A stretch of DNA of 64,000 nt. Source: Phycisphaerae bacterium (lineage in GTDB: Bacteria; Planctomycetota; Phycisphaerae; Phycisphaerales; Phycisphaeraceae). How positions within the stretch are numbered: the first letter of the stretch is position 1; the number at the start of each line of letters is the position of its first letter. The notes under the pieces were generated by a model. It worked only from the letters and a program-made list of their open reading frames with translations, searched no databases and was not told the origin of the DNA. The stretch is from positions 124,001-188,000 of the forward strand of contig JAUHZU010000005.1 of assembly GCA_030425705.1 (NCBI GenBank), in the 5' to 3' direction. The translations under genes were made by a program, and so were the position numbers. Below are positions 1-64,000 of this stretch, in pieces.

Positions 1-3381
<3,381 letters not shown>

Positions 3382-3400
3382 GGGGAGTGTCTTGTGGCTA

Positions 3401-3467
3401 GTGGTGAGTGACTAGTGGGGCCTGGACCGTTGTCTGGGGCGGGCGGCGAGCACTAGTCACTCACCAC
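3401..3467 (-). repeat. Long inverted repeat in the rpoB-rpoC spacer
   Basis: The arms 3401-3417 (gtggtgagtgactagtg) and 3451-3467 are perfect 17-bp reverse complements around a 33-bp G-rich loop. Pairing continues outward for five more base pairs (3394-3398 with 3470-3474) after a mismatch and a G-U pair. It fills most of the 105-bp gap between rpoB and rpoC. There is no U-run, so it is not a classical terminator. It could be an RNase III-type processing hairpin, an attenuator, or a copy of a dispersed repeat; the sequence alone does not decide. Confidence 0.75.
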
Positions 3468-3486
3468 CGGCCACCAGTCACTTGGG

Positions 3487-7287
<3,801 letters not shown>

Positions 7288-7749
7288 CGAGTTCCTCGAC
7301 TTCTTGAGGGTTGAAGGCGTGGGTTGTCGGGGTTGTATTGGCTGTGGACCGCCGAGTCCGTACCGTAGGGCTACCGCTACCGCGAACACGGCATCATACG
7401 GGATGCGAGGGGGTTCATCAACCCGGCCAGCCCGTTTTTTCTCGGCCGGCGGAGATTCTGGCCCGCGGTTTGCAAATCGACCCGCCGCCGGCCACCGTCA
7501 TCGATCGTAAATAATGTTTCCGCACATAGTTACATGCGATTCTTTGCTCGTTGGCGGATTCCCGCGTCCCGTAGGCGGCACGTCGGAGCGCGTCGGCGGG
7601 CTGATTGGCCTCCCGGCACACCGCGGCACCCGCGTTGAACCCGCTCGGCCGGCCCGCGTCCATTTCTGATAAGCACTTCTAAGGGTTCCCACCTCTCAGC
7701 CGTCTACCCCCTCGGCGGCCCCGGCCGCCGGGCCCTCTCAGGACCGACC
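7288..7749. other. 462-bp intergenic region upstream of rpoB and the ECF sigma gene
   Basis: Divergent spacer between rpoB (leftward) and the sigma factor (rightward). It must hold the rpoBC promoter unless transcription enters from elsewhere, but I found no convincing -35/-10 pair. A short GGGTT-CATC-AACCC hairpin followed by a T-run near 7421-7440 sits on the plus strand with no gene before it. Short open frames here look non-coding, and no tRNA or known riboswitch is recognisable. Confidence 0.5.
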
Positions 7750-8277
7750 ATGAATCAGCCGGCCAACGCCCCGCCCGCCACGCACGACGCCGAGGCGGCC
7801 CTGCGCGACTTCCGCGAACCGCTCGAACGCTACGCCGCCCACCTGCTCGGCGGCGACCACGCCCGGGCCCAGGATGTCGCCCAGGACACCTTCGAACGCC
7901 TGCTCCGACAGCCGGCCGAGCGACGCGACGAACTCACCGCCGGCCGGCTCAAGGCCTGGCTCTTCACCGTCTGCCGGAACCGCGCCCTGGACATCCGACG
8001 CAAGGAGCGACGCATGACCGCACTCACCCCGCCCATCGCCGACGCACAACACGCCCACGCCCCGGGCCCCGCCGACGCCGCCCAGCAGCGCGACACCCAC
8101 GACGCTGTCCTCCAACGTATGGCCAAGCTCCCCGACAACCAGCAGGAAGTCCTCCGCCTCCGGTTCCACGGCGAACTCACCTACCCACAGATCGCCGAGG
8201 TCACCGGGCTCAGCGTCGGTCACGTCGGTTACCTCCTGCATCACGCGCTCAAGACCCTCCGCCAACAACTCGCCTGA
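7750..8277 (+). CDS. ECF-type RNA polymerase sigma factor
   Basis: 175-aa sigma-70 family protein of extracytoplasmic-function size. Region 2 is seen in the N-terminal half (HARAQDVAQDTFERLL, then AWLFTVCRNRALDIRRK for 2.3-2.4). Region 4 is C-terminal (LPDNQQEVLRLRFHGELTYPQ, then the helix-turn-helix IAEVTGLSVGHVGYLLHHAL). AGGA precedes ATG 7750. The next gene, 78 bp downstream, encodes a transmembrane protein with an anti-sigma-like N-terminus, so the two probably form a sigma/regulator pair. The signal sensed is unknown. Confidence 0.93.
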   Translation: MNQPANAPPATHDAEAALRDFREPLERYAAHLLGGDHARAQDVAQDTFERLLRQPAERRDELTAGRLKAWLFTVCRNRALDIRRKERRMTALTPPIADAQHAHAPGPADAAQQRDTHDAVLQRMAKLPDNQQEVLRLRFHGELTYPQIAEVTGLSVGHVGYLLHHALKTLRQQLA

Positions 8278-8355
8278 CGCATCACCCGCCGGACGCGGCG
8301 ACAGGATGCGACAACACAACTCCCCCACCCAACACCTCCGCACAGGAGACACCCC

Positions 8356-11300
8356 ATGACCACCGACCCCGCCTACGAACCGACCCCCACGCCCCACGGC
8401 TACAACGCCGAGGACCTCACCGCCTTCGCGCTCAACGAACTCGACCCCGACAGCGACACGCACCGCGCGATCGTCGCCGCGCTCGCCAACGACCCGGCCA
8501 TCCGCGCCGAGATCGACGCGATCACCGGCACCGCACAGCGCGTGAGCGACGCGCTGGCACACGAACCCGCGGCAGCAAGCTGCACAGGCATCCTGCCTGT
8601 TGCACCATCCCAACACAGCCAGGGCAACACCGCGAACCAGGCAGCTTCCGGCTCCCGCGCCCCGCTGTTCGCCCGGCCCGCGCTGCTCGCCGCCGGGTTC
8701 GCGCTCGCCGCCGGCGCGGCCGTCACCGTCGTGTCGATGCTCCAGCCCGGCCCCGGCCACACCCCGATCGCTAACCGTGCCACGGCCCCGCGCGGGATCG
8801 ACGCGATCCACGCCGCGCTGCAGGCCCCCGTCACCGCCTCGTTCCAGGACGCGCCGCTCCGCGAGGTCCTCGACGAGGTCCAGCGCACGACCCACGCCGA
8901 GTTGCACGTCGACTGGGACGCGCTGGCCGAGCGCGGCGTCTCGCCCGAGACGCGCCTCACCTTCGACGCCGACGGGCTACCGGCCCGCGACCTGCTGTCG
9001 CTCGCGCTCGCCGCGGCCTGGCAGCAACTGCCCCACCCCGACCCGGCCGTGTGGTCGGTCGGCCCCGAGGCGGTACACATCGAGCCGCGGTCGTCGCTGG
9101 TCCTCCGTTCGCTCGCGCAGGCCCAGACCGCACTCGCCGCGGCGAACCCCACCGACAACCGCCTGACCCCCCGCCAGGCCACCCTCGCCGACCACCCCGC
9201 CTGGCAACGGCCCGGCGAGGTGACGGACCTGATGCTGCAGCAGCGTACCGCACAGCGGCTGATGATCGAGACCCACCGCCTCGCGGCCCAGGCCGCCGAG
9301 GCCGCGCACGCCGAATCGGCTGAAGGCGGTGACGAGCAGCCGCCGGAAGCGTCCGACCTGCTGCGTGATGCCCGCCGACAGTTGGCCGAGCAGAAAGCCG
9401 CGGACGCCGCCGAGGCGGCCGGGGCGGGCCAATGGAATCTGGCGGTCCAGCTTTATGAAGAAGCGGCGATGCTCGCGCCGCAGGACGAAACGGTCCGGGC
9501 CGGCCTCGCCGCCGCCCAGGCCCAACGCAACCCCGGGCCGCACCCCGTGGACCCGCTGACCCACCGCGCGCAGGGCATCGCGATCGTGCGGCAGGAAACC
9601 GCCGCACGGTACGAGCAGGCGGCGCGGCGTGCACAACTTGCTCTCGACAAAGGCGAGTACGACGCCGCCATCGACGCGGTGATCGAGGCCCGCACGGTGC
9701 TCAACGCGAACCGGTCGGCCTTCGGCGAGAACGAGCGGAACGAGCTGGTCGCCCGGGCCGCCCGGATGCAGACCGAAATCAACAACACGCGCTCACGATA
9801 CGAATCCGAAATGGCTCGCCGCGCTGCGATGGAGCAGGAGGCCGCCGAGCGAGACGCAACCCATGAAGCTGATCAACGCCGATCCGAAGAGGTCCAAGCC
9901 CGCCTGCGCAGTGCCCGAGAACTACAAGCCAACCGCGACTACGCCGGCGCCCTGGCCGAGCTCGAAGCGGCCCAGTTCCTCGATCCCGACAACGCCGCGA
10001 TCGAATCGCTGCGTGAACTGACACGGGATGCCGTGGCCGGTACCGAATCCGTCCGCCTCCGGCGAGAGCTCGACCTGATGCGGTCCAATCAACAACTCAT
10101 CCCAAACACTGACGGTTTGCCGGAGTTTGACCGCTACGCCGTCCCCAGTGTCGAGCGGCTGGGCGAGCTCTCTGACGCGCCAAACGCGGCGAGCATGTAT
10201 TACGCCCAGGGGCTCGGCTTGAACGCCGGCGATGGGTACTACCTGCAGGACGGCTTGTCGCGCTACGACTCGACCGCGGGTGATGTCATGCTCGGGACGT
10301 CGGTGCAGCACTACGGGGTGCAACTCGGCCGATCGCCCCAGCCGATCGCCGCGGAGACCGGCTTCGCGCTCGCGAACCGGCCGGCCGCCACTGCAGCGCC
10401 GGCCCGTGGCGCAGGTGGGCTCCGGGACCGCAGCGGGTCCGCCGGCCGAGGGCTGGAACGCGGCGAAACCGTGCTGGCCGAGGACCTGGTGCGCGGCATC
10501 GCGCCCGAGGAGCCCGACCACGACGGCGACGGCGAGCTGGGCGACAAGCTCGCCACGCTGCAAGAACAGCAAGCGCAGCTCCAGCAGCGCCTGTTCGAGT
10601 TCCAGCGGCCCGGCGTCGATCCGAACCAGCTCACCCGCGACACCTACGCGCTGGTCAACGACAACCCGTTCCACACCGGGCTCAACGACCCGCTGTCGAC
10701 CTTCTCGGTCGATGTCGACACCGCCGCGTACACCCTCGTCCGCCGGCAGGTCCAGCAGCAGCACTCGGCCCCGGTGCCGGGCGCGGTGCGCATCGAAGAG
10801 CTCATCAACTACTTCGACTACCGCTACACCGCGCCGGTCGTCGAGCCGGAGATGCTCGACCACGGTGTGGTCACGCAGGCGTCGATCCAGCGCCTCGCGG
10901 CCGACGACGACACCTTCGCGCCGTTCGCGACGCACGTCGAGGTCGCCGACTGCCCGTGGGCCGAGGGCCACCAGCTCGTCCGCATCGGCATCAAAGGCAT
11001 GGAGGTCGCGCAGGAAGACCGCCCGGCGGCGCACCTGACGTTCCTGCTGGACGTGTCCGGCTCGATGAGCAGCGACAACAAGCTGCCGCTGGTGAAAGAA
11101 TCGATGCGGCTGCTGCTGACCCAGCTCAACCCGGAAGACCACGTGAGCATCGTCGTCTACGCGGGCGCGGCGGGGCTGGTCCTCGAAAACGCCTCGGCCG
11201 GCGACCCCGCGGCGATCGAGGACGCGCTGAACAAGCTCTCCGCCGGCGGGTCGACCGCGGGCGGCGCGGGCATCGAGCTGGCGTACAAGGTCGCGCAGGA

Positions 11301-12438
11301 CCACTACGTCCCCGGCGGGGTCAACCGCGTCATCCTCTGCACCGACGGCGACTTTAATGTCGGCATCTCCGACCGCGACCAGCTCGTCGAGCTCATCAAG
11401 CAGAAGGCCAACCCCGAGCCCGACGCCGACGGCCAGCCGCGCGGCGTGTACCTCAGCGTGCTCGGCTACGGGATGGGCAACCTCAACGACCAGATGATGG
11501 AGCCGCTGACCAACGCGGGCAACGGGCATTACGCCTACATCGACTCGGCCGAGGAAGCCCAGAAGGTCATGGTCGAGCAGGTGGGCGGCACGCTTGTCGC
11601 GATCGCCAAGGACGTGAAGGTGCAGGTCGAGTTCAACCCGTCGCGGGTGCTCGCGTACCGTCTGATCGGCTACGAGAACCGCATCCTCGCGGCGGAAGAC
11701 TTCGCCAACGACACGGTCGATGCCGGCGACATCGGCGCGGGCCACACGGTGACCGCGCTGTACGAGGTCGTGCCCTTCCCCGACGACGGGCTGGGCGACG
11801 AGGAGGCGCTGCGGCAGGTGAAGCTGCAACTCGAGGCGCTGGACGAGGCGCTGGCGTTCAGCACGTCGGTCCTGCAGAACACGCCATTGACGGACGAGCA
11901 GTACCGCAAGCTGGCGGGGTCGATCCGGCTGATGCAGCAGCAGCGCGACGTCGCCGCGGCCGTGCAGAGCCGGGCCAAGCGGGTGCCCCCGGCGATCACC
12001 GCGGCCGGCGGGATCGAGATGCGCTACCGCGACGACGCGGGGTTCATCGACGGGCTCGACGCGGTCGAGGAACTGATGGTCGTGAACCTGCGGTACAAGC
12101 CCGTCGACGCCCCGGCCGAGCAGGGCACGAGCCGGCTGATCCAGACCACCGTCGGGCTCGACGCCGTGCCGTTCAGCGACGCGAGCGAGGACACGCGCTT
12201 CGCCGCGGCGGTCGCGGGCTTCGGGATGGTGCTGCGCAACTCGCCCCACCGGGGGGACGCGAGCATGCAGTGGGTGATCGACACGGCCGGCGGCGCGCTG
12301 ACCCATGACCCGCACGGCTACCGCGCGGGCTTCGTCTCGCTCGCCGAGCAGACCCAGACGCTGCTGCCCGACGACCCGGAGAAGGACCGCAACGTGCTCG
12401 AACCCGCGGACGGCCGGGAGCCGATCCGCGAGCGTTGA
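8356..12438 (+). CDS. Transmembrane anti-sigma-like / von Willebrand A (YfbK-type) fusion protein
   Basis: 1360 aa. Residues 1-70 are a short acidic cytoplasmic segment in the place of an anti-sigma domain (no zinc-binding HxxxCxxC seen). One membrane helix lies at about 108-129. An STN-like module (SFQDAPLREVLDEV onward) covers about 155-215, followed by a coiled-coil/TPR-like region (about 300-560). From about 750 the protein matches the YfbK arrangement: VWA N-terminal domain (NDPLSTFSVDVDTAAYTL), a VWA domain with intact MIDAS DVSGSMS at about 899-905, and a DUF3520-like end. AGGAG precedes ATG 8356. It probably holds the upstream sigma factor at the membrane while the VWA part binds a periplasmic ligand; that role is inferred from gene order and topology. 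Confidence 0.88.
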   Translation: MTTDPAYEPTPTPHGYNAEDLTAFALNELDPDSDTHRAIVAALANDPAIRAEIDAITGTAQRVSDALAHEPAAASCTGILPVAPSQHSQGNTANQAASGSRAPLFARPALLAAGFALAAGAAVTVVSMLQPGPGHTPIANRATAPRGIDAIHAALQAPVTASFQDAPLREVLDEVQRTTHAELHVDWDALAERGVSPETRLTFDADGLPARDLLSLALAAAWQQLPHPDPAVWSVGPEAVHIEPRSSLVLRSLAQAQTALAAANPTDNRLTPRQATLADHPAWQRPGEVTDLMLQQRTAQRLMIETHRLAAQAAEAAHAESAEGGDEQPPEASDLLRDARRQLAEQKAADAAEAAGAGQWNLAVQLYEEAAMLAPQDETVRAGLAAAQAQRNPGPHPVDPLTHRAQGIAIVRQETAARYEQAARRAQLALDKGEYDAAIDAVIEARTVLNANRSAFGENERNELVARAARMQTEINNTRSRYESEMARRAAMEQEAAERDATHEADQRRSEEVQARLRSARELQANRDYAGALAELEAAQFLDPDNAAIESLRELTRDAVAGTESVRLRRELDLMRSNQQLIPNTDGLPEFDRYAVPSVERLGELSDAPNAASMYYAQGLGLNAGDGYYLQDGLSRYDSTAGDVMLGTSVQHYGVQLGRSPQPIAAETGFALANRPAATAAPARGAGGLRDRSGSAGRGLERGETVLAEDLVRGIAPEEPDHDGDGELGDKLATLQEQQAQLQQRLFEFQRPGVDPNQLTRDTYALVNDNPFHTGLNDPLSTFSVDVDTAAYTLVRRQVQQQHSAPVPGAVRIEELINYFDYRYTAPVVEPEMLDHGVVTQASIQRLAADDDTFAPFATHVEVADCPWAEGHQLVRIGIKGMEVAQEDRPAAHLTFLLDVSGSMSSDNKLPLVKESMRLLLTQLNPEDHVSIVVYAGAAGLVLENASAGDPAAIEDALNKLSAGGSTAGGAGIELAYKVAQDHYVPGGVNRVILCTDGDFNVGISDRDQLVELIKQKANPEPDADGQPRGVYLSVLGYGMGNLNDQMMEPLTNAGNGHYAYIDSAEEAQKVMVEQVGGTLVAIAKDVKVQVEFNPSRVLAYRLIGYENRILAAEDFANDTVDAGDIGAGHTVTALYEVVPFPDDGLGDEEALRQVKLQLEALDEALAFSTSVLQNTPLTDEQYRKLAGSIRLMQQQRDVAAAVQSRAKRVPPAITAAGGIEMRYRDDAGFIDGLDAVEELMVVNLRYKPVDAPAEQGTSRLIQTTVGLDAVPFSDASEDTRFAAAVAGFGMVLRNSPHRGDASMQWVIDTAGGALTHDPHGYRAGFVSLAEQTQTLLPDDPEKDRNVLEPADGREPIRER

Positions 12439-12469
12439 GCGCCATGCAGGCACATCAAGAACTCAACAG

Positions 12470-12496
12470 CCGCCGCGTCGCACGCGGCGGTTTTTC
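12470..12496 (+). terminator. Rho-independent terminator after the VWA gene
   Basis: Perfect 8-bp GC stem (ccgccgcg at 12470-12477 with 12483-12490), a 5-nt loop, then TTTTTCT. It ends the sigma/VWA unit 31 bp after the stop. Confidence 0.85.
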
Positions 12497-12511
12497 TGCG
12501 TGGGTAGCGCC

Positions 12512-12532
12512 CCGCCGCGTATGACGCGGCGG
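12512..12532. repeat. Second copy of the terminator stem
   Basis: The same 8-bp stem (ccgccgcg/cgcggcgg) as the terminator 42 bp earlier, with loop tatga and no U-run on either strand. It lies between the converging VWA and parvulin genes. Confidence 0.6.
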
Positions 12533-12586
12533 CTAGAGACACACTCGTGGTTTCGCGAGGGGGCGGTCGTGCGCGTGGCGCGGGAT

Positions 12587-12871
12587 TCAACCCATGCGCT
12601 GCTCGACCTTGATGAGGTGGTAGCCGAACTGTGTCTTGACCGGCTCGCTGACCTCGCCCAGGGGCAGGTCGCTGAAGATCACCGCGTCAAACTCGGGGAC
12701 CATCTGGCCCTGGCTGAACTGGCCCAGCGAGCCGCCCTGCTTGCCCGACGGGCAGCCGGAATGCGCTTTGGCCAGGTCGGCGAAGTCTTCGCCCGCGGCG
12801 CAGCGCTGCTTGAGGTCGTTGGCCTCGGCTTCGGTCGGGACAAGGATGTGGCTAGCGACGGCTTGGGGCAT
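12587..12871 (-). CDS. ppiC: Parvulin-type peptidyl-prolyl cis-trans isomerase
   Basis: 94-aa single-domain parvulin catalysing proline isomerisation. It begins ASHILVPTEAEANDL and contains GGSLGQFSQGQMVPEFD and FGYHLIKVEQR, hallmarks of the PpiC family. It has no signal peptide, so it is cytoplasmic like E. coli PpiC. A TATGAT -10 candidate at 12924-12919 would give a leader of about 40 nt. It converges with the VWA gene. Confidence 0.95.
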   Translation of the reverse strand: MPQAVASHILVPTEAEANDLKQRCAAGEDFADLAKAHSGCPSGKQGGSLGQFSQGQMVPEFDAVIFSDLPLGEVSEPVKTQFGYHLIKVEQRMG

Positions 12872-12918
12872 GTTCGGCTTTCGGGGCTGGGGTTTCGGGT
12901 CGCGGGTTTCGGGCAGAG

Positions 12919-12924
12919 ATCATA
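12919..12924 (-). promoter_or_regulatory. -10 candidate for ppiC
   Basis: TATGAT on the minus strand, about 48 nt before the ppiC start. No good -35 was seen. Confidence 0.4.
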
Positions 12925-12971
12925 CCCGCTCCGCGTTATCGGCGGCGCGGAGCGCATCGTCGGCAATGCCT

Positions 12972-12977
12972 TACGAT
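12972..12977 (+). promoter_or_regulatory. -10 element of a leaderless start (lipid kinase)
   Basis: TACGAT separated by 7 nt from ATG 12985. No Shine-Dalgarno is present, so transcription should begin at or next to the start codon. Confidence 0.5.
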
Positions 12978-12984
12978 ACCCCGC

Positions 12985-13896
12985 ATGACCGACGCTTTGC
13001 CTGTGCTGATCACCGCCAACCCCTACAGCGGGAAGGGCTCGAACCGCAAACGCGTAGATGCGCTGTCCGCCGCGCTCGCCGGCCACGGCATCCAGAGCGA
13101 GGCCGTGTGGTCCCCCGCCGACCGGCTGGCGAAGCTGCAGGCCGCGGAGGTGCACGAGCGGTACCGCTGCCTCGTCTCGGCGGGGGGCGACGGCTCGATC
13201 GCCGCGGCGGTGAACGACCTGCGATCGGGCGGCGACCCGGCCCGCCTGCCGATCGCGATGCTGCCGGTCGGCAACGAGAACCTGTTCGCCATCGAGTTCC
13301 GGCACAACCAAGGGATCGGTGCGTTGTCGGACGCGATCGCGCGGGGGCAGACACGCACCGTCGACGCGGGCGACGCGGGCGGCCGGCTGTTTACGCTCAT
13401 GGCCAGCGCGGGCTTCGACTCGGAGGTGGTCCGGCGGGTGGACGACTGGCGTGTGCCCGAAGAAGAGGGCGCACCGCTCAAGCGTGTCAGCCGGGTGAGC
13501 TACGCGCCGAAGATCGTCGGCGCGGTCGCGGGCTACCGCTACCCGGCGGTGACGCTGGAGGCCGACGGTCGATCGGTCACCGGGGCACACGCGTTCGTGT
13601 TCAACATCGGGCAGTACGGCGGCGGGCTGGGGCTCGCGCGCCACGCGGACCCGGCTGACGGGCTGCTGGACTGGGTGGTCTTCGAGAAGCCGGGCATGGT
13701 CGCGCTCGCGGCGTACGGGCTTTCGGTCTTGCGGGGCAAGCACCTGGACCGCAAGGACGTGCACCACGGCCGGTCATCGCACATCACGCTCACCGCCGAG
13801 GACCCCGTCCCGGTACAGGCCGACGGCGATCCGGCCGGCGCGACACCGATGCAAGTCACCGCGCTGCCGGGCATGCTGCGGGTCATCGAGGGGTAG
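12985..13896 (+). CDS. Diacylglycerol kinase-family lipid kinase
   Basis: 303 aa. The DAGK catalytic domain shows ITANPYSGKG at the N-terminus, the nucleotide-binding GGDGS at about residue 64, and a PVGNENLFAIEF block in the position of the family's PxGTxNxFA. The C-terminal beta-sandwich follows. It probably phosphorylates diacylglycerol, sphingoid or a related lipid at the inner membrane; the substrate cannot be told. It has no Shine-Dalgarno and appears leaderless. It is divergent from ppiC by 113 bp. Confidence 0.9.
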   Translation: MTDALPVLITANPYSGKGSNRKRVDALSAALAGHGIQSEAVWSPADRLAKLQAAEVHERYRCLVSAGGDGSIAAAVNDLRSGGDPARLPIAMLPVGNENLFAIEFRHNQGIGALSDAIARGQTRTVDAGDAGGRLFTLMASAGFDSEVVRRVDDWRVPEEEGAPLKRVSRVSYAPKIVGAVAGYRYPAVTLEADGRSVTGAHAFVFNIGQYGGGLGLARHADPADGLLDWVVFEKPGMVALAAYGLSVLRGKHLDRKDVHHGRSSHITLTAEDPVPVQADGDPAGATPMQVTALPGMLRVIEG

Positions 13897-13903
13897 CGCC
13901 GCG

Positions 13904-14146
13904 TCAGCGGGCTGGGTCTTGGTCGTCGGGCTCGGTCCCACGGGCCGGGGGGTCATGTGGCGGGTCCGCCGTGTTCAGGGAGCCGATGCCGGTCACCACG
14001 ACCAGCCCCAGCATCGCACCGACGAACGCGCCGCCATACCACGACCCGGTCATCATTCACTGACCGTCGCCGCAGAGGACCTTCGAGTAGCCGACGGCGG
14101 CGCCGAGCGCTCCGCCGAGGACGAGCGCGAGCATGGGCTTGATCAT
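13904..14146 (-). CDS. DUF6132-like two-helix membrane protein with in-frame TGA (possible selenoprotein or nonsense mutant)
   Basis: Read from ATG 14146, which has AGGAG 7 nt upstream. The first 29 codons give MIKPMLALVLGGALGAAVGY and SKVLCGDGQ, then TGA at 14059-14057, then in the same frame MMTGSWYGGAFVGAMLG and a hydrophilic tail to the stop at 13904. As I recall the DUF6132 family, it is a two-helix membrane protein with a CxxGxCPxT-type linker. The TGA falls exactly on the second cysteine of that motif (CGDGQ-TGA-MMTG). Read through, the protein has 80 residues. Options: selenocysteine, a recent TGC/TGT-to-TGA mutation, or two separate tiny genes (14057-14146 and 13904-14056). The second part has no ribosome-binding site of its own. 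It lies downstream of gpx and msrA on the same strand. Confidence 0.5.
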
Positions 14147-14212
14147 CGTGGGGCTCCTGCGATTAGTAAAAAGAGCACGGCCGGGACAAGTGCAACCTGC
14201 GGTCGGTGTGTC

Positions 14213-14860
14213 TTATTCCGCGCCGGGCGTGCCGACCGGCGCTGGCTTGGCGAGTTCGGCCTGGATCGCGGCGACGACCTCTTCTGCATCGGGGCGGGTG
14301 CGCGGGGCGAACCGGGCAACCACCCGGCCGTCGCGTCCGACCAGGAACTTCTCGAAGTTCCAGGTGATCTCGCCGGCGAACCCGGGGTTGGTCTCCTCGC
14401 CGGTCAGGAATGCGTAGAGCGGGGCCTGGTCCTCGCCCTTCACCGAGAGCTTGGCGAACATCGGGAAGCCGACGCCGTAGTTCTGCTCGCAGAACACGGC
14501 GATGTCCGCGTCGGTGCCCGGCTCCTGACCGTTGAAGTTGTTCGCCGGGAAGCCGAGGATAGCCAGCCCGTCATCGGCGTACTGCTCGTGCAGCTGCTGA
14601 AGCTGCTCGTACTGCGGGGTGAGCCCGCACTGCGAGGCGGTGTTGACGATGAGAACGACCCGGCCGTGGTACTGCGACAGGTCGACCGGATCGCCGGTCA
14701 GCGCGGGCATCTCGAAATCCAGGACGGCAGGTGTGGAGGTGTCGGTCATAGGGGTTGGTGAGGGGCTCGGGCTGTCGGCGGAGGGTGTCTCGGCGCAGCC
14801 CAGCGCGACGGCGAGGGCCGTCAGAGGGAGCGCGAACCGTGTGGCTGTAACTGGTTTCAT
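14213..14860 (-). CDS. Glutathione peroxidase-family thiol peroxidase, lipoprotein
   Basis: 215 aa. The N-terminus is a lipoprotein signal (LTALAVALGC, lipobox Cys22), then a low-complexity Ser/Pro linker, then the GPx fold. Peroxidatic Cys78 lies in NTASQCGLTPQYEQL, the Gln of the tetrad in NGQEPG (Gln112), and Trp167-Asn168 in ITWNFEKF. A second cysteine in VFCEQNYGVGFPMF (about 124) could resolve the disulfide. The enzyme therefore uses cysteine, not selenocysteine, and acts outside the inner membrane. It is 45 bp downstream of msrA and likely cotranscribed, forming a periplasmic oxidative-damage repair unit. Reductant and substrate specificity are unknown. Confidence 0.93.
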   Translation of the reverse strand: MKPVTATRFALPLTALAVALGCAETPSADSPSPSPTPMTDTSTPAVLDFEMPALTGDPVDLSQYHGRVVLIVNTASQCGLTPQYEQLQQLHEQYADDGLAILGFPANNFNGQEPGTDADIAVFCEQNYGVGFPMFAKLSVKGEDQAPLYAFLTGEETNPGFAGEITWNFEKFLVGRDGRVVARFAPRTRPDAEEVVAAIQAELAKPAPVGTPGAE

Positions 14861-14905
14861 CGTTCGTTTCCCGGTCGTGTGGATGGTGATGTGAGGAGGG
14901 GCAGA

Positions 14906-15607
14906 TCAGTCGCGCAGCAGGTCGGGGTATGCCTCGCGGGTGTGCTCGACCTTGGGCTGGGAGACACCGCGGATGTAGCCGGCGTCGGGGTTGTTGCGGG
15001 CATAGTCCTGGTGGTAGGTCTCCGCGGGGTAGAAGGCGTGGCCGGTCTCGATGGTGGTGACGATCCGGCCGCCGTACTGCGGGGTGCCGTTGAGCTGGGT
15101 GATGTAGGCGCGGGCGATCTGTTCCTGCTCGGCGCTAAGCGGGAAGATGGCCGAGCGGTACTGCGTGCCGCGGTCGTTGCCCTGCCGGTTGAGCTGGGTC
15201 GGGTCGTGCGCGGTGGTGAAGAAGACCTTGAGCAGTTGCTCGAAAGAGATCTTTGCGGGGTCGTAGGTGATACGGACGGCCTCGGCGTGTCCGGTCGTGC
15301 CGGTGCAGACCGTGCGGTAGTCGGCCGTGTCTTCCGCGCCGCCGATGTAGCCCGACTCGACATCGCTGACACCGTCGAGCATCTCGTAGACGGCCTCGAC
15401 GCACCAGAAGCACCCGCCGGCGAGGATGGCCTGCCGTGTCTGCGGGGCGTCCGGGTCCGCGTCGGCATGCGCCTGCTCGGTCAGCTCGGCGTCGGGCACC
15501 TGCGCCGGGTCGGGGACGTCGTGTCGGCTGCACGCGCTGCCGGCGAACGAGAAGACGAGCATGGCGAGGGCTCCAAAGGCGATGACCAGGATCGGGCGGG
15601 CTTGCAT
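14906..15607 (-). CDS. msrA: Peptide-methionine (S)-S-oxide reductase, lipoprotein
   Basis: 233 aa from ATG 15607, which has GGAG upstream. The open frame extends further but would bury the signal peptide. The N-terminus [16 protein letters not shown] is a membrane signal with a candidate lipobox Cys26 (SFAGSAC). The MsrA motif GGCFWCVEA places the catalytic Cys at 66, and the family's GYxGG and YHQDY-type residues are present ([18 protein letters not shown]). It reduces methionine-S-sulfoxide in exported proteins. It is first of the msrA-gpx-DUF6132-like unit. A TACGAT -10 candidate lies at 15648-15643. Confidence 0.94.
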
Positions 15608-15642
15608 GAGGCGGGCACTCCGTTGAGGTCCACGGCAGCCAT

Positions 15643-15648
15643 ATCGTA
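15643..15648 (-). promoter_or_regulatory. -10 candidate for the msrA-gpx unit
   Basis: TACGAT on the minus strand, 35 nt before the msrA start, leaving a short leader that contains the GGAG ribosome-binding site. Confidence 0.4.
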
Positions 15649-15699
15649 GACACACCGGGGCCCCCCGGCACAACCCACGGCCGACGCCGGTTGTTCCCG

Positions 15700-16800
15700 C
15701 TACGTCTCCGCTGCCCCGTCGGGGCCGGCTGCACGCGTGTCCGGCTCGCCGTCCGCCGCGTCATCCTCACCGGTGACCACCGCCCGCAGCCGGGGCAGTG
15801 CGCCCGGGTGCTCGCGCTGCAGGTACGCCACCAGCCGCTCCCGCACATGGCAGCGCAGGTCCCACGCGGCGGAAGCGTCCGCGGCGGTGGCCAAGACGCG
15901 CAGCGTCATCGCGCGGTCGTCCGCGTCGGTGATCTGCACGTTCCAGAACCGCCGGTCCCAGTGCTCGCAGCCCTCGACGATCCGGCCGACCTCCTCCCGC
16001 ACCGCGCCCACCGGCGTGTGGAAGTCCACCTTGAGCGTGACCGCGCCGGTGATGTCCGCGGTCGTGCGGGTCCAGTTCTGGAACGGCTGCTGGATGAAGT
16101 AGGTCAGCGGCACGATCAGCCGACGATCGTCCCAGATGCGGACGGCGACGTAGGTGGCGCGGATCTCCTCGACCCGGCCCCACTCGCCCTCAACGATCAC
16201 CACGTCGTCCAGCCGGATCGGCTCGGTCAGCGCGATCTGGATGCTGGCCAGCAGGGTCTCGACAAACGGCCGGGCGGCGATGCCAATGACCAGCCCCGCG
16301 ACCCCCGCCGACGCGAGCAGCCCCGCCCCAAGCGTGCGGATCGAGGGGAAGGTGAAACACACCGCGCCGGTCGTCCCGAAAAGAACCAGGACGATCCACA
16401 CCCGCCGGAGCACGCGGAAGCGCGTCTGCACCGAGCGGGCCCGGCGGTTGTCGCGGATGTTCACCGGGTAGTGGTGCTCGATGACGTCCTGCAGCAGCTT
16501 CGTCACCGCGATCAGCAGCCAGCCGATGGCGATGATCACCAGCACCGAGGCGGCGTGGTGCGCGTAAGCAAGGGCCGACTCCCCCAGCCCGACCAGCGGC
16601 GAGACAAGGAACATCGCCGCCGCCGCCACACCGAAGGCGACCGGCCGACGCAGGCGGCGCCCCGTCGTACCCGGGATGTGCCGGCGGATCAGGACGCCGA
16701 CACCGACCATCACCCCCCACGCGAGCGCACCGGCAACCGCCACCGCGACCGCCAACAGCGCCAACGCCCCCGATTCGTTCTGCAACGTCTCCCAGGCCAT
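15700..16800 (-). CDS. MscS-family mechanosensitive channel
   Basis: 366 aa. Several hydrophobic helices fill the first half. The pore-lining helix is recognisable as a Gly/Ala-rich stretch ([20 protein letters not shown]), followed by the conserved [23 protein letters not shown] and the beta-domain [26 protein letters not shown], then [11 protein letters not shown]. It releases solutes on hypo-osmotic shock. It has more N-terminal helices than E. coli MscS and resembles the YnaI/YbdG-like class. The start ATG is preceded by AGGGGG and by TAGAAC 6 nt upstream, so either a ribosome-binding site or a leaderless start is possible. Confidence 0.93.
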
Positions 16801-16868
16801 CCCCCTGTTCTAGCGATCTCACGCGCCGCGTCCAATCGTGTGCGTGGCTGGCCGCGCCAGATGGGCGG

Positions 16869-17975
16869 CTACTGCGCCCCGCCGGCGATGACGATCGCGC
16901 CCGTCGGCGCGGGCACGCCGCCGGCCGGCTCGACGCTGACCGCGGCGAGCGCGATCTGGTCGGGCGTCGCGTCGAGCGTCGCCTCGAAGACGACCTCGCC
17001 GGCGTTGTTCGTGTTGAACACGCCCAGGGAGACCGGGGCGCCCGCGCCGTCGTCGAGCACGAACCACGCCTGGTAGGTCCGCCCCGCCTCGGCCGGGTCG
17101 AGCCCGTCGATCGTCAGACGCAGCCGGCCGGTCTGCGGGTCGAAGAACATCCGGCCCGCCGCGTCTGGTGCCGAGTCGGTGCCGGCCAGGACATACGCCT
17201 CCAGCCGCGGAGCGCTGAGCAGCGACAGCACCCGGCTGACCTCTTCCTCGCGACGCATCAGCACCATCAGGTCGTTGCGCTGGTTGGCAAACAGCGTCCG
17301 CAGCTCGTCTGTCACCGCCCGCTGGGCCTGCACCGAGAACGCGACGCGCTCGAGTTCCGCGCCCTGGTCGGCGATGCGGTCGCCTTGGGCCCGGATCTGC
17401 TCGGCCTGCCCCGTGATCACGCCGTCCTGCGCCGCAAGCTGTTCCCGCTGCGCATCGATCTGGTCGGACTGCGCGTCCAGACGCTCGGCCTGGGCCTGCA
17501 CCTGCCGGCGGAGGTCGGCCGCCTCGTCCTGCACCCGCTGGAGCTGCGACTGCGCGTCCCAGCGTGCGAGGAAAAAGACCACCGCCGACGCGGCGATCGC
17601 GAAGCCCGCCGCGGCCGCGAGGGTGAAGACCCAGCCCCCGCTGCGCGTTGCCGGCGTTGCCGGCGTTGCGGGCGCGGGGGGCGCCGGGCGGTGTGTCTCC
17701 GCTGGTCGGCGGGTCGTCGGGGGTGCAGCAGAAACATCGCCACGGAGCTGGCCGGCCTCGGCCTGCCGCATCAGCGCGTCGAAGACCTCGGGGCCCGGCT
17801 CCACCGGGTCGAGCGCGACCGGCAGCGACGCGAACAGCTCGCGCGCCTCGCGCAGCGCCTCGACCGCCTCCGGGTCACCCGCGGCCAGCCGCGACTTCAC
17901 CAGCGCGTGCTCCCGCTCCTCCAGCGCATCGGCGAGGTACAGCAGCATCAGTTCCTGAAGGTTCGGTCCGTTCAT
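16869..17975 (-). CDS. RskA-like transmembrane anti-sigma factor with a coiled-coil stalk
   Basis: 368 aa. A cytoplasmic N-terminal part (about 1-75, LQELMLLYLADALEEREHAL) resembles the sigma-K-binding domain. It is followed by a Pro/Ala/Thr linker, one membrane helix at about 115-137, and a strongly heptad-like periplasmic coil (about 140-225, rich in Q-x-x-x-L-x-x-Q). The C-terminal RskA domain includes GRTYQAWFVLDDGAGAPVSLG. Its ATG overlaps the stop of the sigma gene (ATGA), so translation is coupled. It should sequester the sigma factor at the membrane, with release by regulated proteolysis as known for RskA. The long stalk is unusual. Confidence 0.88.
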   Translation of the reverse strand: MNGPNLQELMLLYLADALEEREHALVKSRLAAGDPEAVEALREARELFASLPVALDPVEPGPEVFDALMRQAEAGQLRGDVSAAPPTTRRPAETHRPAPPAPATPATPATRSGGWVFTLAAAAGFAIAASAVVFFLARWDAQSQLQRVQDEAADLRRQVQAQAERLDAQSDQIDAQREQLAAQDGVITGQAEQIRAQGDRIADQGAELERVAFSVQAQRAVTDELRTLFANQRNDLMVLMRREEEVSRVLSLLSAPRLEAYVLAGTDSAPDAAGRMFFDPQTGRLRLTIDGLDPAEAGRTYQAWFVLDDGAGAPVSLGVFNTNNAGEVVFEATLDATPDQIALAAVSVEPAGGVPAPTGAIVIAGGAQ

Positions 17976-18547
17976 GGACGCCCCCCCTTCGTACCCATGG
18001 TTCGTAGCTGGTCCCGCAGACGGATCAGTCCAAGCCGGATCCGGCCCTTGATCGTGCCCAGCGGCTCGCCCGTCGATTCAGCGATCTCAACGTTGGTCTT
18101 GCCCTCAAAGAAAGACAGCTCGATCGCCCGGCGCTGCGCCTCGGGCAGGCCGGCCAGCACCGAGCGGATCCGCTGACGCTCCTCGGCATCGGCGAAGGCG
18201 TCCTCGTGGTTGGACCGGCCGGGGTTGTTATCCGTCGAGGATGCGTACAGCGGCACGGTCTTGATACCCGACCGGCGCGAGCGCAGCCGGTCGATCGACC
18301 GACGACGCATCACCAGCACCAGGTACGTCCGCGGCGAGGAGCGGCCCGCGTCGTACTTCTGTGGCGACTGCCACAGCTCGAGGAACACCTCGTTGAGCAC
18401 GTCCTCGGCGAGCTGGCGGTCGTTCAGCACCCGGCAGCCCAGGGCCAGCAGCAGCGGCGCATGCCGATCAAACAGCCGGCGGAACGCCGCGGTGTCCTGC
18501 CGCGCGATCTGCTCCATCAGCCGAAGATCGTCTGCATTCGTGTCCAA
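17972..18547 (-). CDS. ECF sigma factor, SigK-like
   Basis: About 191 aa from TTG 18547; ATG 18517 (181 aa) is the other plausible start and no ribosome-binding site settles it. Region 2 is seen as DDLRLMEQIARQDTAAFRRL, the DVLNEVFLELWQ core and TYLVLVMRRRSIDRLRSRR. Region 4 is LPEAQRRAIELSFFEGKTNV and IAESTGEPLGTIKGRIRLGL. It is coupled to the downstream RskA-like anti-sigma gene by a 4-bp overlap. A TACACT element near 18586-18591 on the minus strand could be its -10. Confidence 0.92.
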   Translation of the reverse strand: MDTNADDLRLMEQIARQDTAAFRRLFDRHAPLLLALGCRVLNDRQLAEDVLNEVFLELWQSPQKYDAGRSSPRTYLVLVMRRRSIDRLRSRRSGIKTVPLYASSTDNNPGRSNHEDAFADAEERQRIRSVLAGLPEAQRRAIELSFFEGKTNVEIAESTGEPLGTIKGRIRLGLIRLRDQLRTMGTKGGRP

Positions 18548-18734
18548 GCGGTGCCCAGTGTGATCCGAACGGCCCTGCGAGTGTACCGTGAGCAGCACGG
18601 AACGCGCGCGCCGACCCCGCAAAACGCCAGGCGAAAAAAATATACACCGAGTGATCCGCCGAGCCGCGGGTCCCGAATCCCCGGTACCCCTGGGCGACGT
18701 GGCGGAGCCACCGGAAGAGGACGAGGAGGAGACC

Positions 18735-18760
18735 GCCCCGGCGTCGGACGACGCCGGGGC
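18735..18760 (-). terminator. Strong GC hairpin downstream of the SUI1 gene
   Basis: Perfect 11-bp stem (gccccggcgtc with gacgccggggc) and a 4-nt loop, about 30 bp past the stop of the minus-strand SUI1 gene. No U-run follows, so it is a weak or factor-assisted terminator at best. Confidence 0.45.
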
Positions 18761-18790
18761 GTTTCCGATCCAGGGAGGCACGGCCCCCGG

Positions 18791-19144
18791 TCACCCGCCC
18801 GCGGGCTTAGCGGGGTAGCCCATCGCCAGGAGCGCGGCGACGACGGTGTTGCGGTGGTCGCCCTGGACCTCTACCCCGTCGGCCGTGACCGAGCCGCCGG
18901 CCGAACACTTGTGCTTCAGTTCTTTGGCCAGCCGCTTGAGGTCCGTCGCCGCCGGGTCGAGCTGGTAGACCACCGTCACCCACTTGCCCCGTCGCTTCTC
19001 CCGTCGGACACGGGCGGGCTGGTCCGCCGGCCGACACACCTGCCCCGACGCGTCGCGCGGGCAGGCACAGTCCGCCAGCGCCGCGCCGCAGTGGGCACAG
19101 GTCACCGGCTGCTGCAAGGGCGATCCGTCAAAGAGTCCTGCCAT
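18791..19144 (-). CDS. SUI1/eIF1-family translation factor (YciH-like)
   Basis: 117 aa. A short N-terminal zinc-ribbon-like segment (CAHCGAALADCAC) precedes the SUI1 fold, recognisable in KRLAKELKHKCSAGGSVT and EVQGDHRNTVVAALLAMGY. Bacterial homologues bind the ribosome and affect start-codon fidelity. TACGCT ends 6 nt before ATG 19144 and there is no Shine-Dalgarno, so the mRNA is probably leaderless. That is of interest because eIF1-like factors act on initiation. Confidence 0.9.
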   Translation of the reverse strand: MAGLFDGSPLQQPVTCAHCGAALADCACPRDASGQVCRPADQPARVRREKRRGKWVTVVYQLDPAATDLKRLAKELKHKCSAGGSVTADGVEVQGDHRNTVVAALLAMGYPAKPAGG

Positions 19145-19150
19145 GCCCAC

Positions 19151-19156
19151 AGCGTA
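19151..19156 (-). promoter_or_regulatory. -10 element of a leaderless start (SUI1 gene)
   Basis: TACGCT on the minus strand, spacer gtgggc (6 nt), then ATG 19144. Confidence 0.5.
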
Positions 19157-19164
19157 CCACGCGG

Positions 19165-19752
19165 CTACTCACCGCCGCCTTCCTCCTCGGGCTGGTCCTC
19201 GATGAACTGTAGAGATAGTGTGATGTCGACCTGGTCACTGAGCACGCCCTCGGCGATGCCGTAGTTGATGCCGTAGTCGCTGCGGTTGATCGAGAACTCG
19301 CACAGGTAGCCGATCCGGTGGCCGAAGCTGGGGTGGTCGGCCTCGCCGGTCTTGACCGCGTCGACGGTGACCTCCTGCGCGACGCCGCGGATCGTCAGCG
19401 TACCGGTGATGTGGTAGCCGTCTTCGGTCTCCTCGATGCCGCTGCTGGCGAAGCTCCACACCGGGTGCGCGTCGGTGTCGAAGAAGTCGGCCAGCCGGAG
19501 GTGCTGGTCACGGCCGGGGTGGTTGGTATCGATGGATGCGGCCTCGACGGTCATGTTGAGCGTGGGCGCGTCGCCGTCGGTGATCGTGCCGTCGTAGCGG
19601 TCGAAGTGGCCGTAGACGTAGGACACATCCAGGTGCTTGATGCGGAAGCCGACGTAAGAATGCACGGGGTCAACCGTGTAGGTCGCCGCCTGCGCGGCGG
19701 TGGCGGCGAGAGCGAACATCGCGGCGGCCAGGGTCGTCAGCAGGCGGGGCAT
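19165..19752 (-). CDS. YceI-family periplasmic protein
   Basis: 195 aa. The Sec signal MPRLLTTLAAAMFALAATAA ends with an AQA cleavage site. The lipocalin-like YceI fold starts YTVDPVHSYVGFRIKHLDVS and contains the usual DFFDTDAHPVWSFAS and TLTIRGVAQEVT. YceI proteins bind isoprenoid lipids. The start is set by AAGGAG 7 nt upstream of ATG 19752. It lies 73 bp downstream of the PH-domain gene on the same strand. Confidence 0.95.
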   Translation of the reverse strand: MPRLLTTLAAAMFALAATAAQAATYTVDPVHSYVGFRIKHLDVSYVYGHFDRYDGTITDGDAPTLNMTVEAASIDTNHPGRDQHLRLADFFDTDAHPVWSFASSGIEETEDGYHITGTLTIRGVAQEVTVDAVKTGEADHPSFGHRIGYLCEFSINRSDYGINYGIAEGVLSDQVDITLSLQFIEDQPEEEGGGE

Positions 19753-19825
19753 GGTGTGCTCCTTCGAGCGTGAGGGTGGGAGTTGCCGGGACTTACAACG
19801 CATCTCCGGCGTCGGGTGTTCGCCG

Positions 19826-20539
19826 TTAGTCGCCCTGGACCAGCTTGCGCTGGTAGGTGCGGACGGTATCGACCACGGCGTGCGGCCGGGGGATCCCCTG
19901 GATGAGGATCTCCATATCGCCCTGCCCGGCGGAAGAGATCGCGACGGTACCGGCGCCGACAAGTCGCTGGATCAACGTCTGGCTGACCTGGATATTGCGG
20001 ATGTCGTCGTGCTGGACCTCGGACGACTCGCGGTTGATGATGCCGCGGGCCCAGATGCTGCGCTGTGTGGTGATCGTCAACGACTCGAACCGCGAGGCGA
20101 CGAAGCGGACGACCATCACGGCCGACGACGCCACCGCAAAGACTACGCCCAGCGCCGCGAGCGCGGTCGTGCCGACGTTGCCGTCCTCGTGCCCGGCGAA
20201 CTGGAACACCAGCGTCAGCCCGCCGAGGCACAAGAGCGTCAGCAGGAGGGTCTGCACCGGGTGCTCGCGGAACACGGCCGGGTTGACCGTCGCGAGGGTC
20301 TGCTCGTCCTTGTCGCGCGGTGCGCCGTCGGCAGACGACGACAGACCGACCGGCGAGGCCGCGGCCGACGCCGGGGCCGGCACCCACTGCTCGCCGTCGC
20401 GCTGCAAGAGCGTCGCGGACGGCGCGTGCGGCACGAACGGCAGCTCACAGGCCGCGCAGGCGATCGGCTGGTTGACCCGTTCGAGGGCGACCGTGTTCTC
20501 GGCCGAACAGTGCGGGCAGCGGTACATGAAGTTGGGCAT
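19826..20539 (-). CDS. Membrane protein with zinc ribbon and bacterial PH domain
   Basis: 237 aa. The N-terminal zinc ribbon is YRCPHCSAENT followed by CAACELPF. Two hydrophobic helices follow (about 95-150), then a bPH2-type domain (SRFESLTITTQRSIWARG, EVQHDDIRNIQVSQT). The frame continues upstream, but TATTGT lies 7 nt before ATG 20539 with no Shine-Dalgarno, indicating a leaderless start there. Function is unknown. Confidence 0.85.
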   Translation of the reverse strand: MPNFMYRCPHCSAENTVALERVNQPIACAACELPFVPHAPSATLLQRDGEQWVPAPASAAASPVGLSSSADGAPRDKDEQTLATVNPAVFREHPVQTLLLTLLCLGGLTLVFQFAGHEDGNVGTTALAALGVVFAVASSAVMVVRFVASRFESLTITTQRSIWARGIINRESSEVQHDDIRNIQVSQTLIQRLVGAGTVAISSAGQGDMEILIQGIPRPHAVVDTVRTYQRKLVQGD

Positions 20540-20546
20540 GCGTATG

Positions 20547-20552
20547 ACAATA
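20547..20552 (-). promoter_or_regulatory. -10 element of a leaderless start (PH-domain gene)
   Basis: TATTGT on the minus strand with a 7-nt spacer to ATG 20539. Confidence 0.5.
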
Positions 20553-20613
20553 CCCGGCCCCCGCACGGTGGCAAGCGTGCATCGGTAAGAAGCACGCCGG
20601 AAAGCCGCCGCGT

Positions 20614-20619
20614 TAGGAT
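20614..20619 (+). promoter_or_regulatory. -10 candidate for the esterase gene
   Basis: TAGGAT, 34 nt before ATG 20654. The leader carries GGAAAGGAAG as ribosome-binding site. Confidence 0.4.
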
Positions 20620-20653
20620 ATCCCCGCCCGTCAACCGCCAGGAAAGGAAGACC

Positions 20654-21616
20654 ATGCCCCGACCGACCCGGCCCCGGCCGATACGCCTCGCCCTGCTGCT
20701 GGCCTGCGCGGCGGCCGTGCTGCACCTGGTCGGCTACGCGCACGCCGTAGAGACCCTCGCGCTCTGGCCCGACGACCCGCCCGGCGAACCGGCCATCGAC
20801 GGCCCGATGCCGCCGGAGGAAACCACCGACCGCGGCCACATCCGACTGGTCAGCACGCCCACCCTCACCGTCTACCTGCCCGACCCCGAAAACGCCAACG
20901 GCACCGCCATCGTCGTCTGCCCCGGCGGGGGCTACGGCATCCTCGCGATGAACCACGAGGGGCACGACGTCGCACGCTGGCTCAACGACCACGGCATCGC
21001 GGCCTGCGTCCTCAAGTACCGCCACGCCCCCTACCGACACCCCGTGCCGATTCACGACGCACAGCGCGCGATGCGTCTGGTCCGCCTGCACGCCGCGGAC
21101 TGGGGCATCGACCCGCACCGCGTGGGCATCCTCGGCTTCTCCGCCGGCGGGCACCTCGCGTCCACCGTGGCGACACACTTCGACCACGGCGACCCCAACG
21201 CCGACGCCCCGGCCGAGCGCCGGTCGTGTCGGCCCGACTTCGCCGTCCTCGGCTACCCCGTCATCGCCATGACCGGCGAATACGCGCACGGCGGGTCGCG
21301 GCACAACCTCCTCGGCCCGGACCCGAGCGATGAACGCCTCGCCGACCTGAACAACCACGAACAGGTCGACGAACACACCCCGCCGACCTTCCTGTTCCAC
21401 GCCCGCGACGACCGCGCTGTGCCGATTGAGAACAGCGAGATGTTCCTCGCCGCGCTGCAGGACGCCGGCATCCCGGGGGCCCTGGCCGAGCAGCCCACGG
21501 GCGGGCACGGCTTCGGCCTGGGCGATGTCAACGACCCCGACGGCTGGCCCATGAAACTACTCGCGTGGCTGGAGGCGCAGGGGCTGACCGAACCCGCGGC
21601 CGACCCAGGCGGCTGA
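20654..21616 (+). CDS. Secreted alpha/beta-hydrolase esterase (BD-FAE/acetylxylan esterase-like)
   Basis: 320 aa with an N-terminal signal peptide (LALLLACAAAVLHLVGYAHA). The oxyanion loop is VCPGGGYGILA, the nucleophile elbow GFSAGGHLAS, the acid in FHARDDRAVP and the histidine in GGHGFGLG. All catalytic residues of a BD-FAE-like hydrolase are thus present. Such enzymes deacetylate plant or algal polysaccharides; the exact substrate is not visible. AGGA lies 7 nt before ATG 20654. No sulfatase or glycosidase gene is adjacent. Confidence 0.9.
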   Translation: MPRPTRPRPIRLALLLACAAAVLHLVGYAHAVETLALWPDDPPGEPAIDGPMPPEETTDRGHIRLVSTPTLTVYLPDPENANGTAIVVCPGGGYGILAMNHEGHDVARWLNDHGIAACVLKYRHAPYRHPVPIHDAQRAMRLVRLHAADWGIDPHRVGILGFSAGGHLASTVATHFDHGDPNADAPAERRSCRPDFAVLGYPVIAMTGEYAHGGSRHNLLGPDPSDERLADLNNHEQVDEHTPPTFLFHARDDRAVPIENSEMFLAALQDAGIPGALAEQPTGGHGFGLGDVNDPDGWPMKLLAWLEAQGLTEPAADPGG

Positions 21617-21665
21617 AGCCAACCCCAGGCCGACTTTCACACGGCCCGGCACCGGCACGACCTGC

Positions 21666-21671
21666 TATCCT
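21666..21671 (+). promoter_or_regulatory. -10 element of a leaderless start (Nfu_N gene)
   Basis: TATCCT with a 7-nt spacer to ATG 21679. Confidence 0.5.
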
Positions 21672-21678
21672 CGCGGCG

Positions 21679-21972
21679 ATGGCCGAAACGATCACCATCA
21701 CCGACGAAGAGACGCCCAACCCCAACGCGTGGAAGTTCACCGCCGACCGGGTGATCAACCCCGGGCCGACCCGGGCCTACTACCACGCCGACGCTGCACA
21801 GGACGACCCGCTGGCGTCGGCGCTCTTCGCGCTGCCGAAAGTCGCCGGGGTCATGATCGTGCGCGACTTCGTGACGGTGAACAAGCAGCCCGCAGGGCAG
21901 TGGAAGACGCTCCGGCCGAAGGTCACCGCGGTGCTCCAGGAAAAACTTGCCGGGCAAGGGGGCGGCGCATGA
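21679..21972 (+). CDS. Nfu/NifU N-terminal-domain protein
   Basis: 97 aa. It consists of the Nfu_N domain only: ETPNPNAWKFTADRVINPG, then LASALFALPKVAGVMIVRDFVTVNK. The CxxC scaffold domain of full Nfu proteins is absent, so it cannot hold a cluster by itself in the usual way. It probably has an accessory role in Fe-S delivery. Its stop overlaps the next start (ATGA). Confidence 0.9.
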   Translation: MAETITITDEETPNPNAWKFTADRVINPGPTRAYYHADAAQDDPLASALFALPKVAGVMIVRDFVTVNKQPAGQWKTLRPKVTAVLQEKLAGQGGGA

Positions 21973-22637
21973 GTGAGGCGTTGCCCGTCGTGCTGTTGAC
22001 CGCGTTCGAGCCGTTCGACGGCAGTACGGAGAACGCATCGCTCGCGGTGTTGTCGCTCCTCCAGGCCGAGTGCGACTGGCCCGAGCCGATCGACCTGCGG
22101 ACGGGCGTGCTGCTGGTCGCCACCGCGCGGGTCGGGTCGGAATTGGACGCGTTGTTGACGGCGCACCGCCCGGCCGTCGCCGTGCTGCTGGGCGAGTCGG
22201 CGCAGGCGGCGTGCGTGACGCTGGAGCGGCTGGCGGTGAACCTGCTGGACTTCCGTGTGCCGGACAACGCCGGGTCACAGCCCGTGGACGAGCCGGTCGA
22301 GGCCGGGGGCCCGGCCGCGTTGTGGTCGACACTGCCGGTGCGGACGTGCGCGGCGCGTGTGGCGTCATCGGGCGGCTCGGCCGCGCTATCGCTCTCGGCC
22401 GGGGCGTACCTGTGCAATCAGGCGTTGTACCACGCGCTGCGCTGGGCAGCGTCGTGCCCCGGCACCGATATAGAGCGGCCGAGCGTGGGGTTCGTGCACC
22501 TGCCGTCGCTGCCGTCGCAGGTCGCCCGGGGCGAGCGATCCGGGGCGTCGCAAGCGGCCGAGCGCAGCGCGGCGGACGTGGTGCAGATTGTGTCGGCGGC
22601 GGTCGCGTCCCGCCGGGGCCACCCACAAGGGCATTGA
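21969..22637 (+). CDS. pcp: Pyrrolidone-carboxylate (pyroglutamyl) peptidase, family C15
   Basis: 222 aa. It removes N-terminal pyroglutamate from peptides in the cytoplasm. It opens VVLLTAFEPFDGSTENAS as in the family. The catalytic triad is visible: Glu76 in LLGESAQ, Cys149 in GAYLCNQALYHAL and His177 in VGFVHLPSLP. It is translationally coupled to the Nfu_N gene by a 4-bp overlap, with no obvious functional link. Confidence 0.93.
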   Translation: MSEALPVVLLTAFEPFDGSTENASLAVLSLLQAECDWPEPIDLRTGVLLVATARVGSELDALLTAHRPAVAVLLGESAQAACVTLERLAVNLLDFRVPDNAGSQPVDEPVEAGGPAALWSTLPVRTCAARVASSGGSAALSLSAGAYLCNQALYHALRWAASCPGTDIERPSVGFVHLPSLPSQVARGERSGASQAAERSAADVVQIVSAAVASRRGHPQGH

Positions 22638-22708
22638 CGCGCCGGGAGTATCCGCTAGTGTTTACCGCGACGCCGCAATGCCGCGGCGCGACCCGAGGCC
22701 CAAGACGC

Positions 22709-22993
22709 ATGGAGATGGTGCTCTACAACGACCACGGCGACATCACCCTCTCCGAGGATGACTGGGACCACCTCATCGCCGCAGCCGAGGAGCACGGCTG
22801 GGAGCCGGTCGACCGGCCGGACCACGGCCACGCGCTGAGCGCCGACGATGCGCAGCACCTGGCCGAGGCCTTGCACACCGCGCTCGACTCGGGCGACATC
22901 GTGCCGCACCAGGTCATCGACGACCCGGACGCCGAGGAGAAACTCGAGCTGTTCATCGAGATCTGTGAGTCCGGCGCCGTCGCGGAACGTTAG
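22709..22993 (+). CDS. Small acidic hypothetical protein
   Basis: 94 aa, very acidic, not recognised. It starts MEMVLYNDHGDITLSEDDWD and has no signal peptide or membrane helix. The pattern of Asp/Glu and His residues may suggest metal binding, but there is no known motif. A terminator follows. TAGTGT about 49 nt upstream is a possible -10. Confidence 0.7.
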   Translation: MEMVLYNDHGDITLSEDDWDHLIAAAEEHGWEPVDRPDHGHALSADDAQHLAEALHTALDSGDIVPHQVIDDPDAEEKLELFIEICESGAVAER

Positions 22994-23020
22994 ACACACA
23001 ACTCCACAACCACCGACAAA

Positions 23021-23052
23021 CCCCACGGATAGAACCGCGGGGCTTGTTCGTT
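23021..23052 (+). terminator. Rho-independent terminator
   Basis: Stem CCCCaCGG/CCGcGGGG (23021-23028 with 23035-23042, one mismatch), loop atagaa, then CTTGTTCGTT. It lies between converging genes. Confidence 0.6.
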
Positions 23053-23081
23053 ATTGGATCAACTCGGCTCAGGCGTCCGGA

Positions 23082-23795
23082 TCAGCCGGCCTCAACCACC
23101 CGCCGACGCCGTCGCGTCGCGAGCCCCAGCAGCACCAGCCCCGCCGCGGCGGCACCGGGCGTGGGCACCTCGGTGATCTGGTCCTGCTTGTGCGCGTTGG
23201 AGAGCGCCATCAGGTCCGCCCGCTCGCCGTTGAGGTCCAGCCCGTTGAGCCACTGGCTGGCAATGCCGAAGGTGTCCTGGTAGCTGCTGTAGGACGAGAC
23301 GGAGAACGTCCCGCTGCCGTACTGGATGTCCAGCACGCCGTCGCCGTCGTACACGATCTCCCAGATGCCGACCTGGAACGCCGAGGCCGTGTCCGAGTCG
23401 ACCACGAGGTCGCGGTACTGGCCCCAGAACAGCTCGAGCTTGTCGGCCTTGGTATCCGAAAGGATCACGCCGTCGGTGCGCGGCGCGGCGGTCAGGTCGT
23501 CGTGCATGGCGTAGGTGCGCTGCTGGCCGGCGCTGATGGTCTGCGTCAGCTCGATGCAGAACGTCTCGAGCTGGCCGCCGGTGCCGGCGTTAGTCCAGTT
23601 CATTACGCCGGCGTTGACCTTCTCGTTGAAGTCGTACGACCCGTTGCCGTCGGTATCCAGGTACACCCGGACCTGCTCGCCCGGGCTGACGCCGTCAAAC
23701 CGCAGCTCGACCGAACCCGCGGAGGCCGAGCCGGCCGCGAGTACCGCGGTGCCACACAACGCCGTGCGGGTCAGGGATCGGGGACGCATCTTCAT
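23082..23795 (-). CDS. PEP-CTERM-type (PTP variant) surface protein
   Basis: 237 aa from ATG 23795. A signal peptide (LTRTALCGTAVLAAGSASA) is followed by a beta-rich domain of unknown function with DTDGNGSYDFNE, a calcium-loop-like sequence. The C-terminus is VPTPGAAAAGLVLLGL then RRRRR, the tripartite sorting signal recognised by exosortases with PTP in place of PEP. It is therefore probably exported and processed at the envelope. No exosortase is in this window. The start is uncertain by a few residues. Confidence 0.85.
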   Translation of the reverse strand: MKMRPRSLTRTALCGTAVLAAGSASAGSVELRFDGVSPGEQVRVYLDTDGNGSYDFNEKVNAGVMNWTNAGTGGQLETFCIELTQTISAGQQRTYAMHDDLTAAPRTDGVILSDTKADKLELFWGQYRDLVVDSDTASAFQVGIWEIVYDGDGVLDIQYGSGTFSVSSYSSYQDTFGIASQWLNGLDLNGERADLMALSNAHKQDQITEVPTPGAAAAGLVLLGLATRRRRRVVEAG

Positions 23796-23957
23796 GGCGG
23801 AGCTCTCGTCTCGGGACACGGTCGCGGGATACACAAGAGGTATCGTCGTCCAACCATGCCCCCGTTCCGAGAAGAAGCGAGCCCTGCACGCTGAAGACGC
23901 CGCCGCACACTGTCGCGTGGCGGGGTCGTGCCGGTTGTAGCGCTAAACCGATCGGTT

Positions 23958-24563
23958 TCAGCCCCGCCGCGGCACCAGCCCCAGCCCGAGCCCCACCAGC
24001 GCGATCGCCGCCGACAGCAGCGTGATCGGCGGCAGCCCGCCGTGCCACTTGCCCGGCGTCCACCAGCCCGGCCAGCCCATGAAGCCCAGGTGCATCAGCG
24101 ACAACGCCAGCACCCCTACCCCCAGCCAACGCAGTGAGGACCGCCCGCTCCCCTCCCCCGCGCGCGACTGCACGACCAGCAGCGCCAATGCCACCACCCC
24201 CGCCAGCATCGACACCTCCGCGGCCAGGTGCATCTTCCCGGTCCCAGCATCGTAGAACTTGCCGAAGTAGCCGGGGTTCAACAGCATCAGCGACATCACC
24301 GTGTGCACCGCGCTCAGACCCAGCCCGAGCATCCCCATCGACCGGCGCTCATCCATCAGCCAGCCGCAGCCCGGCAGCCAACCCGACAGCGGGCGTGCCC
24401 CCACCGCCGTGACGATCAGCACCAGCCCGGCGACGGAGACCGCCTTGTTCGTCACGTATAGCGGGAGTTGCTCGACGCTCACCCCGCCGAACACGTTGTA
24501 CCGCACGATCGCGTAGCCGAGCCCGATCGCCAGGACGATGAGCCCGTAAACAGATGTTCGCAT
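23958..24563 (-). CDS. Ferric-reductase-like multi-helix membrane protein
   Basis: 201 aa with about six hydrophobic helices. The stretch DERRSMGMLGLGLSAVHTVM and later histidines (KMHLAAEV, SLMHLGFMGW) recall the haem-binding helices of ferric reductase-like/YedZ transmembrane domains. There is no flavin or NAD domain. Function is uncertain. The start ATG 24563 has TATCAT 7 nt upstream and no Shine-Dalgarno. It is divergent from the MGMT gene. Confidence 0.7.
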   Translation of the reverse strand: MRTSVYGLIVLAIGLGYAIVRYNVFGGVSVEQLPLYVTNKAVSVAGLVLIVTAVGARPLSGWLPGCGWLMDERRSMGMLGLGLSAVHTVMSLMLLNPGYFGKFYDAGTGKMHLAAEVSMLAGVVALALLVVQSRAGEGSGRSSLRWLGVGVLALSLMHLGFMGWPGWWTPGKWHGGLPPITLLSAAIALVGLGLGLVPRRG

Positions 24564-24569
24564 GCGGCG

Positions 24570-24576
24570 TATGATA
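24570..24576. promoter_or_regulatory. Shared divergent -10 element (tatgata)
   Basis: TATGAT at 24570-24575 on the plus strand serves the MGMT side. TATCAT at 24576-24571 on the minus strand lies 7 nt before ATG 24563. The two hexamers overlap in one near-palindrome. Confidence 0.5.
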
Positions 24577-24632
24577 GGAATCCTCTTGCAGGGCGTGCGG
24601 ATGCTGCACCCCTTGGACCCAGGGAGCCCGCC

Positions 24633-25130
24633 ATGCATTACACCCTGCACGACAGCCCCGTCGGCACGCTCCGCCTGACCGCGCGCGACGAGGTGCTCTG
24701 CGGCATCGACTTCCCGAACGGCAAGCACACCCGGCCGCTGGGCTCCGAGTGGGCCGAAGACGCCGCGCCGTTCGACGAGGTCGGCCGGCAGCTCGACGCC
24801 TACTTCGCCGGGGAACGCCGCGCGTTCGACCTCCCGCTCGCGCCGCAGGGCACCGCGTTCCAGCTCCAGGTCTGGGAACAGCTCCGGCTCATCCCCTTCG
24901 GACAAACGATCAGCTACGGCGAACTCGCCCGGCGCATCGGCGACCCGAACGCCGCCCGCGCCGTCGGCGCGGCCAACGGCCAGAACCCCATCTCCATCAT
25001 CGTCCCCTGCCACCGCGTCATCGGCGCCGACGGATCGCTCGCCGGCTTCGGCGGCGGGGTCGCCACCAAACGCGCCCTGCTCGAGCACGAACAGCGTCAC
25101 GTCGGGCTGTTTGCTACCGCGGCCCGCTGA
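24633..25130 (+). CDS. ogt: Methylated-DNA--protein-cysteine methyltransferase
   Basis: 165 aa. It transfers O6-alkyl groups from guanine to its own cysteine. The active site IIVPCHRVIGADGSLAGFGGG is intact, and the DNA-binding helix-turn-helix region (FGQTISYGELARRIGDPNAARAVG) precedes it. No Ada regulatory domain is fused. GGGAG precedes ATG 24633. It converges with the channel gene, with 22 bp between the stops. Confidence 0.96.
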   Translation: MHYTLHDSPVGTLRLTARDEVLCGIDFPNGKHTRPLGSEWAEDAAPFDEVGRQLDAYFAGERRAFDLPLAPQGTAFQLQVWEQLRLIPFGQTISYGELARRIGDPNAARAVGAANGQNPISIIVPCHRVIGADGSLAGFGGGVATKRALLEHEQRHVGLFATAAR

Positions 25131-25152
25131 ACACCCCGCTGCGGCAGGCGGG

Positions 25153-27120
25153 TCAGGTCTCGTCCTCGGCCACCACGATCAGCCGGTCGTTGGGCCCGAG
25201 CGTGTAGCGTGTGTTCTTCTCCGGGATCAGCTTCACGCCGAAGTTGCGCGACATGTCGTGTTCGTGCTCCGCGATCTTTACCCCGATGCAGCACTCGCCG
25301 CGCTTCTGCGCGATCGCCATCATGTCCGCGTAGGTGTACCCGCCGGGCAGGTCCTTGAAGTAGAGCGGCGCGGGCTTGAGGTAGATCTCGCTGCCGTCCT
25401 CCTCGAACAGGTCCGCGTACACGTCGTTGATCGCCGGCTCCTCGCTGACCTGCGCGAGCAGCATCGAGACCAGCCGGTTACTCACGATGAAGTCGTTCAC
25501 GCCCGCGCGGGAGACCAGCTCCATGTTGTCCGAGTCCATCACCTCGCTGATGAGCTTAGTACCTCGGGCCTGGTCGGGGTGGTCCTCGAAGATCCGCCGA
25601 AGCTGCAGCAGGATGATGATCGTCTCCGAGTCCACCGTCTCCGGGTCGATCGCGAGGCCGCCCTGGCTGAGCATGATGATGTTGTCGTACTGGAACGGCT
25701 CGATCGCCAGCAGCGCATCGGGCTGCAGCGGGTCGGCGTCAAGCAGCGACAGCTTCAGTGCCGGCAGCGCCCGCTGCAGCTCGGCGATCCGCTCGCGTAC
25801 CTCCACCGGCGGGTCGGGCATCATCACGTCCACCACCGAGCCCTCCAGCACGTAGTCCGCGTACTGCTCGATGATGATCGGCGCCTTCGCGTTCCAACCG
25901 ATGATCAGCTCCCGCTCGATCCGCTGCGTGTTTGCGCCGCCCGCCAGCGCGTGGTCGGCCGGCACGGCCACGGGCTTCTCCTCGAACGCGATCGTCGAGT
26001 CGTCCTCCGCGATGATGATCACGTCGTCGCCCGCGTGCAGCGCCGTGTCCCGCGGCGGGTTGATCAGCAGCGACCCGTCGGCCAAGCGGAGCCCGATCGG
26101 GATGCCGTCGGGGAAATGGAACTGCACCCGGCCGTAGGTGATGCCGCCCCAGTCGACGCCTTCCTCCCCGCCCCAGAGGTACATCTCGACCCCGTCGAAC
26201 GACATCACCTCGTTGTAGACCACGCTCAGCCCGATCGACCGCGAGGTCTGCACCAGGATCTTCGCGAGGATGTCCAGGCCGTCGACACACGTCACCTCGT
26301 CGGTGATGTCCTGGGCGATCTTCCGGCTGCGCATATTGAACAGCTCGGCGACGATGTTCATGGCCTGGCCTTCACGCTTGCTCGCGACCAGGCCCAGCAC
26401 CGTCTTGATCACCCGCGTGTCGCTCGCGTCCTTCTCCTCCTGCGACTCGGAGTCCGTGCACCAGGGCAGGACGATCACGGACTTGCACGTCTTCACCGAC
26501 GCGATGTCCAGGTTGACCAGCGACGATACCTTCCCGCTACGTGTGATCACCCGCGTGTTCTTCGTGTCGGGCATGTGCAGCGCGAGGTAGTCGTCCATCT
26601 CCTCCTTGTCGCGCTCGGCGAGGATGACCACGCTGGGCCTCTCCTCGCTCTCGTTGGCGATCACCAGCTCGCGCAGGATCTCCGGCACGCGGTCGCCCCA
26701 GCCGAGGATCAGGGTGTGGCCCGACTCGATGACCTTGGACCGGCCCTTCTTGAGCTCGCCGATCTTCTGGTCCAGCGCGGTCGTGATGAACGCGATGAGC
26801 ATCGAGAAGATCACCACCCCCGCGAGCCCGGCCATCACGGCGGTGACCTTGTAGACCGGCGAGGCGAACTTGTCCTGGTTCATGTTGCCCGGGTCGGTCA
26901 GCGCCAGCCAGACCGTGTAAAGCTGGCCGAGATAGGTCTGGGTCGTCTCGTCCGATGCGCCGCTCGGCCAGATGAGGAACGTCACCCAGCGCAGCAGCCC
27001 GATGAGCAGGAACGCCCCGAGCGTGACGATGATGAGCGAGAGGAAGATCGACGAGCCGCCGCGCGCCATAAAGCGGTCGAAGCGGTAGCGCGCGAGCTGG
27101 CGGAACGTGTAGTCGGGCAT
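25153..27120 (-). CDS. CASTOR/POLLUX-type ion channel with RCK-like domains
   Basis: 655 aa. Two membrane helices (about 24-50 and 93-117) flank a pore-loop-like segment (LGQLYTVWLALTDPGNMN). Two large cytoplasmic Rossmann-like regulatory modules follow, the first starting ESGHTLILGWGDRVPEILREL, the second at RELIIGWNAKAPIIIEQYAD. This layout is that of the CASTOR/POLLUX and DMI1 family (calcium-regulated cation channels in plants). Bacterial members are uncharacterised. A TATGAT -10 candidate lies at 27177-27172. The frame continues upstream without a good start. Confidence 0.88.
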   Translation of the reverse strand: MPDYTFRQLARYRFDRFMARGGSSIFLSLIIVTLGAFLLIGLLRWVTFLIWPSGASDETTQTYLGQLYTVWLALTDPGNMNQDKFASPVYKVTAVMAGLAGVVIFSMLIAFITTALDQKIGELKKGRSKVIESGHTLILGWGDRVPEILRELVIANESEERPSVVILAERDKEEMDDYLALHMPDTKNTRVITRSGKVSSLVNLDIASVKTCKSVIVLPWCTDSESQEEKDASDTRVIKTVLGLVASKREGQAMNIVAELFNMRSRKIAQDITDEVTCVDGLDILAKILVQTSRSIGLSVVYNEVMSFDGVEMYLWGGEEGVDWGGITYGRVQFHFPDGIPIGLRLADGSLLINPPRDTALHAGDDVIIIAEDDSTIAFEEKPVAVPADHALAGGANTQRIERELIIGWNAKAPIIIEQYADYVLEGSVVDVMMPDPPVEVRERIAELQRALPALKLSLLDADPLQPDALLAIEPFQYDNIIMLSQGGLAIDPETVDSETIIILLQLRRIFEDHPDQARGTKLISEVMDSDNMELVSRAGVNDFIVSNRLVSMLLAQVSEEPAINDVYADLFEEDGSEIYLKPAPLYFKDLPGGYTYADMMAIAQKRGECCIGVKIAEHEHDMSRNFGVKLIPEKNTRYTLGPNDRLIVVAEDET

Positions 27121-27171
27121 CGGCCCCCCATGCGGGAAAGGGATCGGCCCGAGACCCCCGGGCCGGGCACG

Positions 27172-27177
27172 ATCATA
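27172..27177 (-). promoter_or_regulatory. -10 candidate for the CASTOR-like channel
   Basis: TATGAT on the minus strand, about 50 nt before the start. A GGGGGG run serves as possible ribosome-binding site. Confidence 0.35.
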
Positions 27178-27221
27178 CGGCAGGCCGTGGCGGAGGGGTA
27201 GGGTTTTGATTCCGTAAGCGC

Positions 27222-27530
27222 TTAGACCTCGACGGAGTCGTAGATCACGACGCGGTCGAACAGCGGCTTGAACGACGCGATGAACCGCTGGTGGGCGGGG
27301 TCGTCGGCGGACTGGTAGGCGTCGTGTGCCGAGCTGTCCGCGAACTGGATGAACAGCTGGTAGTCGTAGGAGTTGTCGACAACGTCGCGCGGGGTGCCCG
27401 CGGGCCTGCGGGCGCTGACGGTGGCGACGTTGGGTGAGTCGGCGAGAGCGCGGAGGCCGGCCTCGAACGCATCGCGCTGCGCGTCGGTGACGGAGGGCTT
27501 GAGCCAGAAATGGACGGTGTGGTGGAACAT
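27222..27530 (-). CDS. Dabb-family stress-responsive alpha/beta-barrel protein
   Basis: 102 aa, ferredoxin-like dimeric barrel. It opens MFHHTVHFWLKPSVTDAQRD and ends HQRFIASFKPLFDRVVIYD, typical of the Dabb domain. The enzymatic role is unknown. TACAAT lies 7 nt before ATG 27530, with no Shine-Dalgarno. Confidence 0.92.
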   Translation of the reverse strand: MFHHTVHFWLKPSVTDAQRDAFEAGLRALADSPNVATVSARRPAGTPRDVVDNSYDYQLFIQFADSSAHDAYQSADDPAHQRFIASFKPLFDRVVIYDSVEV

Positions 27531-27537
27531 GGGCGGG

Positions 27538-27543
27538 ATTGTA
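27538..27543 (-). promoter_or_regulatory. -10 element of a leaderless start (Dabb gene)
   Basis: TACAAT on the minus strand, spacer cccgccc (7 nt), then ATG 27530. Confidence 0.55.
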
Positions 27544-27668
27544 TCGGATGGGCAAGGGCCAACACGGCCCGACATCCGGCTGCCACGCCGCGTCGGCGGG
27601 CGGTTCTGGATCGGGTGGCCTGATGCGCCGATAAACCGCGGGGCGGGGTCACACCGACGTGGGTTGGC

Positions 27669-28157
27669 ATGCAGCGGGTTTTCAGCATCCAGGGCCGACC
27701 GGACCGATCGGGCTTCAGCCTGATCGAGCTGGTGATCGTCGTGGTCATCATCGGGGTGATCGGCGCGATCGCGATCCCGCGTCTGTCGCGCGGCAGCTCC
27801 GCGGCGCGGACCAATGCGTTCGTGCGCGAGCTCAATGCCCTGGCCCAGGCCGTCGACCACTACCACGCGGAGGGCGGGCCGATCATCGGGGACAGCAGTT
27901 CGGGTCTGCTGCCGCCCGAGCTGAAGGGCCGGGTCCGTCAGGCCGAGTGGGAGGCCGGCACACCGCTGGGCGGGCAGTGGGACATCGAGGTCGACAGCTT
28001 CGGCATGCCCGGCGTTTCGCTCGGCGTTCACTTCAACGGGGTCCCGTTCCAGAATGAACCGCTGGTCGAGGTGGATCGGCTGCTCGACGATGGCGACCTC
28101 GACGCCGGCCGGTTCCGCCAGATCGATACCGACCGCTTCTACCTCAGTCTCAACTAA
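27669..28157 (+). CDS. Type II secretion/type IV-like pseudopilin
   Basis: 162 aa. A short basic leader is followed by the prepilin peptidase site and hydrophobic helix (SGFSLIELVIVVVIIGVIG; cleavage after Gly15, with Glu5 of the mature protein). The C-terminal domain is a compact globular head. It may be a secretion pseudopilin or one of the many planctomycete DUF1559-like surface pilins, though no H-x9-DG motif was seen. No other secretion gene is adjacent. It converges with thiC, with a 12-bp gap. Confidence 0.9.
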   Translation: MQRVFSIQGRPDRSGFSLIELVIVVVIIGVIGAIAIPRLSRGSSAARTNAFVRELNALAQAVDHYHAEGGPIIGDSSSGLLPPELKGRVRQAEWEAGTPLGGQWDIEVDSFGMPGVSLGVHFNGVPFQNEPLVEVDRLLDDGDLDAGRFRQIDTDRFYLSLN

Positions 28158-28169
28158 GGGGAGACGCGG

Positions 28170-30116
28170 TCAGATCACCGAGTCGTGCTTCGAAAGGCCG
28201 TGGGCCTCGGCCGTGTTGAGCTGGACAAGCTCCTGCTGCTTGAGCTGCTCGGCCTGGTCGGGGTCGACGTAGTCGCTGTGGCACGAGGGCGCGTCTTCCC
28301 CGCCCTTTTCGGCGGCGACTTTTTTCTTCTTCTTCGCCGCGAGCTTGTGGATCTCCTCCGGCGAGAGGTAGCCGCGTTGCTCGAGGATCTTCTGCTGCTC
28401 GGGGGTGAGCGCATCGGACTTCACGGTCCGGCCGTCGCCATTGCGGGCGAAGCCCTCGGCGTTGCCGCTGGCCCAGTCCTGGATCTCCTTGGAGATGCGG
28501 ACACTGCACCAGTCGTGCCCGCACATCGCGCAGAAGTCGGTATCGACATCCATATCTTCGTCGTGATAGGCGCGTGCGGTGTCGGTATCGAACGCGAGCT
28601 CGAAGTGCTTCTCCCAGTTGAGTGCGGCGCGGGCCTTGGTCAGCTCATCGTCCCAGTCACGCGTGCCGGGGATGCCCAGCGCGACATCCGCGGCGTGGGC
28701 CGCGATCTTGTAGGCGACGCAGCCCTCTTTTACGTCGCCCTTCTTCGGCAGGCCGAGGTGTTCCTTGGGCGTGACGTAGCAGAGCATGGACGCGCCGTGA
28801 TAGGCGGCGTTGGTCGCGCCGATGGCGGAGGTGAGGTGGTCGTAGCCGGGGAACACGTCGGTAACCAGCGGCCCGAGGACGTAGAACGGCGCGCCGTGGC
28901 AGAGGGCACGTTCGATCTTCATGTTGTATTCGATCTGGTCCAGCGGGACGTGGCCGGGGCCCTCGACCATGACCTGCACGCCGCGGCGCCAAGCGCGTTC
29001 GGTGAGCCGGCCGATCTCGACCAGTTCGGCGAGCTGGAGCGTGTCGGTCGCGTCGGAGAGCCCGCCGGGCCGGCAGCCGTCGCCGATAGAAAACGTGATG
29101 TCGTAGCCGCGCATGACGTCGCAGATGTCTTCCCACGCGGTGTTGAACGGGTTCTCCTGCTGGTGGTGGATCATCCACTTGGCGAGCAGCGACCCGCCGC
29201 GGGAGACGAGCCCGATCAGCCGGTCCTTCGCGTAGCGGACGTGCTCGCGGAGGATGCCGGCGTGGATCGTGAAGTAGCTGACGCCCTGCGCGGCCTGGAG
29301 CTTCACGGCGTCCATGATGATCTGCTTATCCAAATCCTCGATCTTCTTGCCAATGATCATCGAGTAGATCGGGACCGTGCCGATGGGCACCGTGCTGTTG
29401 CGGATGATGGCGTCGCGCGTCGCGTCCAGGTCGCCGCCCGTCGACAGGTCCATGACCGTGTCGGCCCCCCACTTTTCAGCCCACTTAAGCTTCTCGACCT
29501 CCTCATCCAGCGACGACGACACCGGGCTCGCGCCCATGTTCGCGTTGATCTTCGTCTTGCTTGCACGGCCGATACACATCGGGTCGAGCTGGTAGCCCAG
29601 CGCGACCGTGTTGGCGGGGATCACCATGCGCCCGGCGGCGACCTCGTCGCGGATCTGTTCGGCGGTGAGGTGCGGCTCGCGCTCGGCGACGCGCTGCATC
29701 TGCGGGGTGACCCGCCCCAAGCGCGCGCTTTCGAGCTGGGTGATGGGGGTGAAGCCGCTTGGGAACGTGACGGTGCGTTGCGTGCCGTCGGCTTGGGTGA
29801 AAGTCACGGTCTCGAAGCCCACGCCGTCACGGCCTGGGCTTCCGTTGGCATGCTCTGCTTCCGCGCTGGTCCACCCCTCCGGCAAAAAATCCCACGCGGT
29901 CTTATTAGACGGCGCGGGCATGCCGGGGGTGTCGGGGGAACTGTAGGTCTTCGCGCCACGGACGCCCGGCAGGATCACGGCCGGGTTCGCAAACGAACCG
30001 GGGGTCGTGGTTTTTCCGGTGCCCGGGTCACCGCCGACGGGCGGGAGCATGAAGTCGGTGGGGTCGACGGTGCGGGTGCCGTCGGGGTTGAAGGGGGTAT
30101 TGGTGGGGGTGGTCAT
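28170..30116 (-). CDS. thiC: Phosphomethylpyrimidine synthase
   Basis: 648 aa. Radical-SAM enzyme that turns aminoimidazole ribotide into HMP-phosphate for thiamine. Conserved blocks include ANMGASPVSSSLDEEVEKL, VEGPGHVPLDQIEYN, LGPLVTDVFPGYDHLTSAIG and the C-terminal [4Fe-4S] motif CAMCGHDWC (CX2CX4C). The start ATG 30116 has GGAAG upstream. It is preceded by a TPP riboswitch and a promoter. No other thi gene is in the window. Confidence 0.98.
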   Translation of the reverse strand: MTTPTNTPFNPDGTRTVDPTDFMLPPVGGDPGTGKTTTPGSFANPAVILPGVRGAKTYSSPDTPGMPAPSNKTAWDFLPEGWTSAEAEHANGSPGRDGVGFETVTFTQADGTQRTVTFPSGFTPITQLESARLGRVTPQMQRVAEREPHLTAEQIRDEVAAGRMVIPANTVALGYQLDPMCIGRASKTKINANMGASPVSSSLDEEVEKLKWAEKWGADTVMDLSTGGDLDATRDAIIRNSTVPIGTVPIYSMIIGKKIEDLDKQIIMDAVKLQAAQGVSYFTIHAGILREHVRYAKDRLIGLVSRGGSLLAKWMIHHQQENPFNTAWEDICDVMRGYDITFSIGDGCRPGGLSDATDTLQLAELVEIGRLTERAWRRGVQVMVEGPGHVPLDQIEYNMKIERALCHGAPFYVLGPLVTDVFPGYDHLTSAIGATNAAYHGASMLCYVTPKEHLGLPKKGDVKEGCVAYKIAAHAADVALGIPGTRDWDDELTKARAALNWEKHFELAFDTDTARAYHDEDMDVDTDFCAMCGHDWCSVRISKEIQDWASGNAEGFARNGDGRTVKSDALTPEQQKILEQRGYLSPEEIHKLAAKKKKKVAAEKGGEDAPSCHSDYVDPDQAEQLKQQELVQLNTAEAHGLSKHDSVI

Positions 30117-30211
30117 GGCTGGGCTTCCTTCGTCGGTCGGGCGACGTGGCGGGAAGCGTTGGCCTTGGCCTTGGCGCGAGTCCGCATGAGGCGGGCGGCG
30201 CGGGCGTGGCT

Positions 30212-30324
30212 CGCCTCCCTACGCGACCCCCGGCAGCGCTACTCACGAGCGTTCCGGGGTAATCGATCAGGTTCCAAGGGACTGTCTCAGCCACGCCGGC
30301 TTGTCCGGGGGCACCCCTGGCGAG
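30212..30324 (-). ncRNA. TPP riboswitch (THI element)
   Basis: On the minus strand the leader reads CAGGGGTGCC, then GGCTGAGACAGTCCCTTGGA, AACCTGATC and GCGTAGGGAGG in order. These are the conserved P2/J3-2, P4/P5 and P1 elements of the thiamine pyrophosphate aptamer. The tract is about 95 nt upstream of thiC. There is no clear terminator afterwards, so control is probably at translation initiation. Confidence 0.93.
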
Positions 30325-30332
30325 TGTGCTGC

Positions 30333-30361
30333 AGGATAGGCGTGGGCAGGGAACAGAGCAA
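30333..30361 (-). promoter_or_regulatory. Promoter of the thiC riboswitch RNA
   Basis: -35 TTGCTC (30361-30356), 17-nt spacer, -10 TATCCT (30338-30333), ending about 9 nt before the aptamer begins. Confidence 0.5.
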
Positions 30362-30388
30362 GCCCAAACCGGTTTACTGCTTCAATGG

Positions 30389-32446
30389 CTACTTTGGTTG
30401 TTCTTCCGTCGCCAGCAGATCCGCGACCACGCGTTGCGCTTCGGACGCCGGGATCACGTAGCTCGCGGTCCGGCCGTAGCGGGCGATGTGGATGCCGACG
30501 GCCTCGCCTTCGAGGTTTAACAGCGGGCCGCCGCAGTCGCCCGCCCAGACGAGCCCGTCGTAGGTGAACGCCGAGGGGAAGCCCGTCCGCCGGCGGCTGA
30601 TCGCCCCGGCCTGTCGGCTGAGCTGCGCGGTGGGCAGGGAGTCGTCGGCATCCACATCGAACTTACCGGTCGCGTCCTGCAGCGTCGCGTGGAGGATGTG
30701 CGTCTCTTCGCCGCGCTGGACCTCGATCTCGATGGTCGTGCCCGGCTCGAACTGGCCGATGGCGTCGACCAGGTCGGTGTGGCTCTCGATGGTCATGTCC
30801 TGCACGCGGACGATCGCGTCGCCGTCCAGCATGCCGGCGGCCTCGGCCGCGCCGCCCTCGATGACTTCCTGGATGACAGCCGACCCCCCGCCGCCGAGGC
30901 CGGACACGCCGAGGAACGCGCGGTTTCCGTTGCCGATGCTCTGGATCTTGTCCGGGATCACCCGCGCCGCGACGCTGACCACGCCAACAGCCAGCGCTTC
31001 GCCCGCCGCGTCCGGGCAGACGAGCACGGTGCCCAGCGGCAGCGCGTCGTGGGCCTCGTCCAGCGCAAGCCAGCGCACCGGCGACGGGCCGGCCGGGAGC
31101 GGCGCGCGGAGCAGCGCGAGGTCGGTCGCTTCATCGACGCCGACCACCGACGCGGCGTAGGCCTGTTCGCCGACGCGGACGGTCGGTTCGCCCTCCTCGA
31201 TCTCGCTGGCCTTGGTGAGGACAAGCCCTTCGCCGACGACCGTGCCCAGCGCGGCGTACGCCCCGTCACGTTCGACGACGACCACCCCACCGGCCCCCGC
31301 CTCGGCGACGGGGTCGATGAGCGAACGCACCGCCCGGCCGGTCCGGCCGTGACGCCGGGCGCGGCGCGGCACGGGGCCTGGCGTACGGGCCGAACGTGTC
31401 TGCGCCTCCTCCAGCTTCTGCAGGACGGCCTGGACCTGCTCGAAGTTGTCCGGCGTGATGTTCAGACTCATCTGCCCGTTGCGCCCGACGACCGCGACCC
31501 CGACCAGCAGCTCGATCTCGTCGCGCGTCAGCACGTGCGAGAACTGCTGGTACAGGTTCATGCGCATGACGTTGATCGCGGCCTCGGCATCGGAGATCGT
31601 GCCGTCGCCGTCGGTGTCGGCCGGGTCGAGCGGGTTGCCGTCCGCATCGAGGCGGGGCTCGAAGTCGTCGGCATCGACCGGGTCGATCGGCTCGCGGTAG
31701 GGCTGGCTGCTGAGGTCTTCGCCGGCGAGGAACGCGTCCCACCGGCTGAGGTACTCGCCGATCGCGACGTGGCGGTTCTCGGTGGCGCGCATGCCGATGT
31801 TGGAGTGGATGCCGATGACCCGGCCCTGCAGGTCGAACAGCGGTCCGCCCGAGTCGCCGGAGATCACGGTGCAGTCGCTGACCAGGTTGCCGAAGACCTC
31901 TTCGTCGTTGTCGCCGAACAGGTGGAGGACCCGGCCGAGGCGCAGCGGCGGGTGGCGGTCGGTCTGGATGCCGCCGGCGTGGCCGACCGCCATACACCAG
32001 TCGCCGGGGGCGAAGCTGTCCGCCTCGGCGATGGGCACGGCGGCGTACACCCCCGCGTCGGTGATCCGCGCCATCCCCGCGTCGACGTCGTGGTCCACGC
32101 CCAGCGTCTCGCCGCGCACCCGGCTGCCATCGGGCAGCACGATGATCAACTCGGCCCCGGGCGTGAGCACGACGTGCGCGGCGGAGAGGATCAGCCCATC
32201 CTCGGAGACGACGACGCCCGAGCCCATGCCCCGGCCGTTGCCCGTGCCGCTGCCGTCCGCGTCGCGCACGATGATGCCAACAGTCGCGCCGATGCAGGCC
32301 GGCGCGGCGTCCCGCGCCTGCTGTTGGACCTGCGCGAGCGTGAGCGCGTCGGCCGGCTGCGCCTGCACGGGGAACGCGGCGGCCAACAGCAGCAGCGTAG
32401 CGAACACGAAGCGGGCGATGGGACGGATACGGGGGGTCTCGGGCAA
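30389..32446 (-). CDS. Exported double trypsin-like protease with PDZ: one active and one degenerate protease module
   Basis: 685 aa with a signal peptide ending FPVQA. The first module (about 45-235) has an intact triad: His91 (SAAHVV), Asp122 (VDAGMARI) and Ser199 (SGDSGGPL). An EF-hand-like loop DTDGDGTISDAEAA lies at 278-290. The second module (about 380-680) keeps Asp442 (TDLALL) but has TKAS (411-414) where the His motif should be and Cys638 in GDCGGPLL instead of Ser. A PDZ domain (about 510-590) sits before that GDCGG, inside the protease fold. The start is TTG 32446, the only one keeping the signal peptide. It is a paralogue of the next upstream gene, likely a periplasmic quality-control or scaffold protease. 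Confidence 0.88.
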   Translation of the reverse strand: MPETPRIRPIARFVFATLLLLAAAFPVQAQPADALTLAQVQQQARDAAPACIGATVGIIVRDADGSGTGNGRGMGSGVVVSEDGLILSAAHVVLTPGAELIIVLPDGSRVRGETLGVDHDVDAGMARITDAGVYAAVPIAEADSFAPGDWCMAVGHAGGIQTDRHPPLRLGRVLHLFGDNDEEVFGNLVSDCTVISGDSGGPLFDLQGRVIGIHSNIGMRATENRHVAIGEYLSRWDAFLAGEDLSSQPYREPIDPVDADDFEPRLDADGNPLDPADTDGDGTISDAEAAINVMRMNLYQQFSHVLTRDEIELLVGVAVVGRNGQMSLNITPDNFEQVQAVLQKLEEAQTRSARTPGPVPRRARRHGRTGRAVRSLIDPVAEAGAGGVVVVERDGAYAALGTVVGEGLVLTKASEIEEGEPTVRVGEQAYAASVVGVDEATDLALLRAPLPAGPSPVRWLALDEAHDALPLGTVLVCPDAAGEALAVGVVSVAARVIPDKIQSIGNGNRAFLGVSGLGGGGSAVIQEVIEGGAAEAAGMLDGDAIVRVQDMTIESHTDLVDAIGQFEPGTTIEIEVQRGEETHILHATLQDATGKFDVDADDSLPTAQLSRQAGAISRRRTGFPSAFTYDGLVWAGDCGGPLLNLEGEAVGIHIARYGRTASYVIPASEAQRVVADLLATEEQPK

Positions 32447-32580
32447 GGTCTGCGTCCGGGGGTGGGATAGGGTCGAGGGTCTCGGGGTTCGTGTCTAGGG
32501 GTTCGGGCTGAACAGGTAATGAGGTCTTTTTGAATGGTTGCCTTGAAGTTCTGGCCTAGGCCCTAGCGCCTGCACGCTCC

Positions 32581-34674
32581 TCACCGCCCCCGCATGAGCG
32601 AGGCGATGACTTCCTGCGCCTGGTCGACGGGCAGCGCGAAGGTCGCGGTCCGGCCGTAGCGCGCGATGTTGAGCCCGACGGCCTCGCCCTGCAGGTTGAG
32701 CAGCGGGCCGCCGATGTCCGGCGCCCACAGGATCGTGTCGTGCTGGAACGCCAGGGGGAACCGCGTCCGCCGGTCCGACAGCTTGCCCCCGCGGGCGCTG
32801 TAGACCTCGGCGGCGGAGGGCCCCTGCGGCTCCGCTTCGGGTTGGGCCTGGGCGAACTCGGCGCGGTCGCCGAGCGTGACCTCGACCTCGATTGATTCCG
32901 CAGCGTCGCCGTCGCCCCGGCGGACGGTGAGCACCAGCGTGTCGCCCACGGCCTTGCCGCCGAGGCACTCAACCAAGGCGCGCGGGCTATCGATCGCCTC
33001 GTCCCCGACCGCGGTGATCACGTCGCCCGCCAGCAGCCCCGCCGCTTCCGCGGGCGTGCCGGGCAGGACCTCGCCGACCGCCGCGCCGTCCGCTTCGCTC
33101 ATCCCGCCGACGCCCAGGAACGGCGCGGGCTCGGGGGTCGGCTCGAGGTTGTTCACCCGCTCGGGGATCGGCCGGGCCGCGACCCCCACCGCGCCCAGCG
33201 CTAACGGCATGCCGTCCGCGCCCGGCGCGACGACCACCTCGCCCAGCACCGCCGGCCGCGCCGCCCAGCGCACCGGCGTGAGCCCCTCGGCGTCGATCTT
33301 CAGCAGCGCAAGGTCGTTCGCCCAGTCGCCGTTCACAACGCGGGCGCGATACGTCTGGTCAAACTGCCGGACCGTCACTAAGCCGTTGAGCTCGCTGGCC
33401 TTCGTCACAATGTAGCCGTCGGCACGGACGACCGTCCCCAGGGCGACGACCCGGCGTTGGCAGACGACCTCCACCGTGCACGGGCCCGCCTGCGCGACGA
33501 CGCTGTCGAACTGTGTGAGTACGTGGTCGGCGATCTTGCCGTGCGTCCGCCTAAGGTCGTCGGCGATATCGTCGAGCGCCCGCTCACGCACGGCCTGGCG
33601 GATGATCTCGCGCGTCTCCGCCAGCCGTTCGTCGATCTCGTCGGGGCCGTCACCCCCCAGCGGCGAGACACCCGCGGCCTCGAGTTCGGCGGTGCGGCGT
33701 TCGCGCTCGGCGATCTTTTCTTCGTAGTCGCGGATCGCCTGGATCAGGTCCTCGCGCCCTAGCAGCGCCGCGACCTCTTCGGGCGACAGCTCCACCTCGC
33801 CGGCCGCGTTGCGCGCGGCCTCAACGGCGGCGCGCAGCTCGGCGTCGCCGGCACGCAGCCGACGCGTCAGCTCCCGCTGGATATTCTCGGGCAGGCGGTC
33901 GAGGCCGGGCTCGACCTCGCCGGCCCCCTCCGGCATCGCGTTGATCTCGCCGGGCTCGGACAGCGCGTCCCACTGCGCGTGGTACACGTCGATCGGCACA
34001 TGCCGGTTGACCAGCACGTTCATCTCGATGTTGCTGTGGATGCCGATGACCTGGCCCGCGAGGTTATAGAGCGGGCCGCCTGAGTCGCCGGAGACGACCG
34101 TGCAGTCGGTGGTGATCGCGCCGGTCATCGCGGCGCGGGAGGAGACGTGGACGATCCGCCCCAGCCGGAGCGGCGCGGGCCGGTCGACCTGCACCCCCGC
34201 CGCGTGGCCGAACGCCAGGCACCAGTCGCCTTCCCACAGCCCGCCGGCCGGCGCGGCTTCGACAAACGGGTACGCGCCCTCCTGTGTGATCCGCGCCATG
34301 CCCGAGTCCACTTGGCGGTTGACGCCCAGGGCCTGCGCGGGGACCTGCCGGCCGTCGTGCAGCACGACGATCACTGCCCCGCCGGTCTCCGGCAGGACGT
34401 GCGCCGCGGTCAGCACCAGGCCGTCTTCGCTGATGATGACGCCGCTGCCCATCCCCCCACCAGGCATCATGATCCCCACGGTCGCGGCGCGGCAGCGCTC
34501 GGCGATCGCGGTCACGCGCTGGTTCAGCTCAACCAGTTCGGCCGGGGCGACCGCGGCCGCGTCGACCACGGCCGGGTCCTGCGCGACGGCCAACGCCGCC
34601 GGGGCACAACACCCCGCGACAACCACGAGCACCGCCCCTGCCCTGCGTACGGCCTGCCAACTCGGTGTCTTCAT
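32581..34674 (-). CDS. Exported double trypsin-like protease with PDZ, paralogue
   Basis: 697 aa with a signal peptide (VLVVVAGCCAPAALAVAQ). First module intact: His92 (TAAHVL), Asp123 (VDSGMARI), Ser198 (SGDSGGPL). An acidic, helical coiled linker runs about 255-390, replacing the EF-hand-like segment of the paralogue. Second module: TKAS at 424-427 replaces the His motif, Asp454 is kept (NDLALLKI) and Ile654 (PDIGGPLL) replaces the Ser. The PDZ domain (about 518-602) is inserted before this site. AGGAG lies 11 nt before ATG 34674. It is 134 bp from its paralogue on the same strand, consistent with duplication and divergence. Confidence 0.88.
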   Translation of the reverse strand: MKTPSWQAVRRAGAVLVVVAGCCAPAALAVAQDPAVVDAAAVAPAELVELNQRVTAIAERCRAATVGIMMPGGGMGSGVIISEDGLVLTAAHVLPETGGAVIVVLHDGRQVPAQALGVNRQVDSGMARITQEGAYPFVEAAPAGGLWEGDWCLAFGHAAGVQVDRPAPLRLGRIVHVSSRAAMTGAITTDCTVVSGDSGGPLYNLAGQVIGIHSNIEMNVLVNRHVPIDVYHAQWDALSEPGEINAMPEGAGEVEPGLDRLPENIQRELTRRLRAGDAELRAAVEAARNAAGEVELSPEEVAALLGREDLIQAIRDYEEKIAERERRTAELEAAGVSPLGGDGPDEIDERLAETREIIRQAVRERALDDIADDLRRTHGKIADHVLTQFDSVVAQAGPCTVEVVCQRRVVALGTVVRADGYIVTKASELNGLVTVRQFDQTYRARVVNGDWANDLALLKIDAEGLTPVRWAARPAVLGEVVVAPGADGMPLALGAVGVAARPIPERVNNLEPTPEPAPFLGVGGMSEADGAAVGEVLPGTPAEAAGLLAGDVITAVGDEAIDSPRALVECLGGKAVGDTLVLTVRRGDGDAAESIEVEVTLGDRAEFAQAQPEAEPQGPSAAEVYSARGGKLSDRRTRFPLAFQHDTILWAPDIGGPLLNLQGEAVGLNIARYGRTATFALPVDQAQEVIASLMRGR

Positions 34675-34777
34675 CGTGTCGCCGTCTCCTTTGACTGCCG
34701 CCCGCCGCCCCGAACGGGTGACGCATACACCCCGCCTAACTGTACGCTCCAGACGCCCGAGAGGTCTACGAGTTTCC

Positions 34778-35347
34778 TCAGGTTTTCGGCGTGTCGTCGG
34801 CCGACACCGACCGGCCGCTCCGTTTCAGCTCGGCGGTGAACTGCTCGGACTGCCCGCGCGGCACGCTGAGGTACCGCCAGCTTTCGCCGCGAAGCCGCTT
34901 ACACTGCGAGACGATCTGGCCCACGTGATAGCCGTAGTGCGCGATCTGCCGGTGGATCGCCCGGGCCAGCGACAGCGGCTGACCGCGGATCAGCACCTCT
35001 CGGCCCAGGTCCTCGCCCACCAGCCCATCAAGCGTGTCGAGCAGCACCCCCCAGCCCGACGCCCAGTCGCGCTCCAGCGCCGCCCGGTCCGCGTAGCTGT
35101 CGATGAACTCGTCGTCGCGGTGCCGTGAGGGCTTCTCGCCGTCGGTCGTGAGCACGTCGGTCCACCGCGAGCGCATGTTGCCGGCCATGTGCTTCATGAT
35201 GACCGCGACGCTGTTGCCGTCCGGGTCGGGCACGACGCGGAGCTGCTCGAAGGAGACCTGCTCGATCGCTCGCTCCGCCAGCTCGCGCTGGGAGACAAAG
35301 GTCTCGCGAGCACTGGCCAAGACGATCAAACCGACATCGTTGCCCAC
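34778..35347 (-). CDS. DinB-superfamily protein (DUF1572)
   Basis: 189 aa. Four-helix bundle with three spaced histidines that bind a metal in DinB proteins: IMKHMAGNMRSRW near residue 53, then IHRQIAHYGYHVGQI. The sequence TTDGEKPSRHRDDEF is typical of DUF1572. The start is GTG 35347 with GGAGA 7 nt upstream. Such proteins may be thiol transferases, but the role is unknown. It is divergent from recX and shares its promoter region. Confidence 0.87.
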   Translation of the reverse strand: MGNDVGLIVLASARETFVSQRELAERAIEQVSFEQLRVVPDPDGNSVAVIMKHMAGNMRSRWTDVLTTDGEKPSRHRDDEFIDSYADRAALERDWASGWGVLLDTLDGLVGEDLGREVLIRGQPLSLARAIHRQIAHYGYHVGQIVSQCKRLRGESWRYLSVPRGQSEQFTAELKRSGRSVSADDTPKT

Positions 35348-35374
35348 GGCTGTTCTCCGGTTAGGGTGCGGTGG

Positions 35375-35381
35375 TATCGTA
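35375..35381. promoter_or_regulatory. Shared divergent -10 element (tatcgta)
   Basis: TATCGT (35375-35380, plus) lies 6 nt before the recX GTG. TACGAT (35381-35376, minus) gives the DinB gene a leader of about 20-25 nt that carries its ribosome-binding site. Confidence 0.5.
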
Positions 35382-35386
35382 GCGGC

Positions 35387-36085
35387 GTGACGCTGTTCCC
35401 CACCGAGGACGGGCTGAAGATCACCGCGCTGTCGCCCACGGCACGCGACGCGAACCGCGTCACCATCCGCGTCGGCACCGGCGACCGCAAGGGCAAGGTC
35501 GTCGCCACCCTCACCACCCGGCTCATCAGCGACCTGGGCCTGCACCCGGGCCAGCCGTGGGACGATGCGCTCGCGAAGACCGTGGAGGACGCCAAGGGGT
35601 TCGACAAGGCCTTCCGCGCGGCGAGCAACCGCCTCGCGCGCCGGGCGATGAGCCGGAAGATGATCGACGACAAGCTGCGCCAGCTCGAACACCCGCCGGG
35701 CACCCGCGCGGCCGTGCTCGATCGCCTGGAAGAGCTGGAGCTCATCGACGACGAGCAGTTCGGCCGGATGCTGGTCCGCGGCGTCCTGGCGCGCAAGCCC
35801 GCCGGGCCGATGCTGCTCAAGCAGAAGCTCTACGCCAAGGGCATCACCGGGTCGCTCGCGGACAAGCTCATCACCGAGGCCACCAGCGACCCCGACGAGC
35901 AGCGCGACGCCGCGCTCGCCTTCGCCGAGAAGAAGCTCGCCGCCCTGCAGCGCGTCGATCCCGACGCCCGCTACCGCCGGCTGTACGGCCAACTCGCCCG
36001 CCGCGGCTTCAAAGCCGACACCATCCGCTACGTCATGGACACCCTCCGCGATCAGCTGCGGGAAAGCCACGATGAAACGCGGTAG
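35387..36085 (+). CDS. recX: RecX-family regulator of RecA
   Basis: 232 aa. Three-helix repeats are recognisable: AASNRLARRAMSRKMIDDKL, then ELIDDEQFGRMLVRGVLARK and a C-terminal repeat ending GFKADTIRYVMDTL. It inhibits or modulates RecA filaments. recA is not adjacent, unlike in many bacteria. The start GTG 35387 has a TATCGT hexamer 6 nt upstream and no Shine-Dalgarno. It is longer than E. coli RecX because of an extra N-terminal domain of about 60 residues. Confidence 0.9.
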   Translation: MTLFPTEDGLKITALSPTARDANRVTIRVGTGDRKGKVVATLTTRLISDLGLHPGQPWDDALAKTVEDAKGFDKAFRAASNRLARRAMSRKMIDDKLRQLEHPPGTRAAVLDRLEELELIDDEQFGRMLVRGVLARKPAGPMLLKQKLYAKGITGSLADKLITEATSDPDEQRDAALAFAEKKLAALQRVDPDARYRRLYGQLARRGFKADTIRYVMDTLRDQLRESHDETR

Positions 36086-36101
36086 CCGCCCGGCCCGGCG
36101 T

Positions 36102-36107
36102 TACAAT
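36102..36107 (+). promoter_or_regulatory. -10 element of a leaderless start (PEGA lipoprotein)
   Basis: TACAAT with a 6-nt spacer (ccccgc) to ATG 36114. It lies just after the recX stop. Confidence 0.55.
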
Positions 36108-36113
36108 CCCCGC

Positions 36114-36536
36114 ATGGCACGACGCACCCCCTCCCCGTTCGTGATGGCGCTCGCCCTGATGACCGCCCTGCCGCTCACCGGCTGCGTGAAGCGGACGCTG
36201 CTGATCGAGTCCGACCCGCCCGGGGCGCTGGTCTATCTCAACGACCAGGAGGTCGGCCGGACCCCCGTCACCGTGCCCTTCACCTGGTACGGGACCTATG
36301 ACGTCCGTCTGGAAAAGGATGGTTACCGGACGCTGCACACCGAGCAGGCGCTGGAGCAGCCCTGGTGGGAGCACCCCGGCCCAGACCTGTTCGCCGAGGC
36401 CATCCCCGACAAGCGGGTCGAGCGGAACTGGTTTTTCAAGCTCTCGGAGGCCACCCCGGCCGACGCGGTGGACCCCGACGTCCTGCTGGAGCACGCCCGC
36501 CAGATGCGTGAGCTGAACCTCCGGGACGAGGAATAG
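36114..36536 (+). CDS. PEGA-domain lipoprotein
   Basis: 140 aa. The lipoprotein signal ends LPLTGC. A PEGA domain follows (LLIESDPPGALVYLNDQEVG, then RTPVTVPFTWYGTYDVRLEK), a beta-sandwich seen in surface and wall-associated proteins. Function is unknown. ATG 36114 is preferred over an in-frame ATG 42 nt upstream because of the leaderless -10 and the signal peptide. Confidence 0.88.
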   Translation: MARRTPSPFVMALALMTALPLTGCVKRTLLIESDPPGALVYLNDQEVGRTPVTVPFTWYGTYDVRLEKDGYRTLHTEQALEQPWWEHPGPDLFAEAIPDKRVERNWFFKLSEATPADAVDPDVLLEHARQMRELNLRDEE

Positions 36537-36556
36537 CCCGATTCGCAGGACAAATC

Positions 36557-36892
36557 TTGTCTATCTTCCCTAAAGACATTGATTTAGAACGATCCGCAGG
36601 CCTGACGATCACCTGGTCCGACGGGCGGGTCTCGCGATACCCGGTGGCCCACCTCAGGCGGAACTCACCGGCCGCGGACGCCAAAAAACAGCGTGAGGAG
36701 CTGGAAAACAACCCCCTGGCGGTGCTCCCGGCGGGCTCGGGCAGCACCGGCCCGCTGCGGGCGGAGGACGTGGAACTGGTGGGCCACTACGCCCTCAGGG
36801 TGCGGTTCTCCGACGGCCACGCAACCGGGCTGTATACCTGGCCCTACCTGCGGTCGATCGACCCGGCCGTCGGGCCGGGGGAGGCGACTTGA
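36557..36892 (+). CDS. DUF971 (GBBH-like N-terminal domain) protein
   Basis: 111 aa. It contains LTITWSDGRVSRYPVAHLRR and VGHYALRVRFSDGHATGLYT, the DUF971 signature fold, often linked to Fe-S assembly. The start codon is TTG 36557 with AGGA 7 nt upstream. It is 20 bp after the PEGA gene. Confidence 0.9.
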   Translation: MSIFPKDIDLERSAGLTITWSDGRVSRYPVAHLRRNSPAADAKKQREELENNPLAVLPAGSGSTGPLRAEDVELVGHYALRVRFSDGHATGLYTWPYLRSIDPAVGPGEAT

Positions 36893-37337
36893 CCCCCGGG
36901 ATGACGCTCCCCCCTGTTAGGGGTATCATGTGGCCCGCCCGCGGGAGGGAGCCCGCGGCCAAAAAACGGACCGGAGGTCGGTGGCCGAGGATCGGCTGAC
37001 CGATAAGACCCGACTCACAGAAGCTGATCATTCAGATCGTGTCAGCAGGATTGACGAAGGGGAAGGGCTGGCGTATCAAACGCGGCTAACGGCCTAAGTT
37101 TCAAGTCCTTACTCGGATCACGCCGAGATTTGCAACAGTTCAGATACAGGTCGGGAGGCCTATACCACGGAGGGCCTCCCATACAAGACGTTGGCCATTG
37201 CTCGGGGGCGGGTGATGGTCAGGATCGAAGGCGGGTCATTCTCCATCTTGTGCAACGCGTGTTGCGCAGGGGATGAGCCGCCGCCACAAGCCGGACTGTC
37301 CGGCGAGATGGATGCATCTTTCCAAGGAGACGCATTG
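36893..37337 (+). other. 445-bp non-coding region upstream of the porin, with hairpins
   Basis: No gene is seen. The region is less GC-rich than its surroundings. It holds a 7-bp stem CCGCGGG/CCCGCGG (36939-36945 with 36952-36958) and an 8-bp stem GGGAGGCC/GGCCTCCC (37153-37160 with 37173-37180). No U-run follows either. It may be a long structured leader of the porin mRNA or contain a small RNA. No known RNA family was recognised. Confidence 0.45.
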
Positions 37338-38654
37338 ATGCAACGCAAGATTTCGACCGCAGCCCTCGTGGGCGCCCTGGCACTCGGCTTTGCCGGTACC
37401 GCCTCGGCAGATGACGACGCACGGATCGCCCAGCTGGAGGCCCAGGTCGCCCAGCTCCAGGCACAGGCCCAAGGCGACTGGCTCACCGAAGCCCGCGCCG
37501 ACGAGGTCCGCGGCCTGGTGCAGGACGTCCTCGCCGACGCCGACACCCGCGCCACCCTGCTCCAAGAGGGCATGATGGCCGGCATCAACGACAAGGGGAA
37601 GGTCTTCCTCCAGTCCGCCGACGGCCAGTTCACCATGAACATCTCCGGCCAGATCCAGTTCCGCTACTACTTCAACTTCCAGGATGACCGCAAGACGGTC
37701 GGCATCTCCGACGAAGCCGCCTCGAACTTCAACATCCGCCGCGCCAAGGTCAAGTTCACCGGCACCGTCGCCGACGGCTGGGACTACGGCGTCGTGATCG
37801 CCGCCTCGTCTAACCAGGACTTCTTCGCTGAAGACGTCTACATCGGCCACGACCTCGGCGACGGCTGGCGTATGCAGGTCGGCCTGTTCAAGCTGCCCTT
37901 CGCCCGTCAGGAGCTGATCAGCTCCAGCCGTCAGGTCGCCGTCGACCGCGGCATGACCACCGAGTTCTTCACCCTCAACCGCTCCGAGCAGGTGCAGTTC
38001 TCCTACGGCGATGACAACTGGAAGTGGCACATCTCGCTGAGCGACGGTGCCAACACCGGCTTCACCGGCCTGCCCGGCGGTGCCAGCAACGACTTCGCTT
38101 TCACCGTCCGCGGTGACTACCGCTTCGACGGTGAGTGGAGCGATGCGAAGAGCGAGTTCGGCAGCGACTCCGACGCCCTGTTCGTCGGCGGTGCCGTCCA
38201 CTACGAGAAGTTCGACGGCGGCGGCGTGGTTGACGACAACCTCGTCTGGACCATCGACGCCCTCTGGAAGACCGGCGGCTTCGGCATCACCGCGGCCATC
38301 TTCGGCTCGCACATCTCCAACGATGCCGGCGGTGCCGACCTCGACCAGTACGGCGCCTACGGCCAGGTCGACTACGTCCTCGACGAGAAGTGGGACGTCT
38401 TCGGTCGCTACGACTACATCGACGACGACACCGCCGCGGACGAGCTGCACGCTCTGACCGTGGGTGTGAACTACCACTTCAACGCGAACGTGAAGTTCAC
38501 CACCGACATCGTCTTCACCCTGTCGGGCGACAACCCCACCGCGGCCGGCGCCATCAACGGCGGCGAGTCGAGCTCGGGCCTGGGCCTCCAGGGCACCTAC
38601 ACCGACGACGACGAGCAGATCGCCTGGCGTGCTCAGCTCCAGCTGCTGTTCTAA
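37338..38654 (+). CDS. OprP/OprO-like phosphate-selective outer-membrane porin
   Basis: 438 aa. The signal peptide ends TASA. A short coiled coil (IAQLEAQVAQLQAQAQ) is followed by a 16-stranded-type beta-barrel (NISGQIQFRYYFNFQDD, NIRRAKVKFTGTVADGW, the terminal QLQLLF with C-terminal Phe). AAGGAG lies 8 nt before ATG 37338. It matches the OprP/O family; ion specificity is inferred mainly from the PhoBR and Pit genes that follow. A strong terminator follows. Confidence 0.9.
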   Translation: MQRKISTAALVGALALGFAGTASADDDARIAQLEAQVAQLQAQAQGDWLTEARADEVRGLVQDVLADADTRATLLQEGMMAGINDKGKVFLQSADGQFTMNISGQIQFRYYFNFQDDRKTVGISDEAASNFNIRRAKVKFTGTVADGWDYGVVIAASSNQDFFAEDVYIGHDLGDGWRMQVGLFKLPFARQELISSSRQVAVDRGMTTEFFTLNRSEQVQFSYGDDNWKWHISLSDGANTGFTGLPGGASNDFAFTVRGDYRFDGEWSDAKSEFGSDSDALFVGGAVHYEKFDGGGVVDDNLVWTIDALWKTGGFGITAAIFGSHISNDAGGADLDQYGAYGQVDYVLDEKWDVFGRYDYIDDDTAADELHALTVGVNYHFNANVKFTTDIVFTLSGDNPTAAGAINGGESSSGLGLQGTYTDDDEQIAWRAQLQLLF

Positions 38655-38689
38655 GACCAGCCGCTGAACGCATCTCCGATGCAACTCCG

Positions 38690-38726
38690 CAAGACGCGGG
38701 ACTCACGTCCCGCGTCTTGTTTTTTG
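38690..38726 (+). terminator. Rho-independent terminator after the porin
   Basis: 12-bp perfect stem (aagacgcgggac with gtcccgcgtctt; one more C-G pair outside), loop tcac, then TTTTTT. Confidence 0.95.
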
Positions 38727-38855
38727 CGCGGGCCAAGCGGCCGCAGTCGGGCGACATCAGCGGGCCAGTCGCCGATGCCTGCCCGCCTGCCCAGAGCCCC
38801 AAGCGTGAGCTGTGTGAATTGTGTTAGCGAGATAAGCCCGGGCCCCGGGCCGTGC

Positions 38856-38861
38856 TATTCT
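38856..38861 (+). promoter_or_regulatory. -10 candidate for phoB
   Basis: TGCTATTCT, an extended -10, 48 nt before ATG 38910. No convincing -35 or Pho box was found. Confidence 0.4.
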
Positions 38862-38909
38862 TCCCGTGCACAGCCCGGCCGGGCGTTCGCCGGCCAACGG
38901 AGCCCCGCT

Positions 38910-39656
38910 ATGTCCACGGTCAGCCGACCCCGAAGCCAGCCCACGATGACCAAGACCCCCCCTAGCGAAACCACCATCCTGCTGGTCGAAGACGAGCAGG
39001 ACCTGCTCGAACTGCTCCGGTACAACCTGGTCCGCGAGGGCTACCAGGTCGAGACCGCGGGCACCGGCGAGGACGGGCTCAAGCGGGTCCGCCAGATGGG
39101 CCGGGACCTGGACCTGGTGCTGCTGGACCTGATGCTGCCGGGCATCGACGGGCTGGAGGTCTGCCGGACGCTTAAGGGCCGGGAGACGACCGCGTCCGTG
39201 CCGGTGGTGATGCTGACGGCCAAGGGCGAGGAGGCGGACATTGTGCGCGGCCTGGAACTGGGCGCAGACGACTACATCACCAAGCCGTTCAGCCCGCGGG
39301 TACTGATGGCACGGATCGGCGCGGTGCTCCGCCGGGCCGAGAAGGACGGCCGGTCGCAACCCTCCTCGGTCGTCGAAGCCGGGCCGATCGCGATCGACCA
39401 GGACCGCCACGAGGTGACGGTGTCCGGCGAGCCGACGGTGCTGACGGCGACCGAGTTCAAGCTGCTCGCGCTGCTGATGTCGCGGGCCGGCCGGGTCTAC
39501 ACCCGCCAGCAGATCATCGAGTCGATCCACGAGGGGTACGCCGCGGTGACCGACCGCAGTGTCGATGTGCAGGTCGTCTCGCTGCGGCGCAAGCTCGGCG
39601 ACGCGGGCCGGCTCATCGAGACCGTCCGCGGGGTGGGCTACCGGCTGCGCGACTGA
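38910..39656 (+). CDS. phoB: PhoB-like response regulator
   Basis: 248 aa. Receiver domain with the acidic pair in VEDEQD, phospho-acceptor Asp73 (VLLDLMLPG), the Thr in MLTAKGEEAD and Lys in YITKPFSPR. The OmpR-type winged helix ends DRSVDVQVVSLRRKLGDAG and VRGVGYRLRD. It activates phosphate-starvation genes in its family. The start ATG 38910 has GGAG 8 nt upstream; ATG 38946 would remove the first 12 residues. It precedes phoR. Confidence 0.93.
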   Translation: MSTVSRPRSQPTMTKTPPSETTILLVEDEQDLLELLRYNLVREGYQVETAGTGEDGLKRVRQMGRDLDLVLLDLMLPGIDGLEVCRTLKGRETTASVPVVMLTAKGEEADIVRGLELGADDYITKPFSPRVLMARIGAVLRRAEKDGRSQPSSVVEAGPIAIDQDRHEVTVSGEPTVLTATEFKLLALLMSRAGRVYTRQQIIESIHEGYAAVTDRSVDVQVVSLRRKLGDAGRLIETVRGVGYRLRD

Positions 39657-39767
39657 CCACAACCGTGCCGGTCGGCACCACGCTTCGTGGGCGTCCGTCC
39701 GATCCCAACAGACCGCCGTGTCGCTTCCGCCGAGGGCCGACCCTCGGCCTGTCCATACCCCATGCGG

Positions 39768-39773
39768 TACGCT
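39768..39773 (+). promoter_or_regulatory. -10 element of a leaderless start (phoR)
   Basis: TACGCT with a 6-nt spacer (cttgcc) to ATG 39780. Confidence 0.45.
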
Positions 39774-39779
39774 CTTGCC

Positions 39780-41174
39780 ATGCCCGACGTGTTGTCCGCC
39801 AACCCGGCCGCCTTCGCGAACTCGGCCTCGCTGCCGCTGGTCGGTCTGTTGGCCGGCTCGCTGATCACGCTCGGCGTGATGGTGTGGATCATCTCGCGCT
39901 ACCGCAAGTGGCTGCGCGACCTGGGCCGGTCCGCCAACCGCCTGGCGCAGGGCGACCTGTCGACGCGCGTGCAGAGCAGCGGCCCGCCGCACGTCGCCGC
40001 CCTGGCCGACACGCTGAACCAGATGGCCAGCCAGTTGGGTGACCGGCTGTCCGAGGTGGTGCGGCAGCGCAACGAGCTGGGCACGATCCTCTCGTCGATG
40101 GACGAGGGCGTCCTCGCGATCGACGCGGACCTGCGCATCATCAGCATGAACCGCGCCGCGGCGGTGCTGCTACGGCTCGACCCGGCCAAGGCCATCGACC
40201 AGCCCATCGACCGCGTGCTCTGCGACCCGGTTATCCGCGACTACCTCAGCCGGCCGCTCGAGACCGGCCAGGGGATGCAGGGCGAGGTCACGCTCGTCCG
40301 CGAGCCGCAGGAGGACGGGGCCGCCGGCCCGGAGGCCCAGGGCGTCGCGTCCCAGCCCGCCGCGGGCCCGCGCATCATCGAGGCCCAGTCCGCGCTGCTC
40401 CGCGACGCCGCGGGCGACCGGCTGGGCACCGTGCTGGTACTACACGACGTGTCGCAGCTCCGCCGGCTGGAATCGATCCGGCAGGACTTTGTCGCCAACG
40501 TGTCGCACGAGCTGCGCACCCCGATCAGCGCAGTGAAGGCCGCGTCGGAGACGCTGCTGGACGAGCTGGAGTTCGCCGACGAGCGCCCGCCGGACCTTGA
40601 GACGCAGAAGAACTTCCTGGGCATCATTAATCGACAGGCCGAGCGGCTGCAGTCGATCGTCGAGGACCTGCTGTCGCTGGCGCGCATCGAGCAGGGCAAG
40701 CGGGAGGACTCGCTGGTGCTGAGCGATGCGCCGCTGTCGCCGATGGTCGCCGCGGCGGTCGAGACGGTGCAGGCCAAGGCGGACGCGAAGGGCATCTCGA
40801 TCCGCACGCGATGCGAGACGGGGCTGATGGCGTTGTTCAACCGGATGCTGCTGGAGCAGGCGCTGATCAACCTGATCGACAACGCGGTGAAGTACAGCCC
40901 GGAGCACACGCAGGTGGATGTGCGGGTGTGGCGCGAGGGCGGCGAGGTGAAGCTGCAGGTCGCCGACCAGGGCCGGGGCATCGAGCCCGCGCACCTGCCC
41001 CGGCTGTTCGAGCGTTTCTACCGCACGGACAAGGCGCGCAGCCGGGCCGTCGGCGGGACGGGGCTGGGGCTGTCGATCGTCAAGCACATCGCCGAGGCGC
41101 ACGGCGGCCGGGTCCACGTCGAGAGCCAGCTGGGGCAGGGCAGCCGGTTCACACTCGTGATCCAACCGGCGTAA
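39780..41174 (+). CDS. phoR: PhoR-like sensor histidine kinase
   Basis: 464 aa. One or two N-terminal membrane helices (about 19-40) without a sizeable periplasmic sensor. Then HAMP-like (41-95), PAS (about 98-225), HisKA with His243 in NVSHELRTPISA, and HATPase with N-box LINLIDNAVKYS, GRGIEPAHLPRLFERFYR and GTGLGLSIVKHIAEAHGG. It autophosphorylates and passes phosphate to PhoB. As in other PhoR proteins, the signal probably comes through a transporter or PhoU-like protein; DUF47 and Pit are encoded next. Confidence 0.92.
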   Translation: MPDVLSANPAAFANSASLPLVGLLAGSLITLGVMVWIISRYRKWLRDLGRSANRLAQGDLSTRVQSSGPPHVAALADTLNQMASQLGDRLSEVVRQRNELGTILSSMDEGVLAIDADLRIISMNRAAAVLLRLDPAKAIDQPIDRVLCDPVIRDYLSRPLETGQGMQGEVTLVREPQEDGAAGPEAQGVASQPAAGPRIIEAQSALLRDAAGDRLGTVLVLHDVSQLRRLESIRQDFVANVSHELRTPISAVKAASETLLDELEFADERPPDLETQKNFLGIINRQAERLQSIVEDLLSLARIEQGKREDSLVLSDAPLSPMVAAAVETVQAKADAKGISIRTRCETGLMALFNRMLLEQALINLIDNAVKYSPEHTQVDVRVWREGGEVKLQVADQGRGIEPAHLPRLFERFYRTDKARSRAVGGTGLGLSIVKHIAEAHGGRVHVESQLGQGSRFTLVIQPA

Positions 41175-41269
41175 GATCATGCGGGGGCGCTGTCGAAGCC
41201 CACCCAACACCCACCAGGATGGACGCCGCCCGCGTCGGCCTCGCCGCGGCATCGGCCGCTGTCGTGTGG

Positions 41270-41310
41270 TGCCCGACCCCTGACTGCTTTGGGGCAGGCG
41301 GTATCGGGCA
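41270..41310 (+). other. Two-tier hairpin upstream of the DUF47 gene
   Basis: TGCCCGA/TCGGGCA (41270-41276 with 41304-41310) encloses CCCC/GGGG (41277-41280 with 41291-41294). It lies in the 208-bp gap between phoR and the DUF47 gene, without a U-run. It may be a leader structure. Confidence 0.35.
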
Positions 41311-41382
41311 TCACGAGGGTTGTAAGCAACGTCAAGAATGTTCAGATTGGATTAGAATCCCGTTGGAATCCCGGAGTACCCC

Positions 41383-42057
41383 ATGCGAACGATTGCCAAA
41401 CTCTTCGGCCGATCCCCCTTCGTGCCGATCCAGCAGCACATGGAGCGGGTTGCGCGGTGTGTCTCGAAAGCGCAGGCGATGATCGACGCATACCTGGCGG
41501 GCGATCAGCCGGCGGTCGAGAAGCTGGCGGCCGAGATCGTGGAGATCGAGGAGACCGCCGACCACCTGAAGCAGGACATCGAGAACCAGCTACGCGGCGG
41601 GGTGTTTATGGCTGTGGACCGCGGCCGGCTGCGGCAGATCATCATCGTGCAGGACTCGATCGCGGACAAGATGCAGAACCTCGCGAAGCTGCTGACGCTG
41701 CGGGCGTGCGACGAGCCCCCGCCGTTTGTCGAGAAGTTCCGCGCGTTCGTGCAGATCAACATCGACACGTTCGACGCGATCCGGCAGGTCGTCGACGAGC
41801 TGGACAACCTGCTCGAGGCCGGGTTCGCCGGCGGCGAGGCGCAGACGACCAGCGAGCTGATCCGCCGGGTCTCGGAGCTCGAATCGCAGGCCGACGTCCT
41901 GCAGCACGACCTGCTCAAGGACCTGTTCGCGCACGAGACACGGCTGTCGGTCGGCAGCTTCTTCCTGTGGACCAAGATCTTCAAGCAGGTCAGCGACCTG
42001 GGCAACCGCAGCAACCGCCTGGGCAACCGCTTCCGCGGGATCCTGCAGCTCAAGTAA
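41383..42057 (+). CDS. DUF47 (PhoU-like, TIGR00153) phosphate transport regulator
   Basis: 224 aa, all-helical PhoU-like bundle: EIVEIEETADHLKQDIENQL, then KIFKQVSDLGNRSNRLGNRF. The family is almost always encoded beside Pit transporters and is thought to gate them. GGAG lies 7 nt before ATG 41383. pit follows after 66 bp. Confidence 0.93.
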   Translation: MRTIAKLFGRSPFVPIQQHMERVARCVSKAQAMIDAYLAGDQPAVEKLAAEIVEIEETADHLKQDIENQLRGGVFMAVDRGRLRQIIIVQDSIADKMQNLAKLLTLRACDEPPPFVEKFRAFVQINIDTFDAIRQVVDELDNLLEAGFAGGEAQTTSELIRRVSELESQADVLQHDLLKDLFAHETRLSVGSFFLWTKIFKQVSDLGNRSNRLGNRFRGILQLK

Positions 42058-42123
42058 CGCCAACGACCGCGCCGTATCGCCACGATGCCCTGACGCCACG
42101 CACCCCCTCGGAACCGCCCCGGC

Positions 42124-43647
42124 ATGACCCTGCTCCTCGCCTTCGACCCGTTCGCCGGACTGACGGGGCCGCAATCCATCCTGCTCGTGCTCGCGCTGGC
42201 CTTCGGGTTCTACATGGCCTGGAACATCGGCGCCAACGACGTCGCCAACGCGATGGGCACGTCCGTTGGCTCGGGCGCGTTGACTCTCAAGTGGGCCATC
42301 ATCCTCGCGGCGATCTTCGAGTTCGGCGGGGCCTACCTCGTCGGGTCCAACGTCTCCGAGACCGTGCGCAAAGGCATCTTCGACCCCGCGCTGGTCGAGA
42401 ACGCCGACGTGCTCGCGATCGGCATGATCGCGTCGCTGCTCGCGGCGGGGGTCTGGCTGCAGATCGCGTCGTACTTCGGCTGGCCGGTCTCGACGACGCA
42501 CTCCATCGTCGGTGCGGTGGTCGGGTTCGGCTGCGTGTCCGTCGGCGTGGCGAACGTGAACTGGGCGGGTGAGGGCGGCGGGGTCGCGAAGATCGCGCTG
42601 AGCTGGGTCGTCTCCCCGGTGATGTCCGGGTCGATCGCGTACCTGATGTTCCGGTTCGTGCAGAAGGGCGTGCTGAACCAAGCCGACCCGGTGCGGGCCG
42701 CCAAACGCGTGACGCCTGTCATCGTGTTCTTCATGGTCATGATCCTCGCGGGGATGACCGCGTTCAAGGGGTTGAAGTACTTCTGGAAGAGCGACTTCGT
42801 CTCAGGGCTGGGCTGGCTGAACCCCGATCTGGGCAAGGACCCGCTGGTGGTCTTCGGGGCCGCGGCGGTGCTGGGGCTCATCTGCGCGGTCGCGACCTGG
42901 GCGCTGGTCCGGCGGATCGATGACGTGCCGCTGGACACCCGGCAGCGTTTCGAGGCCGCGTACGTCGCGCGGTCGCTCAGCAAGATGCACAAGCACATGG
43001 CCCGGGTGCAGGCGTCGGCGCACGGCGACGTCGGCGAGAAGGCCGACCACATCCTCGCCGAGGTGCGCAAGCTCGAACAGCTCGCCCGCAAGCAGACCGA
43101 CCCCGCCGCGACCCATTCGGTCTACCGCAAGGTCGAGAAGATCTTCATGTACCTGCAGATCCTCAGCGCCTGCTTCGTGGCCTTCGCGCACGGGGCCAAC
43201 GACGTCGCCAACGCGATCGGCCCGCTGTCCGCCGCGGTGCAGGCGCTGCACGACGGCACGATCGCCGCGAGCGCCAACGTGCCGAGCTGGGCCCTGCTGC
43301 TCGGCGGGACGGGCATCATCGTCGGGCTGGCCACCTGGGGCTGGCGGGTCATGCAGACCATCGGCACGAAGATTACCGAGCTCACCCCCACCCGCGGGTT
43401 CTGCGCCGAGCTCGCCGCGGCGACCACGATCCTCATCGCCTCCCTGCCCTTCAGCTGGGCCAAGGTGCCGATCTCCACCACCCACACGCTCGTCGGCGCG
43501 GTGCTGGGCGTCGGCATGGCCCGCGGGCTGGGCGCGATCAACCTCAACACCGTCCGCGACATCGTCGCCTCCTGGGTGATTACCATCCCCGCCGGCGCCG
43601 GGATGTGCATCATCTTCTACTACCTGCTCCGGCTGCTGTTTATCTAA
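42124..43647 (+). CDS. pit: Inorganic phosphate transporter, PiT family
   Basis: 507 aa. The duplicated PiT signature is present: GANDVANAMGTSVGSGALT in the N half and GANDVANAIGPLSAAV in the C half, plus PVSTTHSIVGA and PISTTHTLVGA. Two membrane halves (about 10 helices) flank a long helical cytoplasmic loop (about 275-345, RQRFEAAYVARSLSKMHKHM). It imports metal-phosphate with cation symport. It is probably cotranscribed with the DUF47 gene. Confidence 0.96.
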   Translation: MTLLLAFDPFAGLTGPQSILLVLALAFGFYMAWNIGANDVANAMGTSVGSGALTLKWAIILAAIFEFGGAYLVGSNVSETVRKGIFDPALVENADVLAIGMIASLLAAGVWLQIASYFGWPVSTTHSIVGAVVGFGCVSVGVANVNWAGEGGGVAKIALSWVVSPVMSGSIAYLMFRFVQKGVLNQADPVRAAKRVTPVIVFFMVMILAGMTAFKGLKYFWKSDFVSGLGWLNPDLGKDPLVVFGAAAVLGLICAVATWALVRRIDDVPLDTRQRFEAAYVARSLSKMHKHMARVQASAHGDVGEKADHILAEVRKLEQLARKQTDPAATHSVYRKVEKIFMYLQILSACFVAFAHGANDVANAIGPLSAAVQALHDGTIAASANVPSWALLLGGTGIIVGLATWGWRVMQTIGTKITELTPTRGFCAELAAATTILIASLPFSWAKVPISTTHTLVGAVLGVGMARGLGAINLNTVRDIVASWVITIPAGAGMCIIFYYLLRLLFI

Positions 43648-43664
43648 CCCCCCGACGCCACGCG

Positions 43665-44351
43665 ATGAAAATCCTCATCTTCCGACACGGCATCGCCGAA
43701 CTCCGCAAACCCGAGCTGCCCGACCCCGACCGGCAGCTCACCCGGCAGGGCTACAACCGCACCCGCCTCGCGGCGATCGGTCTGACCCGGCTGATGCGAC
43801 CGGTCGACGCGATCCTCACCAGCCCCTACGCCCGGGCCGAGCAGACCGCCATTATCCTGGGCCAGGCCATGCGCCGCACGCCCGAGACCCTGCCCCAGCT
43901 CGCCGCCGACCAGCCCCCGCAGTCCGTGATCGATGCCGTCCTGGCCCGCGAGGACACGTCGGTCGCGCTCGTCGGCCACAACCCCCAGCTTGAAGAGATC
44001 GTCGCGCTGCTCTGCCGGGGAAACGCCGCGGTCATACAGGCCGACCCCGAGCCGCCAGCAGCGCTGAGCACACCCGCAAACTCCCCACTCGCTGATTCAG
44101 AGCCCGACGACTTAGCCGACCCGGCCACGCCGATTCGCCGGCTGACACCGATCAGCAAGGCCGGGGCCGTGCTGCTGCGTGCCAAGTCCTACCCCGAAAA
44201 GCCCGCGACCCTCCGCTGGGCCGTCACCCCGCGCACGCTGCGCATGCTCGCCCGCCGGCTGCCGCGGCAGCGCCCGCCCTTCCCGGCCTGCGACACCGGC
44301 ATCCGTGTGGAAGACCACGCCAAGTCCGACGCATCGCCAGACTCACAGTAG
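43665..44351 (+). CDS. sixA: SixA-like histidine phosphatase
   Basis: 228 aa. The RHG motif (FRHGIAE, His8) and second histidine (VALVGHNPQLEE) place it among SixA phosphohistidine phosphatases. LTSPYARAEQTA is also typical. It is longer than E. coli SixA, with an extra basic C-terminal tail. It is 17 bp after pit, so it may be part of the phosphate operon. Target unknown. Confidence 0.9.
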   Translation: MKILIFRHGIAELRKPELPDPDRQLTRQGYNRTRLAAIGLTRLMRPVDAILTSPYARAEQTAIILGQAMRRTPETLPQLAADQPPQSVIDAVLAREDTSVALVGHNPQLEEIVALLCRGNAAVIQADPEPPAALSTPANSPLADSEPDDLADPATPIRRLTPISKAGAVLLRAKSYPEKPATLRWAVTPRTLRMLARRLPRQRPPFPACDTGIRVEDHAKSDASPDSQ

Positions 44352-45812
44352 CGCCGCGATGCGGTCCGCGAGCTGGTCGACCAACGGCTGGACCTGCTCG
44401 CTGTCGGGCCGGCACCGTCCGAGCTTCGCGAACAGCCGGCTGAGCGTGCGCGTCTCTTCGCCGCTGAGCGGGTTGAGCTTGCCGGTATCACTCTCGTCGT
44501 ACGCCACCTTGAGCACGCCCTGCACCGCGTGGTTCCGCCCGGCGACTAGCCCGTGGTGGTAGCGCGCCCGTCCGAGCACGACGAAGGGGAAATTCACGTT
44601 CCGGATCGGGCCGCAGATGAGTTTCTTCCCGCCCACCGCGCCGCGCAGCGCGCCTTTGAGCCAGCGACTGCGCGTCGGGATCTTCGCGACCCGCCCCGCC
44701 GAATACCACCCCAGCCCCCCGCCGACGACCGCGCCGACCAGCGCCCCGGCCATAAACGACGCCGCGCCGACCGACGCGTCGATCACCCCGCCCGTTGCCG
44801 CGCCCCCCGCCGCGCCCGCCAGCACCAGGTGCTTCTTCCGCAGGCCGAACAGCACCCACGCGTGCTCGGAGAACAGGTCGCCGGTCAGCAGCTCCTGCGA
44901 CTCGACATCGCCCTCCTCGCGTTCCAGGCCGCCGTGGCCGTACGTCTCCTCGACGCCCTGCCGGCAGCGGCGCTCGAGCTGGCGTAGCCGGCCGCGCAGC
45001 TTCGACTGCAGCGCCTCCTTGTGCGGCGCCGCGTCGTCGCCCTGCGACAGCGTCTTGGACTCGGTCAGCGTCAGCATGTCCGCGAGCATCCCCGCGATCT
45101 GCCGCGCCGACGTTCTGCGCTTCTCCCGACGCTGCGTCTCGAGCACCTCCGCCGCGTGACGCATCGGCCCAGCCCAGCCCTCGCGCAGCTCGCCGAACCC
45201 ACGCAGCAGCTCCAGGTGCTTGTCGAACGGTGCGGCGACGGCGTTAAAACTCCGCACGATGCTGAAGTACTGGTCCAGCGCCGTCCGCCACGGTCCGGTG
45301 TAGTCCGCGCTGCCGATCTTGTTGATCAGCGCCATCCGTGGCCGGCCCGCCCAGCGCAGGATCTCCATCTCCGCCTCGTACTCGTCGCTGTACGGGATCG
45401 ACCCGTCGACGACATACAGCACACCCACCGGCGCGTCGCGTTCGACCAGCGGTCCCAACAGCTCGACCTCGTTGCGGAAGGCCGGGTCGTCGCGGTGTTG
45501 CTGGATAAACGCGCGGACCGCCTCGTGCCGACGGTCGACCCCCGGGTCGTTGCGGCGCATCCAGTCCAGCACCCGCCGGGCGTTTTCGAACCCGGGCGTG
45601 TCGACGAGGGTGTACAGCAGCTCGCCCTCGACGCGCATCGGGAAGCGGTCGGCACGGATCGTGGTGCCCGGGCGGGGCGCGATCGCAACCGAGCCGTCCG
45701 CCGCAAGCGTCGCGACGATGCTCGACTTGCCCTTGTTCGGGTGGCCGACTACGGCGAGCGTCGGCGCGGTGTCATCCGCGCGGTCGCGTGGGTCGCGTGG
45801 TTCATCCGGCAT
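44343..45812 (-). CDS. GTPase with DUF3482 domain
   Basis: 489 aa. G1 is GHPNKGKSSI, G3 is VDTPGFENA and G4 is NKIG. A regulatory helical region follows, and a Gly/Ala-rich hydrophobic hairpin (VLAGAAGGAATGGVIDA, GALVGAVVGGGLGWY) suggests membrane association. The start ATG 45812 overlaps the end of the DUF2868 gene by 11 bp, so translation is coupled. The pair is known from other bacteria, but its function has not been established to my knowledge. It converges with sixA (9-bp overlap). Confidence 0.9.
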   Translation of the reverse strand: MPDEPRDPRDRADDTAPTLAVVGHPNKGKSSIVATLAADGSVAIAPRPGTTIRADRFPMRVEGELLYTLVDTPGFENARRVLDWMRRNDPGVDRRHEAVRAFIQQHRDDPAFRNEVELLGPLVERDAPVGVLYVVDGSIPYSDEYEAEMEILRWAGRPRMALINKIGSADYTGPWRTALDQYFSIVRSFNAVAAPFDKHLELLRGFGELREGWAGPMRHAAEVLETQRREKRRTSARQIAGMLADMLTLTESKTLSQGDDAAPHKEALQSKLRGRLRQLERRCRQGVEETYGHGGLEREEGDVESQELLTGDLFSEHAWVLFGLRKKHLVLAGAAGGAATGGVIDASVGAASFMAGALVGAVVGGGLGWYSAGRVAKIPTRSRWLKGALRGAVGGKKLICGPIRNVNFPFVVLGRARYHHGLVAGRNHAVQGVLKVAYDESDTGKLNPLSGEETRTLSRLFAKLGRCRPDSEQVQPLVDQLADRIAALL

Positions 45813-47325
45813 CGGGTTCGACCCCTTCCTCGGGCCCGTCGACCCGCAGCCAGGGATCGCCCAGCGTCCGCAGCCGCCGCACCCACTGCGACAGGTGTTC
45901 CGGGTCGTCGGACACCCGCCGACCTTCCGCGTCCTCCGCCAGCGGGCACACCCAGATCGGCACGCGCTCGCCGACCGCCAGCCGCAGCGCTTTGAGGAAC
46001 TCCAGCGTCTCCAGCATCGGCGGCTCCCAACGCTTGACCAGCAGCACGACGCCCGACGCGTTGCCCGCGTCCGCGACCTGCCGGCCGACCTGTTCGAGCA
46101 GCGCCGCGTCCTCGCCCGGCGTCCGCGCACCGCCGGCGGGCAGCAGCGTATCCACCTCGACCCCCAGCACCGCCCGCGCCCGCCCCGCCGAGCCCGCGGC
46201 ACGGGACCAGTCGATCACCGCCGGCCGATCACCCACCCCCGAGGCCGGCCACTGCCCCGCGGTCGCGCCGCCCTCACCCACCGACTCGACCGTCGACGCC
46301 CCCGGCCGATCCAGTCGGTGCAGCACCGCCGACACCCCCGGCGTCGCGAGCAGCGCACGCCGCGTCGCCCGGCCCAGCGCCAGGTGCGCCCACACCAGCG
46401 CGACCCCACGCGGCAACAGCCCGTACACCAGCATCGCCAACAGCACGAACGGCCACCACGCCCCACGCTCCACCGGGTCGAACGGCTGGCCCCGGTAGTA
46501 CCGCGACCGCTCGACCAGCTCCAGCCCCGGCACGGCGTAGCCCGTCGCCGACCACGGCAGCGACACCGCCGACGTCAGCCGATGGAACGCCCCATGCTCG
46601 ATCGACAGCGTCGTGCTCCAGCCGAACGCGAGGTCTGTAAAGAGGACCAGCGCGACAAAGACCGCCGCCGCCGCAAGATTGAATGCGAACGCAAAGAGCT
46701 GGCTCCACCGGAGGACGGCCCAGAGCTGGACCCGGCCATACACCCGCCGGTGCGCCCCGCTCCGGCCCACCGCCGACGCGAGCGCCTCGCGCAGCTCCTG
46801 CGGCATAAACCGGGCGAACACAAACGCCAGCCGCCCGGGGCTCGCCCGACGCAGCACGTCCTGCACCGCCCCCAGCCCCGGCACCTGCGCCAGCGACCGC
46901 GCCGGCAGCGCGGCCAAACAGGCCAGCAGCAGTGTCCCCGCCTGAAGAAAAACGAACACCCCCAGCGCCGCGACGACGTTCACCGGCTGCTGACCGTCGT
47001 AGTAAAACACCCCCAGCGCCACGCCCGCGCCCAGCACCAAGCCCAGCGCCACCAGCCCCACCCCCGCCAGCGACAACGCGCCGCGCACCTGGTCGGCCGA
47101 TTCGTCCGCCTGCACATCCTCAGCCCGCCCCATCCACCACGCCAGCCGGGCGGTGTCGTCCACCGGCGCGTCGGCCTTCAGCGCCGCGAGCTCGGCCGCC
47201 AGCGCCCGGTCGCGCGCGACCAGCTCGCCGCTCGGCCGTTGTTCGTCGTGGTTCAGTCGCGCCGCCAACGCGACCAGGTCCACCAAGGTCACGCGGCTGG
47301 GTCGGGGGGCGGGCATCCCTACCAT
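45802..47325 (-). CDS. DUF2868 membrane protein, partner of the GTPase
   Basis: 507 aa from ATG 47325; ATG 47316 is possible and no ribosome-binding site is evident. About four membrane helices (LVALGLVLGAGVALGVFYY and three more) separate soluble parts. The C-terminal cytoplasmic domain contains VLLVKRWEPPMLETLEFLKA and resembles a nucleotide-fold domain without a P-loop. With the overlapping DUF3482 GTPase it probably forms a membrane-anchored GTPase complex. Confidence 0.87.
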   Translation of the reverse strand: MVGMPAPRPSRVTLVDLVALAARLNHDEQRPSGELVARDRALAAELAALKADAPVDDTARLAWWMGRAEDVQADESADQVRGALSLAGVGLVALGLVLGAGVALGVFYYDGQQPVNVVAALGVFVFLQAGTLLLACLAALPARSLAQVPGLGAVQDVLRRASPGRLAFVFARFMPQELREALASAVGRSGAHRRVYGRVQLWAVLRWSQLFAFAFNLAAAAVFVALVLFTDLAFGWSTTLSIEHGAFHRLTSAVSLPWSATGYAVPGLELVERSRYYRGQPFDPVERGAWWPFVLLAMLVYGLLPRGVALVWAHLALGRATRRALLATPGVSAVLHRLDRPGASTVESVGEGGATAGQWPASGVGDRPAVIDWSRAAGSAGRARAVLGVEVDTLLPAGGARTPGEDAALLEQVGRQVADAGNASGVVLLVKRWEPPMLETLEFLKALRLAVGERVPIWVCPLAEDAEGRRVSDDPEHLSQWVRRLRTLGDPWLRVDGPEEGVEPDAG

Positions 47326-47392
47326 GATCGGCCAGATCAGCACCGCCCGCAAAGCCGTGCCGCGGTTTCCGAAACCGCCGCAACTTCATGGG

Positions 47393-50300
47393 CTACGCCA
47401 CCGGCACCACCCGCGCCTCGCCCGTGAGGACCAGCACCGCGTCGATCGCCTCTTCATCCAGCCCGAGCATGGCCGACAACGCCCCTCGATACGCAGTCAT
47501 CTGCGCGCGGTAGCGGTCGGCGAGCCCCGCCGGGCCGTCGTCGCCAGGCCGGTCGGTCTTGAAATCAACCAGCAGCGCGCGGGTCGGCCGGCCCCCGGCG
47601 TCCCGCCAGAGGTGGACGCGGTCGAACACGCCCCGCATCAGCCGACCATCGACCAACGCCGCGAACGCACGCTCGCGCCACAACTCGGCCGCGCCGTCGC
47701 GTGACAACACCGCAGCGACCGGCTCGGCCTCCAGCATCCGCGCGAGCTGCCGGGCGTATCGCTCCGCATCCGCATCCGTACACGCCACCCCTGCGCGGCG
47801 CAGGGCCGCAGCGACCGCGTTAGTGGTCGGCACATCGTCCTCATCCGCAAAGCCCAACGCTTCGCACGCCGCGTGCATGGCCGTGCCGAACGCTCGGCCG
47901 CCGGGGTCCGACCGCCTGAGCAGGTCCTCGGCCCGGACGGTCGCGCCTTCACCGCCGTCGCTGGGCCGCTGCTCGGGCCGGCTACGCGTCGGCGTCGAGG
48001 TGCCCGCCAGCCGGATGGAGACCGGCGGCACAGGTTTGGCCGGCGGCTGGTCAGGCATCGGGCAAACCCAGCCGGGACTGCCGGACGCGAAGAGCACCTC
48101 GCCGCCGTGGACCCCCTCCTCCACATCCGGCGCAAGCGCCTGCCGGAGGATTGCGGCGAAGCTCAGGTCGGTCCGCCCGGCGGAGGAGACGCCCTGCTTC
48201 GTCGGCCGCAGCGGCGGGACGAGCAGGTGCAGCGCGTGGCGGGCGCGCGTCATGCCGACGTACAGCAGGCACAGGTCCTCGCCGCGTTGCAGCGCGTCCT
48301 CGCGATCGGCCAGGTGCTCCAGACCCACCGCCTTCAGCCGGTCGCGCTTCACCCGGCGGACCACTGCGCGCGGCTCATCGAGCGGCGACTCGCGGTCCAG
48401 CATCACCTGCGCACGCGAATCGGTCCGGCTCAGCAAGGCCGACAGGTCCGGCAGCACGACCGCGTCGAACTCCAGCCCCTTCGCGGCGTGCAGCGTCATC
48501 ACCCGCACCGCCGCGGGTGTCGGCGACTCGACCCGCGCCTGCCGGATGACGTCGACAAAGCCCGACACGCGCAGCGACGACGCCCCGCCGGCCAGCTCGG
48601 TCTCGCGGTCGTAGGCCTGCGCGAGTGTCACCAGCTGCTCGAGCCGACGCAGCGAGCGCGCATCGCACGACGGCGCGACCTGCCGGCACCAGCCCGCGAC
48701 CGTCTCGCCGAAGCCGCGGTCCAGGAGGCGTCGGCGGATGCGCTCCGCGGCGCGCGCGGCCGAGGCGGACGACGCGTCGTGCAGGCCGACCGGCTCGCCG
48801 AGCGGTGAGTTGGCGACGTGGAACGCCGCGACCCCGTCGCCGGGGTGGTCCGCCAGCCTCACCGCCGACAGCACTGCCGACACCGCCGGCGTGTGGTCGA
48901 TCGGGTTGCCGCCCTCCTCAGACACCGCGACGCCCATGCTGCGCAGGCGGTGCAGCAGGCCCCGCGCCGCCTTCTTCCGCCGCACCAGCACACCGATGCT
49001 GTGGCCAGGCGACTTCTCGGCCAGCGCCGCGATGTGCTCGGCACAGGCCAACTCGTGCGGCGTCGCGGCCGAGACGAAACCGTCGGCCCCGTCGTCGTCC
49101 TCGTCCGGCTCGTCGTCGTACGCGGCGTCGCGCACATCGGGCGCGGTCGTCTTCAGCAGCACGTGCCCGGGCAGGTCCGAATGGAACGCGGTGTGTTCCT
49201 CGAATCGCTCGGCCCACTGCGCGACCACGGCGTCCCAACGCCCCTCGCCGTCCTGCAGCGCCGCGTTCTCCGTCAGCGTGGAGAACACACGGTTCACCGC
49301 GTCCAGCACGACCGGCGAAGAACGGCGGCTCTGCGTCATTGTCCAGGGCACAACGCCGGGCAGCCGCTCGACCGCGGAAAACAGCTCCGCGCAGCCGCCG
49401 CGCCAGCCGTAGATCGCCTGCTTCTCGTCGCCGACACAGAAGAAGCTCCGCTCCCCGCTCGCAACGGCGGCGACCTCTTCCGCGAAGGGCTCGAGCACGC
49501 GCCACTGCGATAACGACGTGTCCTGGAACTCGTCCAGCAGCAGGTGCGTCACCCGCGTGTCCATGCGGTAGTAAAACGCGCGCGTCACGTCCTCGCCCAG
49601 CGCAGGCAGGTGACCGGCGAGCAGGTGCGTCAGGTCGGAGAACATCAGCACCCCCGCCGACCGCTTGGCCCGCTCGTAGTGCTGCGCGAAGGCGTGCAGC
49701 AGCGCATGCGTCGCCTCGGTCTGGTGCGCGAGCTGGCGGACCGCCAGCGCCCGGGCATGCGCCAGCAGCGGCCTCAGCCCGTCCCGCCAGTCGTCGGGGA
49801 TCGGACAGCGATCAAACGCCGCGTCCGCCTCACCGGACAGCACGCGCTGGCAGAGCGTATGCACCAAAAACAAGTCGTATTCCCCACGGTGCACCGCGTC
49901 GGTCAGCGCCGCGTAGGCCTTCGCCCATGACGCGCGGGGCTTGCCCTGCTTTGTCTGCGGGACCGATTCGCCCAGCGCGACAAGGCCCTGTACGGCAACC
50001 TGCAGCAGCTCGGCGCTCAGCGTCGGCGGTGCGTCCAGCACCGACCACTGCGCGTGCCCGGGCACCTGGCGGTAGACGTCGTAGAGCCCGGCGACCAGTT
50101 CGTCGATCGCCTCGGTGACCGAGCGGCGTGCGGTGTCGTGGTGGACCCGACGGAGCAGGTCGATCAGCGACTGGAAGCCGTCATCCGTCGCGGCCGCGTC
50201 GCCGAGCACGGCCTGGATCGCATCGTAGCGCAGCTCGCGCGCCAGCGGACCGGATTCGTCGGCGATGCGCGGCTCGGCGGGCAGGTCCAGCTCGAAACGC

Positions 50301-50740
50301 AACGCGCGGGCCGCGCGGTTGAAGAAGCTGTCGATCGTCCCGATGCCCAGGCGGTGCATGCTGTCCACGACCCGGCGGAGCATCGCGGTGCAGTCTCGCT
50401 CGCTGAGCCTAAACCCGCCGAGCGCCTCGTCGAGCCGTGCGCGGTCGTCCGCGTCGGTCGCCGCGCGGGCCAGGCCGCCCAGCACGCGCTCGAGCACCTC
50501 GCCCGCGGCCTTGCGGGTGAACGTCGTCGCGAGGATGTGCTCGGCCGTCTCGCCGGCACGCAGCAACCGGAGGTAGCGGGTCGTGAGCTGGTAGGTCTTA
50601 CCCGTGCCCGCCGAGGCGCGGATCAAGAGGTGCGGCGCGGCCGGCGGGTGCGGCCCGGCATCGTCGTCGACGAATCGGCCGTACGTCCGGCGGATAAACG
50701 CCTCGGGGTCGCGCGGCGCCTCGCGGGCATACTCAACCAT
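47393..50740 (-). CDS. addA: AddA-type UvrD-like helicase-nuclease
   Basis: 1115 aa. Walker A RASAGTGKTYQLTTRYL lies at residues 41-57, motif II is LLLDEFQDTSLSQW, and SF1A helicase motifs continue (VMTLHAAKGLEFDAVVLPDL, LLYVGMTRARHALHLL). The C-terminal PD-(D/E)XK nuclease is marked by ALLVDFKTDRPGD. Together with the AddB-like gene it would process double-strand breaks for RecA loading, as RecBCD/AddAB does. The start overlaps the end of addB by 8 bp. Confidence 0.93.
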   Translation of the reverse strand: MVEYAREAPRDPEAFIRRTYGRFVDDDAGPHPPAAPHLLIRASAGTGKTYQLTTRYLRLLRAGETAEHILATTFTRKAAGEVLERVLGGLARAATDADDRARLDEALGGFRLSERDCTAMLRRVVDSMHRLGIGTIDSFFNRAARALRFELDLPAEPRIADESGPLARELRYDAIQAVLGDAAATDDGFQSLIDLLRRVHHDTARRSVTEAIDELVAGLYDVYRQVPGHAQWSVLDAPPTLSAELLQVAVQGLVALGESVPQTKQGKPRASWAKAYAALTDAVHRGEYDLFLVHTLCQRVLSGEADAAFDRCPIPDDWRDGLRPLLAHARALAVRQLAHQTEATHALLHAFAQHYERAKRSAGVLMFSDLTHLLAGHLPALGEDVTRAFYYRMDTRVTHLLLDEFQDTSLSQWRVLEPFAEEVAAVASGERSFFCVGDEKQAIYGWRGGCAELFSAVERLPGVVPWTMTQSRRSSPVVLDAVNRVFSTLTENAALQDGEGRWDAVVAQWAERFEEHTAFHSDLPGHVLLKTTAPDVRDAAYDDEPDEDDDGADGFVSAATPHELACAEHIAALAEKSPGHSIGVLVRRKKAARGLLHRLRSMGVAVSEEGGNPIDHTPAVSAVLSAVRLADHPGDGVAAFHVANSPLGEPVGLHDASSASAARAAERIRRRLLDRGFGETVAGWCRQVAPSCDARSLRRLEQLVTLAQAYDRETELAGGASSLRVSGFVDVIRQARVESPTPAAVRVMTLHAAKGLEFDAVVLPDLSALLSRTDSRAQVMLDRESPLDEPRAVVRRVKRDRLKAVGLEHLADREDALQRGEDLCLLYVGMTRARHALHLLVPPLRPTKQGVSSAGRTDLSFAAILRQALAPDVEEGVHGGEVLFASGSPGWVCPMPDQPPAKPVPPVSIRLAGTSTPTRSRPEQRPSDGGEGATVRAEDLLRRSDPGGRAFGTAMHAACEALGFADEDDVPTTNAVAAALRRAGVACTDADAERYARQLARMLEAEPVAAVLSRDGAAELWRERAFAALVDGRLMRGVFDRVHLWRDAGGRPTRALLVDFKTDRPGDDGPAGLADRYRAQMTAYRGALSAMLGLDEEAIDAVLVLTGEARVVPVA

Positions 50741-53657
50741 CGCGACCCTCCTTCACCGTGGGCCCGCCCATCGATGACAGCAACGCGCTCACCTGCCGGA
50801 TGATCGCGGACCGGCCCTCCGCATGGTCGGCACACACGCCCGCCAACCCGTCGTCGAATGCCGGGAGGTCCTCGCTCGGCGGCCAGTAGCAACGCGCCCG
50901 CAGCGCACGCACCACGCGGTCCCGCTCCGCGTCGGCCTCCTGCAGGTCGTCGTCGCCCCACTCGGCCACCGACACCCCCACCTCGTCCAGCTTCTTGGGC
51001 ACGTTGAAGTACGCCAGCCCCAGCCCCTCGGCCGGCACCCCCAGCGCCGCACACAGGCCGCGGTACAGCGGGAGCTGCAGGTCGGTCCATCGCTTATCGC
51101 CCTTCGGGCCCGTGCGGTGGGTCTGGTCCGGCGACTTCGCGGTGTCCGAGGTCTTGTAATCGATGACGCGGTACCGGCCGTTGGCGTGCCGGTCGATGCG
51201 GTCGATCTTGCCGGTGAGCGTGAAGGGCTGGCCGTCGATCTCGAGCGTGTGTTCGAGCCGGCCCGCGCGGTCGGCCCCCTCGACGTGCAGCACGCGCCAG
51301 CCGGCGTCGACGAGCGCGGCCTGCTCGCGTGCCGCGGCCTCCAGGCGGTAGCGGAGCTGCTCGACCTGCAGCCGGACCGCGGCCCTGGGGTGCGGGCCGT
51401 AGCGCAGGCGGACCCGCTGATCCAGCGCCGTACTGAGGTGCTCGTACAGCACATCGGCCCGGCCTTCGTTGTGCAACGCTTCATCGCCCAGCACGCGCAG
51501 CGCATCATGCGCCAGCGAGCCGAACGCGCCGCCGTCCAGCTCGACCGCTCGGTCGTCCAGCACGCGGAGCTTGCAGAGGTGCTTGAGGTAGAACCGGTAC
51601 GGGCAGGCGAGGTAGTCGCGAAAGGCAGTGACCGACAGCCGGTCGGGCACGGGCACCTCGAGCATCGGCAGCGGGATGAGGAAGCGGTCGGCCCGGCCGG
51701 GCGTGAGCAGCGCCGGGATCGACGGAGGCCGCGCGTGATCATCGAAGAAGCGGGCGACCCGGCGGGTCAGCGTCGCGTCGTCGCCGCGTACGAGCAGCCG
51801 GCTGGGCATCAGCGGGTCGCCCGTAGCGCCCACCCGCCCGGCCACCAGCAAACACGCCCCGGCGGGCCGGCTGGCGACGACGCTCGTCAGCAGCAGCAGG
51901 TCGCGCGCGAGCCGGTCGTCGTCCCCGTGCAACCCAAGCTCGGCGCGGACGGCGCGGGGCAACATCGGGTGGTCCGCGATCGGCTGCGGCACCGCGCCCT
52001 CGTTCACGCCAACGACCACAACACGCTCGGCGTCGTCCATCGGAAGCTCGAGCAGGCCCAGCAGCTCCACCGCCGCCGCGCCGCCGGGCTCGGGCACCGG
52101 CGCGCGGTCCAACTGCGTGAGCACAAACCGCACCGCCTGGGCGAAGGTCGTCCGCGGCGACAGCCCGTCCTCCGCCGACAGCGTCCGCATCCGGTCGAGC
52201 ACATCCCCCAACGCGCCCAGCCCGAGCACGACCGGCCGATCGTCCGGGGCGTGGCGCCGGAGCGTCATCCCGCCGTAGACCGCCTGCAGCGCCGCGCCGA
52301 TCGGCTCGGCCCAGTCACCCAACGGACGCGTTGCATGCGCAGCGCTCTCTGGCAACAAGGCCTGCACCGCGCGGTAGACCGCGGCGAGCTGTTCGCGCTG
52401 TGGCTCCCCGCCCAGCCAGCCGCCGGTGAGCTCGCCCTGCAGGTGGTCGGTCGCATAGCGGTCGAGCAGGCCCAGCCAGCCGCCGGCCGGGTCCGCGTAC
52501 GGCGTGTGTGCCCGGTCCTGCACATACGCGGTCAGGTCGGGGTGGCGTAGCAGCGTCGCCAGCCGGTCGAACCGCATGTCCGCGGCGAGTGCGCCCAGCG
52601 CTTCGAGCAGAAGCACCGGGCGAGAGCGCGTGACGGGTCGGCCGTTCGCCGCGCGGGACGGGACACCGGCCAGTTCGAGCGACCGCTGCACCCCACCGGC
52701 CAGCGCCTCGTCGCCCAGGCCGACCGACACCGTGTCCGGCCGGAGCGGCTCGTCGGCGCTCCACTGTTCGAGCGTGCGCAGCACCGCCGCCGACTGGTCC
52801 TCGGGCCGGCCGGTGATGATGAGCGCCTCGTCGTCGACCGGCAGCGTCTGCGACCGCCAGTACGCCGGCCTGAGCACGCCCCACGCGTCGAACCCCTCGG
52901 CATGGAACTCCGGCGCGAAGACCATGACCGTCACCGTATCGGCGCGCGCCGCAAGCAGGCGTGTGTGCATCGGCCGGAGGTCCGGCGTGGCGAGCAGGAC
53001 CACATGCGGCCCCGTTGCAACCGGCTGTCCATCCTCGTCGGGCACGCCGGGTCGAAGCGACGCATCACGCCGCGCCGCATGGGAGTCGACGAGCCCACGC
53101 GCCGCCAGCGCGTCGTGGTACCGCCGGTCCAGCTCCGCCGCCGCCACCCAGCACGGGTCGGCCCGCAAGGAGTCGCGGTGGAGCACGGCCGAACACGGCG
53201 TCAGCCCCACGGTCCCCAACTCGTCCGCGAGTTGACCCAGCCGACGCGCCAGCGACCACCAGCCCGGCCAGTCGTCCTCGGCCGGCGGCGTCGGGGTGAA
53301 GGCACGGACCAACGCCGTGTCGGCCTCGCGCAGCACCTGCGCCCGGGCCAGCAGCGACGCCTGCTCGTCCGCGACCGCGGGCCCGTCAGCCCCCGTCGGC
53401 ATCAGGCGCGACGCCAGCCCCCCCACCGTGACCACCCGCGGCGGCACCAGCGCCAGCCCGCGCTCGGCCGACCGCTCCGCCAACAGCTCGATCAGCCGAC
53501 GCTGCGCACGGCCGCCGGGCACGACCACCAGCAGCCCCGACAGGTCGCCAGCCGATGCATCGTCGTACTCGGCATCGAGCAGCAGGCCCGCCGCCCGGTG
53601 CAGCGCCGGGCCGTCCCAGCCAAGGAAACAGCGCGTGATGTCCGGGTGTCCGGCCAT
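50733..53657 (-). CDS. addB: AddB-type PD-(D/E)XK nuclease / inactivated helicase
   Basis: 974 aa. The N-terminus has a degenerate nucleotide-binding loop (LLVVVPGGRAQRRL) like the alpha-proteobacterial AddB. The C-terminal nuclease is seen in LACPYRFYLKHL and GRYRVIDYKTSDTAKSPD. It forms a complex with AddA. The cysteine spacing for the Bacillus-type Fe-S cluster is not evident. TACCTT lies 6 nt before ATG 53657 and no Shine-Dalgarno is present, so this start is preferred to an upstream TTG. Confidence 0.88.
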   Translation of the reverse strand: MAGHPDITRCFLGWDGPALHRAAGLLLDAEYDDASAGDLSGLLVVVPGGRAQRRLIELLAERSAERGLALVPPRVVTVGGLASRLMPTGADGPAVADEQASLLARAQVLREADTALVRAFTPTPPAEDDWPGWWSLARRLGQLADELGTVGLTPCSAVLHRDSLRADPCWVAAAELDRRYHDALAARGLVDSHAARRDASLRPGVPDEDGQPVATGPHVVLLATPDLRPMHTRLLAARADTVTVMVFAPEFHAEGFDAWGVLRPAYWRSQTLPVDDEALIITGRPEDQSAAVLRTLEQWSADEPLRPDTVSVGLGDEALAGGVQRSLELAGVPSRAANGRPVTRSRPVLLLEALGALAADMRFDRLATLLRHPDLTAYVQDRAHTPYADPAGGWLGLLDRYATDHLQGELTGGWLGGEPQREQLAAVYRAVQALLPESAAHATRPLGDWAEPIGAALQAVYGGMTLRRHAPDDRPVVLGLGALGDVLDRMRTLSAEDGLSPRTTFAQAVRFVLTQLDRAPVPEPGGAAAVELLGLLELPMDDAERVVVVGVNEGAVPQPIADHPMLPRAVRAELGLHGDDDRLARDLLLLTSVVASRPAGACLLVAGRVGATGDPLMPSRLLVRGDDATLTRRVARFFDDHARPPSIPALLTPGRADRFLIPLPMLEVPVPDRLSVTAFRDYLACPYRFYLKHLCKLRVLDDRAVELDGGAFGSLAHDALRVLGDEALHNEGRADVLYEHLSTALDQRVRLRYGPHPRAAVRLQVEQLRYRLEAAAREQAALVDAGWRVLHVEGADRAGRLEHTLEIDGQPFTLTGKIDRIDRHANGRYRVIDYKTSDTAKSPDQTHRTGPKGDKRWTDLQLPLYRGLCAALGVPAEGLGLAYFNVPKKLDEVGVSVAEWGDDDLQEADAERDRVVRALRARCYWPPSEDLPAFDDGLAGVCADHAEGRSAIIRQVSALLSSMGGPTVKEGRDG

Positions 53658-53663
53658 GGTCAC

Positions 53664-53669
53664 AAGGTA
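53664..53669 (-). promoter_or_regulatory. -10 element of a leaderless start (addB)
   Basis: TACCTT on the minus strand, spacer gtgacc (6 nt), then ATG 53657. Confidence 0.45.
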
Positions 53670-53695
53670 TCCCAAATCGCGCGCGACCGACCCGC

Positions 53696-53701
53696 TAGAA
53701 T
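53696..53701 (+). promoter_or_regulatory. -10 element of a leaderless start (TPR-YggX gene)
   Basis: TAGAAT, spacer gcgggc (6 nt), then ATG 53708. It is in the same 50-bp gap as the addB promoter. Confidence 0.5.
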
Positions 53702-53707
53702 GCGGGC

Positions 53708-54346
53708 ATGAGTAACCTCGAAGAGCGGATCGCGCAGTGGGAACAGATGTGCCGGGAAGCCCCGGACGACATGGCCTACTTCTCTCTGGGCAACGCCTAC
53801 AAAGAGGCCGAGCGTCTGGACGACGCGGCGTCGGCCTATGGCAAGGCCCTTGAACACAACCCGCAGATGTCTCGTGCCTACCACACCCGCGGGCAGGTCT
53901 TGATGAAGCTCGGCCGGGACGACGAGGCCGGCCGGGTCCTGCTCAAGGGCTACGAGGTCGCCGCCGAGTTGGGCGACGTCATGCCGCAGAAGTCCATCGC
54001 CGCGCTGCTGCAGAAGCTCGGGCTGGACCTTCCCGAGGTCGAGGACTACCAGGCCCGCAAGCAGGAGGTTGAGCAGTCCGGCGACCAGGTGCTGGACAAG
54101 CGGACCGGCCAGCCGCAGAACAAGCTCCCCGACCCGCCGATGCGCGGGCCCGTCGGGGCGTACATCTTCGCCCACTTCGGCCAGGACACCTGGCGCGAGT
54201 GGATCGGCATGGGCACCAAGGTCATCAACGAGCTGCGCCTGGACTTCTCCAACCCCGCTCACCAGGACGTCTACGAACAGCACATGCTCGAGTGGCTCGG
54301 CGTAACGAAGGAAGAGGTCGAGTCCTTCGCGGGGAGCGAGGCGTAG
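53708..54346 (+). CDS. TPR protein fused to a YggX-like Fe(2+)-trafficking domain
   Basis: 212 aa. TPR repeats span about 10-110 (MAYFSLGNAYKEAERLDDAA, RAYHTRGQVLMKLGRDDEAG). The C-terminal 65 residues (HFGQDTWREWIGMGTKVINE, LRLDFSNPAHQDVYEQHMLE) match the YggX fold, which protects Fe-S clusters and may carry iron in enterobacteria. The first-strand Cys of E. coli YggX is not present. Start as indicated by the leaderless -10. Confidence 0.85.
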   Translation: MSNLEERIAQWEQMCREAPDDMAYFSLGNAYKEAERLDDAASAYGKALEHNPQMSRAYHTRGQVLMKLGRDDEAGRVLLKGYEVAAELGDVMPQKSIAALLQKLGLDLPEVEDYQARKQEVEQSGDQVLDKRTGQPQNKLPDPPMRGPVGAYIFAHFGQDTWREWIGMGTKVINELRLDFSNPAHQDVYEQHMLEWLGVTKEEVESFAGSEA

Positions 54347-54352
54347 CGCAGA

Positions 54353-54769
54353 TCAGGCCAACGCCGCGAGTTTTGGCCCCAGGATGGGCAGTTGGCCGCG
54401 ATGATGCCAGGCGAGGAAGCCGCTGGTGATCGCGACGGCGACAGCCATGCCGAAGAGCAGCCCGCCGTCGTTGCTGCTGCCGTCGGGGCTGGGCACGACG
54501 ATGCCGATGAACAGCAGGTGTGTCATCAAAGCGCCACCGATGGTCATCAGGGACAGGCCCGCGCCGTATACGGCCTTCCGCGGGACCCAGAGCAGCACCA
54601 CCGCGGCGAGCTCGGCCAACGCCGCGAGCGTCGCCGCGGGCCGGCCCCCGAGGTCCTGGAAGATGACCTGCGTCTCGGGCGCGTAGGTGAGCTTGAAGAA
54701 CAGGGTCTGCAGGAAGATCACCGAGACCAGCCCCCGGGCCGCGAAATCGATCCAGCGTGATGTTGACAT
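54353..54769 (-). CDS. DoxX-like small membrane protein
   Basis: 138 aa, four predicted helices (GLVSVIFLQTLFFKL, ATLAALAELAAVVLLWV, GLSLMTIGGALMTHLL, GMAVAVAITSGFLAW). The pattern F-x-K-L then E-L is that of the DoxX/DoxD superfamily. The start ATG 54769 has GAGAGG 4 nt upstream. It converges with the TPR-YggX gene (6-bp gap). Confidence 0.8.
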   Translation of the reverse strand: MSTSRWIDFAARGLVSVIFLQTLFFKLTYAPETQVIFQDLGGRPAATLAALAELAAVVLLWVPRKAVYGAGLSLMTIGGALMTHLLFIGIVVPSPDGSSNDGGLLFGMAVAVAITSGFLAWHHRGQLPILGPKLAALA

Positions 54770-54843
54770 GGTGCCTCTCCGATCGTGTTGGAGAGGTAAC
54801 CCGTGCGATGGCGGTGTTATTCCTGCAGCGTTTGGTGTGCAGT

Positions 54844-56027
54844 TCAGCGTCGCCGACGCCGGAGCACAACCAGGCCCAGCGACAGCAAGGCCAGCGAGCC
54901 CGGCTCGGGGATGATCGCGGCGGTCAGTGGCACGCCGGGGTACGGGGTGCCTGCGCCCCACTGCGCCAGCAGCGTGTCCAGGTCCGCGATCCAGACGAAC
55001 CCGTCACCGGTGACATCGGCCCCCGTCCCGGGTGCGACCGTTGCGCCCCAGTTGGCCAGCACCAGGTCCAGGTCGGACTGGTCCACGAACCAGTCGCGGT
55101 TCGCGTCGCCCAAGACGGGGGTCGTGTCTTCAATAATGCGCAGCCCCTGCGACGCGAGCCAGGCCGCGTTCTCCGAGGAGGTCACCGGGGCGTAGATGGA
55201 CACGTCGCCATATAGCGAGTCGGGGCCGAAATCGTTGTACCCACCGTAGAGGATGCCCGAGAGGAAGTAGGTGCCGCCGAAGAGCGCCATAAGCGGGCTG
55301 CCCGAGTCACCGCTGGCGGTCGCGCCTTCCTGCCCGTTGATGGGCTGGCTCGACCCGAAGACATTGGTGTTGCCGTTGGGCGAGTCGAAGTCGACCTGCA
55401 GGGTGTCGCCGTCACTAAAGAGCGAGGGCTCCAGGACATCGATGAAGTTGGTGACAGCCAGCTTGTCGTTCGCGCCCGCGGGGTCCTGGGTGGTGGTGCC
55501 CGTGCCCTGGTTGCCGTAGCCCACCAGCACCGCTTCGTGGCCGACCGGGTTCTGGCTCGTGATCAACGCGGGGGCGACATGGGTGATCGGCTCGGCGAGG
55601 GTGATGATGGCGAAGTCGTAGCCCGGGTCGCCGACTGAGCTGACCCACATCGGGTTGATGTCGATCGCCACGACGTTGTTCGGGCGGGATGAAGGGGTGT
55701 TGAGCTCGAGCCCGAAGGCGTAGGTATCGATCGGGTCATCGCGATACCGCTGGGGATGTTGAACCCCTGGGGGCCGCCCCGGTCCACACAGTGCGCCGCG
55801 GTCAAGACCTGTGTCGGCGAGACGAGTGTGCCCGTGCAGGTCCCGCCGGTCGTCTGCCCGGAATAGCCGGTCGCCGGGAAGAGCGCCGCGAGTTGTTCGG
55901 CGAGGTCGACCGCGTTGCTGGTGCTCTGCCCGTCGGCGACCGTAATGTGGATCGCCCGGCTTGGCTGCGCATAGGACAGCGTCAGCAGGCCGGCGAGTGC
56001 TGCCGTCCGGCTCCATCGTTTCGTCAT
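54844..56027 (-). pseudogene. Trypsin-like dockerin/PEP-CTERM protease, frameshifted
   Basis: Paralogue of the next gene. From ATG 56027 the first frame encodes a signal peptide, TLVSPTQVLTAAHCVD (catalytic His) and runs to about 55741. The homologous continuation (IDTYAFGLELNTP onward, YDFAIITLAEP with the Asp, TASGDSGSPLMALF with the Ser) is in another frame. Adding one base near 55741 would restore it. The rest has a type I dockerin pair (GDANRDWFVDQSDLDLVLAN, then GDGFVWIADLDTLLAQWG) and a PEP-CTERM signal (IIPEPGSLALLSLGL, RRRRR). No slippery heptamer was seen. It is a true frameshift or a sequencing/assembly error. Confidence 0.75.
55735..55748 (-). other. Frameshift site in the dockerin protease
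   Basis: Reading ...GGTATCGCGATGACC, the first frame gives G-I-A-M-T and the homologous frame continues GAT-GAC-CCG (DDP). One base is missing between the two relative to the intact paralogue. Confidence 0.65.
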
Positions 56028-56132
56028 CGATCTGCTCCAACGGTCGGGGGCTGCGCTACGCCGGTCGTGCACGCCGGCATCATTGGGGTGTGATTCTAGC
56101 CACGCCTCCGGAACCTGGCCGCCTGTATTGGC

Positions 56133-57275
56133 TCAGCGTCGCCGACACCGCAGCACGACCAGGCCCAGCGACAGCAGCGCCAAAGAGCCCGGCTCGGGGA
56201 CCACCGCCGCCGCCAGCGCTACACCCGGGAACGGCGTGCCTTCGCCCCATTGCGCCAGCAGGATGTCCAGGTCCTCGATCCCCACAAATCCGTCGCCGCT
56301 CACATCGGCACCCGTCCCCGCGGTCGTGCTCGAGCCCCAGTTGGCCAGCACCAGGTCCAGGTCCGACTGGTCCACGAACCAGTCACGGTTCGCATCGCCC
56401 AAGACCGGCGTCGTGTCTTCGATGATCCGCAGACCCTGAGACTGGAGCCAGGCGAGGTTCTGTGGCGTTTGCACGGCGGCGTAGATGGAGATGTCGCCGT
56501 AGAGCGAGTCCTGGCCGTAGGGGTTGTAGCCCGTGTTGAGCACGCCGGTGACGAACCAGGTGTCGCCGAACTGCGCCATCAGCGGGCTGCCTGAGTCGCC
56601 GCTGGCGGTCGCACCCTCCAGGTTCAGGGGCGAGTTGCTTCCGAAGGTGCTGCGGTTGTTGCTGGGTGAGTCGAAGTCGAACTGCAGCGTTGGGTTGTTC
56701 GAGAAGATAGGGTCGTCGCCGTAGCGTTCGATCATGTTCGTCACGGCGAGTTTGTCGTCCGCGCCCGACGGGTCGCTGTGGCTGGTGCCGGTGCCCTGGT
56801 TGCCGTAGCCCACCGCCGCGCCCATCTGCCCGACAGGGTTCTGGCTGGTGATGAGGGCCGGGGCGACGCTGGTGATCGGCGAGGAGAGGGTGAGGATAGC
56901 GAAGTCGTAGGCGGCGTCGCCGTTCGACGAGTCCCACAACGGGTTGATCGCGACGGAGGCGATGTTCTCACTAAGGTTGGACGGGACATTGACCTGAAGG
57001 CCAAAGGCCATGCTGCTGACCGAGACATCGGGGTTGCCGTTCGCGTTGTTGTCGACACAGTGGGCTGCGATGAGGACCTGCGTCGGCGAGACGAGGGTCG
57101 CGGTACAGGACTGGAAGTTGGACTCGCCAAAGTACCCGGTCGCGGGGAACATCGCCGCGAGTTGTTCGTGCGGCGTGGCAGTGCGGTCGTGGCGGATGTA
57201 GATCGCGCCCGCGTCGGCGGCGGCAAAGATAGCGGCCAGGCCGGCAGCGGCCAGGGTCAGATCACGAAAGTGCAT
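56133..57275 (-). CDS. Trypsin-like serine protease with dockerin repeats and PEP-CTERM anchor
   Basis: 380 aa. A signal peptide is followed by a chymotrypsin-fold domain: His72 (LIAAHCVD), Asp124 (YDFAILTL) and Ser in TASGDSGSPLM. Two type I dockerin calcium repeats (DANRDWFVDQSDLDLVLANW and VSGDGFVGIEDLDILLAQWG) and the sorting signal VVPEPGSLALLSLGL plus basic tail follow. It should be exported and anchored by an exosortase. GAGGAG lies 6 nt before ATG 57275. It is a tandem duplicate of the frameshifted gene; their C-terminal 100 residues are almost identical. Confidence 0.92.
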   Translation of the reverse strand: MHFRDLTLAAAGLAAIFAAADAGAIYIRHDRTATPHEQLAAMFPATGYFGESNFQSCTATLVSPTQVLIAAHCVDNNANGNPDVSVSSMAFGLQVNVPSNLSENIASVAINPLWDSSNGDAAYDFAILTLSSPITSVAPALITSQNPVGQMGAAVGYGNQGTGTSHSDPSGADDKLAVTNMIERYGDDPIFSNNPTLQFDFDSPSNNRSTFGSNSPLNLEGATASGDSGSPLMAQFGDTWFVTGVLNTGYNPYGQDSLYGDISIYAAVQTPQNLAWLQSQGLRIIEDTTPVLGDANRDWFVDQSDLDLVLANWGSSTTAGTGADVSGDGFVGIEDLDILLAQWGEGTPFPGVALAAAVVPEPGSLALLSLGLVVLRCRRR

Positions 57276-57323
57276 ACACGTCTCCTCATCCCATGCAGGC
57301 AAAGCAACATCCCGCGGAGTCTA

Positions 57324-57331
57324 AGTATACT
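57324..57331. promoter_or_regulatory. Shared divergent -10 element (agtatact)
   Basis: TATACT occurs on both strands around one GTATAC centre. The plus copy (57326-57331) is 7 nt from the AlkD ATG. The minus copy (57329-57324) gives the protease gene a leader of about 45 nt with a GAGGAG site. Confidence 0.5.
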
Positions 57332-57338
57332 CCCGTAC

Positions 57339-58100
57339 ATGGGCCCTGTCGATGAAATTGCAGACCGCCTGGACCGGGTCGTCGGCGGCAAGGACCGTAC
57401 AAACGCCGAGATTCGCCGACATTACCACGGCTCAGTCCATCCCCACCTCGGGCTCACGCTACCCACCCAACGCCAGGCGTTGAAACAGGGCTACAGCTTT
57501 ACCCAGCTTCCCTGCAAGGCCCAGGTGAAGCTCTGGGACCGCGTTTGGAAAGAAGGCGAGCACTTCGAGGTCATGAACCAGGCCGCGCTCTGGCTCGCCT
57601 CCCTCCGCGACCCCGAGGACCTGCTCGCGTGCTGGCCCACGGCAAGGGGCTGGGTCACCCGCTGTGACAACTGGGCCCACTCCGACACGCTCTCGGCCGG
57701 CTACACACGGATGCTCGAGGCCGACACCCGCCGCTCACGTGTCTACCCGACGCTCAGGCGGTGGAACCGGGCCCGCGACCCGTGGAAACGCCGGCAGTCC
57801 ATCGTCTCCCTTATCTACTACCACACCCCGAAGCGCACCCCGCCGCCGCACCACGAGGTGCTGCCGCTGGTCGAAGCGCTGCTCGACGACCCGGACATGT
57901 ATGTGCAGAAGGGGGTCGGCTGGACGCTGCGCGAGGCCTACAACGCCTACCCCCAGCACGCCGGGCCGTTCATCGACCGTCACGCAACCGCGCTGTCCGC
58001 GACCGCCTACAGCGCGGCCACCGAGAAGCACGCCAAAGCCGAGCGCGACCGGCTGAAAGCCCTCCGCCGCGCCGCCCGGCAGCAGCAGCGCTCAAACTAA
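57339..58100 (+). CDS. alkD: AlkD-like DNA alkylation repair protein
   Basis: 253 aa HEAT-like repeat protein. CDNWAHSDTLSAGYTRML corresponds to the AlkD active-site stretch with Trp and the catalytic Asp. SLIYYHTPKRTPPPHHEVLP and DPDMYVQKGVGWTLREAYNA are also characteristic. It is a non-flipping glycosylase removing bulky or charged alkyl-purines. The end is basic. The start is leaderless, with no Shine-Dalgarno. Confidence 0.92.
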   Translation: MGPVDEIADRLDRVVGGKDRTNAEIRRHYHGSVHPHLGLTLPTQRQALKQGYSFTQLPCKAQVKLWDRVWKEGEHFEVMNQAALWLASLRDPEDLLACWPTARGWVTRCDNWAHSDTLSAGYTRMLEADTRRSRVYPTLRRWNRARDPWKRRQSIVSLIYYHTPKRTPPPHHEVLPLVEALLDDPDMYVQKGVGWTLREAYNAYPQHAGPFIDRHATALSATAYSAATEKHAKAERDRLKALRRAARQQQRSN

Positions 58101-59057
58101 CGCCTCATCCAGACGCATCGGGGACTCGGCGGATGCGTTGGGGGCAACGGGCTCGGCGGGCTCTTCGATCGGGCTCGGCGTTAAGGGGGTCGCCCCGCCG
58201 GTGAACAGCTTCGCGCCCCGACGCGTGTCGTACGCGCCATAGTCCGGGCACAACTCGAGCGCCGCGTCGGGCGGGGGCATCTCGCCGGTCGAAAGGTAGG
58301 ACTCGACCCGCGCCGCGGTGTCGCGCAGCAACAGGTCCGTCTGGTCGCGGGCCTTGCGGAATCCGCTCATGCCCGGGGCCGGCGGCGGGATCGGCCCCTC
58401 GAACATCACCACCACCCGACCGAACGCGAGCGGGAAGCGGGTGCGGTCCCACGTCCAGATCCGGAAACAAGGCCGGCACGACGTATGCATCACAAAGATC
58501 GCGGCCTCTGCCTGCTCGGCCAGGGCGACGACGCCCGGCTTCATCTTCCGAGCCGGACCGGCCGAGCCGTCGACCGTGATCGCGAGCATGATGTCGCGGT
58601 GACGCCTGAAGTGGTCGACCATCTCGTGGAGGACCGGCGTCCGGCGCGATTTGCTGCGCGAGGTACCGCCGCGGAAGACGCGGTAGCCCATGCGCACAAG
58701 GATCGCCGAGATCACGTTGCCGATATCGCTCTTGCTGGCGAGGGTCGTCGGGCGGAACTCGCGGGCCGCGTAGATTGCCATCACCAGGTTCTCGTGCCAG
58801 AGCGCAAGCGCGACCCGGTCGTGGCGTCGCATCGCCTCGACCACCCGGTCGCAGCCGATCACCTCGACCCGCCCCGTCCGCCAGACGACCCACATATGCA
58901 GGTGGTAGGTCAGTGCAACCAGCACTGATCCGACCCACATGAGCGGACGCTTAACGAAATGGCGGATCGTTCGGACGCGACGACGCAAAGCAAGCCCTCT
59001 GATTCCGCGCCCGCGGCTTGCCACAGGCTCGGCCCACACCACACTCCGGCCCGGCAT
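58092..59057 (-). CDS. Lysophospholipid acyltransferase-like protein (DUF374)
   Basis: 321 aa from ATG 59057; the true start may be further in. A membrane helix (MWVGSVLVALTYHLHMWVVW) precedes the DUF374 core: LALWHENLVMAIYAAREFRP, TTLASKSDIGNVIS, RVFRGGTSRSKSRR, and ITVDGSAGPARKMKPGVVAL. Such proteins resemble LpxL/PlsC acyltransferases but with H-E-N in place of the HX4D motif; the acyl acceptor is unknown. It converges with alkD (9-bp overlap). A TACACT -10 candidate lies at 59103-59098. Confidence 0.87.
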   Translation of the reverse strand: MPGRSVVWAEPVASRGRGIRGLALRRRVRTIRHFVKRPLMWVGSVLVALTYHLHMWVVWRTGRVEVIGCDRVVEAMRRHDRVALALWHENLVMAIYAAREFRPTTLASKSDIGNVISAILVRMGYRVFRGGTSRSKSRRTPVLHEMVDHFRRHRDIMLAITVDGSAGPARKMKPGVVALAEQAEAAIFVMHTSCRPCFRIWTWDRTRFPLAFGRVVVMFEGPIPPPAPGMSGFRKARDQTDLLLRDTAARVESYLSTGEMPPPDAALELCPDYGAYDTRRGAKLFTGGATPLTPSPIEEPAEPVAPNASAESPMRLDEALV

Positions 59058-59148
59058 CCGCCGAGGCAATCAAGCCAAGGCGACGGGGCCCATGTCCAGT
59101 GTAACCGTTGACGGGTCGCGCGCGAACAAGATCCCAAAGCCCTCCCCC

Positions 59149-59631
59149 CTACTCGTTCGTCTCGGCCTCCAGCGAACGCAGGTACAGCAGCACCGCGACG
59201 AGGTCTTCCTCGCTCAGGTGGCTGTAGTCGGGCATCACCTGAAAACCGTAGCCCTCCACGACCTCGGCGCGGGAGTCGAGGATCGCCCGGCGGAGGTAGC
59301 GATGGTCGCGCGGGACGACGCGGCCGTCCTCCAGCATCGCCCGGCCGCCGACGATGCCCACGAGCGTCGGGCCTTTCAATACCGCCGACGGCTCGGCCGA
59401 GGGCGCGGTCGCGGTCGCGTGGCACTCGGCGCAGTTCTGCTCGGCAAACACCGCGGCGCCGCGCTCGATGCGCCGGGCCAGCTCCGCGTCGGTGTAGCCG
59501 GCCTTAAACGGGTCGGCGTGTGAGGGCGACAGCACGCCCCAGACGAGCACGGCCACCACCCCGCCGGCCAAGATCGCCAGCGCGAGCAGCCGGCGGTGCC
59601 GGGTCAGGGCGGACTGGATGCGGCCGGGCAT
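59149..59631 (-). CDS. Membrane-anchored c-type cytochrome
   Basis: 160 aa. One N-terminal helix (LLALAILAGGVVAVLVWGVL) anchors a single haem domain with Cys67-x2-Cys70-His71 (NCAECH). The distal Met is in GFQVMPDYSHLSEEDLVA, and the ending VAVLLYLRSL is as in the cytochrome c domain of COX subunit II-type proteins. It acts in periplasmic electron transfer. No oxidase gene is adjacent. It is 50 bp downstream of pckG on the same strand. Confidence 0.93.
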   Translation of the reverse strand: MPGRIQSALTRHRRLLALAILAGGVVAVLVWGVLSPSHADPFKAGYTDAELARRIERGAAVFAEQNCAECHATATAPSAEPSAVLKGPTLVGIVGGRAMLEDGRVVPRDHRYLRRAILDSRAEVVEGYGFQVMPDYSHLSEEDLVAVLLYLRSLEAETNE

Positions 59632-59681
59632 GGGCGGAGGTCTTCTCGCAGGGCTGCGTCGCGGCCGCGCGGGCCGGCGTG

Positions 59682-61487
59682 TCAGGTCGCGTCGTTGAGC
59701 CGCTGCTCGAGCTGGTCGAGCTGGTCGGCCAACCGGCCGGGCAGCTTCGCGCCAAACTGTGCGTAGTGCTTACGGAACACCGGGACCTTCTGGAGCCAGT
59801 GCTCGGTGTCCACGTCCAGCAGCTCGGCCAGGTCTTCTTCGGGGAGGTCCAATCCGCTGAGGTCCAGCGCCCCGGGCGTCGGCAGGTGGCCGATCGGGGT
59901 CTGCGTCGCCTCGGCCTGGCCGTCGCACCGCTCGAAGACCCACTTGAGCACCCGCGCGTTCTCGCCGAAGCCCGGCCAGAGGAAGTGGCCGTCCTGCGCC
60001 CGGCGGAACCAGTTGACATAGAAGATCCTGGGCATCTTGTCGCCGCCCTGATCGCCCATGTCCAGCCAGTGCTTGAAGTAGTCGCCCATGTGGTAGCCGC
60101 AGAACGGGAGCATGGCCATCGGATCGAAGCGCAGCTCGCCGACCTTGCCCGCGGCGGCGGCGGTCTTCTGCGACGCCATGGTCGAGCCGAGGAACGTGCC
60201 GTGCTCCCAGGAGAACGACTCGAGCACCAGCGGCTGGCCGGTCGAGCGCCGCCCGCCGAACAGGATCGCGTCGATCTTGACGCCGGCGGGGTCTTCCCAG
60301 TTGTCGGCGATCACCGGGCACTGCGACGCGGGCGCGGTGAACCGGGCGTTGGGGTGCGCGGCCTTGTGTGTCGAGTCGTAGTGGACCCACTCCTGGCCCA
60401 GCCAGTCGATCAGGTGGTCGGGGGCCGGCCGGTCGATGTCCTCCCACCACACGTCGCCGTCGGGCGTCATGCCGACGTTGGTGAAGATGGCGTTCTCCTT
60501 CATCGACTCCATGGCGTTGGGGTTGGTCTTGTAGTTCGTGCCCGGCGCGACGCCGAAGAACCCGGCCTCGGGGTTGATCGCGTGCAGGCAGCCGTCTTCC
60601 TTGAACTTCATCCAGGCGATGTCGTCGCCGACCGTCTCGACCTTCCATCCCGGGAGCGTCGGGGTCATCATCGCGAGGTTGGTCTTGCCGCAGGCCGAGG
60701 GGAACGCCGCGGCGATGTGCTTGACCGCGCCCTCGGGTGAAGTGAGCTTGAGGATGAGCATGTGCTCGGCCATCCATCCCTGGTCGCGGGCCATGACCGA
60801 GGCGATGCGCAGCGCAAAGCACTTCTTGCCCAGGAGCGCGTTGCCGCCGTAGCCGCTGCCGTAGGACCAGACCTCGCGGGTCTCGGGGAAGTGCGTGATG
60901 TACTTGTTGTCGCTGTCGCAGGGCCAGGGGATGTCGTCGCGTGTCGTGCCGTCGGTGAGCACCAGCGGGTAGCCCACGGAGTGGACGCATGGGACGAAGT
61001 ACCCGTCCTCGCCGAGCACGTCGAGCACCGGCTGGCCGACGCGCGTCATGATCATCATGTTGGCGACGACATAGGGGCTGTCGCTGAGCTCGACACCGAT
61101 GTGCGCGATGTCCGAGCCGACCGGACCCATCGAGAACGGGACGACGTACATCGTCCGCCCACGCATGCAGCCCTTGAACAGCCCGTCGAGCTTCTGCTTC
61201 ATCTCGGCGGGGTCGGCCCAGTTGTTGGTCGGCCCGGCGTCTTCTTCCTTCTCCGAACAGATAAACGTGCGGTCCTCGACACGGGCGACGTCGGCCGGGT
61301 CGGAACGGACGAGGATCGAGTTGGGCTTCTTCTTCTCGCTGAGCTTCACCGCCGAGCCCGTGGCGAGCATGCGGCCGATCATCTCCTGGTACTGCGCTTC
61401 GGAGCCGTCGCACCAGACGATCTCGTCGGGCTGGCAGAGCTCGGCGACCTGGGCGACCCAGCGGTCAAGGGCTTGGTGATTCGACAT
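59682..61487 (-). CDS. pckG: Phosphoenolpyruvate carboxykinase (GTP)
   Basis: 601 aa, the usual PckG length. The GTP-type kinase motif [16 protein letters not shown] is present, with [37 protein letters not shown] and the PEPCK mobile loop region ([15 protein letters not shown]). It converts oxaloacetate to PEP (gluconeogenesis or anaplerosis). ATG 61487 ([13 protein letters not shown]) has GAGG 8 nt upstream and fits the family; an upstream ATG 61523 with AAAGGGG is the alternative. Confidence 0.96.
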
Positions 61488-61585
61488 CGTTTCGGCCTCG
61501 TGGGACAGGTGATGGGGGGACATAGGGTATCCCCTTTCGGCGGGCGGTTGGGCCGACAACAAAGAAAATCGCGCAAGCGTCGTGG

Positions 61586-62923
61586 TCAGTACGACGCGGG
61601 GGTGTTACCCGCCGGGTCATCCGCTGGATCCCCGGCTGGGGCGGCGTTCTCCGCGGGTTCCTCCGTGGGTTCCTCGGCGGGCGGTTCTTCGGCACCGGGC
61701 ACCTGTGTCACGACCTCGGGTGTGCGGCCGATCGACGCCAGCCGGCCCTCCGCGTCCAGCCAGACATAGGCCGGCACCGCGTCCACACCCAACGCCTCAA
61801 GCACCCCGCGCGATCCGGGCTCGAGCACCAGCGTCGGCCAAGGCGGCAGGTTCTGGCCCGGCTCCACGGCCCCCACATGGATCGAGACCACGGCAAACCC
61901 ACCGTGCCGGGCCTGCGCGATCGCCCGACGCAGCGCCACGACCGAGCCGGCGGTCGGCTCGACCCCGTGCTGGTAGAGGTGGATCAGGAGCGGACGCCCC
62001 GCCTGGTCCGCGACGCGCCAGGGCTGGCCCGTCGGCCCGGTCAACTCAAACGACACCGCCTCGCCCAGCCGGCCGTGACGGGCCAACACACCGCGTACCT
62101 GCTCGTACCGCTCGTCGCCCGGCTCGGCCGACGCCAGGACGCCCAGCGCATCGACCGCGTCCTGCTGCCGGCCGGCCTCGTCGAGCATCCGCGCCAGCGC
62201 GACCCGCACATCCGCCAGGTACGCCGACGCCGCCGAATCCCCCGCCGCGTCCTCGGCGTAGTTGGCGACGTAGTGCGCGAACAGCTCGCGCGCGATCAGC
62301 CGACGGCTGTGTGGCTCGGCCACCGTCCGGTTCACATCGATCAGGTCCGCCAGCATCCGCCAGTAGGCCCCGGCCGCCTCGGCCCCGGGCACGTCCAGCC
62401 CCGCGAGACGGTTCGCCGCGTGGCGGAGCTGCGTCAGCCCGCGCGCCACCTCCGCGGCGTTGCCGTGCGCCGCGGCGTCCTGTACCAGCGCGTTGTGCGC
62501 CCGCGCCTGCGTCTCCGCCAGGACCCGCAGCGCCGGCGACTCCCCAGCGCCGTGCGACAGCAGGTCGCACCGCGTCGCGACATCACGCAGCGCGGCGCGC
62601 ACGTCCGCGTTGCCCAGCTCGATCGGCAATCCGTCCGACCCGACCAGCGTCGACAGCTCCTGTTCCAGCTCGATCGCCGCGGCGTGCTGGACCGCCAGCT
62701 CGACCCGATCGACCAACGGGCTCGTCTCCGGGCCGGCCGGGGGCAGGCCGCCTCCCGCCGGTACCACGGCCTGGTCATCGGTCACCTCGGAGGCGGGGTC
62801 CGTGTCGGCCGCGGGTGGGTCGGATGCGGGGTCCCCGCCCGGCTGGCCCCATGCCAGGCCGGTGCAGGACAGCCCGGCCCACAAAATGCAATGACGATAC
62901 CAGCCCGACTTCCTGATCCGCAT
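61586..62923 (-). CDS. Exported protein with a TlpA/thioredoxin-like C-terminus lacking CxxC
   Basis: 445 aa. A signal peptide ([14 protein letters not shown]) is followed by a Pro/Asp-rich linker. An all-helical TPR-like region (about 70-285) has many Ala and Arg. A thioredoxin-like fold lies about 285-405: [20 protein letters not shown], then [20 protein letters not shown] with the cis-Pro. The usual CxxC is replaced by GVEP, so it cannot do thiol exchange. The tail (405-445) is a Glu/Pro/Ala repeat. It is 3 bp after the next upstream gene, in an operon. Function unknown. Confidence 0.75.
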
Positions 62924-62926
62924 GGC

Positions 62927-63907
62927 TCATCCTTGAAAACGTAATCGCGACCAGCCAGCCACCATCCTACCACTCAGCGACGCCGCGGCGTCCGCCAGCA
63001 GCAGTCCCGGCAGCAGCGCGCCCCCCGCCCCCTCGATCGCGAGGTGCGTCTGCACATCGTGCAGCTGCTGCTCGGCAAACACCGCCGTGCCTCCGTCCTC
63101 CGCAAACACCGCCAAGGCCCACGGCTGGTACGTCGTGTAGTCCGGCTGGGTGTGCTCGAGGTGGTACGCCGCGACCTGCCGGCAGCGCACCGCCCAGCCG
63201 GTCTCGCGGGTGACCTGCGCCGCTAAATGCAGCGCGTGCAGCCCGGTCAGCTCGCGGTAGACCCACGCGTCGGGCGTGTCCCCAGCCGACTGCGGGTGCA
63301 GCGCCCCGCCCGGGCCAGGCGTCTGGCTGATCCGGCCGATGACGCCCAGCGCCGCGAGCCCCGCAGCGTGGTCGTTGGTCAGCAGCGCGCCCTCCAGTGC
63401 CGCGACCGACCGCCACAACGCCCCGGCCACACGCGGCGCGCTGCCCGGCTCGTCCCAGTCGGTCAGCGTATCTGCGTGGCAGGCATCAGCCAGCGGTGCA
63501 AGCAACGCATCCACCGCGCGCCGTGCGTTCCCGCCGCCGATCGCCCCGGCGGCGGATCGGCCCAGCGCGATCGCGCTGAAGACCTGGTGCGCGACCAGCG
63601 GGCCGTAGACCTCCCGCCGGTGCCCCGCGCCGTCGACGAAGCGGCCCAGCGGCCCGGCGTCCTCGACCGGGGCGGCTGCGAGCTGCCCGATCAGCCCCGC
63701 CAGCCCCGCCTCGAACGCTGAGCGCGAGGCCGGTGTGTCTCCGTCGGAGAGCAGGCCCGCCGCCGGGCGCACGGCCAGCATCGACAGGCGTGTCTCCCCG
63801 GCCCGCGGCCGATAGGGCGATGCGTCGACCGCCATACCCAGCGCCTGCGCCGACAGCGACCGCGCGATCCGGGTGTAACGCTGGTCGTCGGGGGCTTGAT
63901 CAGGCAT
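62927..63907 (-). CDS. Hypothetical Ala/Leu-rich helical protein
   Basis: 326 aa, not recognised. It is mainly helical, with no signal peptide and no long membrane helix. Repeated aromatic/His pairs (VYRELTGLHALHLAA, AYHLEHTQPDYTTYQPW) suggest an alpha/alpha-barrel similar to heparinase II/terpene cyclase-like domains, but this is only an impression. It stops 3 bp before the start of the thioredoxin-fold gene, so the two should be made together and may act together. Confidence 0.65.
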   Translation of the reverse strand: MPDQAPDDQRYTRIARSLSAQALGMAVDASPYRPRAGETRLSMLAVRPAAGLLSDGDTPASRSAFEAGLAGLIGQLAAAPVEDAGPLGRFVDGAGHRREVYGPLVAHQVFSAIALGRSAAGAIGGGNARRAVDALLAPLADACHADTLTDWDEPGSAPRVAGALWRSVAALEGALLTNDHAAGLAALGVIGRISQTPGPGGALHPQSAGDTPDAWVYRELTGLHALHLAAQVTRETGWAVRCRQVAAYHLEHTQPDYTTYQPWALAVFAEDGGTAVFAEQQLHDVQTHLAIEGAGGALLPGLLLADAAASLSGRMVAGWSRLRFQG

Positions 63908-64000
63908 CGGGCGGGTATCTGCGCGGCATTGGGCAGAGCAGTGTAGCCCCGTCGGGCCGGCTCGCCCTTGGTCGGTTGCCGCTGTATCTTCACAACCAGA

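Follow-up and report, generated by a model that had tools for sequence, protein, structure and literature searches.

A DUF6132 gene with an in-frame TGA

The window, meaning the whole stretch of 64,000 nucleotides analysed here from a Phycisphaerae bacterium (genome G000), carries on its minus strand, from 14146 to 13904, a gene whose read-through translation is an 80-residue protein of the DUF6132 family (PF19628). The features of the locus are as follows.

13904..14146, minus strand: DUF6132 gene read through TGA (translation, PF19628 match, structure model)
14057..14059, minus strand: in-frame TGA at the second conserved Cys, very probably read as selenocysteine (Sec) (alignment, TGA conservation)
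14154..14158, minus strand: AGGAG ribosome-binding site (sequence)
14030..14045, minus strand: candidate SECIS hairpin GUCGU[GGUAUG]GCGGC, loop 16 nt past the UGA, common to genome G058
14213..14860, minus strand: glutathione peroxidase (GPx) gene, Cys form, directly upstream (PF00255, E 2.9e-37)
14906..15673, minus strand: MsrA gene, Cys form, upstream of the GPx gene (PF01625, E 1.2e-60)

The product starts with the ATG at 14146 and reads, in order, MIKPMLALVLGGALGAAVGYSKVLCGDGQ, the TGA at 14059-14057 and MMTGSWYGGAFVGAMLG, continuing to a terminal TGA at 13906-13904; the part behind the internal TGA is, in full, MMTGSWYGGAFVGAMLGLVVVTGIGSLNTADPPHDPPARGTEPDDQDPAR, followed by that terminal TGA. 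An earlier note on this DNA had placed the feature correctly at 13904-14146 without giving its strand, and its description of a start with an AGGAG site (14158-14154) followed by an in-frame TGA was confirmed. The note had further called the product DUF6132-like, with the TGA in place of the second Cys. This is borne out by a PF19628 score of 34.9 bits over residues 2-50 when the TGA is read as Cys (curated cut-off 23.2) and by the alignment, in which the TGA sits on the second Cys of C-x-x-G-x-C, a Cys in the homologues. Alignments A2 and A3 were used; the 'invariant Cys' of alignment A4 was discarded because in some C-x-x-U forms the first Cys had been misplaced into the second-Cys column. 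When the two halves were scored separately against the PF19628 profile, the half before the TGA reached 17.9 bits and the half after it gave no match.

Reading frame after the TGA

The window gene was compared with its counterpart in G058, a genome of the same genus, with which it shares 49-53% identity in the alignment. Over the 21 codons following the TGA, the differences numbered 6, 3 and 11 at codon positions 1, 2 and 3, with a dN of 0.32 and a dS of 0.81, a ratio that is only moderately low; over the 27 codons preceding it, they numbered 9, 4 and 9, with a dN of 0.27 and a dS of 0.54. Judged from this comparison, the frame is kept past the TGA between the two genomes.

The earlier note had offered, as one alternative, two tiny adjacent genes; the second would restart at the ATG ATG that directly follows the TGA in the window. 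In G058, however, none of the 18 codons following the TGA is ATG, GTG or TTG, which excludes an immediate restart of a second gene in that genome, and in each of the 11 remaining TGA genomes the codon next to the TGA is no start. PF19628 also extends over both parts of the protein and does not recognise the second part alone. Two separate genes fit these data poorly, and such an arrangement is hardly credible.

Codon state in the genus and the phylum

The DUF6132 gene was found at the same syntenic place in four of the five genomes of the window's genus. The site codon is TGA in G000 and G058 and TGC in G076 and G088; the remaining genome, G139 (70% complete), gave no DUF6132 match. SelA was found in G000 and G058 and was not found in G076 (100% complete), G088 (89%) or G139.

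Across the phylum, a TGA occupies the second-Cys position in 13 genomes belonging to three lineages. The spacing is C-x4-U in G000, G058 and G796, C-x2-U in G350, G370, G782, G864, G870 and G919, and C-x5-U in G714, G723, G818 and G931, the last of which holds both a TGA form and a Cys form (L075:3972-4154 and L076). The position is a Cys in the Cys-form relatives that were read, and the TGA forms that were read are stand-alone proteins without thioredoxin. The G350 protein scores only 19.3 bits to DUF6132 itself, below the cut-off, and it is assigned to the family through the profile searches and through G370. The TGAs of G911 and of the Cys copy in G931 are the gene's own end and were left out of the count.

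These genomes were collected in several searches, whose genome samples for order, phylum and class overlap and the larger of which may have missed members. A PF19628 search of the order matched at least 6 of 301 genomes; two of these matches, L004 and L007, proved to be unrelated repeat proteins when the matched frame was read. A four-sequence profile matched at least 7 of 392 genomes of the phylum, a 14-sequence profile at least 46 of 397 genomes of the class, and a profile of the TGA forms at least 12 of 114 genomes in the order of G714; the G350 protein used as query matched 2 of the 9 genomes of its own order.

The earlier note had also raised a recent nonsense mutation, by which the TGA would be a true stop and the gene broken in this strain. 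TGA does serve as an ordinary stop in the window genome too, for example at the end of the MsrA gene, and a broken copy of so short a protein could be tolerated if the protein is dispensable, as the lack of a match in the incomplete G139 would allow. However, 13 genomes share this codon at this site, the frame is preserved beyond it, and SelA was found in all of the TGA genomes tested for it (11/11). A nonsense mutation fits poorly with this pattern and is very improbable. A TGA in this genome alone, with Cys codons in all close relatives, was an outcome that the earlier note had named as refuting a selenoprotein; it did not occur, since G058 and 11 further genomes have the TGA too, while two species of the genus, in which no SelA was found, have TGC instead.

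Selenocysteine machinery and its association with the TGA forms

The earlier note had named the absence of selA, selB, selC and selD from the genome as an outcome that would speak against a selenoprotein. A search for these genes showed that all four, selC being the gene for tRNA-Sec, are present in the window genome, where the following cluster was found.

L026 (G000:C14:655000-671606), 3048-11348: selenium cluster with selD, a gene for a putative selenate transport protein, PhnC- and PhnE-like genes, selB, selA and tRNA-Sec

selB and selA correspond to TIGR00475 and TIGR00474, respectively, and the tRNA-Sec has the anticodon TCA. The putative selenate ABC transporter substrate-binding protein matches TIGR04553 over its cut-off; the PhnC- and PhnE-like genes score below their equivalog cut-offs. 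In both G000 and G058 the selD gene itself carries an in-frame TGA, within CGGuAGK, and G350 likewise shows a TGA in its selD; a well-known Sec codon thus exists in the window genome.

SelA was found in 11 of the 11 TGA genomes tested (the 13 minus G796 and G818), in G370 as two pieces on two contigs. Among 44 Cys-only genomes it was found in 15 and not found in 29, the 15 including G699, whose site is unreadable. A one-sided Fisher test of TGA against SelA gave p 6.5e-5 (4.7e-5 without G699), a value that overstates the evidence because the genomes are related. In a tree of 51 domains (38 Cys and 13 TGA, some Cys rows being left out), the state changed four times, at least two of the changes falling on well-supported branches. 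One single clade of TGA forms was marginally rejected on few columns (p-AU 0.045), and an independent-pairs test had two well-supported pairs, too few to reach significance.

A TGA that encodes another amino acid, for example Trp, through near-cognate read-through or a changed code would fit the kept frame, taken by itself, equally well. The termination of the MsrA gene by TGA in the same genome, the presence of Cys rather than Trp at this position in the Cys-form relatives read, and the finding of SelA in every TGA genome tested all argue against it, and this reading is most unlikely. Because the same stop stands at the same key position in many relatives that own the Sec machinery, the window TGA is very probably read as selenocysteine and the gene would encode a DUF6132 membrane selenoprotein. 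At the level of sequence, the candidate selenoprotein put forward in the earlier note is strongly supported by the Sec genes, the conservation of the TGA in 13 genomes and its alternation with TGC. The ribosome would decode the TGA as selenocysteine by means of SelB and tRNA-Sec.

Candidate SECIS hairpin

The earlier note had pointed to a small ACC[GGGUCGU]GGU stem behind the TGA. This stem exists, but a better hairpin, GUCGU[GGUAUG]GCGGC, was found, with its loop at 16 nt. According to section 5 of a 2026 review (PMC13188914), a bacterial SECIS has an apical loop of 3-9 nt whose first two positions include a G; the loop lies 16-37 nt from the UGA, and the element folds at or below -7.5 kcal/mol. 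The hairpin GUCGU[GGUAYG]GCGGC of G000 and G058 fits this published rule, with -17.1 and -12.4 kcal/mol, respectively, for 38 nt, but is no longer part of the minimum-energy fold once the folded stretch reaches 44 nt in G058 or 56 nt in G000.

As a control, 3158 codon positions were examined, and 67% of them meet the hairpin rule as coded, without an energy limit. Under a stricter rule, 2.9% of these positions still qualify, as do 2 of 13 TGA forms and 1 of 10 Cys forms. In G742 (L059), the Cys form has the same GSWYGG peptide as the window protein and nearly the same hairpin; this genome bears SelA, and its gene is perhaps a Sec-to-Cys reversion. Given the 67% control rate and the G742 hairpin, the window hairpin agrees with a Sec reading but is no proof of it, and an argument for a SECIS from hairpins alone was dropped after the control. 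An Rfam scan of the region gave no credible match; SECIS_1 (RF00031) was silent in all control genomes, so its silence here says nothing. Within the selenoprotein reading, the hairpin just downstream of the TGA probably assists Sec decoding.

Gene neighbourhood

The earlier note had listed a GPx and msrA as operon partners, and both were located upstream on the same strand (PF00255, PF01625). The GPx gene precedes the DUF6132 gene in all four gene-bearing genomes of the genus, and in all four a YegS-like lipid kinase gene faces the DUF6132 gene, with one extra open frame between them in G076. MsrA does not adjoin in G058, G076 and G088, where an Ogt-type gene (so named from NCBIfam in G058) or a like-placed ORF stands before the GPx gene instead. 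Within the TGA lineage with the most members, 3 of 3 genomes scanned have a QueF-like gene behind the TGA form (L079:5286-5657, L078:4512-4892 and L102:1804-2220); QueF is not a redox enzyme, and as a neighbour it gives no argument for a redox operon in that lineage.

Other surroundings were seen around Cys forms. On a Bacteroidota contig (L012:513-6186), a Cys-form DUF6132 gene follows genes for a rhodanese and an MBL-rhodanese and lies near genes for TauE, Sulf_transp (PF04143) and a Pyr_redox_2 flavoprotein. A PF04143 Sulf_transp gene is also a neighbour in G622, and a YgaP-like_TM gene in G313. In G653 (L017:607-1040), the start of a Cys-form DUF6132 gene lies within a DUF1858 gene; DUF1858 is itself among the selenoprotein families listed in the 2026 review (PMC13188914).

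Structure and possible function

The structure model of the window protein, which is of moderate confidence (mean pLDDT 71.4, pTM 0.36), places helices at residues 2-20 and 36-57, with Cys25 and Sec30 in the short loop that joins them. Both helices are glycine-rich, and hydrophobic windows flank the two-Cys loop on both sides; a charge analysis indicated neither membrane side for the loop. Of 43 relatives scanned, 38 match DUF6132, and in 17 a thioredoxin domain (PF00085) shares a single open frame with it; one relative, in G829, carries a Redoxin/AhpC-type (peroxidase) domain.

L050, L051, L052, L058 and others; L068:1081-1680: Cys-form DUF6132 fusions (thioredoxin in 17/43, Redoxin/AhpC-type once)

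These fusions and the gene neighbours suggest a membrane-anchored thiol/selenol redox relay, a role that we consider possible, at somewhat below even chances. Cys25 and Sec30 would form a reversible selenenylsulfide, and the relay would connect the thioredoxin system with thiol peroxidases or further thiol enzymes by passing electrons between them, the partner here probably being the adjacent GPx and perhaps MsrA. Alternatively, the Cys/Sec pair of the same selenoprotein could carry sulfane sulfur rather than electrons, moving it at the membrane or across it in the form of a persulfide or selenosulfide. The rhodaneses, TauE, Sulf_transp and Pyr_redox_2 around the Cys form on L012, and the Sulf_transp and YgaP-like_TM neighbours in G622 and G313, are in keeping with sulfur transfer, whereas the GPx neighbour in 4/4 of the window's genus, the thioredoxin domain in 17/43 relatives and the Redoxin-type domain in one speak against it. 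Sulfur transfer is rather unlikely, and service to peroxidases is favoured. Taken as a whole, the account of a small DUF6132 selenoprotein decoded through SelB and tRNA-Sec, with a putative Cys25-Sec30 relay, is highly probable.

Relation to known selenoproteins

DUF6132 does not appear among the 119 families and subfamilies in Table 1 of the 2026 review (PMC13188914). A search of NCBIfam release 20 at E 0.1 assigned the window protein to none of its families; 47 NCBIfam families are matched by one or more of the 43 relatives, and the 25 listed are mainly thioredoxin-type and include TsoB. A literature search on DUF6132 and PF19628, with preprints and most subscription journals outside its scope, found no report of such a selenoprotein among the titles and opening lines of abstracts listed; on DUF6132 it found one paper, which to judge by its title deals with sugar transporters, and on PF19628 none. 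A 2016 study covers the selenoproteins of three Planctomycetes (PMC4807772), and an earlier mention of the family is possible.

The window protein resembles the DUF6132 Cys forms in its profile family and in its two helices with C-x-x-G-x-C between them, and differs from them in that the second Cys is a TGA (Sec), with spacings of C-x2-U, C-x4-U and C-x5-U among the TGA forms. With the selenoproteins of Table 1 of the review it shares a UGA at a redox Cys and the SelA, SelB and tRNA-Sec system, many of them being of the CxxU type, whereas no family listed there is DUF6132 (PMC13188914). YeeE/YedE (PF04143), which that table also includes, is a membrane transport family with a Sec form, and genes of it lie near two Cys-form DUF6132 genes; it is a separate family with a different motif, GUxSG.

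The findings point to a new family of selenium-containing proteins. We tentatively propose, at odds of roughly one in three, that DUF6132 is a new selenoprotein family forming a minimal two-helix Cys-Sec relay between thioredoxin and thiol peroxidases, in which Sec was repeatedly gained or lost within Planctomycetota and the spacing ranges from C-x2-U to C-x5-U. Ordinary gene callers would truncate such genes at the TGA. Selenocysteine usually marks a catalytic redox residue, and its presence would therefore offer a testable role for this functionally uncharacterised family. A small membrane-protein family would be added to the bacterial selenoproteome, one in which Sec and Cys appear to be exchanged in step with the presence of the Sec machinery inside a single genus.
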